This document shows, piece after piece, positions 1 to 42,254 of a stretch of DNA of 42,254 nt (position 1 is its first letter; each line of letters starts with the position of its first letter). The notes beneath the pieces were generated by a model, which had not been told where the DNA came from, searched no databases, and worked only from the letters and a program-made list of their open reading frames with translations. The DNA comes from Chloroflexota bacterium (lineage in GTDB: Bacteria > Chloroflexota > Dehalococcoidia > SZUA-161 > SpSt-899). The stretch lies in the NCBI GenBank assembly GCA_013203045.1, contig JABMQN010000009.1:1-42254 (forward strand), in the 5' to 3' direction. The translations under genes and the position numbers were made by a program.

Positions 1-48
1 CGACCTAGCGGTTAACAGCCGCCCGCTCTACCGCTGAGCTATCGAGGA
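1..48 (-). tRNA. tRNA-Asn (GTT), 3' part cut off by window edge
   Basis: Read on the minus strand, the first 7 bases (TCCTCGA) form the acceptor 5' arm, followed by T8 A9, a D stem GCTC/GAGC and a five-pair anticodon stem GGCGG/CCGCT enclosing loop CTGTTAA. The anticodon is therefore GTT, which reads Asn codons. The variable loop begins before the sequence stops, so the T arm and acceptor 3' strand lie outside the window. A good promoter sits just upstream (81-109). Confidence 0.93.
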
Positions 49-80
49 ATGTGATATCCCTAACATAGGCACCGATGCTA

Positions 81-109
81 ATTATCTCTTCTTTACGATC
101 GAAAGTCAA
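81..109 (-). promoter_or_regulatory. promoter of tRNA-Asn
   Basis: On the minus strand a -35 TTGACT (104-109) and a -10 GATAAT (81-86) are separated by 17 bases, with the tRNA starting 33 bases further on. The -35 lies within an inverted repeat GAAAGTC/GACTTTC (101-122) just beyond the porB stop. That repeat could form a weak hairpin at the end of the por transcript, but it has no T run. Confidence 0.65.
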
Positions 110-126
110 GCTCGCGACTTTCCACT

Positions 127-1053
127 TTAACTCGTCGCAAGTTGCTTTAGTTTTGCATACTCTTGGGTAACATGTTCCTGTATCTTCTGAATTTCGTCAT
201 CGGAAAGGTGACGATACCGCCCCTGTTTTTTTAGGTATTCCTCAACCGGTTTAAGTTCCTTATCGACATTCAGTTTGTACTTTCCGTTCTCGACTTCGTA
301 TAGGGGGAACATCCCTGTCTGTACAGCCATCCGGCCGATAGTGACACTCATGTTTGTGGGTATTCGCCATCCGGTATCACAAACGGACAAAATATGAACA
401 TAGGCGGGGCCTTTAACATCCGCTGCTTTCTTAACTTTTTCCATTAAATCGAAAGGATAGCTGGGACTGGCCGTCGCCACATACGGAATGTTGTGAGCTA
501 CCGCGATAGCCGGCATATTCTTCTTCTGTGTCTGCTGCCCTACAGTAATGACTTTACCTGCCGGCGCAGTGGTAGTCGAGGCTCCATAAGGCGTGGAACT
601 TGATCGCTGAATACCCGTATTCATATAAGCTTCGTTATCAAAACACAGGTAAACGAAATCATGCCCCCTTTCCAGCGCTCCCGATAAGGCTTGAATACCA
701 ATATCTGCTGTGGCGCCATCGCCGGCAATGGCGATAACGTCGATATGCTTTTGGGGAATGCGGCCCTTTTTCATCAGCATCTTGTATCCCGATTCAATGC
801 CTGAAGCCACCGCGGCAGTGTTTTCAAACAGGGTATGAATCCAGGGGACTTCCCATGAGGTATCAGGAAGAGGCGAGGAAATGATCTCAATGCATCCGGT
901 GGCATTGGCAATTGCCACATCACGTCCGAGAGCCTTCATTGCCAGTCTTACCGCCAGGGCTTCTCCACAACCTATGCAGCCTCGATGACCCGATGCAAAC
1001 GGTTCATCTGTCGTTATCTCGCGTTTTCCGAATTTCACAAATTCCTGAGTCAT
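127..1053 (-). CDS. porB: pyruvate:ferredoxin oxidoreductase, beta subunit
   Basis: The 308-residue protein is the thiamine-diphosphate-binding subunit of a four-subunit 2-oxoacid:ferredoxin oxidoreductase, which converts pyruvate and CoA to acetyl-CoA, CO2 and reduced ferredoxin in the cytoplasm. It has the N-terminal [11 protein letters not shown] segment with cluster-binding cysteines, and the ThDP/Mg motif GDGATADIG (about residues 111-119) followed by NEAYMNTG. Size and motifs fit PorB rather than the shorter ketoisovalerate or 2-oxoglutarate beta subunits, although substrate choice cannot be fixed from sequence alone. Its ATG overlaps the porA stop (ATGA at 1050-1053), so translation is probably coupled. 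It is the last gene of porC-porD-porA-porB. Confidence 0.92.
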
Positions 1054-2225
1054 TTTCGTACTCCTATCATCTCGTATTCGGAATCGCTCCCTTTTTCGGC
1101 GATTTCCAGGCCTCTATCCACCATATACTCGAAGTTCTGTGGAGTAACATCACGACCGCCAAGTCCACCAATCAGGCTCACTACCTTGGGTCTATTTGCC
1201 TGATCATATAACGCTGACCTCACTTCAGAGGCAACCGGCCCTCCGGGTCCGCCGAAGGAAAGACAACGGTCCAAAACAACCAGAACATTGGCGTTTTTCA
1301 CGGTTTTTCTGAATTCCTCAAAGGGGAAAGGTCGCCACAATCTGATCTTCACCAATCCCACTTTTTTGCCTTGTTCCCTCATATTGTCAACCGCCAAACT
1401 GGCCGTCTCACTCAGGCTTCCCATTGTTAATAGTAACGTTTCTGCATCATCAGCCTGGTACGTCTCAATCGGGGAATAACGCCGACCGAACACTTTTTCG
1501 AACTCATCCCATCCCTTAAGTATAGTTTCTTTGGTGTTTTGGAAGGCTACTTCCTGCGCCTTCTTTGCTTCCGTATAAATGAAAGGTGGGCCGAAAGCTC
1601 CCATCGTAACAGGTTTGTCAGGATGCAACGGTAACGGATATTTATTCACCGGAAGATATTTATCCACATCCGCTTGTTCCATCAACAAGAGTGGCTCTGT
1701 TACATGAGAAAGGTTGAAGCCATCAATATTCACCATTACCGGAAACAGTACATTAGTATCTTCACCAACCCGGAAAGCCCAGAGAACCAGGTCATGCGCC
1801 TCTTGTGCATTCTCCGCGAATACCTGAATCCATCCGCAATCCCTGACTGCCATAACATCCGAATGGTCGCCCCATACACTCAACGGCGAAGACAGGGCAC
1901 GATTGGCTACAGCCATTACAATTGGCAACCGCATGGACGAGGCTACGTACAGAACCTCGTGCATCAGTTCCAACCCTTGCCCGGCGGTTGCGGTGAAAGT
2001 CCTCGCTCCAACAGCGGATGATCCCAGACAAGCGCTCATCGCTGAGTGTTCCGATTCTACCGGAATATACTCAGCGTCAAGATCCCCGTTGGCCACCATC
2101 TCGGCCAGGCTCTCCACAATGTGAGTCTGAGGAGTAATTGGATAAGCGGCAACCACATCGGTATTGGCCAGTTTCACCGCCTCGGAAACGGCCAGTGAAC
2201 CTTCCATTCCAACTTTCTTAGCCAT
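1050..2225 (-). CDS. porA: pyruvate:ferredoxin oxidoreductase, alpha subunit
   Basis: The 391-residue alpha subunit supplies the pyrimidine-binding half of the ThDP site and most of the substrate pocket. Visible family features are YPITPQT near residue 29, [20 protein letters not shown] in the N-terminal domain, and [11 protein letters not shown] in the C-terminal transketolase-like domain. Length is usual for separate PorA subunits. The start codon overlaps the porD stop in a TAATG arrangement (2225), preceded by a GAGGAGGAGG tract that serves as ribosome binding site while encoding the glutamate tail of PorD. Together with porB, porC and porD it forms one heterotetramer. Confidence 0.92.
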
Positions 2226-2509
2226 TAGACCTCCTCCTCCTCAATCATCGTAATGCACTTCTTGGGGCACTCCTCGGCGCAAATACCACATCCCTTGCAA
2301 TAGAAGAGGTCAAAACCATACATGCCATCATCATCAATCGTGATAGCCGCCTCAGGGCAATAGAGCCAGCACATTCCGCATTTGATGCACGTCTCGTAAT
2401 CCTTGATCGGCTTATCCGATCTCCAATCACCGGTTCGATACGCCCTGGCGCTTCCCGGCGTGGTAATTATGTTTCCTATCTCCATATCTTTCCAGGTTAA
2501 ATCGGCCAT
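2225..2509 (-). CDS. porD: pyruvate:ferredoxin oxidoreductase, delta subunit (2[4Fe-4S] ferredoxin)
   Basis: A 94-residue ferredoxin-like subunit that passes electrons from the ThDP site to external ferredoxin. Two CxxCxxCxxxC motifs are present: CIKCGMCWLYC (about residues 41-51) and CKGCGICAEEC (about 71-81), each followed by the usual Pro, for two [4Fe-4S] clusters. The short N-terminal extension (ADLTWKDMEIG) and the acidic tail IEEEEV are typical of PorD. It starts one base after the porC stop and overlaps porA, so all four subunits are likely made from one transcript. Confidence 0.9.
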   Translation of the reverse strand: MADLTWKDMEIGNIITTPGSARAYRTGDWRSDKPIKDYETCIKCGMCWLYCPEAAITIDDDGMYGFDLFYCKGCGICAEECPKKCITMIEEEEV

Positions 2510-2510
2510 C

Positions 2511-3068
2511 TTACTGCCCCTCCACTACGATCTCTTGATAAGCCCTTTTCATGGCAGTGATGTTCTTTTCGGCCACTTTACCAAAGCGATGCTCCAGCGG
2601 ACCAATCATGTCATCCAGTTCCACGAGGGGAGCCACCTTCAGCAACGCCCCCATCATGGTAGTATTGGTTATCGGTAAGCCAATCGACTCACGGGCGATT
2701 TTCATGGCATTAACAATGGCAACCCTGTGCCCCTTGCCATAAGTGGCTTTGACCTCTTCCAGCGACTTTCTGGTATTGATCACCAGTATCCCGTTTTCTT
2801 TGAGCCCTGAAGTCACATCGACAGACTCAAACAAATCGGGATTAAGCACCACTACCACATCTGGTTCGGTAATCTCCGATCTCACCCTGATCGGCTCATC
2901 TCCCACCCTGAGAAACGCCTGCACCGGCGCGCCTCTTCTCTCGGGACCGAAACTGGGGAATGACTGGGCATACTTCTCTTTATTGATGGCGGCGAGGGCG
3001 ATAAGTTCGGTAGAGGTGACTGCTCCCTGCCCTCCACGGCCATGCCATCGAACTTCTGTTATAGGCAA
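2511..3068 (-). CDS. porC: pyruvate:ferredoxin oxidoreductase, gamma subunit
   Basis: The 185-residue gamma subunit has the family signature EVRWHGRGGQGAVT at its N-terminus and the conserved QSFPSFGPERRGAPV segment (about residues 35-49) that contributes to CoA binding and subunit contact. The start is TTG at 3068, chosen because AGGAGG lies seven bases upstream and because no in-frame ATG precedes the conserved glycine-rich motif. It is the first protein gene of the por operon and lies only 23 bases downstream of the encoded CCA end of a tRNA-Arg gene, so tRNA and operon probably share a promoter. Confidence 0.92.
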   Translation of the reverse strand: MPITEVRWHGRGGQGAVTSTELIALAAINKEKYAQSFPSFGPERRGAPVQAFLRVGDEPIRVRSEITEPDVVVVLNPDLFESVDVTSGLKENGILVINTRKSLEEVKATYGKGHRVAIVNAMKIARESIGLPITNTTMMGALLKVAPLVELDDMIGPLEHRFGKVAEKNITAMKRAYQEIVVEGQ

Positions 3069-3091
3069 AGCTAACCTCCTTTTTCACGTGA

Positions 3092-3166
3092 TGGTACCCC
3101 CGGAGGGACTCGAACCCTCGCACCCGGCTCCGGAGGCCGGTGCTCTATCCTCTGAGCTACAGGGGC
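3092..3166 (-). tRNA. tRNA-Arg (CCG), with encoded CCA
   Basis: On the minus strand the acceptor GCCCCTG pairs with CGGGGGT (terminal G-U), the D arm is GCTC/GAGC, the anticodon stem is CCGGC/GCCGG with loop CTCCGGA (anticodon CCG, codon CGG), and the T arm contains GGTTCGAGTCC. The CCA end is encoded (3092-3094). The gene ends only a few bases before the porC ribosome binding site. Confidence 0.94.
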
Positions 3167-3178
3167 GCATGCGACTTT

Positions 3179-3207
3179 ATGTTACACCTTTTCCGAATGT
3201 GCATCAA
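3179..3207 (-). promoter_or_regulatory. promoter for tRNA-Arg and por operon
   Basis: On the minus strand TTGATG (3202-3207) and TAACAT (3179-3184) are separated by 17 bases, with the tRNA starting 12 bases past the -10. No terminator is visible between the tRNA and porC, so this promoter may drive both. Confidence 0.55.
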
Positions 3208-3347
3208 CCTGTCTAATCTGCTTAGCATTGGATAGAACATAGATTACGCAATCTGGCTTATATGAAAAAAGATGATCATAATACCGTCAGCTGAGTATAT
3301 ATTTGATTTGTTCAATATATTCCATAGAGATATCTTTGCCTCCCGCG

Positions 3348-3376
3348 TTGCTCCTCACAGACCCTTGTGCTATCAT
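3348..3376 (+). promoter_or_regulatory. promoter for crotonase-prs-secA unit
   Basis: TTGCTC (3348-3353) and TATCAT (3371-3376) lie 17 bases apart, and TGC directly before the -10 gives an extended -10. The predicted start of transcription (about 3383) precedes a strong GGAGGGAGG ribosome binding site. This excludes the upstream GTG at 3367, which lies within the promoter, as the start of the next gene. Confidence 0.5.
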
Positions 3377-3420
3377 TATTTTGTCCCCCAAGTTTACTAT
3401 ACCTCGGAGGGAGGAAACTA

Positions 3421-4215
3421 TTGGATTTTGAAACCATCAAACTGGAGAAGCAAAGCCATATTGCCACACTTACCCTCAATCGCCCAGATAGAGCCAACTC
3501 GGTCAATCAAAAGATGATGCTGGAGATCAACACGGCTTTAAGCGATGTTGCCTACGATGATGATCTTCGAGTACTTATTTTCACGGGAGCCGGCACCAAG
3601 GCATTCTGCGGCGGCGGAGACATCGCTGATGACGAGCTCTATGCTGATTGGAACATGGAGCAAATGCGAAAGTGGGTTCGCAAAGTAGTCCATGGAATAA
3701 CGGAAAAACTATGGAACATGCCTATTCCTACAATTGCCTCTATTAACGGACTTGCCGTGGGAGGAGGATTTGACTGGCCGTGCGCCTGTGATATTAGGAT
3801 CGGTTGTGAAAAAACCCGATTCATGGCTGCTCAAATTGCCACAGCGATAGTTCCGGACTCCGGAGCCTGCTATCTCCTTCCCCGAATTGTTGGTTCGAGC
3901 ACCGCTTTGGACATACTTTACACAGGTAGATGGGTCAGTGCTGAAGAATCGCTGAAGATCGGGCTTTTGAATAAACTGGTGTCATCAGAAGAGCTGGAGA
4001 AAGCTACTCAAGAGCAAGCAGAAATGATTGCCAAAAGCCCTCCAATCGTTACGCGATTTGTTAAACAACTGGTATACAAAGGGCTAAATACTGATTTGTC
4101 CGCAAATCTGGATATGACTGCTGCGGCTACCGCTATTACAATGTTCACCAAGGATCACGAGGAAGGTGTAGCTGCCTGGCTTGAGAAAAGAGAACCCATA
4201 TACAAAGGACAATAA
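3421..4215 (+). CDS. enoyl-CoA hydratase/isomerase (crotonase) family protein
   Basis: A 264-residue crotonase-fold protein that should act on an acyl-CoA. The TTG at 3421 is preferred because GGAGGGAGG precedes it by six bases and the protein then begins at the usual point (DFETIKLEKQSHIATLTLNRP). Oxyanion-hole segments are AFCGGGDI (61-68) and GLAVGGG (110-116). The two catalytic glutamates of classical enoyl-CoA hydratase (E144 and E164 in the rat enzyme, 20 residues apart) correspond here to Asp118 and Gln138, while an acidic residue Asp146 follows in VPDSG. That pattern resembles isomerase-like crotonases more than hydratases, so hydratase activity should not be assumed. It lies 35 bases upstream of prs, with no obvious functional link. 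Confidence 0.85.
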   Translation: MDFETIKLEKQSHIATLTLNRPDRANSVNQKMMLEINTALSDVAYDDDLRVLIFTGAGTKAFCGGGDIADDELYADWNMEQMRKWVRKVVHGITEKLWNMPIPTIASINGLAVGGGFDWPCACDIRIGCEKTRFMAAQIATAIVPDSGACYLLPRIVGSSTALDILYTGRWVSAEESLKIGLLNKLVSSEELEKATQEQAEMIAKSPPIVTRFVKQLVYKGLNTDLSANLDMTAAATAITMFTKDHEEGVAAWLEKREPIYKGQ

Positions 4216-4250
4216 TTATTTAACTACAAAGGTAACTGGAGGCATCAAAA

Positions 4251-5195
4251 TTGTCTGACGAATTGAAGGTTTTTTCCGGTAATACTCACCCCGAGTTAGC
4301 CCATTCAATCTGTGAGTACCTGGGTGTTCCTCTGGGACAAATAGATGTTTCCCAATTCTCCAATGAAAATATTTTTGTTCGCATTCTTGAAAACGTGCGC
4401 GGACGTGACGTATTTATCGTACAGCCCATATCAACACCAGTGAACCAAAGCATGATGGAGTTGCTTATTATGATCGATGCAGCCCGTCGTGCATCCGCAA
4501 GAAGGGTTACAGCGGTTCTCCCATATTTTGGTTATTCGCGTACCGATAAAAAAGATCAACCACGTGTACCAATCACTGCACGCCTGGTGGCCGACCTGAT
4601 AACAGCGTCCGGTGCGCGAAGGGTTCTCACCCTGGACCTGCATGCAGGTCAGATACAGGGGTTTTTCAATATCCCAGTCGATGAACTGACAGCTCTATAT
4701 ATTCTAAGTGACTATTTCGAGGAAAAAGGATTAGAAGACCTGGTGGTTGTTGCGACAGATGTGGGTATTTCCAAACGCGCTCGAGATCTGGCCGAGAGAA
4801 TGCACGCGCCCCTGGCAATCATTGAAAAACGGCGTATCGGAAATACTGACAGCACGGAAACACACCAGGTTATCGGTGATGTGTCCGGCAAGCCAGCTAT
4901 CCTGTTCGATGATGAAATAGATACTGCCGGTTCTATCAGTTCAGCTGCTGTTGCCCTCGCTGATAATGGAGCCAAAGAGGTTTATGCTTGTTGTACTCAT
5001 CCAATCTTATCCGGACCAGCAATTGAAAGACTTGCCAAGAGCCCGTTAAAAGAAATCGTAGTTACCGATAGTGTCCCGGTACCCGAATCCAAGCGAATTG
5101 AAAAACTTACCGTTCTTTCTTTGTCATCACTTATCGGTGAGGCAATCCATCGTATTCATGCTGATCTTTCGATAGGTGCCATGTTTCAATCATGA
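4251..5195 (+). CDS. prs: ribose-phosphate pyrophosphokinase
   Basis: The 314-residue enzyme makes PRPP from ribose 5-phosphate and ATP, feeding the purine and tryptophan pathways encoded elsewhere in this window. Recognisable parts are VLPYFGYSRTDKK (about residues 95-107, ATP/flexible loop), TLDLHAGQIQGFF (about 125-137) and the PRPP-binding loop DDEIDTAGS (about 221-229; usually DDMIDTAGT). The segment ATDVGISKRA differs from the common SPDVGGVVRA, a modest deviation. It uses a TTG start with GGAGG eight bases upstream, and the next gene secA starts eight bases after its stop. Confidence 0.93.
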   Translation: MSDELKVFSGNTHPELAHSICEYLGVPLGQIDVSQFSNENIFVRILENVRGRDVFIVQPISTPVNQSMMELLIMIDAARRASARRVTAVLPYFGYSRTDKKDQPRVPITARLVADLITASGARRVLTLDLHAGQIQGFFNIPVDELTALYILSDYFEEKGLEDLVVVATDVGISKRARDLAERMHAPLAIIEKRRIGNTDSTETHQVIGDVSGKPAILFDDEIDTAGSISSAAVALADNGAKEVYACCTHPILSGPAIERLAKSPLKEIVVTDSVPVPESKRIEKLTVLSLSSLIGEAIHRIHADLSIGAMFQS

Positions 5196-5203
5196 GGTGA
5201 TAT

Positions 5204-7915
5204 GTGTTCAAAAAGCTTCTCAACATTATGGGGGATTCCAACGAGAAGGAACTGAAGCGCCTCGATCCAATAGTTGATAAAATCAACTCCCTTGAACCAG
5301 ATTTCGAAGGCCTCAGCCTAAGCCAACTTCAGTCTAAGACCGAGGAGTTCAAAGAACGGCTGAACTCCGGAGATTCCCTCGAAGACATCCTTCCAGAGGC
5401 TTTTGCTGCGGTTCGTGAATCTGCCAGGCAGGTTTTAGGCCTTCGCCACTATGATGTCCAACTTGTTGGTGGCATTGTTCTTCATCAAGGCAAAATAGCT
5501 GAGATGAAAACAGGAGAGGGCAAAACTCTGGCGGCCACGTTGCCAATCTATCTCAATGCGCTTACCGGCAATGGGGTACACGTTATTACAGTGAACGATT
5601 ACCTTTCCAAACGTGATACACAGTGGATGGGCCCCGTTTATCTTGGCCTTGGTTTAAATATAGGATGTATCCAACATGACGCCGCCTTCCTCTACGATCC
5701 GGAATATGATTCCGGTGACGATGACTGGCCTCACCTCAAACCAGTAAATCGGCAGGAGGCTTATGGGGCTGATATCACGTATGGAACAAATAACGAATTC
5801 GGTTTCGATTATCTTCGAGACAACATGGTTGCCCATATCACGCAACGAGCCCAACGAGGGTTCAACTACGCAATCGTTGATGAAGTAGATAATATCCTCA
5901 TCGATGAAGCACGCACTCCTCTTATCATCAGTGGGCAGGCCGAAGAACCACCTGAAACATATAAGACCTTTGCCAGACTTGTTCCCAGACTGGCTGAGGA
6001 AACTGATTTTACTATCGACGAAAAAATAAAATCAATCATGTTAACGGATTCCGGTATAGCCAAGATGGAAAAAGCTCTTGGGGTTCCCAATTTGTATGAT
6101 CCCCAAAACTATCATCTGGTTCATTATATGGAAAATGCGCTCAGAGCCCAGGTGTTTTTCCAGCGAGATAAGGAATACGTGATAAGGGATGGTGAAGTTG
6201 TCATTGTTGACGAATTCACCGGTCGCATGATGACGGGCCGCCGGTATTCGGATGGGCTACATCAGGCTATTGAGGCAAAGGAAAAAGTAAAGATACAGCG
6301 GGAGAGCGTCACCCTGGCTACGGTTACCTTTCAGAACTACTTCCGAATGTATGACAAACTTTCCGGAATGACTGGTACTGCCGTAACTGAAGCTGAGGAG
6401 TTTCATAAGATCTATAATCTTGATGTGGTATCCATCCCCACAAACAAACCGCTCATACGGGTTGAGTATCAGGATCAGATATACAAGAACGAAGAAGCCA
6501 AATTCCGGGCAGTTGTTCGCGAGATCGAAGAGTTCCGTGACATTGGCAGCCCAATTCTTGTTGGTACCGTTTCTGTTGAGAACTCGGAGAAGTTAAGTGA
6601 TATGCTCACCAGGAAAGGCATCAAACACAACGTACTTAATGCGAAGCTCCATGAAAAGGAAGCTCGTATTGTATCACAAGCTGGAGAAGCCGGAGCGGTA
6701 ACCATTGCAACCAATATGGCAGGTCGCGGCGTGGATATTCTACTTGGTGGCAATCCCGAGGAAATGGCTCGTGATCAATTACATAAGGAACAAATCGATT
6801 TGGCCGCTGTTCCCAGCGCTTCCTGGAACGATGCCCTCGGTATGCTACGCCGCAATGAAAGCCCTACCATTAAATACCCTGATCGATGGGCTGCCGTATT
6901 GGCAGAGAAGTATGCCCTTTGCGATGAGGCAAAGTCGAAAGTTGTTGATGCCGGAGGATTGCATATCATCGGTACAGAGCGTCATGAAGCCAGACGAATT
7001 GATAATCAATTACGAGGCCGTGCCGGCCGTCAGGGAGACCCGGGCAGTTCAAGGTTCTTCGTTTCTGTTCAGGACGATATTATGCGTCGTTTTGGTGGTG
7101 ATCGCATTGGCGGCATAATGGAGCGTTTTGGCTTCGACGAGAACACCCCTATTGAACATTCGATGGTTTCAAAGTCTATCGAGAGCACTCAAGTACGGGT
7201 CGAAGCTCATCATTTCGATATCCGCAAACGCTTACTTGAATACGATGATGTTTTAAACAAGCACCGTGAAATCATCTACGGTGAGAGGGAAAAACTCCTT
7301 ACCGGTGCTGATCTTAAGGCAAACATACAAGACATGATCGATCAGGAAATCAGTAGCGTTGTTGCTGGTAATCTGGCTGATGAGCATGGTGACGAATGGA
7401 ACATGGAGGCACTTCTTGGCTCGGTCGGCGCGATTTATCCCCTACCGCCCGATCTCAATCAGAGCAATATGAGTAAAATGAGTCGCAGTGAGATCGAAGA
7501 CGAACTGCTGAATACTGCTAATGAATTGTATGATCGAAAAGAGCAGGAGATCGGTGCAGAAAATACACGCCTTCTTGAGCGCTTGATCATGCTACGAGCC
7601 ATAGATGTCCGTTGGCGAGAACACCTTACGGTCCTGGAGAACATGCGCCAGGGAATTGGTCTGCAAGCCTATGCTCAGAGAGATCCTCTGGTTGCATATA
7701 AAAGCCAGTCTCATCAAAGATATCTTGAACTGCAGGCAAATATTCAAAACGACATCGTGCGTTCCATATACCATGCCAATATTTCCAGTGAGCCTTCTCC
7801 AAAACAAAGCGATGTGAAATCAGCAATTCCAGCCGGGAAAAAGGTTGGACGTAATGATCCTTGCCCATGTGGCAGTGGGAAAAAATATAAGAAGTGCTGT
7901 GGGAAAGAAGTATGA
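5204..7915 (+). CDS. secA: preprotein translocase ATPase SecA
   Basis: The 903-residue SecA motor drives export of unfolded proteins through SecYEG at the inner membrane. Walker A is MKTGEGKT (101-108), followed by TVNDYLSKRD, GTNNEFGFDYLRDN, a DEVD Walker B region, the cross-linking-domain segment with SGMTGTA, and NMAGRGVDI and QLRGRAGRQGDPG in the second nucleotide-binding fold. The C-terminus carries the zinc-binding CPCGSGKKYKKCC tail used for SecB or lipid contact. The start is GTG at 5204 with GAGGTGAT before it; an overlapping ATG at 5202 is out of frame. Full length for the family. Confidence 0.97.
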   Translation: MFKKLLNIMGDSNEKELKRLDPIVDKINSLEPDFEGLSLSQLQSKTEEFKERLNSGDSLEDILPEAFAAVRESARQVLGLRHYDVQLVGGIVLHQGKIAEMKTGEGKTLAATLPIYLNALTGNGVHVITVNDYLSKRDTQWMGPVYLGLGLNIGCIQHDAAFLYDPEYDSGDDDWPHLKPVNRQEAYGADITYGTNNEFGFDYLRDNMVAHITQRAQRGFNYAIVDEVDNILIDEARTPLIISGQAEEPPETYKTFARLVPRLAEETDFTIDEKIKSIMLTDSGIAKMEKALGVPNLYDPQNYHLVHYMENALRAQVFFQRDKEYVIRDGEVVIVDEFTGRMMTGRRYSDGLHQAIEAKEKVKIQRESVTLATVTFQNYFRMYDKLSGMTGTAVTEAEEFHKIYNLDVVSIPTNKPLIRVEYQDQIYKNEEAKFRAVVREIEEFRDIGSPILVGTVSVENSEKLSDMLTRKGIKHNVLNAKLHEKEARIVSQAGEAGAVTIATNMAGRGVDILLGGNPEEMARDQLHKEQIDLAAVPSASWNDALGMLRRNESPTIKYPDRWAAVLAEKYALCDEAKSKVVDAGGLHIIGTERHEARRIDNQLRGRAGRQGDPGSSRFFVSVQDDIMRRFGGDRIGGIMERFGFDENTPIEHSMVSKSIESTQVRVEAHHFDIRKRLLEYDDVLNKHREIIYGEREKLLTGADLKANIQDMIDQEISSVVAGNLADEHGDEWNMEALLGSVGAIYPLPPDLNQSNMSKMSRSEIEDELLNTANELYDRKEQEIGAENTRLLERLIMLRAIDVRWREHLTVLENMRQGIGLQAYAQRDPLVAYKSQSHQRYLELQANIQNDIVRSIYHANISSEPSPKQSDVKSAIPAGKKVGRNDPCPCGSGKKYKKCCGKEV

Positions 7916-7948
7916 TCCTAATCAAACCGCATTCCAGGAAAAAACCCG

Positions 7949-8212
7949 ATGCCTATCTATGAGTATCAATCGAAATCTGGAAGTAATTGCCCTTTATGTA
8001 AAGTTAAATTTGAGATGAGGCAAGCTATCTCCGACGAGCCAATTACCGAATGCCCCCGATGCAGTCGCAAGGTAGAGAGAATTATCTCAAAATCCTTTAT
8101 TGTGTCAATGGACCCGCTATCACCTGAGGAGACATTCGCAACTCACACCGAAAAAGAAGCCGATAGTAAGGGACTCGAAGGCGGCTTTGCGCCGGATGAA
8201 ATTTATGACTAA
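7949..8212 (+). CDS. FmdB-type zinc ribbon protein
   Basis: An 87-residue protein beginning MPIYEYQ, the hallmark of the FmdB/CxxC_CxxC_SSSS regulatory zinc ribbon family. Zinc ligands would be CPLC (19-22) and CPRC (about 41-44), followed by KVERIISKSFIV. The first pair is embedded in a slightly longer loop than usual. The C-terminal 35 residues are acidic and of low complexity. Function in this family is poorly defined, with a role as a small regulatory or cofactor-related protein suggested. It follows secA by 33 bases. Its TAA stop lies inside one copy of the TAAT target duplication of the adjacent MITE-like element. Confidence 0.8.
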   Translation: MPIYEYQSKSGSNCPLCKVKFEMRQAISDEPITECPRCSRKVERIISKSFIVSMDPLSPEETFATHTEKEADSKGLEGGFAPDEIYD

Positions 8213-8213
8213 T

Positions 8214-8336
8214 GAGCCACTTGCAAAAAGAGGTGCAGGATTCCTCCTGCCGGGGTTTCAGGGGTGTCCCCTGAACCTAAAACATTCCCCCAAGAGTGGG
8301 GGCAAGGGGGTTGAAAAAGAATTTTGCAAGAGGCTC
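8214..8336 (+). mobile_element. MITE-like element with 15-bp terminal inverted repeats
   Basis: The 123-bp element begins GAGCCACTTGCAAAA and ends TTTTGCAAGAGGCTC, inverted repeats matching at 14 of 15 positions. It is flanked on both sides by TAAT (8210-8213 and 8337-8340), consistent with a target-site duplication. The interior (8233-8314) is a hairpin-rich 82-bp core that recurs at 23272-23353. It has no coding capacity, so it would need a transposase in trans. The strand is arbitrary. Confidence 0.7.
8233..8314 (+). repeat. 82-bp three-hairpin interspersed repeat, copy 1
   Basis: Contains three consecutive inverted repeats: GCAGGA/TCCTGC, TTCAGGGG/CCCCTGAA around TGT, and CCCCC/GGGGG. 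It aligns without length difference to the copy at 23272-23353, and changes between the copies keep the stems paired. It lies inside the MITE-like element here, whereas the other copy lacks those terminal repeats. Confidence 0.75.
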
Positions 8337-8338
8337 TA

Positions 8339-9130
8339 ATGGGTAACGATATGCAAATTAGAGTATTTATTACATTTGCCCTGATGCTGGTAACTGCCAC
8401 ATCACTTTTGGGATGTGATAATGGAGATTCGATACCAACCTCAGACAGTATAAATGGGAGAAATATTCTTGATCTCAACGTCGGAGAGAAATGGCAATAT
8501 GAGTTTTTTGTGGATAGTGAACAATATGGTTTCAATGAGTACGAAGTGATAGCTGAAACCGATCATAATGGTGAAAAATCCTTCACGATTGCATCAGTAC
8601 TTGAATTACAGGAAAGCGATGCGTGTAAACCGACTACAGCCAGTGGAACTCTGCAGGTTACTCAAATTGACATACCGATCTCATATCAAATGGATATCTC
8701 CGTTGGCTCTGGCTGACAGTCCAGAGAGGGGTCGGTCGACTGCCAAATCGAGGACAACACAGCTCATTTGGTAATCACCATGGGAGATGATATAAAAGAA
8801 CACGATATCGTACTTGAACCCAATACTGTACTTCTAGCCGAAAATATGGTTGGCTGGCTTGATATGATGTACCGAACGCTTCCTCTCAAGGATGGCGAGT
8901 CACTAACTGTACCCGTCATTTTCCCTGGGGATTTCGGTATAGATAATCTGGTCATCGATGTCCGGCTGGAAGAGCCGGTGGTGGAAGGAGAAACAGTTAC
9001 AATCTATGTTTGCACTGTGCCTGCACTGGGAGAGATACATTACGTATCCAAATCTGGGCGCTTGTTGACTGTTCAAATACCGGAGAAAAACGTAACTATC
9101 GAATTGGCGGATGTGTCTAGCTATTCGTGA
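8339..9130 (+). pseudogene. lipoprotein of unknown function, interrupted by in-frame TGA
   Basis: The first part encodes a lipoprotein signal peptide: hydrophobic FITFALMLVTATSLLGC with lipobox LLGC at residues 23-26, so the product would be a membrane-anchored extracytoplasmic protein. Codon 126 (8714-8716) is TGA; the same frame then stays open for another 137 codons to 9130, ending in a beta-rich segment with GEIHYVSKSGRLL. No frameshift is needed, so this is one 263-codon gene with a single premature stop, or a recoded one. A Trp codon (TGG) one transition away would restore it. No convincing SECIS hairpin follows the TGA. The start at 8339 is the ATG contained in the right TAATG next to the MITE-like element; ATG 8351 is an alternative. 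Family not recognised. Confidence 0.65.
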
Positions 9131-9135
9131 GCTAG
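9117..9135. terminator. bidirectional hairpin between convergent genes
   Basis: CTAGCT (9117-9122) and AGCTAG (9130-9135) form a six-pair stem with a seven-base loop that overlaps the lipoprotein gene stop and the pgk stop. A T-rich stretch follows on the plus strand. The stem is short, so this is a tentative terminator. Confidence 0.35.
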
Positions 9136-10328
9136 CTTGTTTCTTTATCCAACAACGCAGCTACACCGGGGAGAGTTTTCCCCTCCAGAAATTCCAGTGA
9201 TGCCCCACCACCGGTTGATACATGGGTCATCTTGCTCGCTAATCCCATTCTTTTAACAGCAGCCGCTGTGTCCCCACCACCAATGATTGTGGTAGCCTCT
9301 AATTCAGCTATTAAAGAAGCCAAAGCCTCGGTACCTTGAGCAAATGACGCATACTCAAAAACACCCATAGGGCCATTCCATACTATTGTTTTACAATCCT
9401 TCAAAGCATCACTAAACGCCTTGATGCTTTCCGGTCCAATATCCAACAATTGCCATCCTGATGGAACTCCCCCCAACGGTACGGTCTTGCATTCCGCATT
9501 TTCACTGAATTCTGAAGCCGCAACGCCATCAACCGGAAGCATAAGTCGAACACCTTTTCGAGCTGCTTTGGTAACCAGGCTCCGTCCAAAAGAAAGCTGG
9601 TCATCCTCAACCTTGGAACTGCCAACATCATATCCCATTGATTTCAAGAAAGTATTCGCCATCCCTCCACCGATAATCAACACGTTTACCTTCTCTAAAA
9701 TGTTCTCAAGGAGATTAATCTTATCAGCAACTTTAGCCCCTCCTACTATCATTGCGAACGGCCGCTCCGGATCAGCAAGCGTATTGCCCAGAAATTCGAG
9801 CTCTTTTTCCATCAGAAAGCCTGAGACCGCAGGCAAGTATTTTGTAACTCCCACTGTCGAAGCATGAGCGCGATGGGCTGTGCCGAACGCATCGTTGACA
9901 TACACATCAGCCAACCGGGCTAATGATTCCGCAAACGCAGGATCATTCTTCTCTTCTTCAGGATGAAACCGGAGATTTTCCAGAAGTATTATGCTTCCTG
10001 GTTGCATTTCCCCAACGGCAGCTTCAACCTCCGTACCAATACAATCCCGGGTACACCGTACTGGTTTTCCCATAATCTTACCAAGTCGTTCCCCGACCAG
10101 CGCCAGCCTCATATCATCTCGGACCTCCCCTTTAGGTCGCCCCAAATGAGAGCACAGAATAACTTTCGCTCTTTCGTCCACCAAATATTGTATGGTTGGT
10201 ACCGCTGCGATTATACGAGCATCATCAGTTATCTCTCCAGTGGATTTGTCCCTCGGCACATTGAAATCCACTCGTACCAATACACGTTTGTTTTCGACTT
10301 CGATATCTCTAACCGTCTGCTTTGCCAT
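9132..10328 (-). CDS. pgk: phosphoglycerate kinase
   Basis: The 398-residue cytoplasmic enzyme interconverts 1,3-bisphosphoglycerate/ADP and 3-phosphoglycerate/ATP. Present are RVDFNVP with the substrate-binding Asp-Asn, SHLGRPKG, the hinge segment [19 protein letters not shown], and the C-terminal nucleotide loop GGGDTAAA followed by [13 protein letters not shown]. Length is normal. ATG at 10328 is preferred over the adjacent GTG at 10331 because of the GGGGAG sequence upstream. Its 5' end overlaps the upstream CooC-like gene by 20 bases, implying cotranscription. Confidence 0.96.
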
Positions 10329-11112
10329 CACCGCTCCCCTGGATTTCTTCTAATCGTTCAACTATTTTGGTTACTTCAGCAACTGCGTTCGGTGCCAAAT
10401 CATACGGGCTCATTCCTTTGAAATCAGCTTCGCGCACCATTTTATCTGCACTTAAGAATCCCAACACTTCAAAATCAGGAAGATTGCTTTTTACGAATTC
10501 TTCGTCATCCGGACTGTTTATCTTGTTGCCTACAACATAAGTAGTTTTTACACCCAGGTCAGCGGCCAGTTTCTTAACCGACTTTGCAGTCTGTATACTT
10601 CGCTGTCCGGGTTCCACCACTACAATGAAGGCATCCACAGCACGCACCGTACCTCTTGCGAGATGTTCAACTCCTGCATCCATATCCAGTATTACAGTGT
10701 CCTCTCGTCTCAATATCAAATGACTGAGAAGTGCCTTAAGAAGTGTACTCTCCGGACATATGCATCCAGCACCACCGGAGTCTACAGTGCCAAGCATAAG
10801 CAGTTTTACTCCGTTTGTTTCCACGGAAAAACGGTCAGGGATGTCATCTACTTTGGGATTTAATTTGAAAAAAGTGGCGGAAGTCCCTGGTTTGGCACCG
10901 GTACGTTCTTCAATTAATTGGTCCATTTCTGCTATCGGCGTGATTTTGATTATCTCCTCCCAGGGAATGCCCAGGGCTGTCCCGAAGTTCGCGTCCGGGT
11001 TAGCATCGATAGCCAGAACTTTGTGACCTTTGGAAGCATAAATACGAGCCAGTAAACTGGAGAGAGTCGTCTTGCCAACACCACCCTTACCCGAGATAGC
11101 CAGTTTCAACAT
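10309..11112 (-). CDS. CooC/AcsF-type nickel-insertion ATPase (MinD superfamily)
   Basis: The 267-residue P-loop ATPase has the deviant Walker A SGKGGVGKTT (7-16) with the signature lysine, DANPDANFG (37-44) and a CIC motif (Cys117 and Cys119) matching the metal-binding CxC of CooC dimers. CooC-type proteins load nickel into carbon monoxide dehydrogenase or acetyl-CoA synthase. No CODH genes are present in this window, so the client is inferred only. The ribosome binding site AGGAGG precedes the ATG. It overlaps pgk, which it probably shares a transcript with, and is divergent from the glycosyltransferase gene. Confidence 0.82.
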   Translation of the reverse strand: MLKLAISGKGGVGKTTLSSLLARIYASKGHKVLAIDANPDANFGTALGIPWEEIIKITPIAEMDQLIEERTGAKPGTSATFFKLNPKVDDIPDRFSVETNGVKLLMLGTVDSGGAGCICPESTLLKALLSHLILRREDTVILDMDAGVEHLARGTVRAVDAFIVVVEPGQRSIQTAKSVKKLAADLGVKTTYVVGNKINSPDDEEFVKSNLPDFEVLGFLSADKMVREADFKGMSPYDLAPNAVAEVTKIVERLEEIQGSGDGKADG

Positions 11113-11135
11113 TGCAAGCCTCCTTTGTATTGACT

Positions 11136-11141
11136 ATTATA
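11136..11141 (-). promoter_or_regulatory. -10 box for cooC-pgk
   Basis: A perfect TATAAT on the minus strand lies 24 bases before the CooC-like start, leaving a very short leader that still includes AGGAGG. No good -35 is seen at 17 bases. On the opposite strand TTGACT (11130-11135) overlaps and could serve the divergent gene, but its -10 is weak. Confidence 0.4.
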
Positions 11142-11168
11142 CGAATAGCTTATCCAAAGGTCTACTAT

Positions 11169-12482
11169 ATGACTGCAATGCTCCATAAGGCAATGGCCAG
11201 CAATACAACAAAGCGGTTTTATCCACTTGTTATTTTTGCGATGCTGCACATCATTATCTTCATGGTGATATTTCAGGGAGCATTTCCAGATAGTAGTGAA
11301 TATCCCAATTATGCAGAAGGGGATAGCCGTTCTCTCTACTTCCATTATGCTGATCGTGTTTTCGAAGGAGAGTTGCCCTATCAGGATTTTGATATCGAAT
11401 ATGCCCCGCTCTCACTGCCCCTTTTTCTCATACCACGAGTCTTTGCTGAAAGTGACATCGGTTACCATATAGCCTTCGCTGTAGAAATGCTTCTCTTTAA
11501 TCTCATCGGTATGTGGGCCCTCTGGGCATTGGCAAAACGATTGGGATATTCAGCGATAACTGTTTTATCGATCTATACTATCGGGCTACTATCGTTAGGG
11601 CCAACCATTATAGACCATTTCGACCTTGCTGCGGCCGTGCTGGTATTGTTAGCTATATGGGCTTTCATTTCAGGGAAAAACACTCTTGCATGGGTGTTTC
11701 TGGCTCTGGGAACGATGATCAAGATATTCCCGATTATAATAGTCCCAATCCTGGCGCTCTATTTGCTACGGCGTAATGACCTTCGAAATATTTTGAAAGG
11801 GGGACTGGCGTTCGCCGCAACGTTAATCATAGTAAGCATACCGTGTATGTGTATCAGCTTTGACGGATTCGTCGATTCTTTTACATATCACAGCGAACGT
11901 GGTTTACAGGTGGAAAGCACTTATGCTTCCATTTTATTACTGGGCCATAATTGGGGCATTTCATCTATTGAAACTGACTTGATAGCCGAAAGTGGATCAT
12001 GGGAAATAATCTCATCAACTGCCGATTTCATGGCAAGATATTCGCCGTTAATTGTGCTATTTTTGTTGGCATTAGTTTACGGTGTTTATGCTCGTAGAGA
12101 ATGGATGGGCAGGTCTCTTGATGAGAGAGAATTCCATTCCCGATTAATAACCTTCTCAATTTTGGCAATAATCGTTTTTATGCTCGCCAACAAGGTTTTT
12201 TCACCTCAGTACATCATTTGGCTATATCCTCTTATCCCGCTCATATCAGGTCGATGGCGTATCTTCTCGTGGGCTATTTATGCCACCATTGCTCTTATGA
12301 CGGTCTATATTTTTTCATATCACTATGACTATATCTTCTCTGATCACTATCTGGACCTTGTTTATGACCTTGACTCAGTGCCTATCTACGTTCTCGCACT
12401 TCGTAATTTATTGCTTTTCTTCATGGTGTTTACACTTCTAGATTTTAGATGGCCTGTCTTTAGGAGAAAGGAAATTACATAA
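11169..12482 (+). CDS. polytopic membrane glycosyltransferase, GT87 (DUF2029)-like
   Basis: A 437-residue integral membrane protein with about ten hydrophobic segments. After the first transmembrane helix comes a polar extracytoplasmic stretch GDSRSLYFHYADRVFEG...LPYQDFDIEYAPL, the arrangement seen in GT87/DUF2029 polyprenyl-phosphate-dependent mannosyltransferase-like proteins, where an acidic residue in that loop is catalytic. Donor and acceptor cannot be read from sequence. ATG 11169 is chosen because it begins shortly before the first hydrophobic segment; an upstream in-frame TTG at 11112 would add a run with no supporting signal. The stop overlaps the start of the Smr-domain gene by one base. 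Confidence 0.7.
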   Translation: MTAMLHKAMASNTTKRFYPLVIFAMLHIIIFMVIFQGAFPDSSEYPNYAEGDSRSLYFHYADRVFEGELPYQDFDIEYAPLSLPLFLIPRVFAESDIGYHIAFAVEMLLFNLIGMWALWALAKRLGYSAITVLSIYTIGLLSLGPTIIDHFDLAAAVLVLLAIWAFISGKNTLAWVFLALGTMIKIFPIIIVPILALYLLRRNDLRNILKGGLAFAATLIIVSIPCMCISFDGFVDSFTYHSERGLQVESTYASILLLGHNWGISSIETDLIAESGSWEIISSTADFMARYSPLIVLFLLALVYGVYARREWMGRSLDEREFHSRLITFSILAIIVFMLANKVFSPQYIIWLYPLIPLISGRWRIFSWAIYATIALMTVYIFSYHYDYIFSDHYLDLVYDLDSVPIYVLALRNLLLFFMVFTLLDFRWPVFRRKEIT

Positions 12483-12739
12483 TGTTTTCGTCTGAACCCG
12501 AAATAATGTTGCGGCGCCTGAGCGTCGAAGAGGCGTTAATCAAGCTGGACAAATCTCTCTATGATGTTTATGTATCAGGAGCGCATACAGTCAGAGTTGT
12601 TCACGGAAAGGGTACGGGCACACTGCGGTTGGTTGTAAGTCGGGAACTGTCACGGCACCCACTAGTAGAATCGTTCCGCCCAGCCGATCCCTGGGAGGGT
12701 GGGGCTGGAGTGACAGTGGCTCAATTGATAAGTAAGTGA
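12482..12739 (+). CDS. small Smr-domain protein
   Basis: An 85-residue protein consisting almost wholly of an Smr domain, the module found at the C-terminus of MutS2 and able to nick DNA or RNA. VEEALIKLDKSL, VRVVHGKGTGTLR and VESFRPADPWEGGAGVT match the core, including the HGKGTG loop. The usual N-terminal LDLHG/LDLRG motif is replaced by MLRRLS, so the first conserved acidic residue is missing and nuclease activity is uncertain. It overlaps the preceding gene by one base (TAATG), suggesting coupling. Its TGA is immediately next to the ancestral stop of the convergent ridA. Confidence 0.78.
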   Translation: MFSSEPEIMLRRLSVEEALIKLDKSLYDVYVSGAHTVRVVHGKGTGTLRLVVSRELSRHPLVESFRPADPWEGGAGVTVAQLISK

Positions 12740-13206
12740 TCAGATAGCTGCAATTGCTTCGATCTCGATCTTTGCAATGAACTACCCCGCGGCAGAGCAG
12801 CGGGGTATCAATTCGGAATTTTGTATTTATCGCGGCAAGCCGCGGGGAATTTACCCGGCGATCGATTAAACGGGAGTCTGCTTACCTCGACACAGCTTCT
12901 GGCCGGCCGATCCTTCTGGAAATGCTTTTTATAGACTTCGTTTAGCTTCGGGAAATCTCCCATGTCCGTTAAGAACGCCGTGGTCTTTATGACTCTATCC
13001 AGAGACGATCCGGCCTCTTCCAAAATAGTTTTTAAATTGACGAAAGTCTGCTCAACTTGTTGTTCGAAGTCATTTGAAATGAGGTTTCCTTTTTTCGGAT
13101 CGATCGGTACTTGTCCGGAAACGAACACCAGCGATCCATAAACCATCGCTGGTGAATATGGCGAATCAGTAGCTGACGTCTTTAGAATTATTGCTTTCTT
13201 CTCCAT
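12740..13206 (-). pseudogene. ridA: RidA family protein gene, C-terminus disrupted by an 89-bp insertion
   Basis: The frame from 13206 encodes a RidA/YjgF-type enamine/imine deaminase: VFVSGQVPIDPKKG, EQQVEQTFVNLKTILEEAGSSL and PARSCVEVSRLPF are all conserved. After RLPFN the sequence enters foreign hairpin DNA and the frame ends at 12808 with an unrelated tail (133 codons from the alternative ATG 13209). The missing C-terminus, encoding AKIEIEAIAAI and a TGA stop, is found intact at 12740-12775. Removing 12776-12864 restores a continuous 125-residue RidA of standard length. The altered product loses the last beta strand, which lies at the trimer interface, and is probably non-functional. GGAGG precedes the start. 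Confidence 0.85.
12776..12864. repeat. 89-bp palindromic element inserted in ridA
   Basis: Defined by the restored ridA frame on both sides. It contains a perfect TACCCCGC/GCGGGGTA stem (12783-12807), a perfect CGCGGC-AA-GCCGCG hairpin (12831-12844), GGG/CCC around AATTTA, and a longer-range inverted pair CCCCGCGGC (12785-12793) and GCCGCGGGG (12839-12847). It has no coding capacity. The first stem could also end transcripts of the two convergent genes, but no T run follows. Confidence 0.75.
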
Positions 13207-13220
13207 CATTGTCCTCCAAA

Positions 13221-14306
13221 TCAGAGATTATACTTCTCCCTTAACATCCCTGAAATTTCTCCCAGATATGAAAAGGATCTCTCAACCAGGCTCTCCTCCA
13301 TTTGAGAGTCAGAACAACTGGCTGCTACTTTTCGATCTTCTTCATCCATATCAACCTGGACGGCATTCTTGATGCAACACTTCGCCGGAGCAATAAGCGC
13401 CTGTCTCGCGATCTGTTCAGACGATACATCGGAATTCCGAGCAATTACTTCCCAATAGTTCACCAATCGCTTGAACAACGTTTCCGGAGTCTCTGGATTA
13501 AGCGTAACCGATTCCGTTGGTACTAATCCCCACGAAAGGATACCTCCGCCTTTTAGAAACCTGGCAATATCTTCTGAATACCCTTTTGGCATCGTCTCAA
13601 ATTGAAAGGCATCAATCGAAAGAATATCCAATCCCAACTCAAACAAATAGGGTAAATGGACATTCAGACACAGATGCAGAGCTCTCGGACCTTCAAACCC
13701 ATCCAGAAAATCACGGTAATCCTTCTGAGCTTGAAGCTCATTGTATCCAACATGTGAATTGAAAACCCAGCCCAATCCCGGTTCATCTACCCATACAAAT
13801 GCTTTCGAATGCTTTGCAGCCAATTGTCGGTACTGGAGGTTTATTTTCCTCAAGGCGAAATCATACAACAGCGATCGAACATCATCATTGTAGATTAGTG
13901 GTCTCTTTTCTTCATCTGTGACCCTGAATCCAAGATTTACGGGCCCACAAAACTGTCCCCGAATAGTTGCACGGTCACTAAAGTCAGTCTCGAGATATCG
14001 CTGATACGTCATCGAGTTCCGATCATGAATAGTATAGAGATCACTATCATCCATTCTGGCAGAAAACTCGCCTAACTCTTCAGCGAACCGTGATGTATCA
14101 AATTCAACTCTCTTTTCCTCAAGATTGATATGCGTCCCCGGAAATCCATCGGCAAGCTGAGCAAACATATCTTCGCTAAAAGATATTCGGGGAAGTTGTG
14201 GCCAGAACGGTATATCCAATCCCAATGCCAGTTCCAGTGCACGCTCGGGGTCTTTGTGAGGCATAACTCCCATCGCAGTAGTCTTACAGTTAGCTTCGTA
14301 ATTCAT
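13221..14306 (-). CDS. core-MetE-like (UROD/MetE superfamily) methyltransferase
   Basis: A 361-residue single-barrel protein related to the C-terminal catalytic domain of cobalamin-independent methionine synthase, lacking the MetE N-terminal domain. Candidate zinc ligands are His211 and Cys213 (HLC) and Cys310 or Cys311 (AKCCIKN); the Glu ligand position of MetE appears as Asp in LSIDAFQFE. Short MetE-like proteins in anaerobes and archaea are known or proposed to use methyl-corrinoid proteins instead of methyl-folate to make methionine; that role is inferred here. The second ATG (14306) is chosen: AGGAG sits six bases before it but directly abuts the first ATG (14312). It ends 15 bases before the ridA start, so the two may be one operon. 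Confidence 0.68.
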   Translation of the reverse strand: MNYEANCKTTAMGVMPHKDPERALELALGLDIPFWPQLPRISFSEDMFAQLADGFPGTHINLEEKRVEFDTSRFAEELGEFSARMDDSDLYTIHDRNSMTYQRYLETDFSDRATIRGQFCGPVNLGFRVTDEEKRPLIYNDDVRSLLYDFALRKINLQYRQLAAKHSKAFVWVDEPGLGWVFNSHVGYNELQAQKDYRDFLDGFEGPRALHLCLNVHLPYLFELGLDILSIDAFQFETMPKGYSEDIARFLKGGGILSWGLVPTESVTLNPETPETLFKRLVNYWEVIARNSDVSSEQIARQALIAPAKCCIKNAVQVDMDEEDRKVAASCSDSQMEESLVERSFSYLGEISGMLREKYNL

Positions 14307-14403
14307 TATCATCTCCTGTTTAAAATTCTATCACATCTATTATTGACTCAACTTTTGCGACTGCAACAGTGTATAATGAGAACGATTTTATTGTGTTGGT
14401 ACC

Positions 14404-15039
14404 ATGTTTGAGCTAATAAAAAACGAGCTCAGTGGGATGTGGTTCTTTCTTGTCAGGAATCGCAATGAAGCCATAGTCATCTGCGCGGCTATGCTTTTCC
14501 TTACCCTGGAGCAATACCATTCCCCTGGATTAAGATGGTCCGATGGACTGTTTTACTATGCGTTCCTGCCTCTCGCTACTATCGTCATTCTTTTACGAAA
14601 AAATCCGCTTGATTTTGGTTTGCGTCTCGGTAACATCAGATTGTGGGGTATCTATGTTGCAATTACGTGTATTGTGGCAATTCCCATACTTCTGATTACA
14701 TCGCGGTTTTCATCATTTGAGAACTACTACACCGTCAGCGACTTTGATTTACCCACGTATTTTCTAGAGATGGCCGCGTATCTATGTGGCTGGGAGTTTA
14801 TTTTCCGGGGTTTCATGCTCTTCGGATTAAAAGAGAGGTTCAAAGAGGGGAGCATTTTTATTCAAATGATTCCGTTCTTGCTCTTGCACTTAGGCAAGCC
14901 GGAAATCGAGGTTATCAGCTGCATCCCGATCGGTATTTTCTTCGGGTATGTTGTCTATCGAGGAAATTCCTATTGGCCGGCATTTCTAATCCATTTGTAT
15001 ATTAACGTTTTAATGAGAATCTTCGTGAATTGGCTCTAG
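14404..15039 (+). CDS. CPBP family intramembrane metalloprotease
   Basis: A 211-residue polytopic membrane protein with the three CPBP (CAAX protease and bacteriocin-processing) motifs: WEFIFRG (Glu131, Arg135; the first Glu of EExxxR is Trp, common in this subgroup), FLLLH (His162) and HLYIN (His197, Asn201). About six hydrophobic helices are visible. The substrate is unknown. A TATAAT lies at 14372-14377, but the nearest TTGACT is 23 bases upstream, too far for a normal promoter. Its stop overlaps the stop of the convergent radical SAM gene by four bases. Confidence 0.8.
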   Translation: MFELIKNELSGMWFFLVRNRNEAIVICAAMLFLTLEQYHSPGLRWSDGLFYYAFLPLATIVILLRKNPLDFGLRLGNIRLWGIYVAITCIVAIPILLITSRFSSFENYYTVSDFDLPTYFLEMAAYLCGWEFIFRGFMLFGLKERFKEGSIFIQMIPFLLLHLGKPEIEVISCIPIGIFFGYVVYRGNSYWPAFLIHLYINVLMRIFVNWL

Positions 15040-16166
15040 TTTGCCTCTTTTAACTCTCTCAATATGTGCTCCTCTAGCTCGGACCCAATATTACGGATGG
15101 ATTGCAAATCTCCTCTTTCGGCCACATCGACTATTGATTCCCGGAGGTTTTGGATATTCTGGCCAGCCCAAAAGATGTTTGTCCAGGCTTTGCCATTCAT
15201 TTGAGCAATGTAAGATTCATTCATAAACTCTTCGGCTATTTTATAATTCCAGTAGCGAAAGTCATTAGGAATGTATCGCTTGGTTCTAGATTTGATCCCA
15301 TACTTTTCACATAAAACAAGCATTATCTTACTAATCCGAACAGCATAATATCCCTGCGGCAAATCTCGACCCACATACCCTGTATCAGGATCAAACTTCG
15401 TTTGATACAACTGTTCATATTTTTCGATGACATCCGGAAACCGTTTGCTGAGCTTCGTGAAGTACAACATCGCCTGATTATCTCTCATCGTCATCCCGGC
15501 ACCGAACAGGATAAAATCAGCGCCACTTTCTTTGGCATCCCGTACCACCGATTCAAGACTCTGTTCGTCATCTCCAAGGAAAGGGACAATCGGCATTAGA
15601 TGTATCCCTACCTGAATGTTTGGAGCATAAGTATTAATCTGGCGCAGTGTCTCAAGACGAATATGCGAAGAAGGGGCATTGGGCTCCAGAAACGATGCCA
15701 GTTCTTCATCCACAGTAGTGACTGTGATTCCAACCGTACACCACGTATCATCCGAAATATTTGATAGTAGCTCCAAATCCCTCAGAACAAGATTGGATTT
15801 TGTTGAAAGTGAGACCGGATAGTGATGTTTGAGCAATACTTCAAGGCATGTCCGGGTATTTTTGAATTCGGCCTTTGCGGGCTGATATGCGTCACACGTA
15901 CCGCCAATGGCAACGACATCCGGCAACAGCGTTCTGGCTCTACGCAGTCGATTGTCCAGCATGGTACCTACATTGGTTTTTACGAATATCTCTTGATCGA
16001 AGTCGGGGTGAAGATGATATTTATGACTGCGCGAATCGCAATAGGTACAAGCAAATTCACAGTCGTTGTAAGGATTTAGAGTGTATCGGCACCAGAACCA
16101 GTTATCGATGAACCTCATCTTGTTGAGGATAGACTTGAAATCTTTATAAGTGTATCGGACACTCAT
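15036..16166 (-). CDS. radical SAM protein, SPL/Rv2578c-like
   Basis: A 376-residue radical SAM protein. The cluster motif CEFACTYC (Cys36, Cys40, Cys43; CxxxCxxC) follows NPYNDC, as in the spore photoproduct lyase-like/Rv2578c group, where NPY-GC precedes the cluster. Later segments AIGGTCDAYQPAKAEFKNTR, STKSNLVLRDLELL and VGITVTTVDEEL are typical of that group. Its substrate is unknown; members are often annotated as DNA repair photolyase-like without proof. ATG 16166 is the only start in place before the conserved region. It appears to be a single-gene unit. Confidence 0.82.
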   Translation of the reverse strand: MSVRYTYKDFKSILNKMRFIDNWFWCRYTLNPYNDCEFACTYCDSRSHKYHLHPDFDQEIFVKTNVGTMLDNRLRRARTLLPDVVAIGGTCDAYQPAKAEFKNTRTCLEVLLKHHYPVSLSTKSNLVLRDLELLSNISDDTWCTVGITVTTVDEELASFLEPNAPSSHIRLETLRQINTYAPNIQVGIHLMPIVPFLGDDEQSLESVVRDAKESGADFILFGAGMTMRDNQAMLYFTKLSKRFPDVIEKYEQLYQTKFDPDTGYVGRDLPQGYYAVRISKIMLVLCEKYGIKSRTKRYIPNDFRYWNYKIAEEFMNESYIAQMNGKAWTNIFWAGQNIQNLRESIVDVAERGDLQSIRNIGSELEEHILRELKEAN

Positions 16167-16229
16167 AACGCATCATTATAACATTCACTATTAAATAGGC
16201 AATTAAATAGGCGCTCTTTTTCCAATGAG

Positions 16230-16308
16230 TGTCATTCTGAACAAAGTGAAGAATCTCCCTCCTTCCTGGCAAGAGATTCTTCGGTCGTAAAACTCCCTCA
16301 GAATGACA
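16230..16308. repeat. 79-bp inverted-repeat intergenic element
   Basis: Ends are TGTCATTCTGA (16230-16240) and TCAGAATGACA (16298-16308), a perfect inverted repeat. An inner pair AAGAATCTC (16249-16257) and GAGATTCTT (16273-16281) is also complementary, so the whole unit folds into a long hairpin. Sequences of this type (GTCATTCTGA...GAAGAATCT) recur in many bacterial genomes as REP-like elements. It has no coding capacity and lies beyond the 5' end of the radical SAM gene. Confidence 0.7.
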
Positions 16309-16387
16309 TCCTACAAGTGATATTTTATCAGTATTTAATTGCCGGATTAATAATACACCGTCGAGCTTTGGGGGATAGCAATCAGAT

Positions 16388-16409
16388 ATGTTGGTGCTGG
16401 CACCAACAT
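16388..16409. terminator. near-perfect palindrome after the ars operon
   Basis: ATGTTGGTGC and GCACCAACAT form ten-pair arms around TG, 32 bases past the arsC stop on the minus strand. It could end the ars transcript, but no T run follows, so an alternative is a binding site for a dimeric regulator. Confidence 0.3.
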
Positions 16410-16440
16410 GAGGTATGGAAAACCACCAAGCCAACGCAAG

Positions 16441-16872
16441 TTATACGAGTGATTCAGGTAGCGTCTCAACGTAAGTTTTTATTTCATCTCTCACGCAGAG
16501 ATAATGAGAGATTTTTTCTTCCTCACTCTTTGCATTTGCTGGTAGTTTGGGAGGATCGTCAAATCCGTGATGGATCACTTTAGTTCGAGCCGAAAAGAAG
16601 GGGCATTTCTCATCAGCATCAGAGCAGACAGTAATTACATAATCGAACTCTCTATCAACAAACTCGCTCACATTTTTACTGCGCTGTTTCGATATATCCA
16701 CGCCTGCTTCCCGCATCACCTGTACCGCGTAAGGATTCAGTCCATGCGTCTCAATCCCAGCCGAGTATACATCGATGACATCACCTTTCAAATGACGTGC
16801 CCATCCTTCCGCCATCTGGCTTCAGCACGAGTTACCGGTACATAGGAACAATATTGAGGTTTTCTCTGTCAT
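16441..16872 (-). pseudogene. arsC: arsenate reductase (thioredoxin-type) with TGA at the catalytic Arg codon
   Basis: Reading from ATG 16872 gives MTEKTSILFLCTGNSC, then TGA (16822-16824), then SQMAEGWARHL and an intact remainder to 16441 (143 residues in all). This is the low-molecular-weight phosphatase type of arsenate reductase. The stop replaces the Arg of the CX5R phosphate-binding loop (Cys11 to residue 17); CGA to TGA is a single transition. Everything after the stop is well conserved (YSAGIETHGLNPYAVQVMREAGVDI), so the change is recent, an assembly error or recoded. Reinitiation at ATG 16815 would lack the active site. GAGGCAG precedes the true start. It is third in arsR-arsM-arsC. 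Confidence 0.85.
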
Positions 16873-16898
16873 TTACTGCCTCACCAGGTTAAATGACA

Positions 16899-17732
16899 TC
16901 AAGGCTTGAATGCTTCAATAGTTGCAGAAACCACATAATCTTCGATGCTCTTACCAGGCACCCATTCAGTTACAAATTCTTTACTTTCGTCTTTATGCTT
17001 AATTCGTATGTTCTCGAATCCGGCTTCTGTAAGCATTTGCTCGATCTCGACAGCAGGTATAGTACCTGTTATGCAGCCACAATAATTATCAAGATCGTTT
17101 TTCAGCTCGTCCGGAAGTTCAGCTATGGCAACCATATCGGAAATCGCCAGTCTCCCGCCTTGCTTCAGAATACGGAACGCCTCACGATATACACTTGGTT
17201 TGTCCGGTGAAAGGTTGATCACACAATTTGACAGAATAACACTTACGCTGTTGTCAGCCACGGGCAAATGCTCAATCTCCCCCAGCCTAAACTCAACATT
17301 GGTATATCGATTTCTCAAAGCATTTTCCCTTGCCTTGCTTACCATCTCCGGAGTCATATCAATTCCAATAACATACCCTTCTGAGCCTACTTTATTTGCT
17401 GCAAGAAAACTATCAAATCCGCCGCCACTTCCCAAATCAACAACTGTCTCACCTGGCTTAAGGGCCGCAATGGCCTGGGGATTACCGCAACCCAATCCCA
17501 TGTTAGCCCCTTCCGGTACACTGGCTAAATCTTCCGATGAGTATCCCATCCGAGTGGAATCTTGAATCGGGCGTTCCTTCTGCAGAGGGCTGGGACCTCC
17601 GCAACAGGGTGTTTCAATCACTGGCAAATCTGATGGGGTACCACAACCACAACTACTCCCACCGCTTTCAGCCACTTTGGCATAATTTTCCCGCACAACC
17701 TGACGGATTTTATCATCATTGAGATTTTCCAT
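16899..17732 (-). CDS. arsM: arsenite S-adenosylmethionine methyltransferase
   Basis: The 277-residue enzyme methylates As(III) with SAM to methylated arsenicals. SAM motif I is VDLGSGGGFD (98-107), followed by VIGIDMT. Candidate As(III)-binding cysteines are Cys82 (GLGCGNP), Cys170 (SNCVINL) and Cys218/Cys220 (YCGCITG), the last placed as in characterised ArsM proteins. An N-terminal region holds extra cysteines (Cys28, Cys30, Cys43, Cys44), also usual for bacterial ArsM. It lies 18 bases after arsR and 26 bases before arsC, so it is under ArsR control. Confidence 0.92.
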   Translation of the reverse strand: MENLNDDKIRQVVRENYAKVAESGGSSCGCGTPSDLPVIETPCCGGPSPLQKERPIQDSTRMGYSSEDLASVPEGANMGLGCGNPQAIAALKPGETVVDLGSGGGFDSFLAANKVGSEGYVIGIDMTPEMVSKARENALRNRYTNVEFRLGEIEHLPVADNSVSVILSNCVINLSPDKPSVYREAFRILKQGGRLAISDMVAIAELPDELKNDLDNYCGCITGTIPAVEIEQMLTEAGFENIRIKHKDESKEFVTEWVPGKSIEDYVVSATIEAFKP

Positions 17733-17750
17733 TTTTAACCTCCAATATTT

Positions 17751-18110
17751 TTATTCGCAACACGCAGGTGCGCAAGCAGATCCAATGCTTTCCGCCTCTC
17801 TCAACCGCTCACGATCCAACACAGCTTCTTCGTTATCTTCCAAAGCCATCTTCACTACATCGACAAGATTCGGACAATACGTCTTCACAGATTCATAATC
17901 AATGGAATAGTGAGACCACAACCCATCTTTTCGCATCTTTAGAAAACCGGCGTCATGCAGCATCCCAAGATTACGTGATGCCCTGGTTTGAGAGATATCC
18001 AACACCTGCATCACCTCACATACGCAACATTCCCGTTCCAATAACACATTTAACATCCTAAGCCGTGTTTCATCGCTTAGAGCTTTAAAGGTTTTAACCA
18101 GATCACGCAT
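17751..18110 (-). CDS. arsR: ArsR family arsenic-responsive repressor
   Basis: A 119-residue winged-helix repressor (ALSDETRLRMLNVLL near the N-terminus; ISQTRASRNLGMLHDAGFL as recognition helix region). The CVC motif in ECCVCEV (Cys29, Cys31, with Cys28 next to them) matches the As(III)-sensing ELCVCDL of the classical group, and the C-terminus ends with a further cysteine-rich SACAPACCE. When arsenite binds, repression of arsR-arsM-arsC should be lifted. AGGGGG precedes the ATG. A perfect inverted repeat upstream (18129-18150) is the likely operator. Confidence 0.93.
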   Translation of the reverse strand: MRDLVKTFKALSDETRLRMLNVLLERECCVCEVMQVLDISQTRASRNLGMLHDAGFLKMRKDGLWSHYSIDYESVKTYCPNLVDVVKMALEDNEEAVLDRERLREAESIGSACAPACCE

Positions 18111-18128
18111 TACACCCCCTTTAACCCT

Positions 18129-18150
18129 TATATGCGCTTATACGCATATA
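18129..18150 (-). promoter_or_regulatory. ArsR operator
   Basis: TATATGCG (18129-18136) and CGCATATA (18143-18150) are perfect inverted repeats separated by six bases, 19 bases upstream of arsR. Size and AT-rich ends fit ArsR/SmtB dimer sites. The arsR promoter probably overlaps it, though no strong -10/-35 pair can be assigned. Confidence 0.7.
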
Positions 18151-18204
18151 TTCTATCATTACCTCCATCTTTTGTCTATCAATTGACTCCTACTCTATCT
18201 TAAT

Positions 18205-18234
18205 TTGACCCATGACAAGAGTACGGACTATAAT
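18205..18234 (+). promoter_or_regulatory. purF promoter
   Basis: TTGACC (18205-18210) and a perfect TATAAT (18229-18234) with an 18-base spacer, 27 bases before the purF start. It should drive purF-purM and the following acetyltransferase gene. Confidence 0.7.
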
Positions 18235-18261
18235 GGATAGGAATCTCTTGCTGGATAAGTT

Positions 18262-19659
18262 ATGTCCCTACATGAAGCTTGCGGCGTTTTTGGTATTTAC
18301 GCTCCGGATGAGGACGTAGCAAGACTCACATATTTCGGCCTCTACGCACTTCAACACCGCGGCCAGGAAAGTGCCGGTATTGCTACTACTGACGGTGATT
18401 CCATCTCTCTCTATGCAGATATGGGACTAGTCTCTCAGGTTTTCAACGAAGAAGTCCTTGAACAACTTGGTGGTAGTATGGCAATTGGGCATACACGCTA
18501 TTCCACTACCGGCTCAAGCTACTATGCTAACGTTCAACCTATCGTTATTCCCAGCCCTATTGGGGAGATCGCTCTAGCACACAACGGCAATCTTATTAAC
18601 GCAGCATACTTAAAAGCTGAATTAATAAATCAGGGTTATGTTTTCAATGCATCCACAGACTCTGAAGTTATTGCTCAAGTTATTGCATCGGCACCAGGGA
18701 GCACATTAGTCGATAAAATACGATATGCCATGGGCCGGCTTCAGGGGGCATACAGTCTGGTGATCATGACTAACAATGCTATTCTCGGTGTGCGTGATCC
18801 CCTTGGCGTCAGGCCCCTCTGTCTGGGATCTGTAAATGGTAACGGTTGGGCCATATCGTCTGAGAGTTGTGCATTAGATCAGTTAGGTTTTGAGTACAAG
18901 CGAGCAGTTGATCCGGGTGAGATTATTATGATTGATAGATCAGGACTTCATAGCTATCCTGCTACGAATCTTACCAATGATCGTGCTCTGTGCGTATTCG
19001 AGTATATTTATTTCGCACGTCCGGACAGCTGTATTAGTGGACGACAGCTATACCCTGCCAGGCAAGCGATGGGTGCAGGACTGTCACGTGAACATCCGGT
19101 AGATGCTGATATTGTTATCGGTGTCCCTGACTCAGCCACTGCTGCTAGTGTAGGATATTCCCAGGCTTCCGGGATTCCGTTTGGTGAAGGTTTATTGAAA
19201 AGCAGATATGTAGGGCGAACATTCATTCAACCCGATCAACGCCTGCGCGACGTTGGAGTCCGGCTTAAATTCAGCCCTCTACCAGGAGCTATTTCTGGTA
19301 AGCGAGTGGTAGTGGTTGATGACAGCATCGTGCGCGGCACCACAACCCCCCGCATTGTAGAACTACTAAAAAAGGCGGGGGCGAAAGAAATTCACTTTCG
19401 AATTTGTGCTCCGCCAATTCGTTACCCATGCGTTTTCGGTATCGATATGGCCACCCGTCGGGAGCTTATCGCTTCCCAAAAATCAGTCCCTGAAATCTGC
19501 GAATGGATTGGTGCTGATTCGTTAGGATATCTAAGTATTGATGGGTTAATCAAGGCTATTGATCTTCCAAAGGATTTATTTTGTTTGGCATGTTTTACTG
19601 GAGACTATCCAGTACCGATTCAGCTCGAAATGGACAAATTCGTCTTAGAGACAACCTGA
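18262..19659 (+). CDS. purF: amidophosphoribosyltransferase
   Basis: The 465-residue enzyme catalyses the first committed step of purine synthesis, PRPP plus glutamine to phosphoribosylamine. The N-terminal glutamine amidotransferase has its nucleophile at Cys7 after a six-residue propeptide (MSLHEA), as in the Bacillus-type enzyme. The phosphoribosyltransferase domain holds VVVVDDSIVRGTT (PRPP loop). Cysteines in CVFEYIYFARPDS, YPCVFGID and the C-terminal CLAC correspond to the [4Fe-4S] ligands of the Fe-S PurF class, fitting an anaerobe. GGA lies before the ATG. purM follows within 30 bases. Confidence 0.95.
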   Translation: MSLHEACGVFGIYAPDEDVARLTYFGLYALQHRGQESAGIATTDGDSISLYADMGLVSQVFNEEVLEQLGGSMAIGHTRYSTTGSSYYANVQPIVIPSPIGEIALAHNGNLINAAYLKAELINQGYVFNASTDSEVIAQVIASAPGSTLVDKIRYAMGRLQGAYSLVIMTNNAILGVRDPLGVRPLCLGSVNGNGWAISSESCALDQLGFEYKRAVDPGEIIMIDRSGLHSYPATNLTNDRALCVFEYIYFARPDSCISGRQLYPARQAMGAGLSREHPVDADIVIGVPDSATAASVGYSQASGIPFGEGLLKSRYVGRTFIQPDQRLRDVGVRLKFSPLPGAISGKRVVVVDDSIVRGTTTPRIVELLKKAGAKEIHFRICAPPIRYPCVFGIDMATRRELIASQKSVPEICEWIGADSLGYLSIDGLIKAIDLPKDLFCLACFTGDYPVPIQLEMDKFVLETT

Positions 19660-19687
19660 TTTTGAGTCTATGCCTCAGGAAAACAAG

Positions 19688-20704
19688 ATGACAGATGAAC
19701 CACGCAAACAGACTTATGCCGCAGCCGGGGTTGATATCGATGCCGCTGATCAAGCTCTCGAACTGATCAAGAAACATACCCGTCCCACACTGCGCCCTGA
19801 AGTTCTCAGCGACCTTGGATTCTTCGGCGGACTATTCGAACTCACAGGTTATGAGAATCCTGTAATTGTCTCCAGTGCCGATGGCGTTGGCACCAAACTT
19901 AAAATCGCCGCTGCTCTTGATATATATGACACCATCGGTATCGACCTGGTTAATCACTGCATCAACGATATCCTCACCTGCGGCGCTGAACCGCTTTTTT
20001 TCCTCGACTATGTTGGCGTTGGGAAGCTTTTCCCTGAACACGTCGGTGATATTGTAAAAGGCCTCTCCGAAGCATGTAAGGAATCGGAGTGTTCTCTCAT
20101 CGGAGGTGAGACTGCAGAAATGCCCGGAATCTATGCCGAGGGTGATTTCGATCTTGTCGGCTTTATTGTGGGAGTTGTGGAAAAGGACAAAATCATCGAT
20201 GGCAAAACAATCGAGCCGGGTGATGTGATTTTGGGATTGCCTTCAAGCGGACTGCATACAAACGGATATTCTTTGGTCAGGAAATTATTCGATATTACCC
20301 CTTCGTCTCTTCATGTATTCTATCCCAAACTCAGATGTTCTCTGGGTGAGGAATTACTCAGACCTCATCGCTGTTATTTTCAGCAGCTTAAGCCTTTACT
20401 ACCACAGATCAAAGGATTGGCACACATTACAGGTGGTGGACTTCTGGATAATATCCCCAGGTTGTTCCAATCAGGTGTTTCTGCAGATATCCGCAAAGGG
20501 AGTTGGGCTATTCCTCCCATCTTTGGACTAATTCAAAAGCTTGGCAACATTGATGAGCAGGAAATGTATCGCGTATTTAACATGGGTGTCGGAATGACTA
20601 TTTTTTGCTCACCCGATGATGTTAATAGCCTTCTCGCTTCCCTACCAGAAGCAAAGCAAATCGGGGAAGTAGTCGAAGGTGATGGCAAAGTTACTTTAGC
20701 TTAA
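19688..20704 (+). CDS. purM: phosphoribosylformylglycinamidine cyclo-ligase
   Basis: The enzyme closes the imidazole ring of AIR, using ATP and FGAM, in purine synthesis. Typical parts are YAAAGVDIDAADQAL, SSADGVGTKLKIA, GIDLVNHCINDILTCGAEPLFFLDY and LIGGETAEMPGIY. The start at 19688 (338 residues) is preferred because AGGA lies seven bases upstream; ATG 19670 would add six residues and has no ribosome binding site. It follows purF and precedes a GNAT gene by 14 bases. Confidence 0.95.
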   Translation: MTDEPRKQTYAAAGVDIDAADQALELIKKHTRPTLRPEVLSDLGFFGGLFELTGYENPVIVSSADGVGTKLKIAAALDIYDTIGIDLVNHCINDILTCGAEPLFFLDYVGVGKLFPEHVGDIVKGLSEACKESECSLIGGETAEMPGIYAEGDFDLVGFIVGVVEKDKIIDGKTIEPGDVILGLPSSGLHTNGYSLVRKLFDITPSSLHVFYPKLRCSLGEELLRPHRCYFQQLKPLLPQIKGLAHITGGGLLDNIPRLFQSGVSADIRKGSWAIPPIFGLIQKLGNIDEQEMYRVFNMGVGMTIFCSPDDVNSLLASLPEAKQIGEVVEGDGKVTLA

Positions 20705-20718
20705 GCAGAGGATAGAAA

Positions 20719-21210
20719 TTGAGTTCAGGCAAGAAGACCACTATCCGTCAGATGGAAATAGACGATATCTCAGCCGTCTACAGGCTGGGAGAAAAGCACT
20801 TCACCAGCGAGGATTTCCCCACACTTTATCGCACATGGGACCCATATGAAGTTACCGAGTACTTCACTACTGATCCGAATTACTGTCTTGTAGCTGAACA
20901 AGGCGATAACATCGTCGGTTTCACCCTGGCTACTACGATAGAAAAAGAGGGCACTGCCTGGAAAAAGTATGGGTATCTGGCATGGATATTGATAGACGAA
21001 GAATGCCAGGGAATGCATATTGGACGTCGACTATACCGCGAACTGGAAAAAAGGTGGCGCAGCGATGGGGTCAGGATGATTCTTGTAGAAACCGGTTCCG
21101 ATAACGAAGAAGCAATCGCTTTCTTTAAGGCCACAGGCTTCTCCCCCGCCGGGGAGCATGTGTGGTTAGCCAAGACCCTGCGCAAGCCCTCTTCAAAATC
21201 CTCCAAATAG
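20719..21210 (+). CDS. GNAT family N-acetyltransferase
   Basis: A 163-residue GCN5-type acetyltransferase: TIRQMEIDDISAVYRLGEKHF at the N-terminus (strand 1 and helix 1), AWILIDEECQGMHIGRRLYRELE with the pyrophosphate-binding Q-x-x-G-I/H-G-R/A loop, and ETGSDNEEAIAFFKATGF. Start is TTG 20719 with AGAGGA upstream. The acceptor substrate is unknown. Position at the end of the pur unit suggests cotranscription only. Confidence 0.82.
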   Translation: MSSGKKTTIRQMEIDDISAVYRLGEKHFTSEDFPTLYRTWDPYEVTEYFTTDPNYCLVAEQGDNIVGFTLATTIEKEGTAWKKYGYLAWILIDEECQGMHIGRRLYRELEKRWRSDGVRMILVETGSDNEEAIAFFKATGFSPAGEHVWLAKTLRKPSSKSSK

Positions 21211-21236
21211 TAAACTCGATGATTCAATTCGTTCAG

Positions 21237-21265
21237 TTGACAAAAAACAAATTGCTTGTTATATT
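21237..21265 (+). promoter_or_regulatory. trp operon promoter
   Basis: A consensus -35 TTGACA (21237-21242) and TATATT (21260-21265) are separated by 17 bases. Transcription from about 21272 would run straight into the T-box leader. Confidence 0.78.
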
Positions 21266-21298
21266 TGTTCCTACACAATTTAATATCGATCAAAAGGC

Positions 21299-21576
21299 TA
21301 TGAACAGGAGTAGTACCTTTTAAGGCAAGTCACAGAGAGCCAGGGTAAGGTGAGAACCTGGCACTAACGCGAAAAGGGAATGGGCCTGGGAGCTGCAAAC
21401 CGAAATCCATTCAAGTTGAGGAGAGTAGGCTTTGACGGAGAGGGCACCGTTATCAGAGCCCAGGGTATCGCCTCAAGAGGCCGTATCTGAACAAGAAAGC
21501 CAATACTGTAAGTGTATTAGCTAATAAGGGTGGCACCGCGGATTTGCCTCCGCCCCTTTGGGGTGGAGGCTTTTTT
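21299..21576 (+). ncRNA. T-box riboswitch, tRNA-Trp specific
   Basis: The conserved T-box AAGGGTGGCACCGCGG is at 21526-21541. Stem I begins CAGG (21305-21308), loop AGTAGTA, then CCTTTT, which pair respectively with CCTG and AAAAGG on the 3' side; the facing loop GAATGGG puts specifier TGG (Trp codon) at 21381-21383. AGAGAG (21334-21339) and GGTGAGAA (21349-21356) are the usual stem I bulge and distal loop elements. The antiterminator bulge TGGC would pair with a tRNA ending in G73-CCA, the discriminator of bacterial tRNA-Trp. Uncharged tRNA-Trp should allow read-through into trpE. Confidence 0.95.
21546..21576 (+). terminator. T-box regulated terminator
   Basis: GCCTCCGCCCC (21546-21556) pairs with GGGGTGGAGGC (21560-21570) over a TTT loop, followed by six Ts. 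It is an intrinsic terminator that competes with the antiterminator containing the T-box sequence. Confidence 0.93.
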
Positions 21577-21680
21577 ATGTTTTTCAATCACAGAGAGCAC
21601 TGAGATGAAACGGAGTATATAAGAGATAACAAAAGTGGCAGTATCAGTTAATCATTCCGAGGAAAACCTATGGAGGCATA

Positions 21681-23171
21681 ATGGAAATCAAATACTTTCC
21701 AGATCGAGAGTTGTTCAGACAGAAAGCCAAACAAGGAGTACTGATCCCAATTGTCAGGGAATTAGCTGCTGATCTTGATACGCCAGTATCGGTATTCCTG
21801 AAACTTGGTCAGGAGCCCCCTACTTTTCTTTTAGAAAGTGTGGAAAGAGGAGAAAACCTCGGGCGCTTCACGTTCATGGGGATAGGGCATTCTAGCATCC
21901 TTGAAAGCAAAGGGAATCATGCCTATATTCATAATGGCTCGGAGAAGAAGGAGATAACGCTTGATAATCGCGATCCTTTACACTTGATTCAAGAGCTTCT
22001 CAGCGAGCGTCAGGCTGTCAAAATACCGGGGCTCCCTCCTTTCTGTGGTGGAGCTGTGGGATATATGGCATATGACATCGTCAACTTTTTCGAAGAACTA
22101 CCCCAGTGTGACCATGATGAACTCGATTTACCGGACTGCATTTTTCTCTTCACAGACACAATGCTGGCATTTGACCACGTGCAGCACAAAATGAAAATCA
22201 TTGCCAACGCCTATGTTGATAGCGATCCTGACACAGCATACGACGAGGCTATTGCCAAAATAGAAAGTATTATTGCCAGTTTGAGCAAGCCATTACCTCC
22301 AGAATCGCAGACCTTTATTGCCACCGACTCTATTGCAGCAAATGGAGATATTGATTCCAATTTCAGTAAGGATGAATTTGCACAGATCGTTAGCGCTGGT
22401 AAAGAATATATCGCTGCCGGGGATGCTATCCAGATAGTGCTTTCTCAACGTCTGCGAAGGCGAACAAATGCCAAGCCTTTTGATATTTATCGTGCACTTA
22501 GAATGCTTAATCCTTCGCCCTATATGTTCTACCTCAACTTCGGGGAGTTCCAACTCATCGGGTCGAGCCCCGAGGTGCTGGTGAAAGCCCAGGGAGATCG
22601 AGCGGTAGCCCGGCCAATCGCTGGTACTCGTCCTAGGGGAGCAAGCGAAGAGGAAGATCAAGCACTGATTGAAGAGCTTCTGGCTGATCCCAAAGAACGC
22701 GCTGAACACGTAATGCTGGTGGACCTGGCACGAAATGACCTCGGCCGGGTTTGCCAGTATGGAACAGTAAGAGTACCGGAGATGATGGTGATCGAGAAAT
22801 ACTCACACGTCAGTCACATAGTTTCAGAAGTAGAAGGCAAGCTCAATCCAAACGAAGATGCATTTTCTCTATTGCGCGCATCCTTCCCTGCCGGTACCGT
22901 TTCCGGTGCTCCAAAGATACGTGCGATGGAGATCATCGCGGAGTTGGAGAAGACTAAGCGGGGACCCTATGCCGGTTCCGTAGGGTACTTCGATTTCACC
23001 GGCAATATGGATACTTGCATTACGATTCGAACGATTGTGATGAAAGACGATATGGTCTATTTGCAGGGCGGTGCAGGAATTGTTGCTGACTCCGATCCTA
23101 TGACGGAATACCAGGAAACTCGTAATAAACTTAAAGCTTTGGAACGCGCCATCTCTATCGCGGAGGGATAG
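21681..23171 (+). CDS. trpE: anthranilate synthase component I
   Basis: The 496-residue subunit converts chorismate to anthranilate with ammonia delivered by TrpG. The N-terminal part includes PVSVFLKLG...[15 protein letters not shown] with the ESVE-type tryptophan feedback site region. The catalytic half shows [67 protein letters not shown] and [16 protein letters not shown] precedes the ATG by four bases. First structural gene behind the T-box; feedback and attenuation-like control would both respond to tryptophan supply. Confidence 0.96.
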
Positions 23172-23202
23172 CAGTCAAGGTAATATTTCACCCTCCCTTC
23201 AA

Positions 23203-23232
23203 TTCCCTCCCTCAAGGGAGGGAAGGTTTTTT
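23203..23232 (+). terminator. terminator-like hairpin between trpE and trpG
   Basis: TTCCCTCCC (23203-23211) and GGGAGGGAA (23216-23224) form a perfect nine-pair stem with loop TCAA, followed by GG and six Ts. It looks like an intrinsic terminator, yet trpG lies downstream in the operon, so it may only reduce expression of distal genes. It may also be part of an inserted repeat cluster. Confidence 0.55.
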
Positions 23233-23271
23233 CTCTCGACATGAGTGGCCAGCGTGATAAGCCTAACAACA

Positions 23272-23353
23272 GTGCAGGATTGTTCCTGCCGGGGGCTCCG
23301 GGGGTGTCCCCCGGCCCAAACTTCCCCCAAGAATGGGGGATAAAGGGGGTTGA
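23272..23353 (+). repeat. 82-bp three-hairpin interspersed repeat, copy 2
   Basis: Same length and order of stems as the copy at 8233-8314: GCAGGA/TCCTGC, CCGGGGG/CCCCCGG around TGT, and CCCCC/GGGGG. Terminal inverted repeats of the MITE-like element are absent here. The right end contributes AGGGGG (23344-23349), eight bases before the trpG ATG, so the repeat may supply the ribosome binding site. Confidence 0.75.
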
Positions 23354-23357
23354 TTAA

Positions 23358-23930
23358 ATGATTTTAGTAATTGATAACTATGATTCATTCACTTATAATC
23401 TGGTTCAAATGCTGGGTGAGCTTGGTGAGGAATTGGTGGTATTTCGAAATGACAAAATCACTGTTGAAAAAGTTGCCGAGCTTAATCCTTCTCGCATCGT
23501 TATCTCACCGGGTCCTGGCAGACCAGAGGATGGCAGAATATCGAACGATATCATAAAGGAATTCTATCGCCGAGTTCCTATTCTCGGTGTCTGTCTGGGT
23601 AATCAGTGTATCGCTCATACATTTGGGGGAAAAGTTGATCGAGCCCAACGACTGATGCATGGAAAAACGTCGATGGTCCACCACGATGGAAAAGGTGTTT
23701 TTGCTGAACTTTCGAACCCATTCGAAGCAACACGCTATCACTCGCTCATCGCTTATGAACCTTTGCCTGAAGAGCTTTATATGTCCGCATGGACAGATGA
23801 AGGCGAGATCATGGGAATTCGACACAAGGAATTCCCTTTAGAGGGAGTTCAATTTCATCCGGAATCGATTCTAACTTTCGAGGGCAGTAGGATACTGAAG
23901 AATTTCATTAAAGGGGATTTGAAGCAATGA
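23358..23930 (+). CDS. trpG: anthranilate synthase component II (glutamine amidotransferase)
   Basis: A 190-residue class I glutamine amidotransferase supplying ammonia to TrpE. The nucleophile is Cys79 in GVCLGNQ (the following residue is Asn rather than the usual His), with His167 and Glu169 in QFHPES completing the triad. DNYDSFTYNL at the start and SPGPGRPED are typical. Such subunits often also serve PabA. The only visible Shine-Dalgarno is the purine run of the adjacent repeat. The stop overlaps trpD (ATGA). Confidence 0.95.
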   Translation: MILVIDNYDSFTYNLVQMLGELGEELVVFRNDKITVEKVAELNPSRIVISPGPGRPEDGRISNDIIKEFYRRVPILGVCLGNQCIAHTFGGKVDRAQRLMHGKTSMVHHDGKGVFAELSNPFEATRYHSLIAYEPLPEELYMSAWTDEGEIMGIRHKEFPLEGVQFHPESILTFEGSRILKNFIKGDLKQ

Positions 23931-24943
23931 TTAAAGAAGCACTCGTTAAGGTAGTTGAAGGCAATGATCTCGATATGGCAGAGACAGAAGGTGTCATGAG
24001 TGAAATCATGAGTGGCAATGCAACACCGGCACAAATCGGAGCCTTCATTACGGCCCTGCGGATTAAAGGGGAAACTGCGGATGAGATCGCCGGATGTGCC
24101 CGAATAATGAGGGAAAACGCCCTGCATGTAAATCCCAAACGAGATGATGTTGTCGATACCTGCGGTACCGGTGGAGATAGTAGCGGAACATTCAACATCT
24201 CGACGACTGTAGCCTTCGTTGCTGCTGGAGCAGGACTGGGAGTAGCCAAGCATGGCAATCGATCTATCACCAGTCAATGCGGTAGTGCCGACCTTATGGA
24301 AGCTCTCGGAGTCAAAATAGACCTAGCGCCAGAACAGGTAGCACAGTGCGTTGACGATGTAGGGATCGGGTTCTGTTTTGCGCCCGCATTTCACCCGGCG
24401 ATGAAATACGCCACTCCGGTAAGACAAGAGATCGGTTTACGCACTGTTTTCAACATTCTGGGACCTCTGGCCAACCCTGCCCGCGCCAGGCGTCAACTCA
24501 TCGGAATCTACAGCGCTGATCTCACCGAGACACTTGCCAAAGTACTTCTTGCCATGGAATCCGAACATGCCTTTGTGGTTCATGGGGCCGGTGGGATCGA
24601 TGAGCTTTCCATCACCGGGATTAACAGGGTTTCTGAACTCAAGAATGGATTTGTAAAGACGTATGATCTCGATCCAGGCCAGCTAGGGCTCGGTAAGGCT
24701 AATATGTCCGACCTTCTTGGAGGCACACTTCAAGAAAACGCTCAGATAACACGTTCAATCCTTGGCGGAGAGAAAGGGCCTCAGCGGGATGTGGTCCTTC
24801 TAAATGCTTCCGCTGTGCTGGTAGCTGGTGGTAAGGCAGATGATTTTTCCGAAGGGATATCACTGGCCGCTGAAGTAATCGATAGTGGAAAGGCACTTCA
24901 AAAGATCGATGAATTAGCTAAGATGAGCCATAGTTTTAATTAA
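23927..24943 (+). CDS. trpD: anthranilate phosphoribosyltransferase
   Basis: The 338-residue enzyme joins anthranilate and PRPP. The PRPP site is TCGTGGDSSGTFNIST (67-82 region), with KHGNRSITSQCGSADLMEALG and the anthranilate-site segment FAPAFHPAMKYATPVRQEIG. Length is normal. It starts within the trpG stop, which indicates coupling, and is followed by trpC after 11 bases. Confidence 0.96.
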   Translation: MIKEALVKVVEGNDLDMAETEGVMSEIMSGNATPAQIGAFITALRIKGETADEIAGCARIMRENALHVNPKRDDVVDTCGTGGDSSGTFNISTTVAFVAAGAGLGVAKHGNRSITSQCGSADLMEALGVKIDLAPEQVAQCVDDVGIGFCFAPAFHPAMKYATPVRQEIGLRTVFNILGPLANPARARRQLIGIYSADLTETLAKVLLAMESEHAFVVHGAGGIDELSITGINRVSELKNGFVKTYDLDPGQLGLGKANMSDLLGGTLQENAQITRSILGGEKGPQRDVVLLNASAVLVAGGKADDFSEGISLAAEVIDSGKALQKIDELAKMSHSFN

Positions 24944-24954
24944 CAGGATTACGA

Positions 24955-25725
24955 ATGATTCTCGATGAAATTATTGCCACAACGAGGAGGTTGTTAGAAG
25001 ATCGGAAAGTAGAAAGCCCGCTTTCACAGCTGGATTGCGTATGCATGTCTCAGCAACGGCCCAGAGATGCCATAGCTGCCCTTAACAAACCTGGCATCAG
25101 CCTAATCGCCGAGATCAAACGAGCTTCTCCTTCCAAGGGGCCACTGGCTCCCAACTTGGATGCTGTTTCACTGGCACAAATATACGAAAAAAGCGGGGCA
25201 TCTGCGATATCAGTATTGACAGAGACAGAATACTTCAAAGGTAGCACAAATGATCTCGAAGCCATTCGAGAAGTTGTCGATTTACCGATCCTGCGCAAGG
25301 ATTTCATAATCGATCCATACCAGGTTTGGGAAGCTAGAGCGATTGGGGCCGATCTGGTTTTGTTAATCGCCGCCGCTCTCCCGATGGGAGAATTGGCACG
25401 GCTAAATCAGGCCATTGAATATCTAGCCATGACCGCTCTTATCGAAGTCCACAACAGGAGAGAGCTGGAACAAGTCATCGAGCTTAATCCGAAGATCATC
25501 GGTATCAACAATCGCAATCTGGCTGATTTCAGCGTAAATCTGGAAACAACGCTGGAGCTTCTTCCACTGATCCCAAATAACAAAATTGTTGTAAGTGAAA
25601 GCGGTATCCACACCAGAGACGATGTTAAACTACTCGAAAGTTCAGGGGTAGATGCTATTCTGGTTGGTGAAGCATTGGTGAAAAGTCCCAACCCTGCAGC
25701 AAAAATTAAAGAACTGCTTGGATAA
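24955..25725 (+). CDS. trpC: indole-3-glycerol phosphate synthase
   Basis: A 256-residue (beta/alpha)8 barrel that cyclises CdRP to indole-3-glycerol phosphate. AEIKRASPSKG carries the first catalytic lysine, LRKDFIID the second, and ALIEVHNRREL, INNRNLADF and VSESGIHTRDDV the remaining active-site segments. AGGATTACGA precedes the ATG. It is a separate protein here, not fused to TrpF. Confidence 0.96.
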   Translation: MILDEIIATTRRLLEDRKVESPLSQLDCVCMSQQRPRDAIAALNKPGISLIAEIKRASPSKGPLAPNLDAVSLAQIYEKSGASAISVLTETEYFKGSTNDLEAIREVVDLPILRKDFIIDPYQVWEARAIGADLVLLIAAALPMGELARLNQAIEYLAMTALIEVHNRRELEQVIELNPKIIGINNRNLADFSVNLETTLELLPLIPNNKIVVSESGIHTRDDVKLLESSGVDAILVGEALVKSPNPAAKIKELLG

Positions 25726-25729
25726 GATA

Positions 25730-26335
25730 ATGGTAAAAGTTAAAATCTGCGGAATCACAAATCTTGAAGATGCTCTGGGGGCAGTCGAATATGGGGCCGA
25801 TATGGTGGGTTTTATTTTCGCACCGAGCCCTCGGAAAGTTGATCCCCAGACAGTTAAAGACATAGTGGATAAACTGCCGTCGTCAATGATAAAAGTCGGT
25901 GTGTTTATGGATGAAGAACTCGATAAGGTAAAAGATACCGTGTCGTTCTGCGGTTTGGATATGGCACAGCTACATGGCGATGAGACCCCAGAATTCTGTG
26001 CCGCTCTTTCCTCGAAGGTTATCAAGACATTCACACCGCAAAGCCTGACATCTTTTGACCTGCTGAAAAATTACAGTGTAGACGCTTTCATGCTGGATAA
26101 GCAAAAAGGTACCGATACATTATCAGAACAACTATGGCCAATCGCCAAACAAATGGGGACACATGGACCTGTGATTCTGGCAGGTGCTTTGACTCCAGCT
26201 AATGTAACCAAGGCTATTAACGCAGCACATCCTTATGCGGTGGATGTTGCCAGCGGAGTTGAGAAAGAACCCGGGAAAAAAGACCATCAAAAAATGCAGG
26301 ATTTTATCCGCAAATGTAAGGGTTCAAAATTTTGA
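25730..26335 (+). CDS. trpF: phosphoribosylanthranilate isomerase
   Basis: A 201-residue barrel enzyme for the Amadori rearrangement of PRA. VKICGIT contains the general-base cysteine (Cys7), FIFAPSPRKV the substrate loop, and the C-terminus shows ILAGALTPANV and AVDVASGVEKEPGKKD. ATG 25730, four bases after the trpC stop, is preferred to an in-frame TTG at 25718 lying within trpC. The last codons and TGA stop fall in a 30-bp perfect palindrome, so the final residues (KGSKF) may have been altered by that sequence. Confidence 0.94.
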   Translation: MVKVKICGITNLEDALGAVEYGADMVGFIFAPSPRKVDPQTVKDIVDKLPSSMIKVGVFMDEELDKVKDTVSFCGLDMAQLHGDETPEFCAALSSKVIKTFTPQSLTSFDLLKNYSVDAFMLDKQKGTDTLSEQLWPIAKQMGTHGPVILAGALTPANVTKAINAAHPYAVDVASGVEKEPGKKDHQKMQDFIRKCKGSKF

Positions 26336-26344
26336 ACCCTTACA
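26315..26344. repeat. 30-bp perfect palindrome at the trpF 3' end
   Basis: The arms TGTAAGGGTTCAAAA and TTTTGAACCCTTACA are exact reverse complements with no spacer, and include the trpF stop codon. The sequence could form a stem in mRNA or a cruciform. It directly precedes a transposase remnant of the REP-associated type, a family that acts on palindromic sequences. Confidence 0.75.
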
Positions 26345-26357
26345 GAATAGTGAAACA

Positions 26358-26504
26358 ATGAAATTTGATCCAGATAAACACCATCGGCACTCTATTCGGT
26401 TGAAAGAATATGATTATTCCCAGCCGGGTGCTTATTTTGTGACAATTTGCACGAAGGACAGGGATCTATTTTTCGATAATCCCGATCAACTGGGAAGAGG
26501 ATGA
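26358..26504 (+). pseudogene. REP-associated tyrosine transposase (RAYT, IS200-like), N-terminal remnant
   Basis: The 48-codon frame encodes HHRHSIRLKEYDYSQPGAYF and VTICTKDRDLFF, the characteristic N-terminus of Y1-type REP-associated transposases (typical form RRSIRLKGYDYSQAGAYFVT). It stops at TGA 26502-26504. The HUH motif, catalytic tyrosine and the remaining roughly 150 residues are missing and are not found downstream, where trpB begins. This is therefore a truncated relic left in the trp operon between trpF and trpB. Confidence 0.8.
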
Positions 26505-26540
26505 AAATAATCCTAGACTATTACAAGAGGCACAAAGAAA

Positions 26541-27737
26541 ATGAATGCGCAATTACCTGATGAGATGGGCCATTTCGGGATCTGGGGTGGACAGTTCGTA
26601 CCGGAGACCCTGATGCCAGCACTAAAAGAGCTTGATCAGGCGTACGAAGAAGCCTGCCAAGACCAGGGGTTTTGGGATGAATTTCATACGCTCTGCAACA
26701 AATACGCGGGCAGGCCCACACCGTTATATCATGCTCGAAGGCTTTCTGAAAGAATGGGCGGTGCCCAGATTCTTCTCAAGAGAGAGGACCTTGTTCACAC
26801 CGGAGCTCACAAGATAAATAATGCGCTCGGTCAAGGACTCCTGGCTCATCGGATGAGTAAAAAACGTATCATAGCCGAAACCGGTGCCGGGCAACACGGT
26901 GTGGCCACAGCCACCATCTGCGCCTTGCTGGGACTCGAATGCATTGTCTACATGGGTGATGAAGATATACATCGGCAATCACCCAATGTCTTCCGGATGA
27001 AACTACTCGGGGCTGAAGTCCGTCCGGTAACTTCAGGCAGCCAAACTCTTAAAGATGCTATCAATGAAGCCATTCGTGACTGGGTAACCAACGTACAAAC
27101 TACTCACTATTTGATTGGATCGGTTGTGGGACCACATCCGTATCCGATGCTGGTACGAGATTGCCAGTCAATCATTGGGAAAGAAACCAGAGAGCAGATG
27201 CTTTCTCAGTATAACCGGCTTCCCGACTACGTAGTGGCCTGCGTCGGTGGTGGAAGTAATGCCATTGGTATCTTTCACCCTTTCATCGATGATAAAGAAG
27301 TTAAACTTGTCGGGGTTGAAGCAGCCGGGAGAGGACTCAAAGGAAAAGAACACTGCGCCACGTTATCGCTTGGAAGCGATGGCGTTTTACATGGATCTCG
27401 ATCATATCTGCTGCAGGATGAACAAGGCCAGGTGAGTCCTACACACAGTATATCCGCTGGTCTGGACTACCCGGGAGTTGGGCCAGAGCACAGCTACCTG
27501 AAGGACAGTGGACGAGCTACTTACGCGTCTACTAGTGACATTGATGCACTTAAGGGTTTTAAAATGCTCTGTGAAACCGAAGGGATCATACCAGCACTGG
27601 AATCTTCACACGCAGTGTATCACTCCACTCAAATGGCCAAAGACCTACCCGCTGACAAGATCATCGTAGTGAATCTCTCCGGCCGAGGAGACAAAGACCT
27701 TGATATAGTTGCTGAAGCTATGGAGATAGAGTTATGA
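26541..27737 (+). CDS. trpB: tryptophan synthase beta chain
   Basis: The 398-residue PLP enzyme condenses indole with serine. The PLP lysine is Lys91 in [26 protein letters not shown], the phosphate-binding [15 protein letters not shown] and [16 protein letters not shown] follow. Sequence is of the classical TrpB1 type, expected to work with TrpA. AAGAGG precedes the ATG. It is separated from trpF by the transposase remnant but overlaps trpA by four bases. Confidence 0.97.
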
Positions 27738-28504
27738 GTCGAATAGAAAACGTCTTCGCAGATAGAAACAACAAAGCTCTGATTGGATATGTTACAGTGG
27801 GTTATCCCAGCATCGATGCGACACTTGAGATTGTCCCGGCCCTGGTCGAAAACGGATGCAACATCATTGAGCTTGGTATTCCTTTTTCCGATCCGCTCGC
27901 CGACGGTCCGATCATCCAGAAATCAAGCTATGATGCACTTCGCCTGGGCATCACCCCTCAAAAGTGTATCGATATAGCCAAAAAGCTGAGGGAGAATATC
28001 GATGTCCCCTTGATATTCATGGGATACTATAACCCGGTGCTCCACTATGGAATAGGAGAGTTTTGCAAGCAATGTGCCGAAGCTGGTATCGATGGTTTGA
28101 TCATTCCCGATTTGCCACCGGAAGAAGGTACTGAACTGGAAAACACCGCCAATGAACACGCGATCGACCTGATCTATCTTTTGGCACCCACCAGCGATGA
28201 TGAACGTATCAAGATTGTTGCCAATCGATCCACTGGCTTTATCTATCTCGTATCACTCACTGGCGTCACAGGTTCCGGAGCAGAATTACCTAAAGAGCTT
28301 GAGGAATTCGTAACCAGGGTCAGGCAAACAACATCGAAACCTCTTTGTGTTGGATTTGGTATAACTACTCCCGAACAGGCCAGTCGAGTAGCACATATCG
28401 CAGATGGTGTCATTGTAGGAAGCCGAATTATAAAGTTAATTGAAGAAGACCCGTCACTTAGCTCAGTACGATCATTCGTTAGAGACCTAAGAAACGCACT
28501 ATAG
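27734..28504 (+). CDS. trpA: tryptophan synthase alpha chain
   Basis: A 256-residue barrel subunit that cleaves indole-3-glycerol phosphate and channels indole to TrpB. Catalytic Glu46 and Asp57 lie in [27 protein letters not shown] and [14 protein letters not shown] are conserved, with phosphate-binding GFGITTPEQ and GVIVGSRI near the end. The ATG overlaps the trpB stop (ATGA). Last gene of the trp operon. Confidence 0.96.
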
Positions 28505-28532
28505 ACAAAACCGCCAGGCCATATAGTATAAT
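28502..28532 (+). promoter_or_regulatory. possible promoter of prepilin peptidase gene
   Basis: TATAAT (28527-28532) lies 20 bases before the gene. The best upstream match, TAGACA (28502-28507), is 19 bases away, so the -35 is weak. It overlaps the trpA stop. Confidence 0.35.
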
Positions 28533-28551
28533 TGCCCCAAGTAGGTGTTTT

Positions 28552-29322
28552 ATGGATATTCTCTGGATAGTCATTTTATTTATACTTGGACTTGAGATTG
28601 GGAGCTTTCTCAATGTGGTAATCGATCGATTACCTGAGGACAGATCTCTGATCAAGCCACCTTCCCATTGCGATAATTGCGGAACTCGCCTCAAACCAAT
28701 TGACCTTATCCCCCTCGTTAGCTATCTCTGGCTGCGTGGTCGATGCCGATACTGCGGTACCCATCTTACGCAACGAATATTTTGGGTCGAATTGGCAACA
28801 GGACTCTCGCTCGCTTTGTTATGGGCAAAGTTTGACTGGAGTAACGATTTCTGGATACTCGCTATCTATGCGTGCCTGCTCATCGTGATATTTGTCATCG
28901 ATCTTAATACGCAGCTCATATTGAACAAGATAACCTACCCTGCATGCATCTTTGCACTTGCCACAGTACCACTTCGTGACGAATTAACTTACATCGATTG
29001 GAGAGACAATCCGTTAATCGGTGGTGCAGTTGGATTCGCCCTATTGTTCCTGGTTGTTGTTCTTTCGCGTGGTGGTATGGGATGGGGTGATGTAAAAATG
29101 GCAGCTCTTATGGGCTTCGCTTTAGGATTTCCAATCATCTTTGTGGGACTCATGATTGGGATCCTCTGTGGAGGGATTATCGCTGCGGTCCTTCTAATTC
29201 TGAAGCGAAAGGGACGTAAACAAGCGATTCCGTTCGGACCATTTCTGGCTATAGGGGCAATGACTGCCCTGATATGGGGAAACACTATATGGGACTGGTA
29301 CAGGGATTTACATATCCAGTGA
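28552..29322 (+). CDS. prepilin peptidase (type IV leader peptidase, A24 family)
   Basis: A 256-residue inner-membrane aspartic protease that cleaves and may N-methylate type IV pilin-like precursors. GSFLNVVIDRLP at the N-terminus is the family signature; the cytoplasmic loop has zinc-type pairs CDNC (40-43) and CRYC (65-68). Candidate catalytic aspartates are Asp117 (VIDLNT) and Asp180 (GWGDVKM). About seven hydrophobic helices are visible. AGGTG precedes the ATG. No pilin genes occur in the window. Confidence 0.93.
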   Translation: MDILWIVILFILGLEIGSFLNVVIDRLPEDRSLIKPPSHCDNCGTRLKPIDLIPLVSYLWLRGRCRYCGTHLTQRIFWVELATGLSLALLWAKFDWSNDFWILAIYACLLIVIFVIDLNTQLILNKITYPACIFALATVPLRDELTYIDWRDNPLIGGAVGFALLFLVVVLSRGGMGWGDVKMAALMGFALGFPIIFVGLMIGILCGGIIAAVLLILKRKGRKQAIPFGPFLAIGAMTALIWGNTIWDWYRDLHIQ

Positions 29323-29357
29323 GCACCGTCTCGTTGTGGTGTTGAAAAACTACCTGG

Positions 29358-29489
29358 TTATCCCACCTTTCTCACACTGTTGCTTCTACATTTGGGGCAG
29401 GTTCGTTCCTCCATTGTTGCCTTTTCAGGCTTTGGAAGAGAATACTCATTGCCACAGCGCAGACATTTGAAGTTGTCCTGTTCCGCCAT
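29358..29489 (-). CDS. 43-residue zinc ribbon microprotein
   Basis: A very small gene ending at TAA 29358 and starting at ATG 29489, with AGAGG upstream. The product MAEQDNFKCLRCGNEYSL continues to a second pair in ERTCPKCRSNSVRKVG, giving CLRC and CPKC, a compact zinc ribbon or rubredoxin-like fold. It starts ten bases after the hdrA stop, so it is the last gene of the hdr transcript. Such small ribbons often accompany redox enzymes, but no specific function can be stated. Confidence 0.72.
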   Translation of the reverse strand: MAEQDNFKCLRCGNEYSLPKPEKATMEERTCPKCRSNSVRKVG

Positions 29490-29499
29490 AATCAACCTC

Positions 29500-31935
29500 T
29501 TAAACCTTAGCCTTTGCCTTTCTTTTAGATTCCTGCTTTCCCCTATCCTCTTTTAACACTTTGATTGTATGTTCGATTTCCTCAGCAGTAACCCTTTGGC
29601 GCATCTTTTCAATCTCTCGCATCACTGTAGCAAACTTCTGGCCTTCAGCAGCACTAATCCACTCCAATTGTAAGCGTTCCGGACGGATACCCAATTTCTC
29701 CAGTTTATCCCAAAGTTTATCCACCCGGCGCTGTGTGGCCCGATTGGCATCTATGTAGTGACAATCAGCGAAGTGGCAACCGGAAACAAGTACTATAGGC
29801 GCACCAAGTTCAAAAGCACGTAACACGAATCTTTCATCCACCCGACCACTACACATAGTCCGAATAATGCGAGCATTGGGAGGATATTGCAGCCGTGATG
29901 TGCCCGCCCCATCTCCACCAGCATATGAACACCAGTTGCAGGCAAAAGCAACAATTCTTTCCGAAGCATTCTCCGCCACCGCTGATTCTGTCTGTGCCAT
30001 CAACGCTTCATCGCTAAAATGCTTGATGTTAATAGCATCGAATTTGCATTCAGCGGCACACGTACCACAACCCGCACACATGGCTTCGATTACCTCAGCC
30101 GGGGTCTTTTTCTCCCATCTTATAGCCCCATAAGGGCAAACTTTGGCACAGGCGCCGCAGGCAGTGCATTTTTCTTTATCAATCGTCGCGGTGATGGCTT
30201 CCACGGTAAGCTTGTCTGAAGTCAGAATATGCGATGCCCGGGCAACGGCGGCACTGGCCTGGGTTACACTATCTTTGACATCCTTGGGCGATTCCACGCA
30301 CCCGGCAAGAAATACACCCGGAGTGGAAGCATCAACCGGCCTCAGTTTGGGATGAGCTTCCAGCAAGAAACCATCGCTCGTTTTGGAGAGATTGAGTGCC
30401 TGCCGCAACGGATCTCCATCACCACGCGGTTCCAATCCGACGGAAAGAACCAGCATATCCAGATTGTATTGCTCCAGCCTTCCTGCCGTGGTATTCTCAA
30501 CATCCACAATCAGGTTTTCGGTTTCCGGGTCTTCCATCACACTACCGGGTAAACCGCGGATGTAATTCACTCCAGCCTCCCGACTGCGTTTGAGCAAATC
30601 CTCAAAGCCTTTACCAAAGGCTCGCAAATCAATATAGAAAACGAATATCTCGGTATCCGGGTAATGTTCTTTGAGAAGTAAGCTATCCTTAATCGTATTC
30701 ATGCAGCAGATATTGGAGCAATATGGATTTCCCCGATTCTCCATTCGGGAGCCTACACACTGAACAAAGCCAATGCGCTTGGGACGATTCATGTCACCAG
30801 GCCGCACAAAATGTCCTTCTGTAGGACCACCGGCACAAATAAGACGTTCGAATTCCAGACTGGTTACTACATTCTGGAATCTGGTATAACCATACTCATC
30901 CATCTCCGTAGGATCATACGTATCCATTCCGGTTGCAACAATGATAGCGCCCACTTCGAGCTCAACGATTTCATCCTGTATATCAAAATCGATGCACTTC
31001 TTCTCGCACCTTTCCGCACATTTCCCACAGGCAATAGGATTACTGCCCAGACAGTTCTCCGGGTTTATCACATACGAAGACGGCACAGCCTGAGCAAAGG
31101 GTATATAGACGGCCTTGCGGGTACCAAGTCCAACCTGATATTCATCCGGATAAGTCACCGGGCACACATCAGCACAGTCACCACAAGCAGTACACTCTTT
31201 TTCATCAACATACCGCGCTTTCTTACGCACCTTCACCTTAAAATTGCCAATGTAACCATTGACCTCTTCGACCTCACTCAAGGTCATCAGTTCAATCCGG
31301 GGATGCCGACCGGCATCCATCATTTTGGGTCCGAGTATTCATATAGAGCAATCCATCGTGGGGAAGGTCTTGTCCAGTTGAGCCATAATCCCACCGATGG
31401 AAGGTTCTTTCTCCACTAAATACACATGATGCCCGGTATCCGCCAGATCAAGAGCAGCCTGAATTCCAGCCACGCCGCCACCAATCACCAGCGCAGCATC
31501 CGTAACCGGCACTTCAGCTTCGATCTGAGGTTTCAGATGACGCGCCCGGTCAACAGCCATTCTGACAGTATCCTTGGCCTTCTGAGTAGCCCCGGCATGA
31601 TCTTCGGAATGCACCCAGCTGCAATGTTCGCGAATGTTAGCCATTTCGAACAAGTACTTATTTAATCCAGCTTCTTCGACGCAATGACGGAACGTAGGCT
31701 CGTGGAGTCGAGGTGAACAGGAAGCAACCACTACCCGATTCAAATCATTCTCTCGAATATACCTCTTGATCTCCTCTTGTCCGGGATCAGCACACGTATA
31801 CCTGTTGCCCACCGATGCAACTACGTCAGGCAGACCCTCTGCATATTGACGCACAGCTTCAGTATCAACAGTATTAGCTATGTTCAGTCCGCAATCACAG
31901 ACAAACACTCCAATTCTCAACCCATCCTCACTCAT
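29500..31935 (-). CDS. hdrA: selenocysteine-containing HdrA with fused MvhD domain
   Basis: One 811-codon gene read through an in-frame TGA (31339-31341, codon 199) as selenocysteine. The N-part has IGGGVAG (FAD dinucleotide fold, 151-157) and [10 protein letters not shown]; after the TGA comes [13 protein letters not shown]. HdrA proteins normally have Cys at exactly this point (DCSICILGPKM), a ligand-bearing region near the FAD. Later come [11 protein letters not shown] (about 248-258), a second cysteine set near 295-314, [11 protein letters not shown] (about 590) and [11 protein letters not shown] (about 620), and a C-terminal MvhD domain with CNWC (666-669), Cys695, Cys720 and Cys725. HdrA is the flavin electron-bifurcating or confurcating subunit. 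ATG 31935 has AGGAGG seven bases upstream. Needs SelA/B/C/D elsewhere. Confidence 0.9.
31301..31341 (-). promoter_or_regulatory. bacterial SECIS element with UGA codon of hdrA
   Basis: On the minus strand the UGA (31341-31339) is followed by 20 bases and then a perfect hairpin GGATGCC-GGTC-GGCATCC (31318-31301). The GGUC apical loop matches that of the Escherichia coli fdhF SECIS, and its distance from the UGA (27 bases) is in the range bacterial SelB uses. The stem also encodes the conserved residues DAGRHP. Confidence 0.85.
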
Positions 31936-31985
31936 ATAAAGTCCTCCTCGAGAGGTCAATATACTGGTAATCCTCAAAATGATCT

Positions 31986-32270
31986 TCAGTACACCTCATT
32001 ATGCGTTCCAATCTCAATCAAAAAGATATTAACTTCCTGTGATTTCTCATCCTTTACAAAATCAAATACTATGCGTAAATCATATCTGACAGTACACGCC
32101 TAGGATCCTGAGAGTTTGCCTTTCAATTTGTGTGTCTCAAGTTGAGAGGCAAAAGAGTCCTGAGCCAGAAGAGTCAAGGTCTGTTCTATGTCATCACTCA
32201 ACTCAGGATGCTTGCGCAGGACTCTTTTCATAGCCCGGACAAACGTATTGCTCCAGATAAGCATTTTCAT
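31986..32270 (-). pseudogene. RelE/YafQ-like toxin gene with in-frame TAG
   Basis: Reading from ATG 32270 gives MKMLIWSNTFVRAMKRVL and continues to HKLKGKLSGS, then TAG (32100-32102), then ACTVRYDLRIVFDFV and [13 protein letters not shown] to TGA at 31986. RelE-type mRNA interferase relatives typically have Trp after GS in this motif (LKG-L-GSWAC..YD.RI), so TGG to TAG is the likely change. Without read-through the product lacks the catalytic C-terminal strands. It abuts the antitoxin stop (TAAATG), the normal order for such modules, and is followed by hdrA after 50 bases. Confidence 0.75.
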
Positions 32271-32480
32271 TTAAGAAATTTCGCCCATCAGATCAGATAT
32301 AGTTCCCTGCCGTATCTCCCCTCGTGCATATTCCTCCCTAGCCTGAGTGATACTCCGGGCAAGGCTCTCTCGCCTCTCTTCACTCAAGCGTTGCTGTACG
32401 ATATGCACAAGGTCCTCCCTTTGTTTCTCAGGGAGCGATTCAACTGCATCCAGCACCTCAGAAAATGTCACGCTTTTCAT
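32271..32480 (-). CDS. antitoxin-like small protein of a RelE-type module
   Basis: A 69-residue, charged, mostly helical protein (FSEVLDAVESLPEKQREDLVHIVQQRL) resembling small antitoxins of the addiction-module component type that pair with RelE/ParE toxins. It has no clear DNA-binding fold. A GGAGG-like purine run precedes the ATG. The partner toxin gene follows directly and carries a stop codon. The pair sits between hdrCB and hdrA on the same strand, splitting what would otherwise be a compact hdr operon. Confidence 0.62.
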   Translation of the reverse strand: MKSVTFSEVLDAVESLPEKQREDLVHIVQQRLSEERRESLARSITQAREEYARGEIRQGTISDLMGEIS

Positions 32481-32509
32481 GATTTACACCTCCCAATGAG
32501 TACTCACTC

Positions 32510-33655
32510 CTACCTGGCCAGAGCACCAGCCACAAAACTAGCAAAACTCTTAATCTCGATTTTAAGATCCTGCCCCAGTACTTCATCGTGCATAGCACAC
32601 TGTAAGTGAATTTTACATTTTGGGCAAGCTGTAAGGAGTATATCTGCCCCAGTGGCTTTGGCCTCCCTAAGAAGCTCGACCTGTATTTGTTTATTCACAG
32701 ATCCACAGTTCATCCATGATTGAGTACCGCAACATAATGCGCTACTCCTGTGATGCCCCATCTCCACAATCTGCAATCCCGGGATTGCCCCCAAAATATC
32801 TCTCGGCTGATCATAAATACCCGAAATTCTTCCCAATCGACATGGATCGTGATAGGTAACTTTCTTTTTTACAGCATGAAATTGCAAACTGCCATCCAGT
32901 ACGGCTTGGGCCACTAGATCCATTATGTGAACTACCTCAAATCCAGTATTACCGAGATACCGGGGATACTCTTCTTTCAGTGTATGGTATCCCTCGGGAC
33001 AAGATACAACAACCCGACTAGCCCCGCTTTCCGCTATTTCCTTGACATTCTGCCGCGCCAGCTTCAGAAACCCCTCAACATCACCACTGTTAAGCAAATC
33101 ATGACCACAGCAGCGTTCATTGGGAGAAATCGCAGGAACAATACCCATCCGATTTAACAGGGTTATAGAGCCAGTCGCCCCTTTAAGTGATTTCGTATTA
33201 AGATCGGCAAAGAACGTCTCAAAATACGGTGCGCAACCAACAAAATACAGTGTATCAGAAGTATCCGCAGTCTCTAGCTGCCTGGTGAGCCAGTCCAGAC
33301 GATTCTGATTTAATTCATCACTGGCCATGATGTGCATTAGGGCCTGCAAAGCTCCGCCGTGTGTGCACTGCCCGGATATACCCTGCTCGTATGCCCCCCC
33401 ACGTAGTGCCCTGATGAATTCACCATATCTGACATCAGAAGCACAAATAGTCTCACACGAAGCACACGTAAGACACTGCCATAGTCGACCATCTCGGAAC
33501 ACTTCGGGACCACTTTCATGGATAGCATCATAAACCAGCATCCGAGGAGAAAATCCCGAATCATGTCTGGCAACCGGACATGCGGAAGTGCACTTTCCGC
33601 AATCTAAACAAGAATAGGCTTTGGATTCAAAAATTGTTTTCTTAATATCTTTCAT
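32510..33655 (-). CDS. HdrC-HdrB fusion-type heterodisulfide reductase-like subunit
   Basis: A 381-residue protein with an N-terminal HdrC-like ferredoxin domain, CLDCGKCTSAC (Cys16, 19, 22, 26) and CLTCASCETIC (Cys61, 64, 67, 71), and two C-terminal CCG domains of the HdrB/HdrD type. The second CCG domain has Cys272, Cys308-Cys309 and Cys344/Cys347 in the canonical CX(n)CCX(n)CXXC spacing, expected to hold a non-cubane [4Fe-4S] cluster. The first has Cys141, Cys182-Cys183 and Cys219 but CPEG instead of CXXC, so it may hold no cluster. No membrane segment is seen, so it is likely soluble and works with HdrA; its disulfide substrate is unknown. It follows the mvhD-like gene by 20 bases. Confidence 0.82.
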   Translation of the reverse strand: MKDIKKTIFESKAYSCLDCGKCTSACPVARHDSGFSPRMLVYDAIHESGPEVFRDGRLWQCLTCASCETICASDVRYGEFIRALRGGAYEQGISGQCTHGGALQALMHIMASDELNQNRLDWLTRQLETADTSDTLYFVGCAPYFETFFADLNTKSLKGATGSITLLNRMGIVPAISPNERCCGHDLLNSGDVEGFLKLARQNVKEIAESGASRVVVSCPEGYHTLKEEYPRYLGNTGFEVVHIMDLVAQAVLDGSLQFHAVKKKVTYHDPCRLGRISGIYDQPRDILGAIPGLQIVEMGHHRSSALCCGTQSWMNCGSVNKQIQVELLREAKATGADILLTACPKCKIHLQCAMHDEVLGQDLKIEIKSFASFVAGALAR

Positions 33656-33675
33656 TACACAAACTTCGGTTTTCT

Positions 33676-34173
33676 TCAGAGCAGTGTAGCTGCCTGATCA
33701 GCCAATACGATTTGCGTCGGAACATATTTTATGGGACTTGGCCCCAGCTCTCTGATGCGCTTTTCAAATGTGTTTATCCGTCTGGCTAGAAAATCCCCGT
33801 CTCCTAATGGCACTTCAACCAGATGCACGCGCTTTGATCCTAATCCTAACAAGTTTAACATCTTTTTGATCTGTGCTACTGACTCCTTTGCTCTATCTAC
33901 CCCGAACTCATAATGACAGCTTCCAGATGGGCATCCTAATAGCAATACCCCATCAGCACCAAATTCGAAGGCTTTCAATACTAAGCCAGTGTTGATTCTC
34001 CCAAGGCACATAAGCCTTATGAGTTGCACACTTGGAGCGTATTTAAGTTTTTTTACGCCAGCCATTTCGAGACCGCTATAAGCACCCCAATTGCACACGA
34101 AACCAACTATTCGAGGTTCAGACTCATCTCTACATATTCTGAATTCTTGGGGAATCTTTCTTTTTCTGGCCAT
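33676..34173 (-). CDS. MvhD/FrhD-like hydrogenase iron-sulfur subunit
   Basis: A 165-residue MvhD-family electron-transfer protein: VGFVCNWGAYSGLEMAGV, RLMCLGRINTGLVLKAFEFGADGVLLLGCPSGSCHYEFG. MvhD normally binds a [2Fe-2S] cluster through five conserved cysteines; here Cys27, Cys56, Cys81 and Cys86 are kept but the second Cys of CNWC is Gly30. The MvhD domain fused to HdrA in the same operon retains that Cys. The start at ATG 34173 is chosen (AAAGG upstream); an in-frame TTG at 34197 has no ribosome binding site. First gene of the hdr transcript. Confidence 0.82.
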   Translation of the reverse strand: MARKRKIPQEFRICRDESEPRIVGFVCNWGAYSGLEMAGVKKLKYAPSVQLIRLMCLGRINTGLVLKAFEFGADGVLLLGCPSGSCHYEFGVDRAKESVAQIKKMLNLLGLGSKRVHLVEVPLGDGDFLARRINTFEKRIRELGPSPIKYVPTQIVLADQAATLL

Positions 34174-34256
34174 AACCTTTACTACTCTTGAAACCAATAA
34201 AAACTATATCAGCCCGCACTTATTTCTCACAGTTAAAATAGCACACCGACAATTGG

Positions 34257-34286
34257 ATTCTATCACAGTGCATTCCTCCATCTCAA
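34257..34286 (-). promoter_or_regulatory. promoter of the mvhD-hdr operon
   Basis: On the minus strand TTGAGA (34281-34286) and TAGAAT (34257-34262) are 18 bases apart, and TGA before the -10 gives an extended -10. The leader to the mvhD-like start would be about 75 bases. Confidence 0.45.
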
Positions 34287-34308
34287 CTTGAACGTTCCCT
34301 ACATACTC

Positions 34309-35028
34309 TCAATCAACCAGGAATTTAATCCCGGACATAGCAAAATAACCTCCCAATCCAACCAAAGCTACGCCGCACACCAATAGCAACCAAGAATACA
34401 CTGTATCATTAATAGCCTTTCTCCCTGTTGCAATAATGAAAGTAATGAGTGAGTACCATACTAGATCAGACAGAATATGCCCACTAAAAAAGGACGCAAT
34501 CCCGCCAGTTCCTAATTCTTTCGACCATAATAGATAAGTCATTCCAATAGTCGCCCACCAGATAAACCAATAAGGATTTGACATGCTGACAAATATGCCA
34601 GCGATGATCATTCTCCTGTTTTCGACCAGACTCGACGAAGTTTCCAACTTGAGGGGCACTTTTAGCCAACCCTGCCGAGCCATGGCTATCCCCATTACAA
34701 TAAGCACCAATCCTCCCGCTAACCCAACAATGCTAGTGAACGTGTCTCCTTCCACAAACTGGTTCAATCCCAAAACGAGAGCAACTATCAGTGTCAGTTC
34801 CAGTATGGCATGACCCAAGACGATGAGTGGCCCAGCCCAGAATCCAAATCTAGCTGAAGCGCTGATGGTATACGCTAAAAGTGGACCGGGCATCATAGCT
34901 CCTGAGAAACCAATGAGGAAGGCTGTGATAAAAATCAAATGTATACTTGGATCGGGTAACGGTTCTTCGAGCACGAGTCGAGTATAGCAAAGCGATAAAT
35001 ACGGTGCAATGAACCCCGGTACGATCAA
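34309..35028 (-). CDS. LysE family exporter
   Basis: A 239-residue membrane protein with about six hydrophobic segments. GFSGAMMPGPLLAYTIS near the N-terminus is the LysE/RhtB signature (usual form TPGP), and MSNPYWFIWWATIGM in the middle is also typical. Exports an amino acid or similar small molecule; substrate unknown. The start is uncertain: TTG 35028 overlaps the stop of the upstream MFS gene, and a GTG in the LVLEEPL segment is an alternative. Confidence 0.8.
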   Translation of the reverse strand: MIVPGFIAPYLSLCYTRLVLEEPLPDPSIHLIFITAFLIGFSGAMMPGPLLAYTISASARFGFWAGPLIVLGHAILELTLIVALVLGLNQFVEGDTFTSIVGLAGGLVLIVMGIAMARQGWLKVPLKLETSSSLVENRRMIIAGIFVSMSNPYWFIWWATIGMTYLLWSKELGTGGIASFFSGHILSDLVWYSLITFIIATGRKAINDTVYSWLLLVCGVALVGLGGYFAMSGIKFLVD

Positions 35029-36281
35029 GTATCAACGTGAGGATTGATCGGTACTTTGGTCGTTGGCCTCAATCTAAGTGCGCCGATTGCCCCAAGAAAT
35101 GCCACTCCAGCGGCAAAGAGAAAGGCAGGTGAATGAGTATCGGCAGCATCTGCCATAACGCCAGCGACACTTGGACCAATAACCTGCCCGATGCCAAAAA
35201 AAAGCGTGATGAAACCCAACGCCGCTGGTGCGAGCCTTGGTCCCAGCAAATCTCCACAAGCAGCGGTCATAATAGCCGGAATGCTCCATGCAGAAAGTCC
35301 GAACAACACCGCAGCGAGAATGAATCCGGCAGTTTCCAGCCACAATGCAAATATACTGAAGGCAATAGTATGTATCAGGTACACGATGACCAGAGCCCTT
35401 TTGCGCCCAATGTGATCAGATACCGTTCCCCAAATAACTCCGCACAACAGGCTCACACAGCCTATTAACATGAAAAGATTGCCGGCTGATTCGTCGGTAT
35501 ATCCCCCTTCCGATGTCAAATGATCTTTAAAGAAAGTCATGAATATGATATAAGACATACCAAAAGCAATGTATACCAGCCCCAAGTGCCACACAGCGGC
35601 TGATCGATATACCTTCCCCCAATGTAACCCTTTTGCTCTAGTGACGATTTCCGAATTCCCATCATTGTCACCCACCGGTTTGAGGCCTTTTTCCGCCGGG
35701 TTATTTCTCAATAGAATCATCGCCATTACTGCCAAAAGTATTGTTATCCCTCCGAAAAGGACCCACGCCGTACGCCAACCGTCCTCATCGTTTGCGCCCA
35801 GAATCGGTGGAACAATCGATCCTACAAATATTAATCCCAGCGACGATCCCGTCACAGCAACACCCGACGCAAGCCCAAGCTTTTTCGGCGCGAACCACGA
35901 GGCCAGGAGTCCCATTACCGGAACATTGCTGGCACCGCTTCCCATTCCAGCAAGTAACTGACACGAAACCGCCATCAGTAATCCATTGGCAAAACCCGTA
36001 AGTATCATTCCTACACCCGTCGCCAAGAGCCCCACAGCAATCACTATACGAGCACCTATTCGCGAGGCAATTACTCCGCCAATAATGGATAATGCCAGAT
36101 ATCCCAGCAAACCCGATGCCGCTAGAACCCCAGCACCGGTGGACCCGATTCCCAGGCCTTCCTTCATCTCAGGCAATATCATCGAATAACCAAACCGTGC
36201 CAATCCCAGCGACCCGAACACCACCAGCACACCCATACCCAGCACAACCCAGCTGTAATGAAGACGAGGGGAAGAATTCAT
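35025..36281 (-). CDS. major facilitator superfamily transporter
   Basis: A 12-helix MFS permease of about 418 residues. LARFGYSMILPEMKEGLG in the first helix region resembles YbfB/YjiJ-type or OFA-like carriers; GTVSDHIGRKRALVI in the loop between helices 8 and 9 is the MFS D-x-x-G-R-K/R motif. The substrate cannot be deduced. ATG 36281 with AAAGG upstream is preferred to an in-frame TTG at 36311. It overlaps the LysE-type gene by four bases, so both carriers are probably made together. Confidence 0.85.
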   Translation of the reverse strand: MNSSPRLHYSWVVLGMGVLVVFGSLGLARFGYSMILPEMKEGLGIGSTGAGVLAASGLLGYLALSIIGGVIASRIGARIVIAVGLLATGVGMILTGFANGLLMAVSCQLLAGMGSGASNVPVMGLLASWFAPKKLGLASGVAVTGSSLGLIFVGSIVPPILGANDEDGWRTAWVLFGGITILLAVMAMILLRNNPAEKGLKPVGDNDGNSEIVTRAKGLHWGKVYRSAAVWHLGLVYIAFGMSYIIFMTFFKDHLTSEGGYTDESAGNLFMLIGCVSLLCGVIWGTVSDHIGRKRALVIVYLIHTIAFSIFALWLETAGFILAAVLFGLSAWSIPAIMTAACGDLLGPRLAPAALGFITLFFGIGQVIGPSVAGVMADAADTHSPAFLFAAGVAFLGAIGALRLRPTTKVPINPHVDT

Positions 36282-36330
36282 AATGAAAATACCTTTTTGA
36301 CTATCAGACAATACTTCATTTTTAACAACA

Positions 36331-36365
36331 AACGCCTTGAGCGAAGATCAATCGCTCAAGGCGTT
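36331..36365 (-). terminator. terminator of the ior-paaK-ACT operon
   Basis: AACGCCTTGAGCGA (36331-36344) and TCGCTCAAGGCGTT (36352-36365) are perfect 14-bp arms around a seven-base loop. On the minus strand a T-rich TGTTGTT follows. It separates the ACT-domain gene from the MFS gene. Confidence 0.75.
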
Positions 36366-36395
36366 ATTAAATCATGGACAAGGCCCAAAAACCGC

Positions 36396-36791
36396 TTATA
36401 TTCCTTCAAGAATTTGTTCAGCTTTATCTAGATCATCAGCCTTCAGGACCACTATGGTTTTTTTCGAGATCGCATCAGTAGCAGCGTAAAAGTACTTAAG
36501 ATTCACTCCAGCCTCTGACAGAGGTTTTACCACGTTGTTCAACAGCCCGCCAGGAGTATCAGGGATCTCGGCACTCACGATCCAATCCATTCGTGCAGTG
36601 AAACCGGCTTCACGCAATGCTTCCATCCCACGTTCGGCGTCAGGGAAAATCATACGTACGATACCGAATTCACCTGATTCGCTGATGGAGAGTGCACGCA
36701 AATTGATTCCATTTTTCTCCATCACTTCAAGAATGGCTAACAATCGACCAGGTTGATTCTGAACAAAAACAGACACTTGCTTAATTCTCAT
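36396..36791 (-). CDS. tandem ACT domain protein
   Basis: A 131-residue protein made of two ACT domains: IKQVSVFVQNQPGRLLAILEVM (first) and VSAEIPDTPGGLLNNVVKPLSEAGVNL (second). ACT domains bind amino acids or related ligands. Proteins like this commonly sit next to phenylacetate-CoA ligase and indolepyruvate oxidoreductase genes and may sense an aromatic amino acid, which is inference. GGAGG is upstream of the ATG. It lies 30 bases after the paaK-like stop and ends the operon. Confidence 0.88.
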   Translation of the reverse strand: MRIKQVSVFVQNQPGRLLAILEVMEKNGINLRALSISESGEFGIVRMIFPDAERGMEALREAGFTARMDWIVSAEIPDTPGGLLNNVVKPLSEAGVNLKYFYAATDAISKKTIVVLKADDLDKAEQILEGI

Positions 36792-36821
36792 TACCAGCTT
36801 CCCTCCTTACTGCACATAATA

Positions 36822-38135
36822 CTATGTATCTGGGAGCTCAGAACGGTCAAACACTCTTTTCGCTTTCCCTTCAGTCCTTGCGATCGTCTTGGGCTCCACC
36901 AATTTTATTTTTGCGGCAATCGCCAGCACGCTATCCATCTCAGCCCGCAGTTTTGCCTCCAGGCTCTCCATCTTCTGCATTTCGTCTGAGAAAACATCAT
37001 CGGAAACCTCAACCCATACTTCCAGGTAATCCGATTTAAATCCCTCCTGTCTGTCTACAACGATCATATAGTGGGGTTCAACGCCCTCAACATCAAGCAG
37101 GACGCTTTCAATCTGAGAAGGAAATACATTTACACCCTTAATCACCAACATATCATCGGTACGCCCAGTAATTCGCGACATTCTCACATGGGTTCTTCCG
37201 CATTCACAGGGCTCAGGATTGAGGCTGGTGATATCCTTGGTCCTGAACCGCATCACCGGTTGGGCTTCCTTTGTAAGAGTCGTCAGAACCAGTTCGCCCG
37301 TCTCACCATAAGGCAATTGTTCGCCAGTTTCAGGATTGATTATTTCAGCCAGGAAATGGTCTTCCGCAATATGCATTCCGCACTGATAGGGACATTCCGT
37401 GGAAACACCCGGTCCGATGATCTCAGTAAGGCCATAGATATTTATAGCTGAAATCCCCATCTTTCCTTGAATATCCTTGCGCATTTGCTCAGACCAGGGC
37501 TCAGCTCCAAATACACCAACTCGAAGTTTTGATTCCCGTATATCTACTCCCATTTCAAGTGCCGTTTCGTTCAAAATAAGCGAATACGAAGGAGTGCAGG
37601 TAATGACTGTGGTTCCCAGGTCCTGCATCAGGAGTATTTGCCGTTTGGTATTTCCGCCACCTGTGGGAATCACCGAGGCGCCAAGACATTCAGCACCATA
37701 ATGGAATCCAAGTCCCCCAGTGAACAGACCGTACCCATACGCATTCTGAAGTACATCATCCTTGTTCACACCAGCCGTTGCCAGAGTACGGGCCATTATC
37801 TCCGACCATGTATCGATATCTTTCTGAGTATAAGGAGCAATTACCGGTTTGCCAGTAGTACCGCTAGATGAATGAACACGAACCACCTCGTCCATAGGCA
37901 CAGCTAACAGCCCAAATGGATAGTTATCCCGAAAATCCAGTTTGCTGGTAAAAGGCAGTTTGGTGATATCCTTTAGCGACTGTACGTCACCGGGCTTGAT
38001 ACCCCTCTCTTTAAACGCCCTCTGATAATAGGGCGACTTTTCAGCTACGTAAGCTACTATCGCTTTTAGTCGCTCAAGCTGTAGCTTTTCCAGATCACCT
38101 CTGGACATCTGTTCATGCTTGGGATCACGAATCAT
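36822..38135 (-). CDS. paaK: phenylacetate-CoA ligase (AMP-forming)
   Basis: A 437-residue adenylate-forming enzyme activating phenylacetate or a related aryl acid to its CoA ester. [17 protein letters not shown] is the ATP/AMP loop, [18 protein letters not shown] the A5 region, [19 protein letters not shown] the zinc or turn motif typical of PaaK, and [12 protein letters not shown] the C-terminal lysine region. ATG 38135 with GAGGTG before it is preferred to TTG 38147. In this cluster it may run in reverse, conserving as ATP the aryl-acyl-CoA energy from IorAB, or activate the acid; the direction cannot be told from sequence. Confidence 0.92.
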
Positions 38136-38148
38136 TGTACACCTCAAA

Positions 38149-38745
38149 TTAATGTTTCATAGATCGGGTTTCTTCAACCCCTCGATGAAAAGCCTGAAGA
38201 CTGGAATCCAGGAACTTCGGTGGAACCTTCTTTCGGATATCATCCAACCACTTTTCCGTATCTAAATCCAGGAACGTTGATAAGGCACCCATCATTACAA
38301 TATTAAGAGCCTTTGGATTACCGACTTCCGCTCCTATACGAGTGGCCGGAATGAGATATATTTTTTCTGTCCGCTCTTGTAAAGTTCCCTTTATTTCCTC
38401 CCAGTCCGGGTAGGGAAACGCGCCACTCATGGCCGATATTGGAACAACTACCACATCAGCTACTATCACCACACCTCCCGGTTTAAGCCAGGCTGCCCAT
38501 CGCGCCGTCTCCACTTCTTCGAAACTGATTAAGAAATCGGCTTCCCCTTTTTTGATCGTGGGGGAAAAAACTTTCTCCCCCCAGCGAACGTTGCTAACAA
38601 CGCTTCCCCCGCGCTGCGCCATCCCCAGAGAATCGGTCTTCTTGACATCATAACCAGCGTTCATTCCGATCTCTGACATTGCATCGCTAGCCAGAATAAC
38701 GCCCTGACCACCAACTCCAACCATCAATACGTTCACATCTTTCAT
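38149..38745 (-). CDS. iorB: indolepyruvate:ferredoxin oxidoreductase, beta subunit
   Basis: A 198-residue gamma-domain subunit beginning [21 protein letters not shown], the glycine-rich CoA-pocket motif, with [22 protein letters not shown]. With IorA it oxidises aryl pyruvates (from Trp, Phe, Tyr) to aryl-acyl-CoA and CO2, reducing ferredoxin. The ATG at 38745 overlaps the iorA stop (ATGA) and has GGAG upstream; earlier in-frame codons lie within iorA. Confidence 0.93.
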
Positions 38746-40547
38746 GACTTCATCTCCACGATAGCTTCTGATGGGCAAACCTGCTCACATACACCACATC
38801 CCACGCAAACCGCTGAATCTATCTGGACCTTTTCATCCCAGATGCATATCGCCGGGCAACCAACATCCAGGCAATCATGGCATTCTACACACAAATCCTG
38901 ATCCACCTGGCGTGGAGTCCATTTAATTTTTTCTCTAAGCACACACGGTCCACGAGCTATAATCACGGAAGGTTCTGCGTTCTCCACACATCGCTTCAGG
39001 GTAGTCTCGAAAGCATCCAGGTCGTACACACTTACAACATTGAGGTCTTTTATACCGATCCCTTCCACCAGCTTCTCCAGATTAACCAGGGGACCCTGCT
39101 CTCCAGTCACCGATACCCCGGTTCCCGGATGTCCCTGGTGGCCAGTCATAGCCGTCGTGCTATTATCCAGGATGATTACTGTGCCCTCCGATTGTTTATA
39201 CACCATATCAGCAAGTCCGGTTATGCCAGAATGCATGAACGTAGAATCACCCAGCACAGCTACACTCTTGTTCGGTATGCCCGCTTTTTCCAACCCGGTA
39301 GAATGCCCTATACTAGCTCCCATACAAGCGCAAGTATCCAAAGCGCCCAGTGGCTCATAAACCCCCAGTGTATAGCATCCGATATCGCTGGTTACGACTA
39401 TTTCATTTTCAGTCATCTCCCTCGGGGTTGGTGATGGTTTGATATTGGGATCAAATCCCAGCTTCCTTAGTACGAACTCCGGTCCCACGTGAGGACAGCC
39501 GGCACAAAGTTGCGGTCTTCTCGGAGGAATTGTCACTTTCGATGTTGCCACCGCTGAAGGCAGGACTGATTCCGAAATCAGTCCTGCTTTGACGGCTCCG
39601 GCTTCTACAATCTCCGGATTGAGTTCACCAATGATTGGAATAAACTCTTTCCCTGAGACCTCAATACCCAACAACCGGACTTCCTCTTCCAGATGAGGGT
39701 CCAGTTCCTCAACCACTATCACCTTCTCAACTTCGGCGGCGAATTTTCGAACCAGGTTGGCCGGAATCGGATAGGTGGTTACCAGCTTGAGGAATGAGGC
39801 ATTCTTGAACACTTCTCGGGCATACTGATACGCCACACCACTGGAAATCACACCCAGTTTGCGGTCATTCAGTATCATCTCGTTAAGAGGAAATTCCTCG
39901 ACCCACTCACGGAGCCGTGCGATTCTTTCCTCCATGGCAACCCTATGTACACGCGCGTTTGATGGTACCATCACATATTTGGCGGATGAACGCAGAAACC
40001 CCGGTTTCTTGAGATCAGTCGTACGTTCTCTGCTCACATCAACCGTACACTTACAATGAGAAATGCGAGTGGTTGAACGAAAGAGCACAGGTGTATCGAA
40101 TTCCTCACTAATTTTGAAGGCCCGGTCCATCAAATCGTACGCTTCCTGGCTATCAGTTGGCTCCAACATGGGGACTTTGGCAAATTTGGCAAAGTGACGG
40201 TTGTCCTGTTCTCCCTGCGAACTATGTTCGCCAGGATCATCACAAGAGATGACGACTATCCCGGCATTGGTTCCGGTAGTTGCCAGCGCGAAGAAGGGAT
40301 CTGCAGCCACGTTCAATCCCACATGCTTCATTATCACGAGTGTCCTGACCCCCCCGTATGCTGCTCCCATACCCACTTCCAGAGCTACCTTTTCATTAAT
40401 CGACCACTCAGTATACATACCTTCCATAGGAGCCATTGTCTGCAATATCTCTGTACTTGGCGTGCCCGGATATGCTGTGGCAAATCCCACACCAGCATGA
40501 TAAGCCCCCAAAGCGATAGCTTCATTACCTGATAATAACTGCTTCAT
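38742..40547 (-). CDS. iorA: indolepyruvate:ferredoxin oxidoreductase, alpha subunit
   Basis: The 601-residue alpha subunit. The N-terminal pyrimidine domain shows YPGTPSTEILQTM and EWSINEKVALEVGMGAAYGG. The ThDP domain has CAGCPHVGPEF, DIGCYTLG and GDSTFMHSGITGLADMVYK with NSTTAMTGHQGHPGTG. The C-terminal ferredoxin domain has CVECHDCLDVGCPA and CVGCGVCEQVCP for two [4Fe-4S] clusters. Full length. First gene of iorA-iorB-paaK-ACT. Confidence 0.95.
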   Translation of the reverse strand: MKQLLSGNEAIALGAYHAGVGFATAYPGTPSTEILQTMAPMEGMYTEWSINEKVALEVGMGAAYGGVRTLVIMKHVGLNVAADPFFALATTGTNAGIVVISCDDPGEHSSQGEQDNRHFAKFAKVPMLEPTDSQEAYDLMDRAFKISEEFDTPVLFRSTTRISHCKCTVDVSRERTTDLKKPGFLRSSAKYVMVPSNARVHRVAMEERIARLREWVEEFPLNEMILNDRKLGVISSGVAYQYAREVFKNASFLKLVTTYPIPANLVRKFAAEVEKVIVVEELDPHLEEEVRLLGIEVSGKEFIPIIGELNPEIVEAGAVKAGLISESVLPSAVATSKVTIPPRRPQLCAGCPHVGPEFVLRKLGFDPNIKPSPTPREMTENEIVVTSDIGCYTLGVYEPLGALDTCACMGASIGHSTGLEKAGIPNKSVAVLGDSTFMHSGITGLADMVYKQSEGTVIILDNSTTAMTGHQGHPGTGVSVTGEQGPLVNLEKLVEGIGIKDLNVVSVYDLDAFETTLKRCVENAEPSVIIARGPCVLREKIKWTPRQVDQDLCVECHDCLDVGCPAICIWDEKVQIDSAVCVGCGVCEQVCPSEAIVEMKS

Positions 40548-40568
40548 ATTTCACCTGCCTGATAAATG

Positions 40569-40667
40569 GTTAGTTGGTTGGATAGTTAATTGGTTCCCCT
40601 TTCCCAACCATCAACTACCAACTCCTCATATTCTCTCTGAGCCCTCTGTGTCTCTGTGGCTATCATC
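40569..40667. repeat. intergenic repeat region upstream of iorA
   Basis: GTTGGATAGTTAATTGGTT and AACCATCAACTACCAAC are imperfect inverted repeats that could form a hairpin. They are followed by a CTCTGTG-rich stretch (CCCTCTGTGTCTCTGTGGCT), a kind of intergenic repeat seen in many unrelated bacterial genomes. A shorter related piece (CACAGAGAGCACTGAGA) occurs at about 21590-21606 just before trpE. No coding potential is seen. Confidence 0.4.
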
Positions 40668-40697
40668 CCCGTGCCATTTTACTATTGCACCTACGGC

Positions 40698-41456
40698 CTA
40701 TGCCACCGATTTACCCAGATACGCCTGCCTCACTTGATCGTTTCCCATAAGCTCTTTGGCAGTGCCCTCAATTGTTATTCGACCGCGTTCCATTACATAC
40801 CCGCGATCGGCGATTTTTAGCGCCGCGTTTGCATCCTGTTCCACCAATAAAATCGTTAATCCTTCATCCCTTAGCCTGCGAAGAAGCCTGAGTATGTCCC
40901 TCACCAGGTTTGGTGCCAGGCCAAGCGAAGGTTCATCCAACAGGAGCATCTTTGGAGATGACATCAAAGCTCGTCCAATCGCCAGCATTTGCTGTTCCCC
41001 ACCACTCAAGCTACCTGCTTTCTGTCTAGACCTCTCCTCTAAAATTGGGAAGAGTTGATAAACATTCTTTAATCTTGACTGAAAAACAGAACTGCGTAGA
41101 AACCATCCAACAGGCCCAACAGCACCTAATCTGGTTTTGGCGCATTCTGTATAGGCCCCTAATGTTAAATTATCTTTCACTGACATTGACCCAAAAATCT
41201 GCCTGCCCTCTGGAACATATCCCAATCCGAGTCGTACGGTTTCATATGAGGGCAAACCTGTGAGACGGCTGCTGCCAAGCCAGATATTACCACTATGCAA
41301 AGGTACTACACCTGTAATAGCGTTCATCAGGCTTGTCTTACCCGCTCCATTAGCACCGATGAGAGTCACTATCTCGCCTTCGTTCACTACCAGTGATGCC
41401 TCTCTCACAGCAGAGGAGCGGCCATATATTACAAATACACTTTCAACTTTTAGCAT
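40698..41456 (-). CDS. livF: branched-chain amino acid-type ABC transporter ATPase LivF
   Basis: A 252-residue ABC ATPase. Walker A GANGAGKTS, GYVPEGRQIFGSMSV (Q-loop region with the LivF-typical PEGR), signature LSGGEQQM, Walker B MLLLDEPSLGLAP and H-loop replaced context LVEQDANAAL are all in order. Slightly longer than usual because of a segment after NLTLGAY (ECAKTRLGAVGPVGWFLRSS). Imports branched-chain amino acids or other HAAT-family substrates. Its start overlaps the livG stop (TAATG at 41456). Confidence 0.9.
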   Translation of the reverse strand: MLKVESVFVIYGRSSAVREASLVVNEGEIVTLIGANGAGKTSLMNAITGVVPLHSGNIWLGSSRLTGLPSYETVRLGLGYVPEGRQIFGSMSVKDNLTLGAYTECAKTRLGAVGPVGWFLRSSVFQSRLKNVYQLFPILEERSRQKAGSLSGGEQQMLAIGRALMSSPKMLLLDEPSLGLAPNLVRDILRLLRRLRDEGLTILLVEQDANAALKIADRGYVMERGRITIEGTAKELMGNDQVRQAYLGKSVA

Positions 41457-42254
41457 TAAAGCTCATCCTCATCATCATCGCCCAGATAAGCTGCAATCAC
41501 CTTCTTGTCCTTTTGCACTTGGGATGCTGTACCTTCCGCTATTTTCTTGCCAGTATCCAGTACGATCACTTTCTCAGCTAATCCCATCACCAGCGGCATA
41601 TCATGCTCCACCAGAATAATGGTTGTTCCCATATCACGTATTCGACGGATAAGATCACTCAATTCCCGTTTTTCCAACCGATTCAATCCAGCCCCAGGTT
41701 CATCAAGCAGAAGAAGCCTGGGTTCGGTGGCCAGAGCGCGGGCAATTGCCAGAAGCTTCTGTTGCCCTAATGGTAAACTCAATGCGTTTACCTCTGCATA
41801 CTGGCCCAGCCCCACCATGTTTAGATATTTCGTCGCCTTGAGTGATATTTCTTCTTCTTGCTTTCTACCTTTCGGCAAACGTAAGGCGGCTTCAATAAAA
41901 CCATAATTACTTCGGGGATGAAGACCAGTCATAATATTCTCTATTGCAGTCATATTCCCAAACAGCAGAACATTTTGAAATGTTCTTGCAATACCACGCC
42001 TGACTCTTAAATGAGGCGACAGCCTCAACCATCGATCTCTAAGCCATATGCCCAAATTTAACCCAATCAAAGGGCCTAACACAACATAACCTGCAAGTCC
42101 TGCCGAAACAGCCCCCCATTCAAGGCGACGCTGTTTTCCCTTATGAAACGTTCTGGCTATGTACTTGCCGTTGAACCTGATACCCCCCTGAGTTGGAGCA
42201 TATACACCTGTTATAAGGTTAAATAGTGTAGTCTTGCCAGCACCATTGGGCCCG
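41456..42254 (-). CDS. livG: branched-chain amino acid-type ABC transporter ATPase LivG (5' end outside window), with unusual insertion
   Basis: The frame is open to the window edge: GPNGAGKTTLFNLITGVY (Walker A) at the edge, then GIARTFQNVLLFGNMTAIENI (Q loop), LPLGQQKLLAIARALAT (variant signature), LLLLDEPGAGLN and VEHDMPLVMGLAEKV (H loop). Between the Walker A region and GIARTFQN there are about 43 residues more than in ordinary LivG, including an uncharged 24-residue stretch (WGAVSAGLAGYVVLGPLIGL and following) resembling a transmembrane helix. The normal PPH-like residues (LSPHLRVRRG) resume after it. An internal GTG at 42082 is not the start, because Walker A lies upstream. Confidence 0.88.
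   Translation of the reverse strand, partial: GPNGAGKTTLFNLITGVYAPTQGGIRFNGKYIARTFHKGKQRRLEWGAVSAGLAGYVVLGPLIGLNLGIWLRDRWLRLSPHLRVRRGIARTFQNVLLFGNMTAIENIMTGLHPRSNYGFIEAALRLPKGRKQEEEISLKATKYLNMVGLGQYAEVNALSLPLGQQKLLAIARALATEPRLLLLDEPGAGLNRLEKRELSDLIRRIRDMGTTIILVEHDMPLVMGLAEKVIVLDTGKKIAEGTASQVQKDKKVIAAYLGDDDEDEL

Follow-up and report, generated by a model that had tools for sequence, protein, structure and literature searches.

PATEs (palindrome-associated transposable elements) consist of IS605-type ends fused to each other and lack a transposase (PMC3119063; PMC7290912). We compared our locus with the PATEs of Haloquadratum walsbyi (PMC3119063) and with one PATE-like sequence of Halanaerobium hydrogeniformans (PMC7290912). 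Elements of the IS200/IS605 family insert 3' of a fixed short target, which is kept in the left flank and is not duplicated; their hairpins are recognised by the transposase, and the intermediates are single-stranded circles (PMC5934647; PMC7290912). One of them, IS608 of Helicobacter pylori (PMC5934647), is autonomous, encodes the Y1 transposase TnpA and uses the target TTAC. REP/BIME sequences with their RAYT (PMC2817692) and Rickettsia palindromic elements (PMC10969869) are other forms of small dispersed palindromic DNA, and the latter also occur inside genes, where they are in frame (PMC10969869).

Here we describe an 89-bp element in the ridA gene of a Chloroflexota bacterium (draft assembly GCA_013203045.1). 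The window, that is, the whole stretch of DNA analysed, comprises positions 1 to 42,254 of contig JABMQN010000009.1. Like the PATEs above, the element is short, carries no transposase, has near-terminal palindromes resembling those of IS200/IS605, and shows neither terminal inverted repeats nor a target duplication. Unlike them, it is about 90 bp long, belongs to another sequence family and host, follows the target TTTAAT and lies inside a conserved metabolic gene. It resembles IS608 in its subterminal hairpins and in being inserted 3' of a short fixed target that remains in the left flank, whereas its ends differ and it is non-autonomous. It is small, dispersed and palindromic like REP/BIME and the Rickettsia elements, but it has no REP architecture, its full-length partner encodes an IS200 TnpA, and its insertion is out of frame. 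The kind of element is already known, and the locus is an unambiguous but unremarkable example of a gene broken by small mobile DNA. No description of the family defined by TTTAAT and GTAGTTCATT was found in the open papers searched, which does not prove its absence.

An 89-bp insertion out of frame in ridA

The open frame of the disrupted ridA (12808-13209, minus strand, 133 aa) encodes a normal Rid protein from its start at 13209 up to ...EVSRLPFN and ends with ...RLPFN-RSPGKFPAACRDKYKIPN. It is recognised as RidA by both Pfam and NCBIfam (PF01042, 2.1e-35; TIGR00004, 1.3e-36). The insert lies directly past the RLPFN codons (Table 1). When it is cut out, ridA encodes 126 aa from the first ATG or 125 from the second, with the tail ...RLPFNAKIEIEAIAAI-stop. 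The restored stop (12740-12742) adjoins that of the convergent Smr gene (12737-12739). The original prediction, made from the sequence of the window, had claimed that 89 bp cut ridA, that their removal restores a protein of 125 residues and that its stop abuts the Smr stop, and our analysis agrees on all three points. It had also claimed exact borders. The length of 89 bp is settled, as the restored frame dictates it, but the position of the border is uncertain by one base, as there is a T at both ends. The element shifts the reading frame (89 = 3 x 29 + 2) and brings a stop codon, so that RidA ends in 18 new residues in place of its last 11. All 18 are derived from the element, so that the earlier assignment of KYKIPN to it was right but too narrow. 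We also considered a role of the element as a terminator between the convergent genes; this is unsupported, since scans of 12600-13000 found no promoter or terminator.

Uninterrupted ridA genes were found in three genomes of the same family (G001, G003 and G007), with the C-terminus RLPFDMKVEIEAIAAI in G007 and G001 and RLPLGARVEIEAIAVI in G003. The joined ridA aligned with all three without a gap, in an empty-site comparison made at the protein level against other genera of the family. Since these relatives carry the predicted tail gap-free, the AKIEIEAIAAI remnant downstream of the element is the native C-terminus.

Table 1. Features at the disrupted ridA locus (positions in the window)
Feature	Position	Strand	Evidence
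5' part of ridA, native codons 1-115 (MMEKK...RLPFN)	12865..13209	-	PF01042, TIGR00004
Target / left cleavage site TTTAAT, ridA codons F-N, 5' of the element	12865..12870	-	own-genome copies; gap-free alignment with relatives
89-bp non-autonomous IS200/IS605-type element (PATE/MITE)	12776..12864	-	genome copies; ends shared with 527-534 bp IS200 TnpA elements
18 element-derived codons, tail of disrupted RidA (RSPGKFPAACRDKYKIPN)	12811..12864	-	sequence
Left-end hairpin CGCGG-CTTG-CCGCG	12831..12844	-	covariation, 18 elements
Stop codon of the disrupted frame, within the element	12808..12810	-	sequence
Right-end imperfect hairpin TACCCCGC...GCGGGGTA, then GTTCATT to the right tip	12783..12807	-	DNA fold; pattern match
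Stranded native 3' end of ridA (AKIEIEAIAAI + TGA)	12740..12775	-	joined sequence matches relatives' tails gap-free
Convergent Smr-domain gene, stop adjoining native ridA stop	12482..12739	+	PF01713 2.3e-20

Consequences for RidA

Judging from its sequence, the disrupted RidA is probably inactive, as the terminal strand is removed, and loss of the whole terminal segment probably destabilises the protein. We also considered that the element-coded tail is tolerated or even useful and that RidA still functions, as in working proteins to which Rickettsia palindromic elements have added peptides. The reading frame runs on through 18 codons, and the insertion leaves intact the conserved core, which includes the substrate-binding arginine region (PARS..EVSRLP). 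The gene is also the only RidA match in the genome, with no second one at E<=0.001. We take the position of Glu120 to fall within the lost segment. The literature on this residue is mixed: in TdcF, Glu120 has a proposed role in substrate binding and in positioning of water, but alanine at the equivalent residue of Salmonella enterica RidA had little effect (PMC4433059), and this latter result also speaks for a functional protein. However, the entire AKIEIEAIAAI, conserved across all relatives aligned, is gone, and RSPGKFPAACRDKYKIPN has no similarity to it. An AlphaFold model of the disrupted RidA, predicted from the single sequence without an alignment, is too poor (pLDDT 39.7) to judge the fold or to decide the matter. 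We consider a working RidA with this tail rather unlikely and prefer its inactivation. The organism is thus flagged as likely to be without its one detected RidA. It is also a warning for annotation that the C-terminal tail of a conserved enzyme, such as RSPGKFPAACRDKYKIPN, can be transposon sequence.

Copies of the element and their target

In the organism's own genome (a 3.97-Mb draft in 277 contigs, 92.55% complete), the 89-mer has five further matches (E 2.2e-44 to 7.1e-40), which exclude chance. Four other complete copies are present, on contigs C100, C209, C111 (100%) and C136 (99%). Partial copies are found on C150 and C187, and one copy is split by another insertion sequence between C115 and C105. 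A sister family of 88 bp, about 90% identical over the inner part, occupies about nine loci, many of them at contig ends, where the repeat has broken the assembly. The outside flanks of the copies are mutually unrelated. Identical copies at unrelated sites bear out the suggestion of the original prediction that the element is or was mobile.

TTTAAT directly precedes all copies of the own genome in which the left end can be read, with ATTAAT in one. Since TTTAAT encodes F-N in ridA, it is the target in the host and not part of the element. A target duplication, which had been raised for the borders in ridA, is absent; no duplication was seen in the flanks of the own-genome copies, nothing is duplicated on the right, and excising exactly 89 bp leaves a ridA that aligns with its relatives gap-free. 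Instead, the fixed TTTAAT before the copies is a signature of IS200/IS605. A classical DDE-type MITE was rejected, as the tips (CGATCGCC vs GTTCATT) do not form terminal inverted repeats and no duplication is present.

Hairpin ends shared with IS200-type insertion sequences

The fold of the element and covariation of its left hairpin showed subterminal hairpins and no terminal inverted repeats. Among 18 distinct small elements, 100% of the cells of the left hairpin are paired and 16 cells have two-sided changes. The covariation score of 0.464 was reached by 0 of 500 shuffles, and slid controls scored at most 0.064. The right-end hairpin pattern occurs once in the window (expected number, 0.00); this end belonged to the search pattern, so that its conservation does not count as independent evidence. 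The single element of the window folds modestly better than its shuffles (z -1.56), and an Rfam scan of it gave nothing above the gathering score (best match, E 2.5).

In a scan of a collection of species genomes, the right-end pattern was found in at least 115 stretches, from Deltaproteobacteria/Desulfobacterota, Cyanobacteria, Bacteroidota, Nitrospirota and others. Within the own class it occurs in 2 of 393 genomes, the own one and G003. Among the matches listed, the left end, searched for as TTAAT-(5-16)-A[AT]TTCC, was also present upstream in 31 of 117 right-end matches; this pattern itself includes TTAAT, and the independent test of the target is that of the own-genome copies only. The elements so delimited, among the matches listed, are 81-115 bp (25), 527-534 bp (5) or 2007 bp (1) long. 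Those of 81-115 bp contain no gene, whereas in those of 527-534 bp the same pair of hairpin ends encloses tnpA. This gene extends almost to the right hairpin, and its product of about 147 aa is an IS200 TnpA (PF01797, 7.4e-39; NF033573, 1.4e-39). In Microcystis and Gloeocapsopsis, elements of 527-529 bp agree with the window element in the TTTAAT of the left flank, in the left hairpin and in the right end (GATACCCCG...CGGGGTAGTTCATT) and differ from it in carrying tnpA (147-aa TnpA). From length and genus alone, we infer that a 444-bp IS200/605 transposase gene of M. aeruginosa PCC 7806 (PMC11448079) belongs to the same family. As the class of about 530 bp has an IS200 TnpA between homologous ends, the small elements correspond to the two ends of an insertion sequence without tnpA. 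The shared ends tie tnpA-less elements of about 90 bp in many phyla to a parent of about 530 bp.

No matching TnpA was found in the own assembly, which contains only two distant RAYT-like Y1 frames, and TnpB (PF07282) gave a single sub-threshold match there. The nearest TnpA within the own class, in G286, is 57% identical. IS200-type genes of G003 belong to another group with different ends and thus give no support for a role as the partner. The matching tnpA may have been lost or may be unassembled: in a fragmented draft with several copies at contig ends, a multi-copy insertion sequence could be missing from the assembly.

We are highly confident that the insert in ridA is a non-autonomous IS200/IS605 element (PATE) that was put 3' of TTTAAT, presumably by a Y1 TnpA supplied in trans, with RidA probably inactivated; it fits every expectation for this family at the sequence level. 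The element would consist of the left and right ends of an IS200-type insertion sequence of about 530 bp minus tnpA. A Y1 (HUH) TnpA, encoded by a full-length relative that has since been lost, is missing from the assembly or existed in an ancestor, would have recognised both hairpins in single-stranded DNA, and the circularised element would have entered the coding strand of ridA without duplicating the target. The exchange of the final 11 residues for 18 element-coded ones would then probably have inactivated RidA. The locus provides a well-bounded example of a minimal IS200-type single-strand transposon, with an empty site at the protein level. Because excision in IS200/IS605 is scarless, the insertion could also be a reversible switch, in which an arriving TnpA excises the 89 bp and restores RidA exactly. 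More generally, the IS200-derived PATE architecture of about 90 bp common to many phyla may spread from one to another without its own transposase. We regard this reading as improbable.

RAYTs form a domesticated branch of the same superfamily, and a palindrome of the REP/BIME type moved by such an enzyme might be suspected from the RAYT-like frames (C115, C251) and from GGGGTAG within the right hairpin. However, neither element family has a match around the two RAYT loci (L031, L032), the two hairpins of the element differ from each other, its left target is fixed, and TnpA of the full-length relatives scores 135 bits with the IS200 model NF033573 (cut-off 55) against 31 bits with the RAYT model (cut-off 80), which makes this origin very improbable. 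That a repeat was joined into ridA by the assembly is scarcely credible in spite of the fragmented draft and the copies at contig ends, as this copy is internal to a contig of 42 kb and the two halves of one ridA flank it in perfect register.

Variant and possibly rearranged loci

Several loci were observed besides these. The 89-bp copy at L003 (G000:C209:11136-11230) has probably disrupted a lipoprotein-like gene close to the 3' end; without the copy, the flanks form an open frame of 364 codons, and no relative was found to confirm the tail of this gene. The split copy consists of L017 (G000:C115:16206-16257) and L018 (G000:C105:38204-38254), and the insertion sequence between them has the ends GGGGGGTATGCA.../...TGCATACCCCCC and an apparent 8-bp duplication, ATACAAAA. 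At L031 (1291-2559; G000:C115, around 4195), a bioD-like (dethiobiotin synthase) frame and, downstream of it, a RAYT-like Y1 transposase domain are read as one uninterrupted frame (422 aa). Elements of 132-154 bp in G003 (L035-L037, on C54, C21 and C2) have the same ends (TTTAATCACTTGGGG...GTAGTTCATT) and a different palindrome-rich interior. At L006 and L020 (G000:C150:37860-37947 and C212:3413-3460), an inverted copy of the adjacent sequence (...GGGGTATCAATTCGGCATCGATT...) comes after the right hairpin; this reflects either rearrangement via the palindrome or an error of assembly. Finally, L022 (G000:C86:13070-13108) is a lone near-perfect palindrome, AATGAACTACCCCGCCGCTTGCGGCGGGGTAGTTCATT, that resembles two right ends placed back to back.
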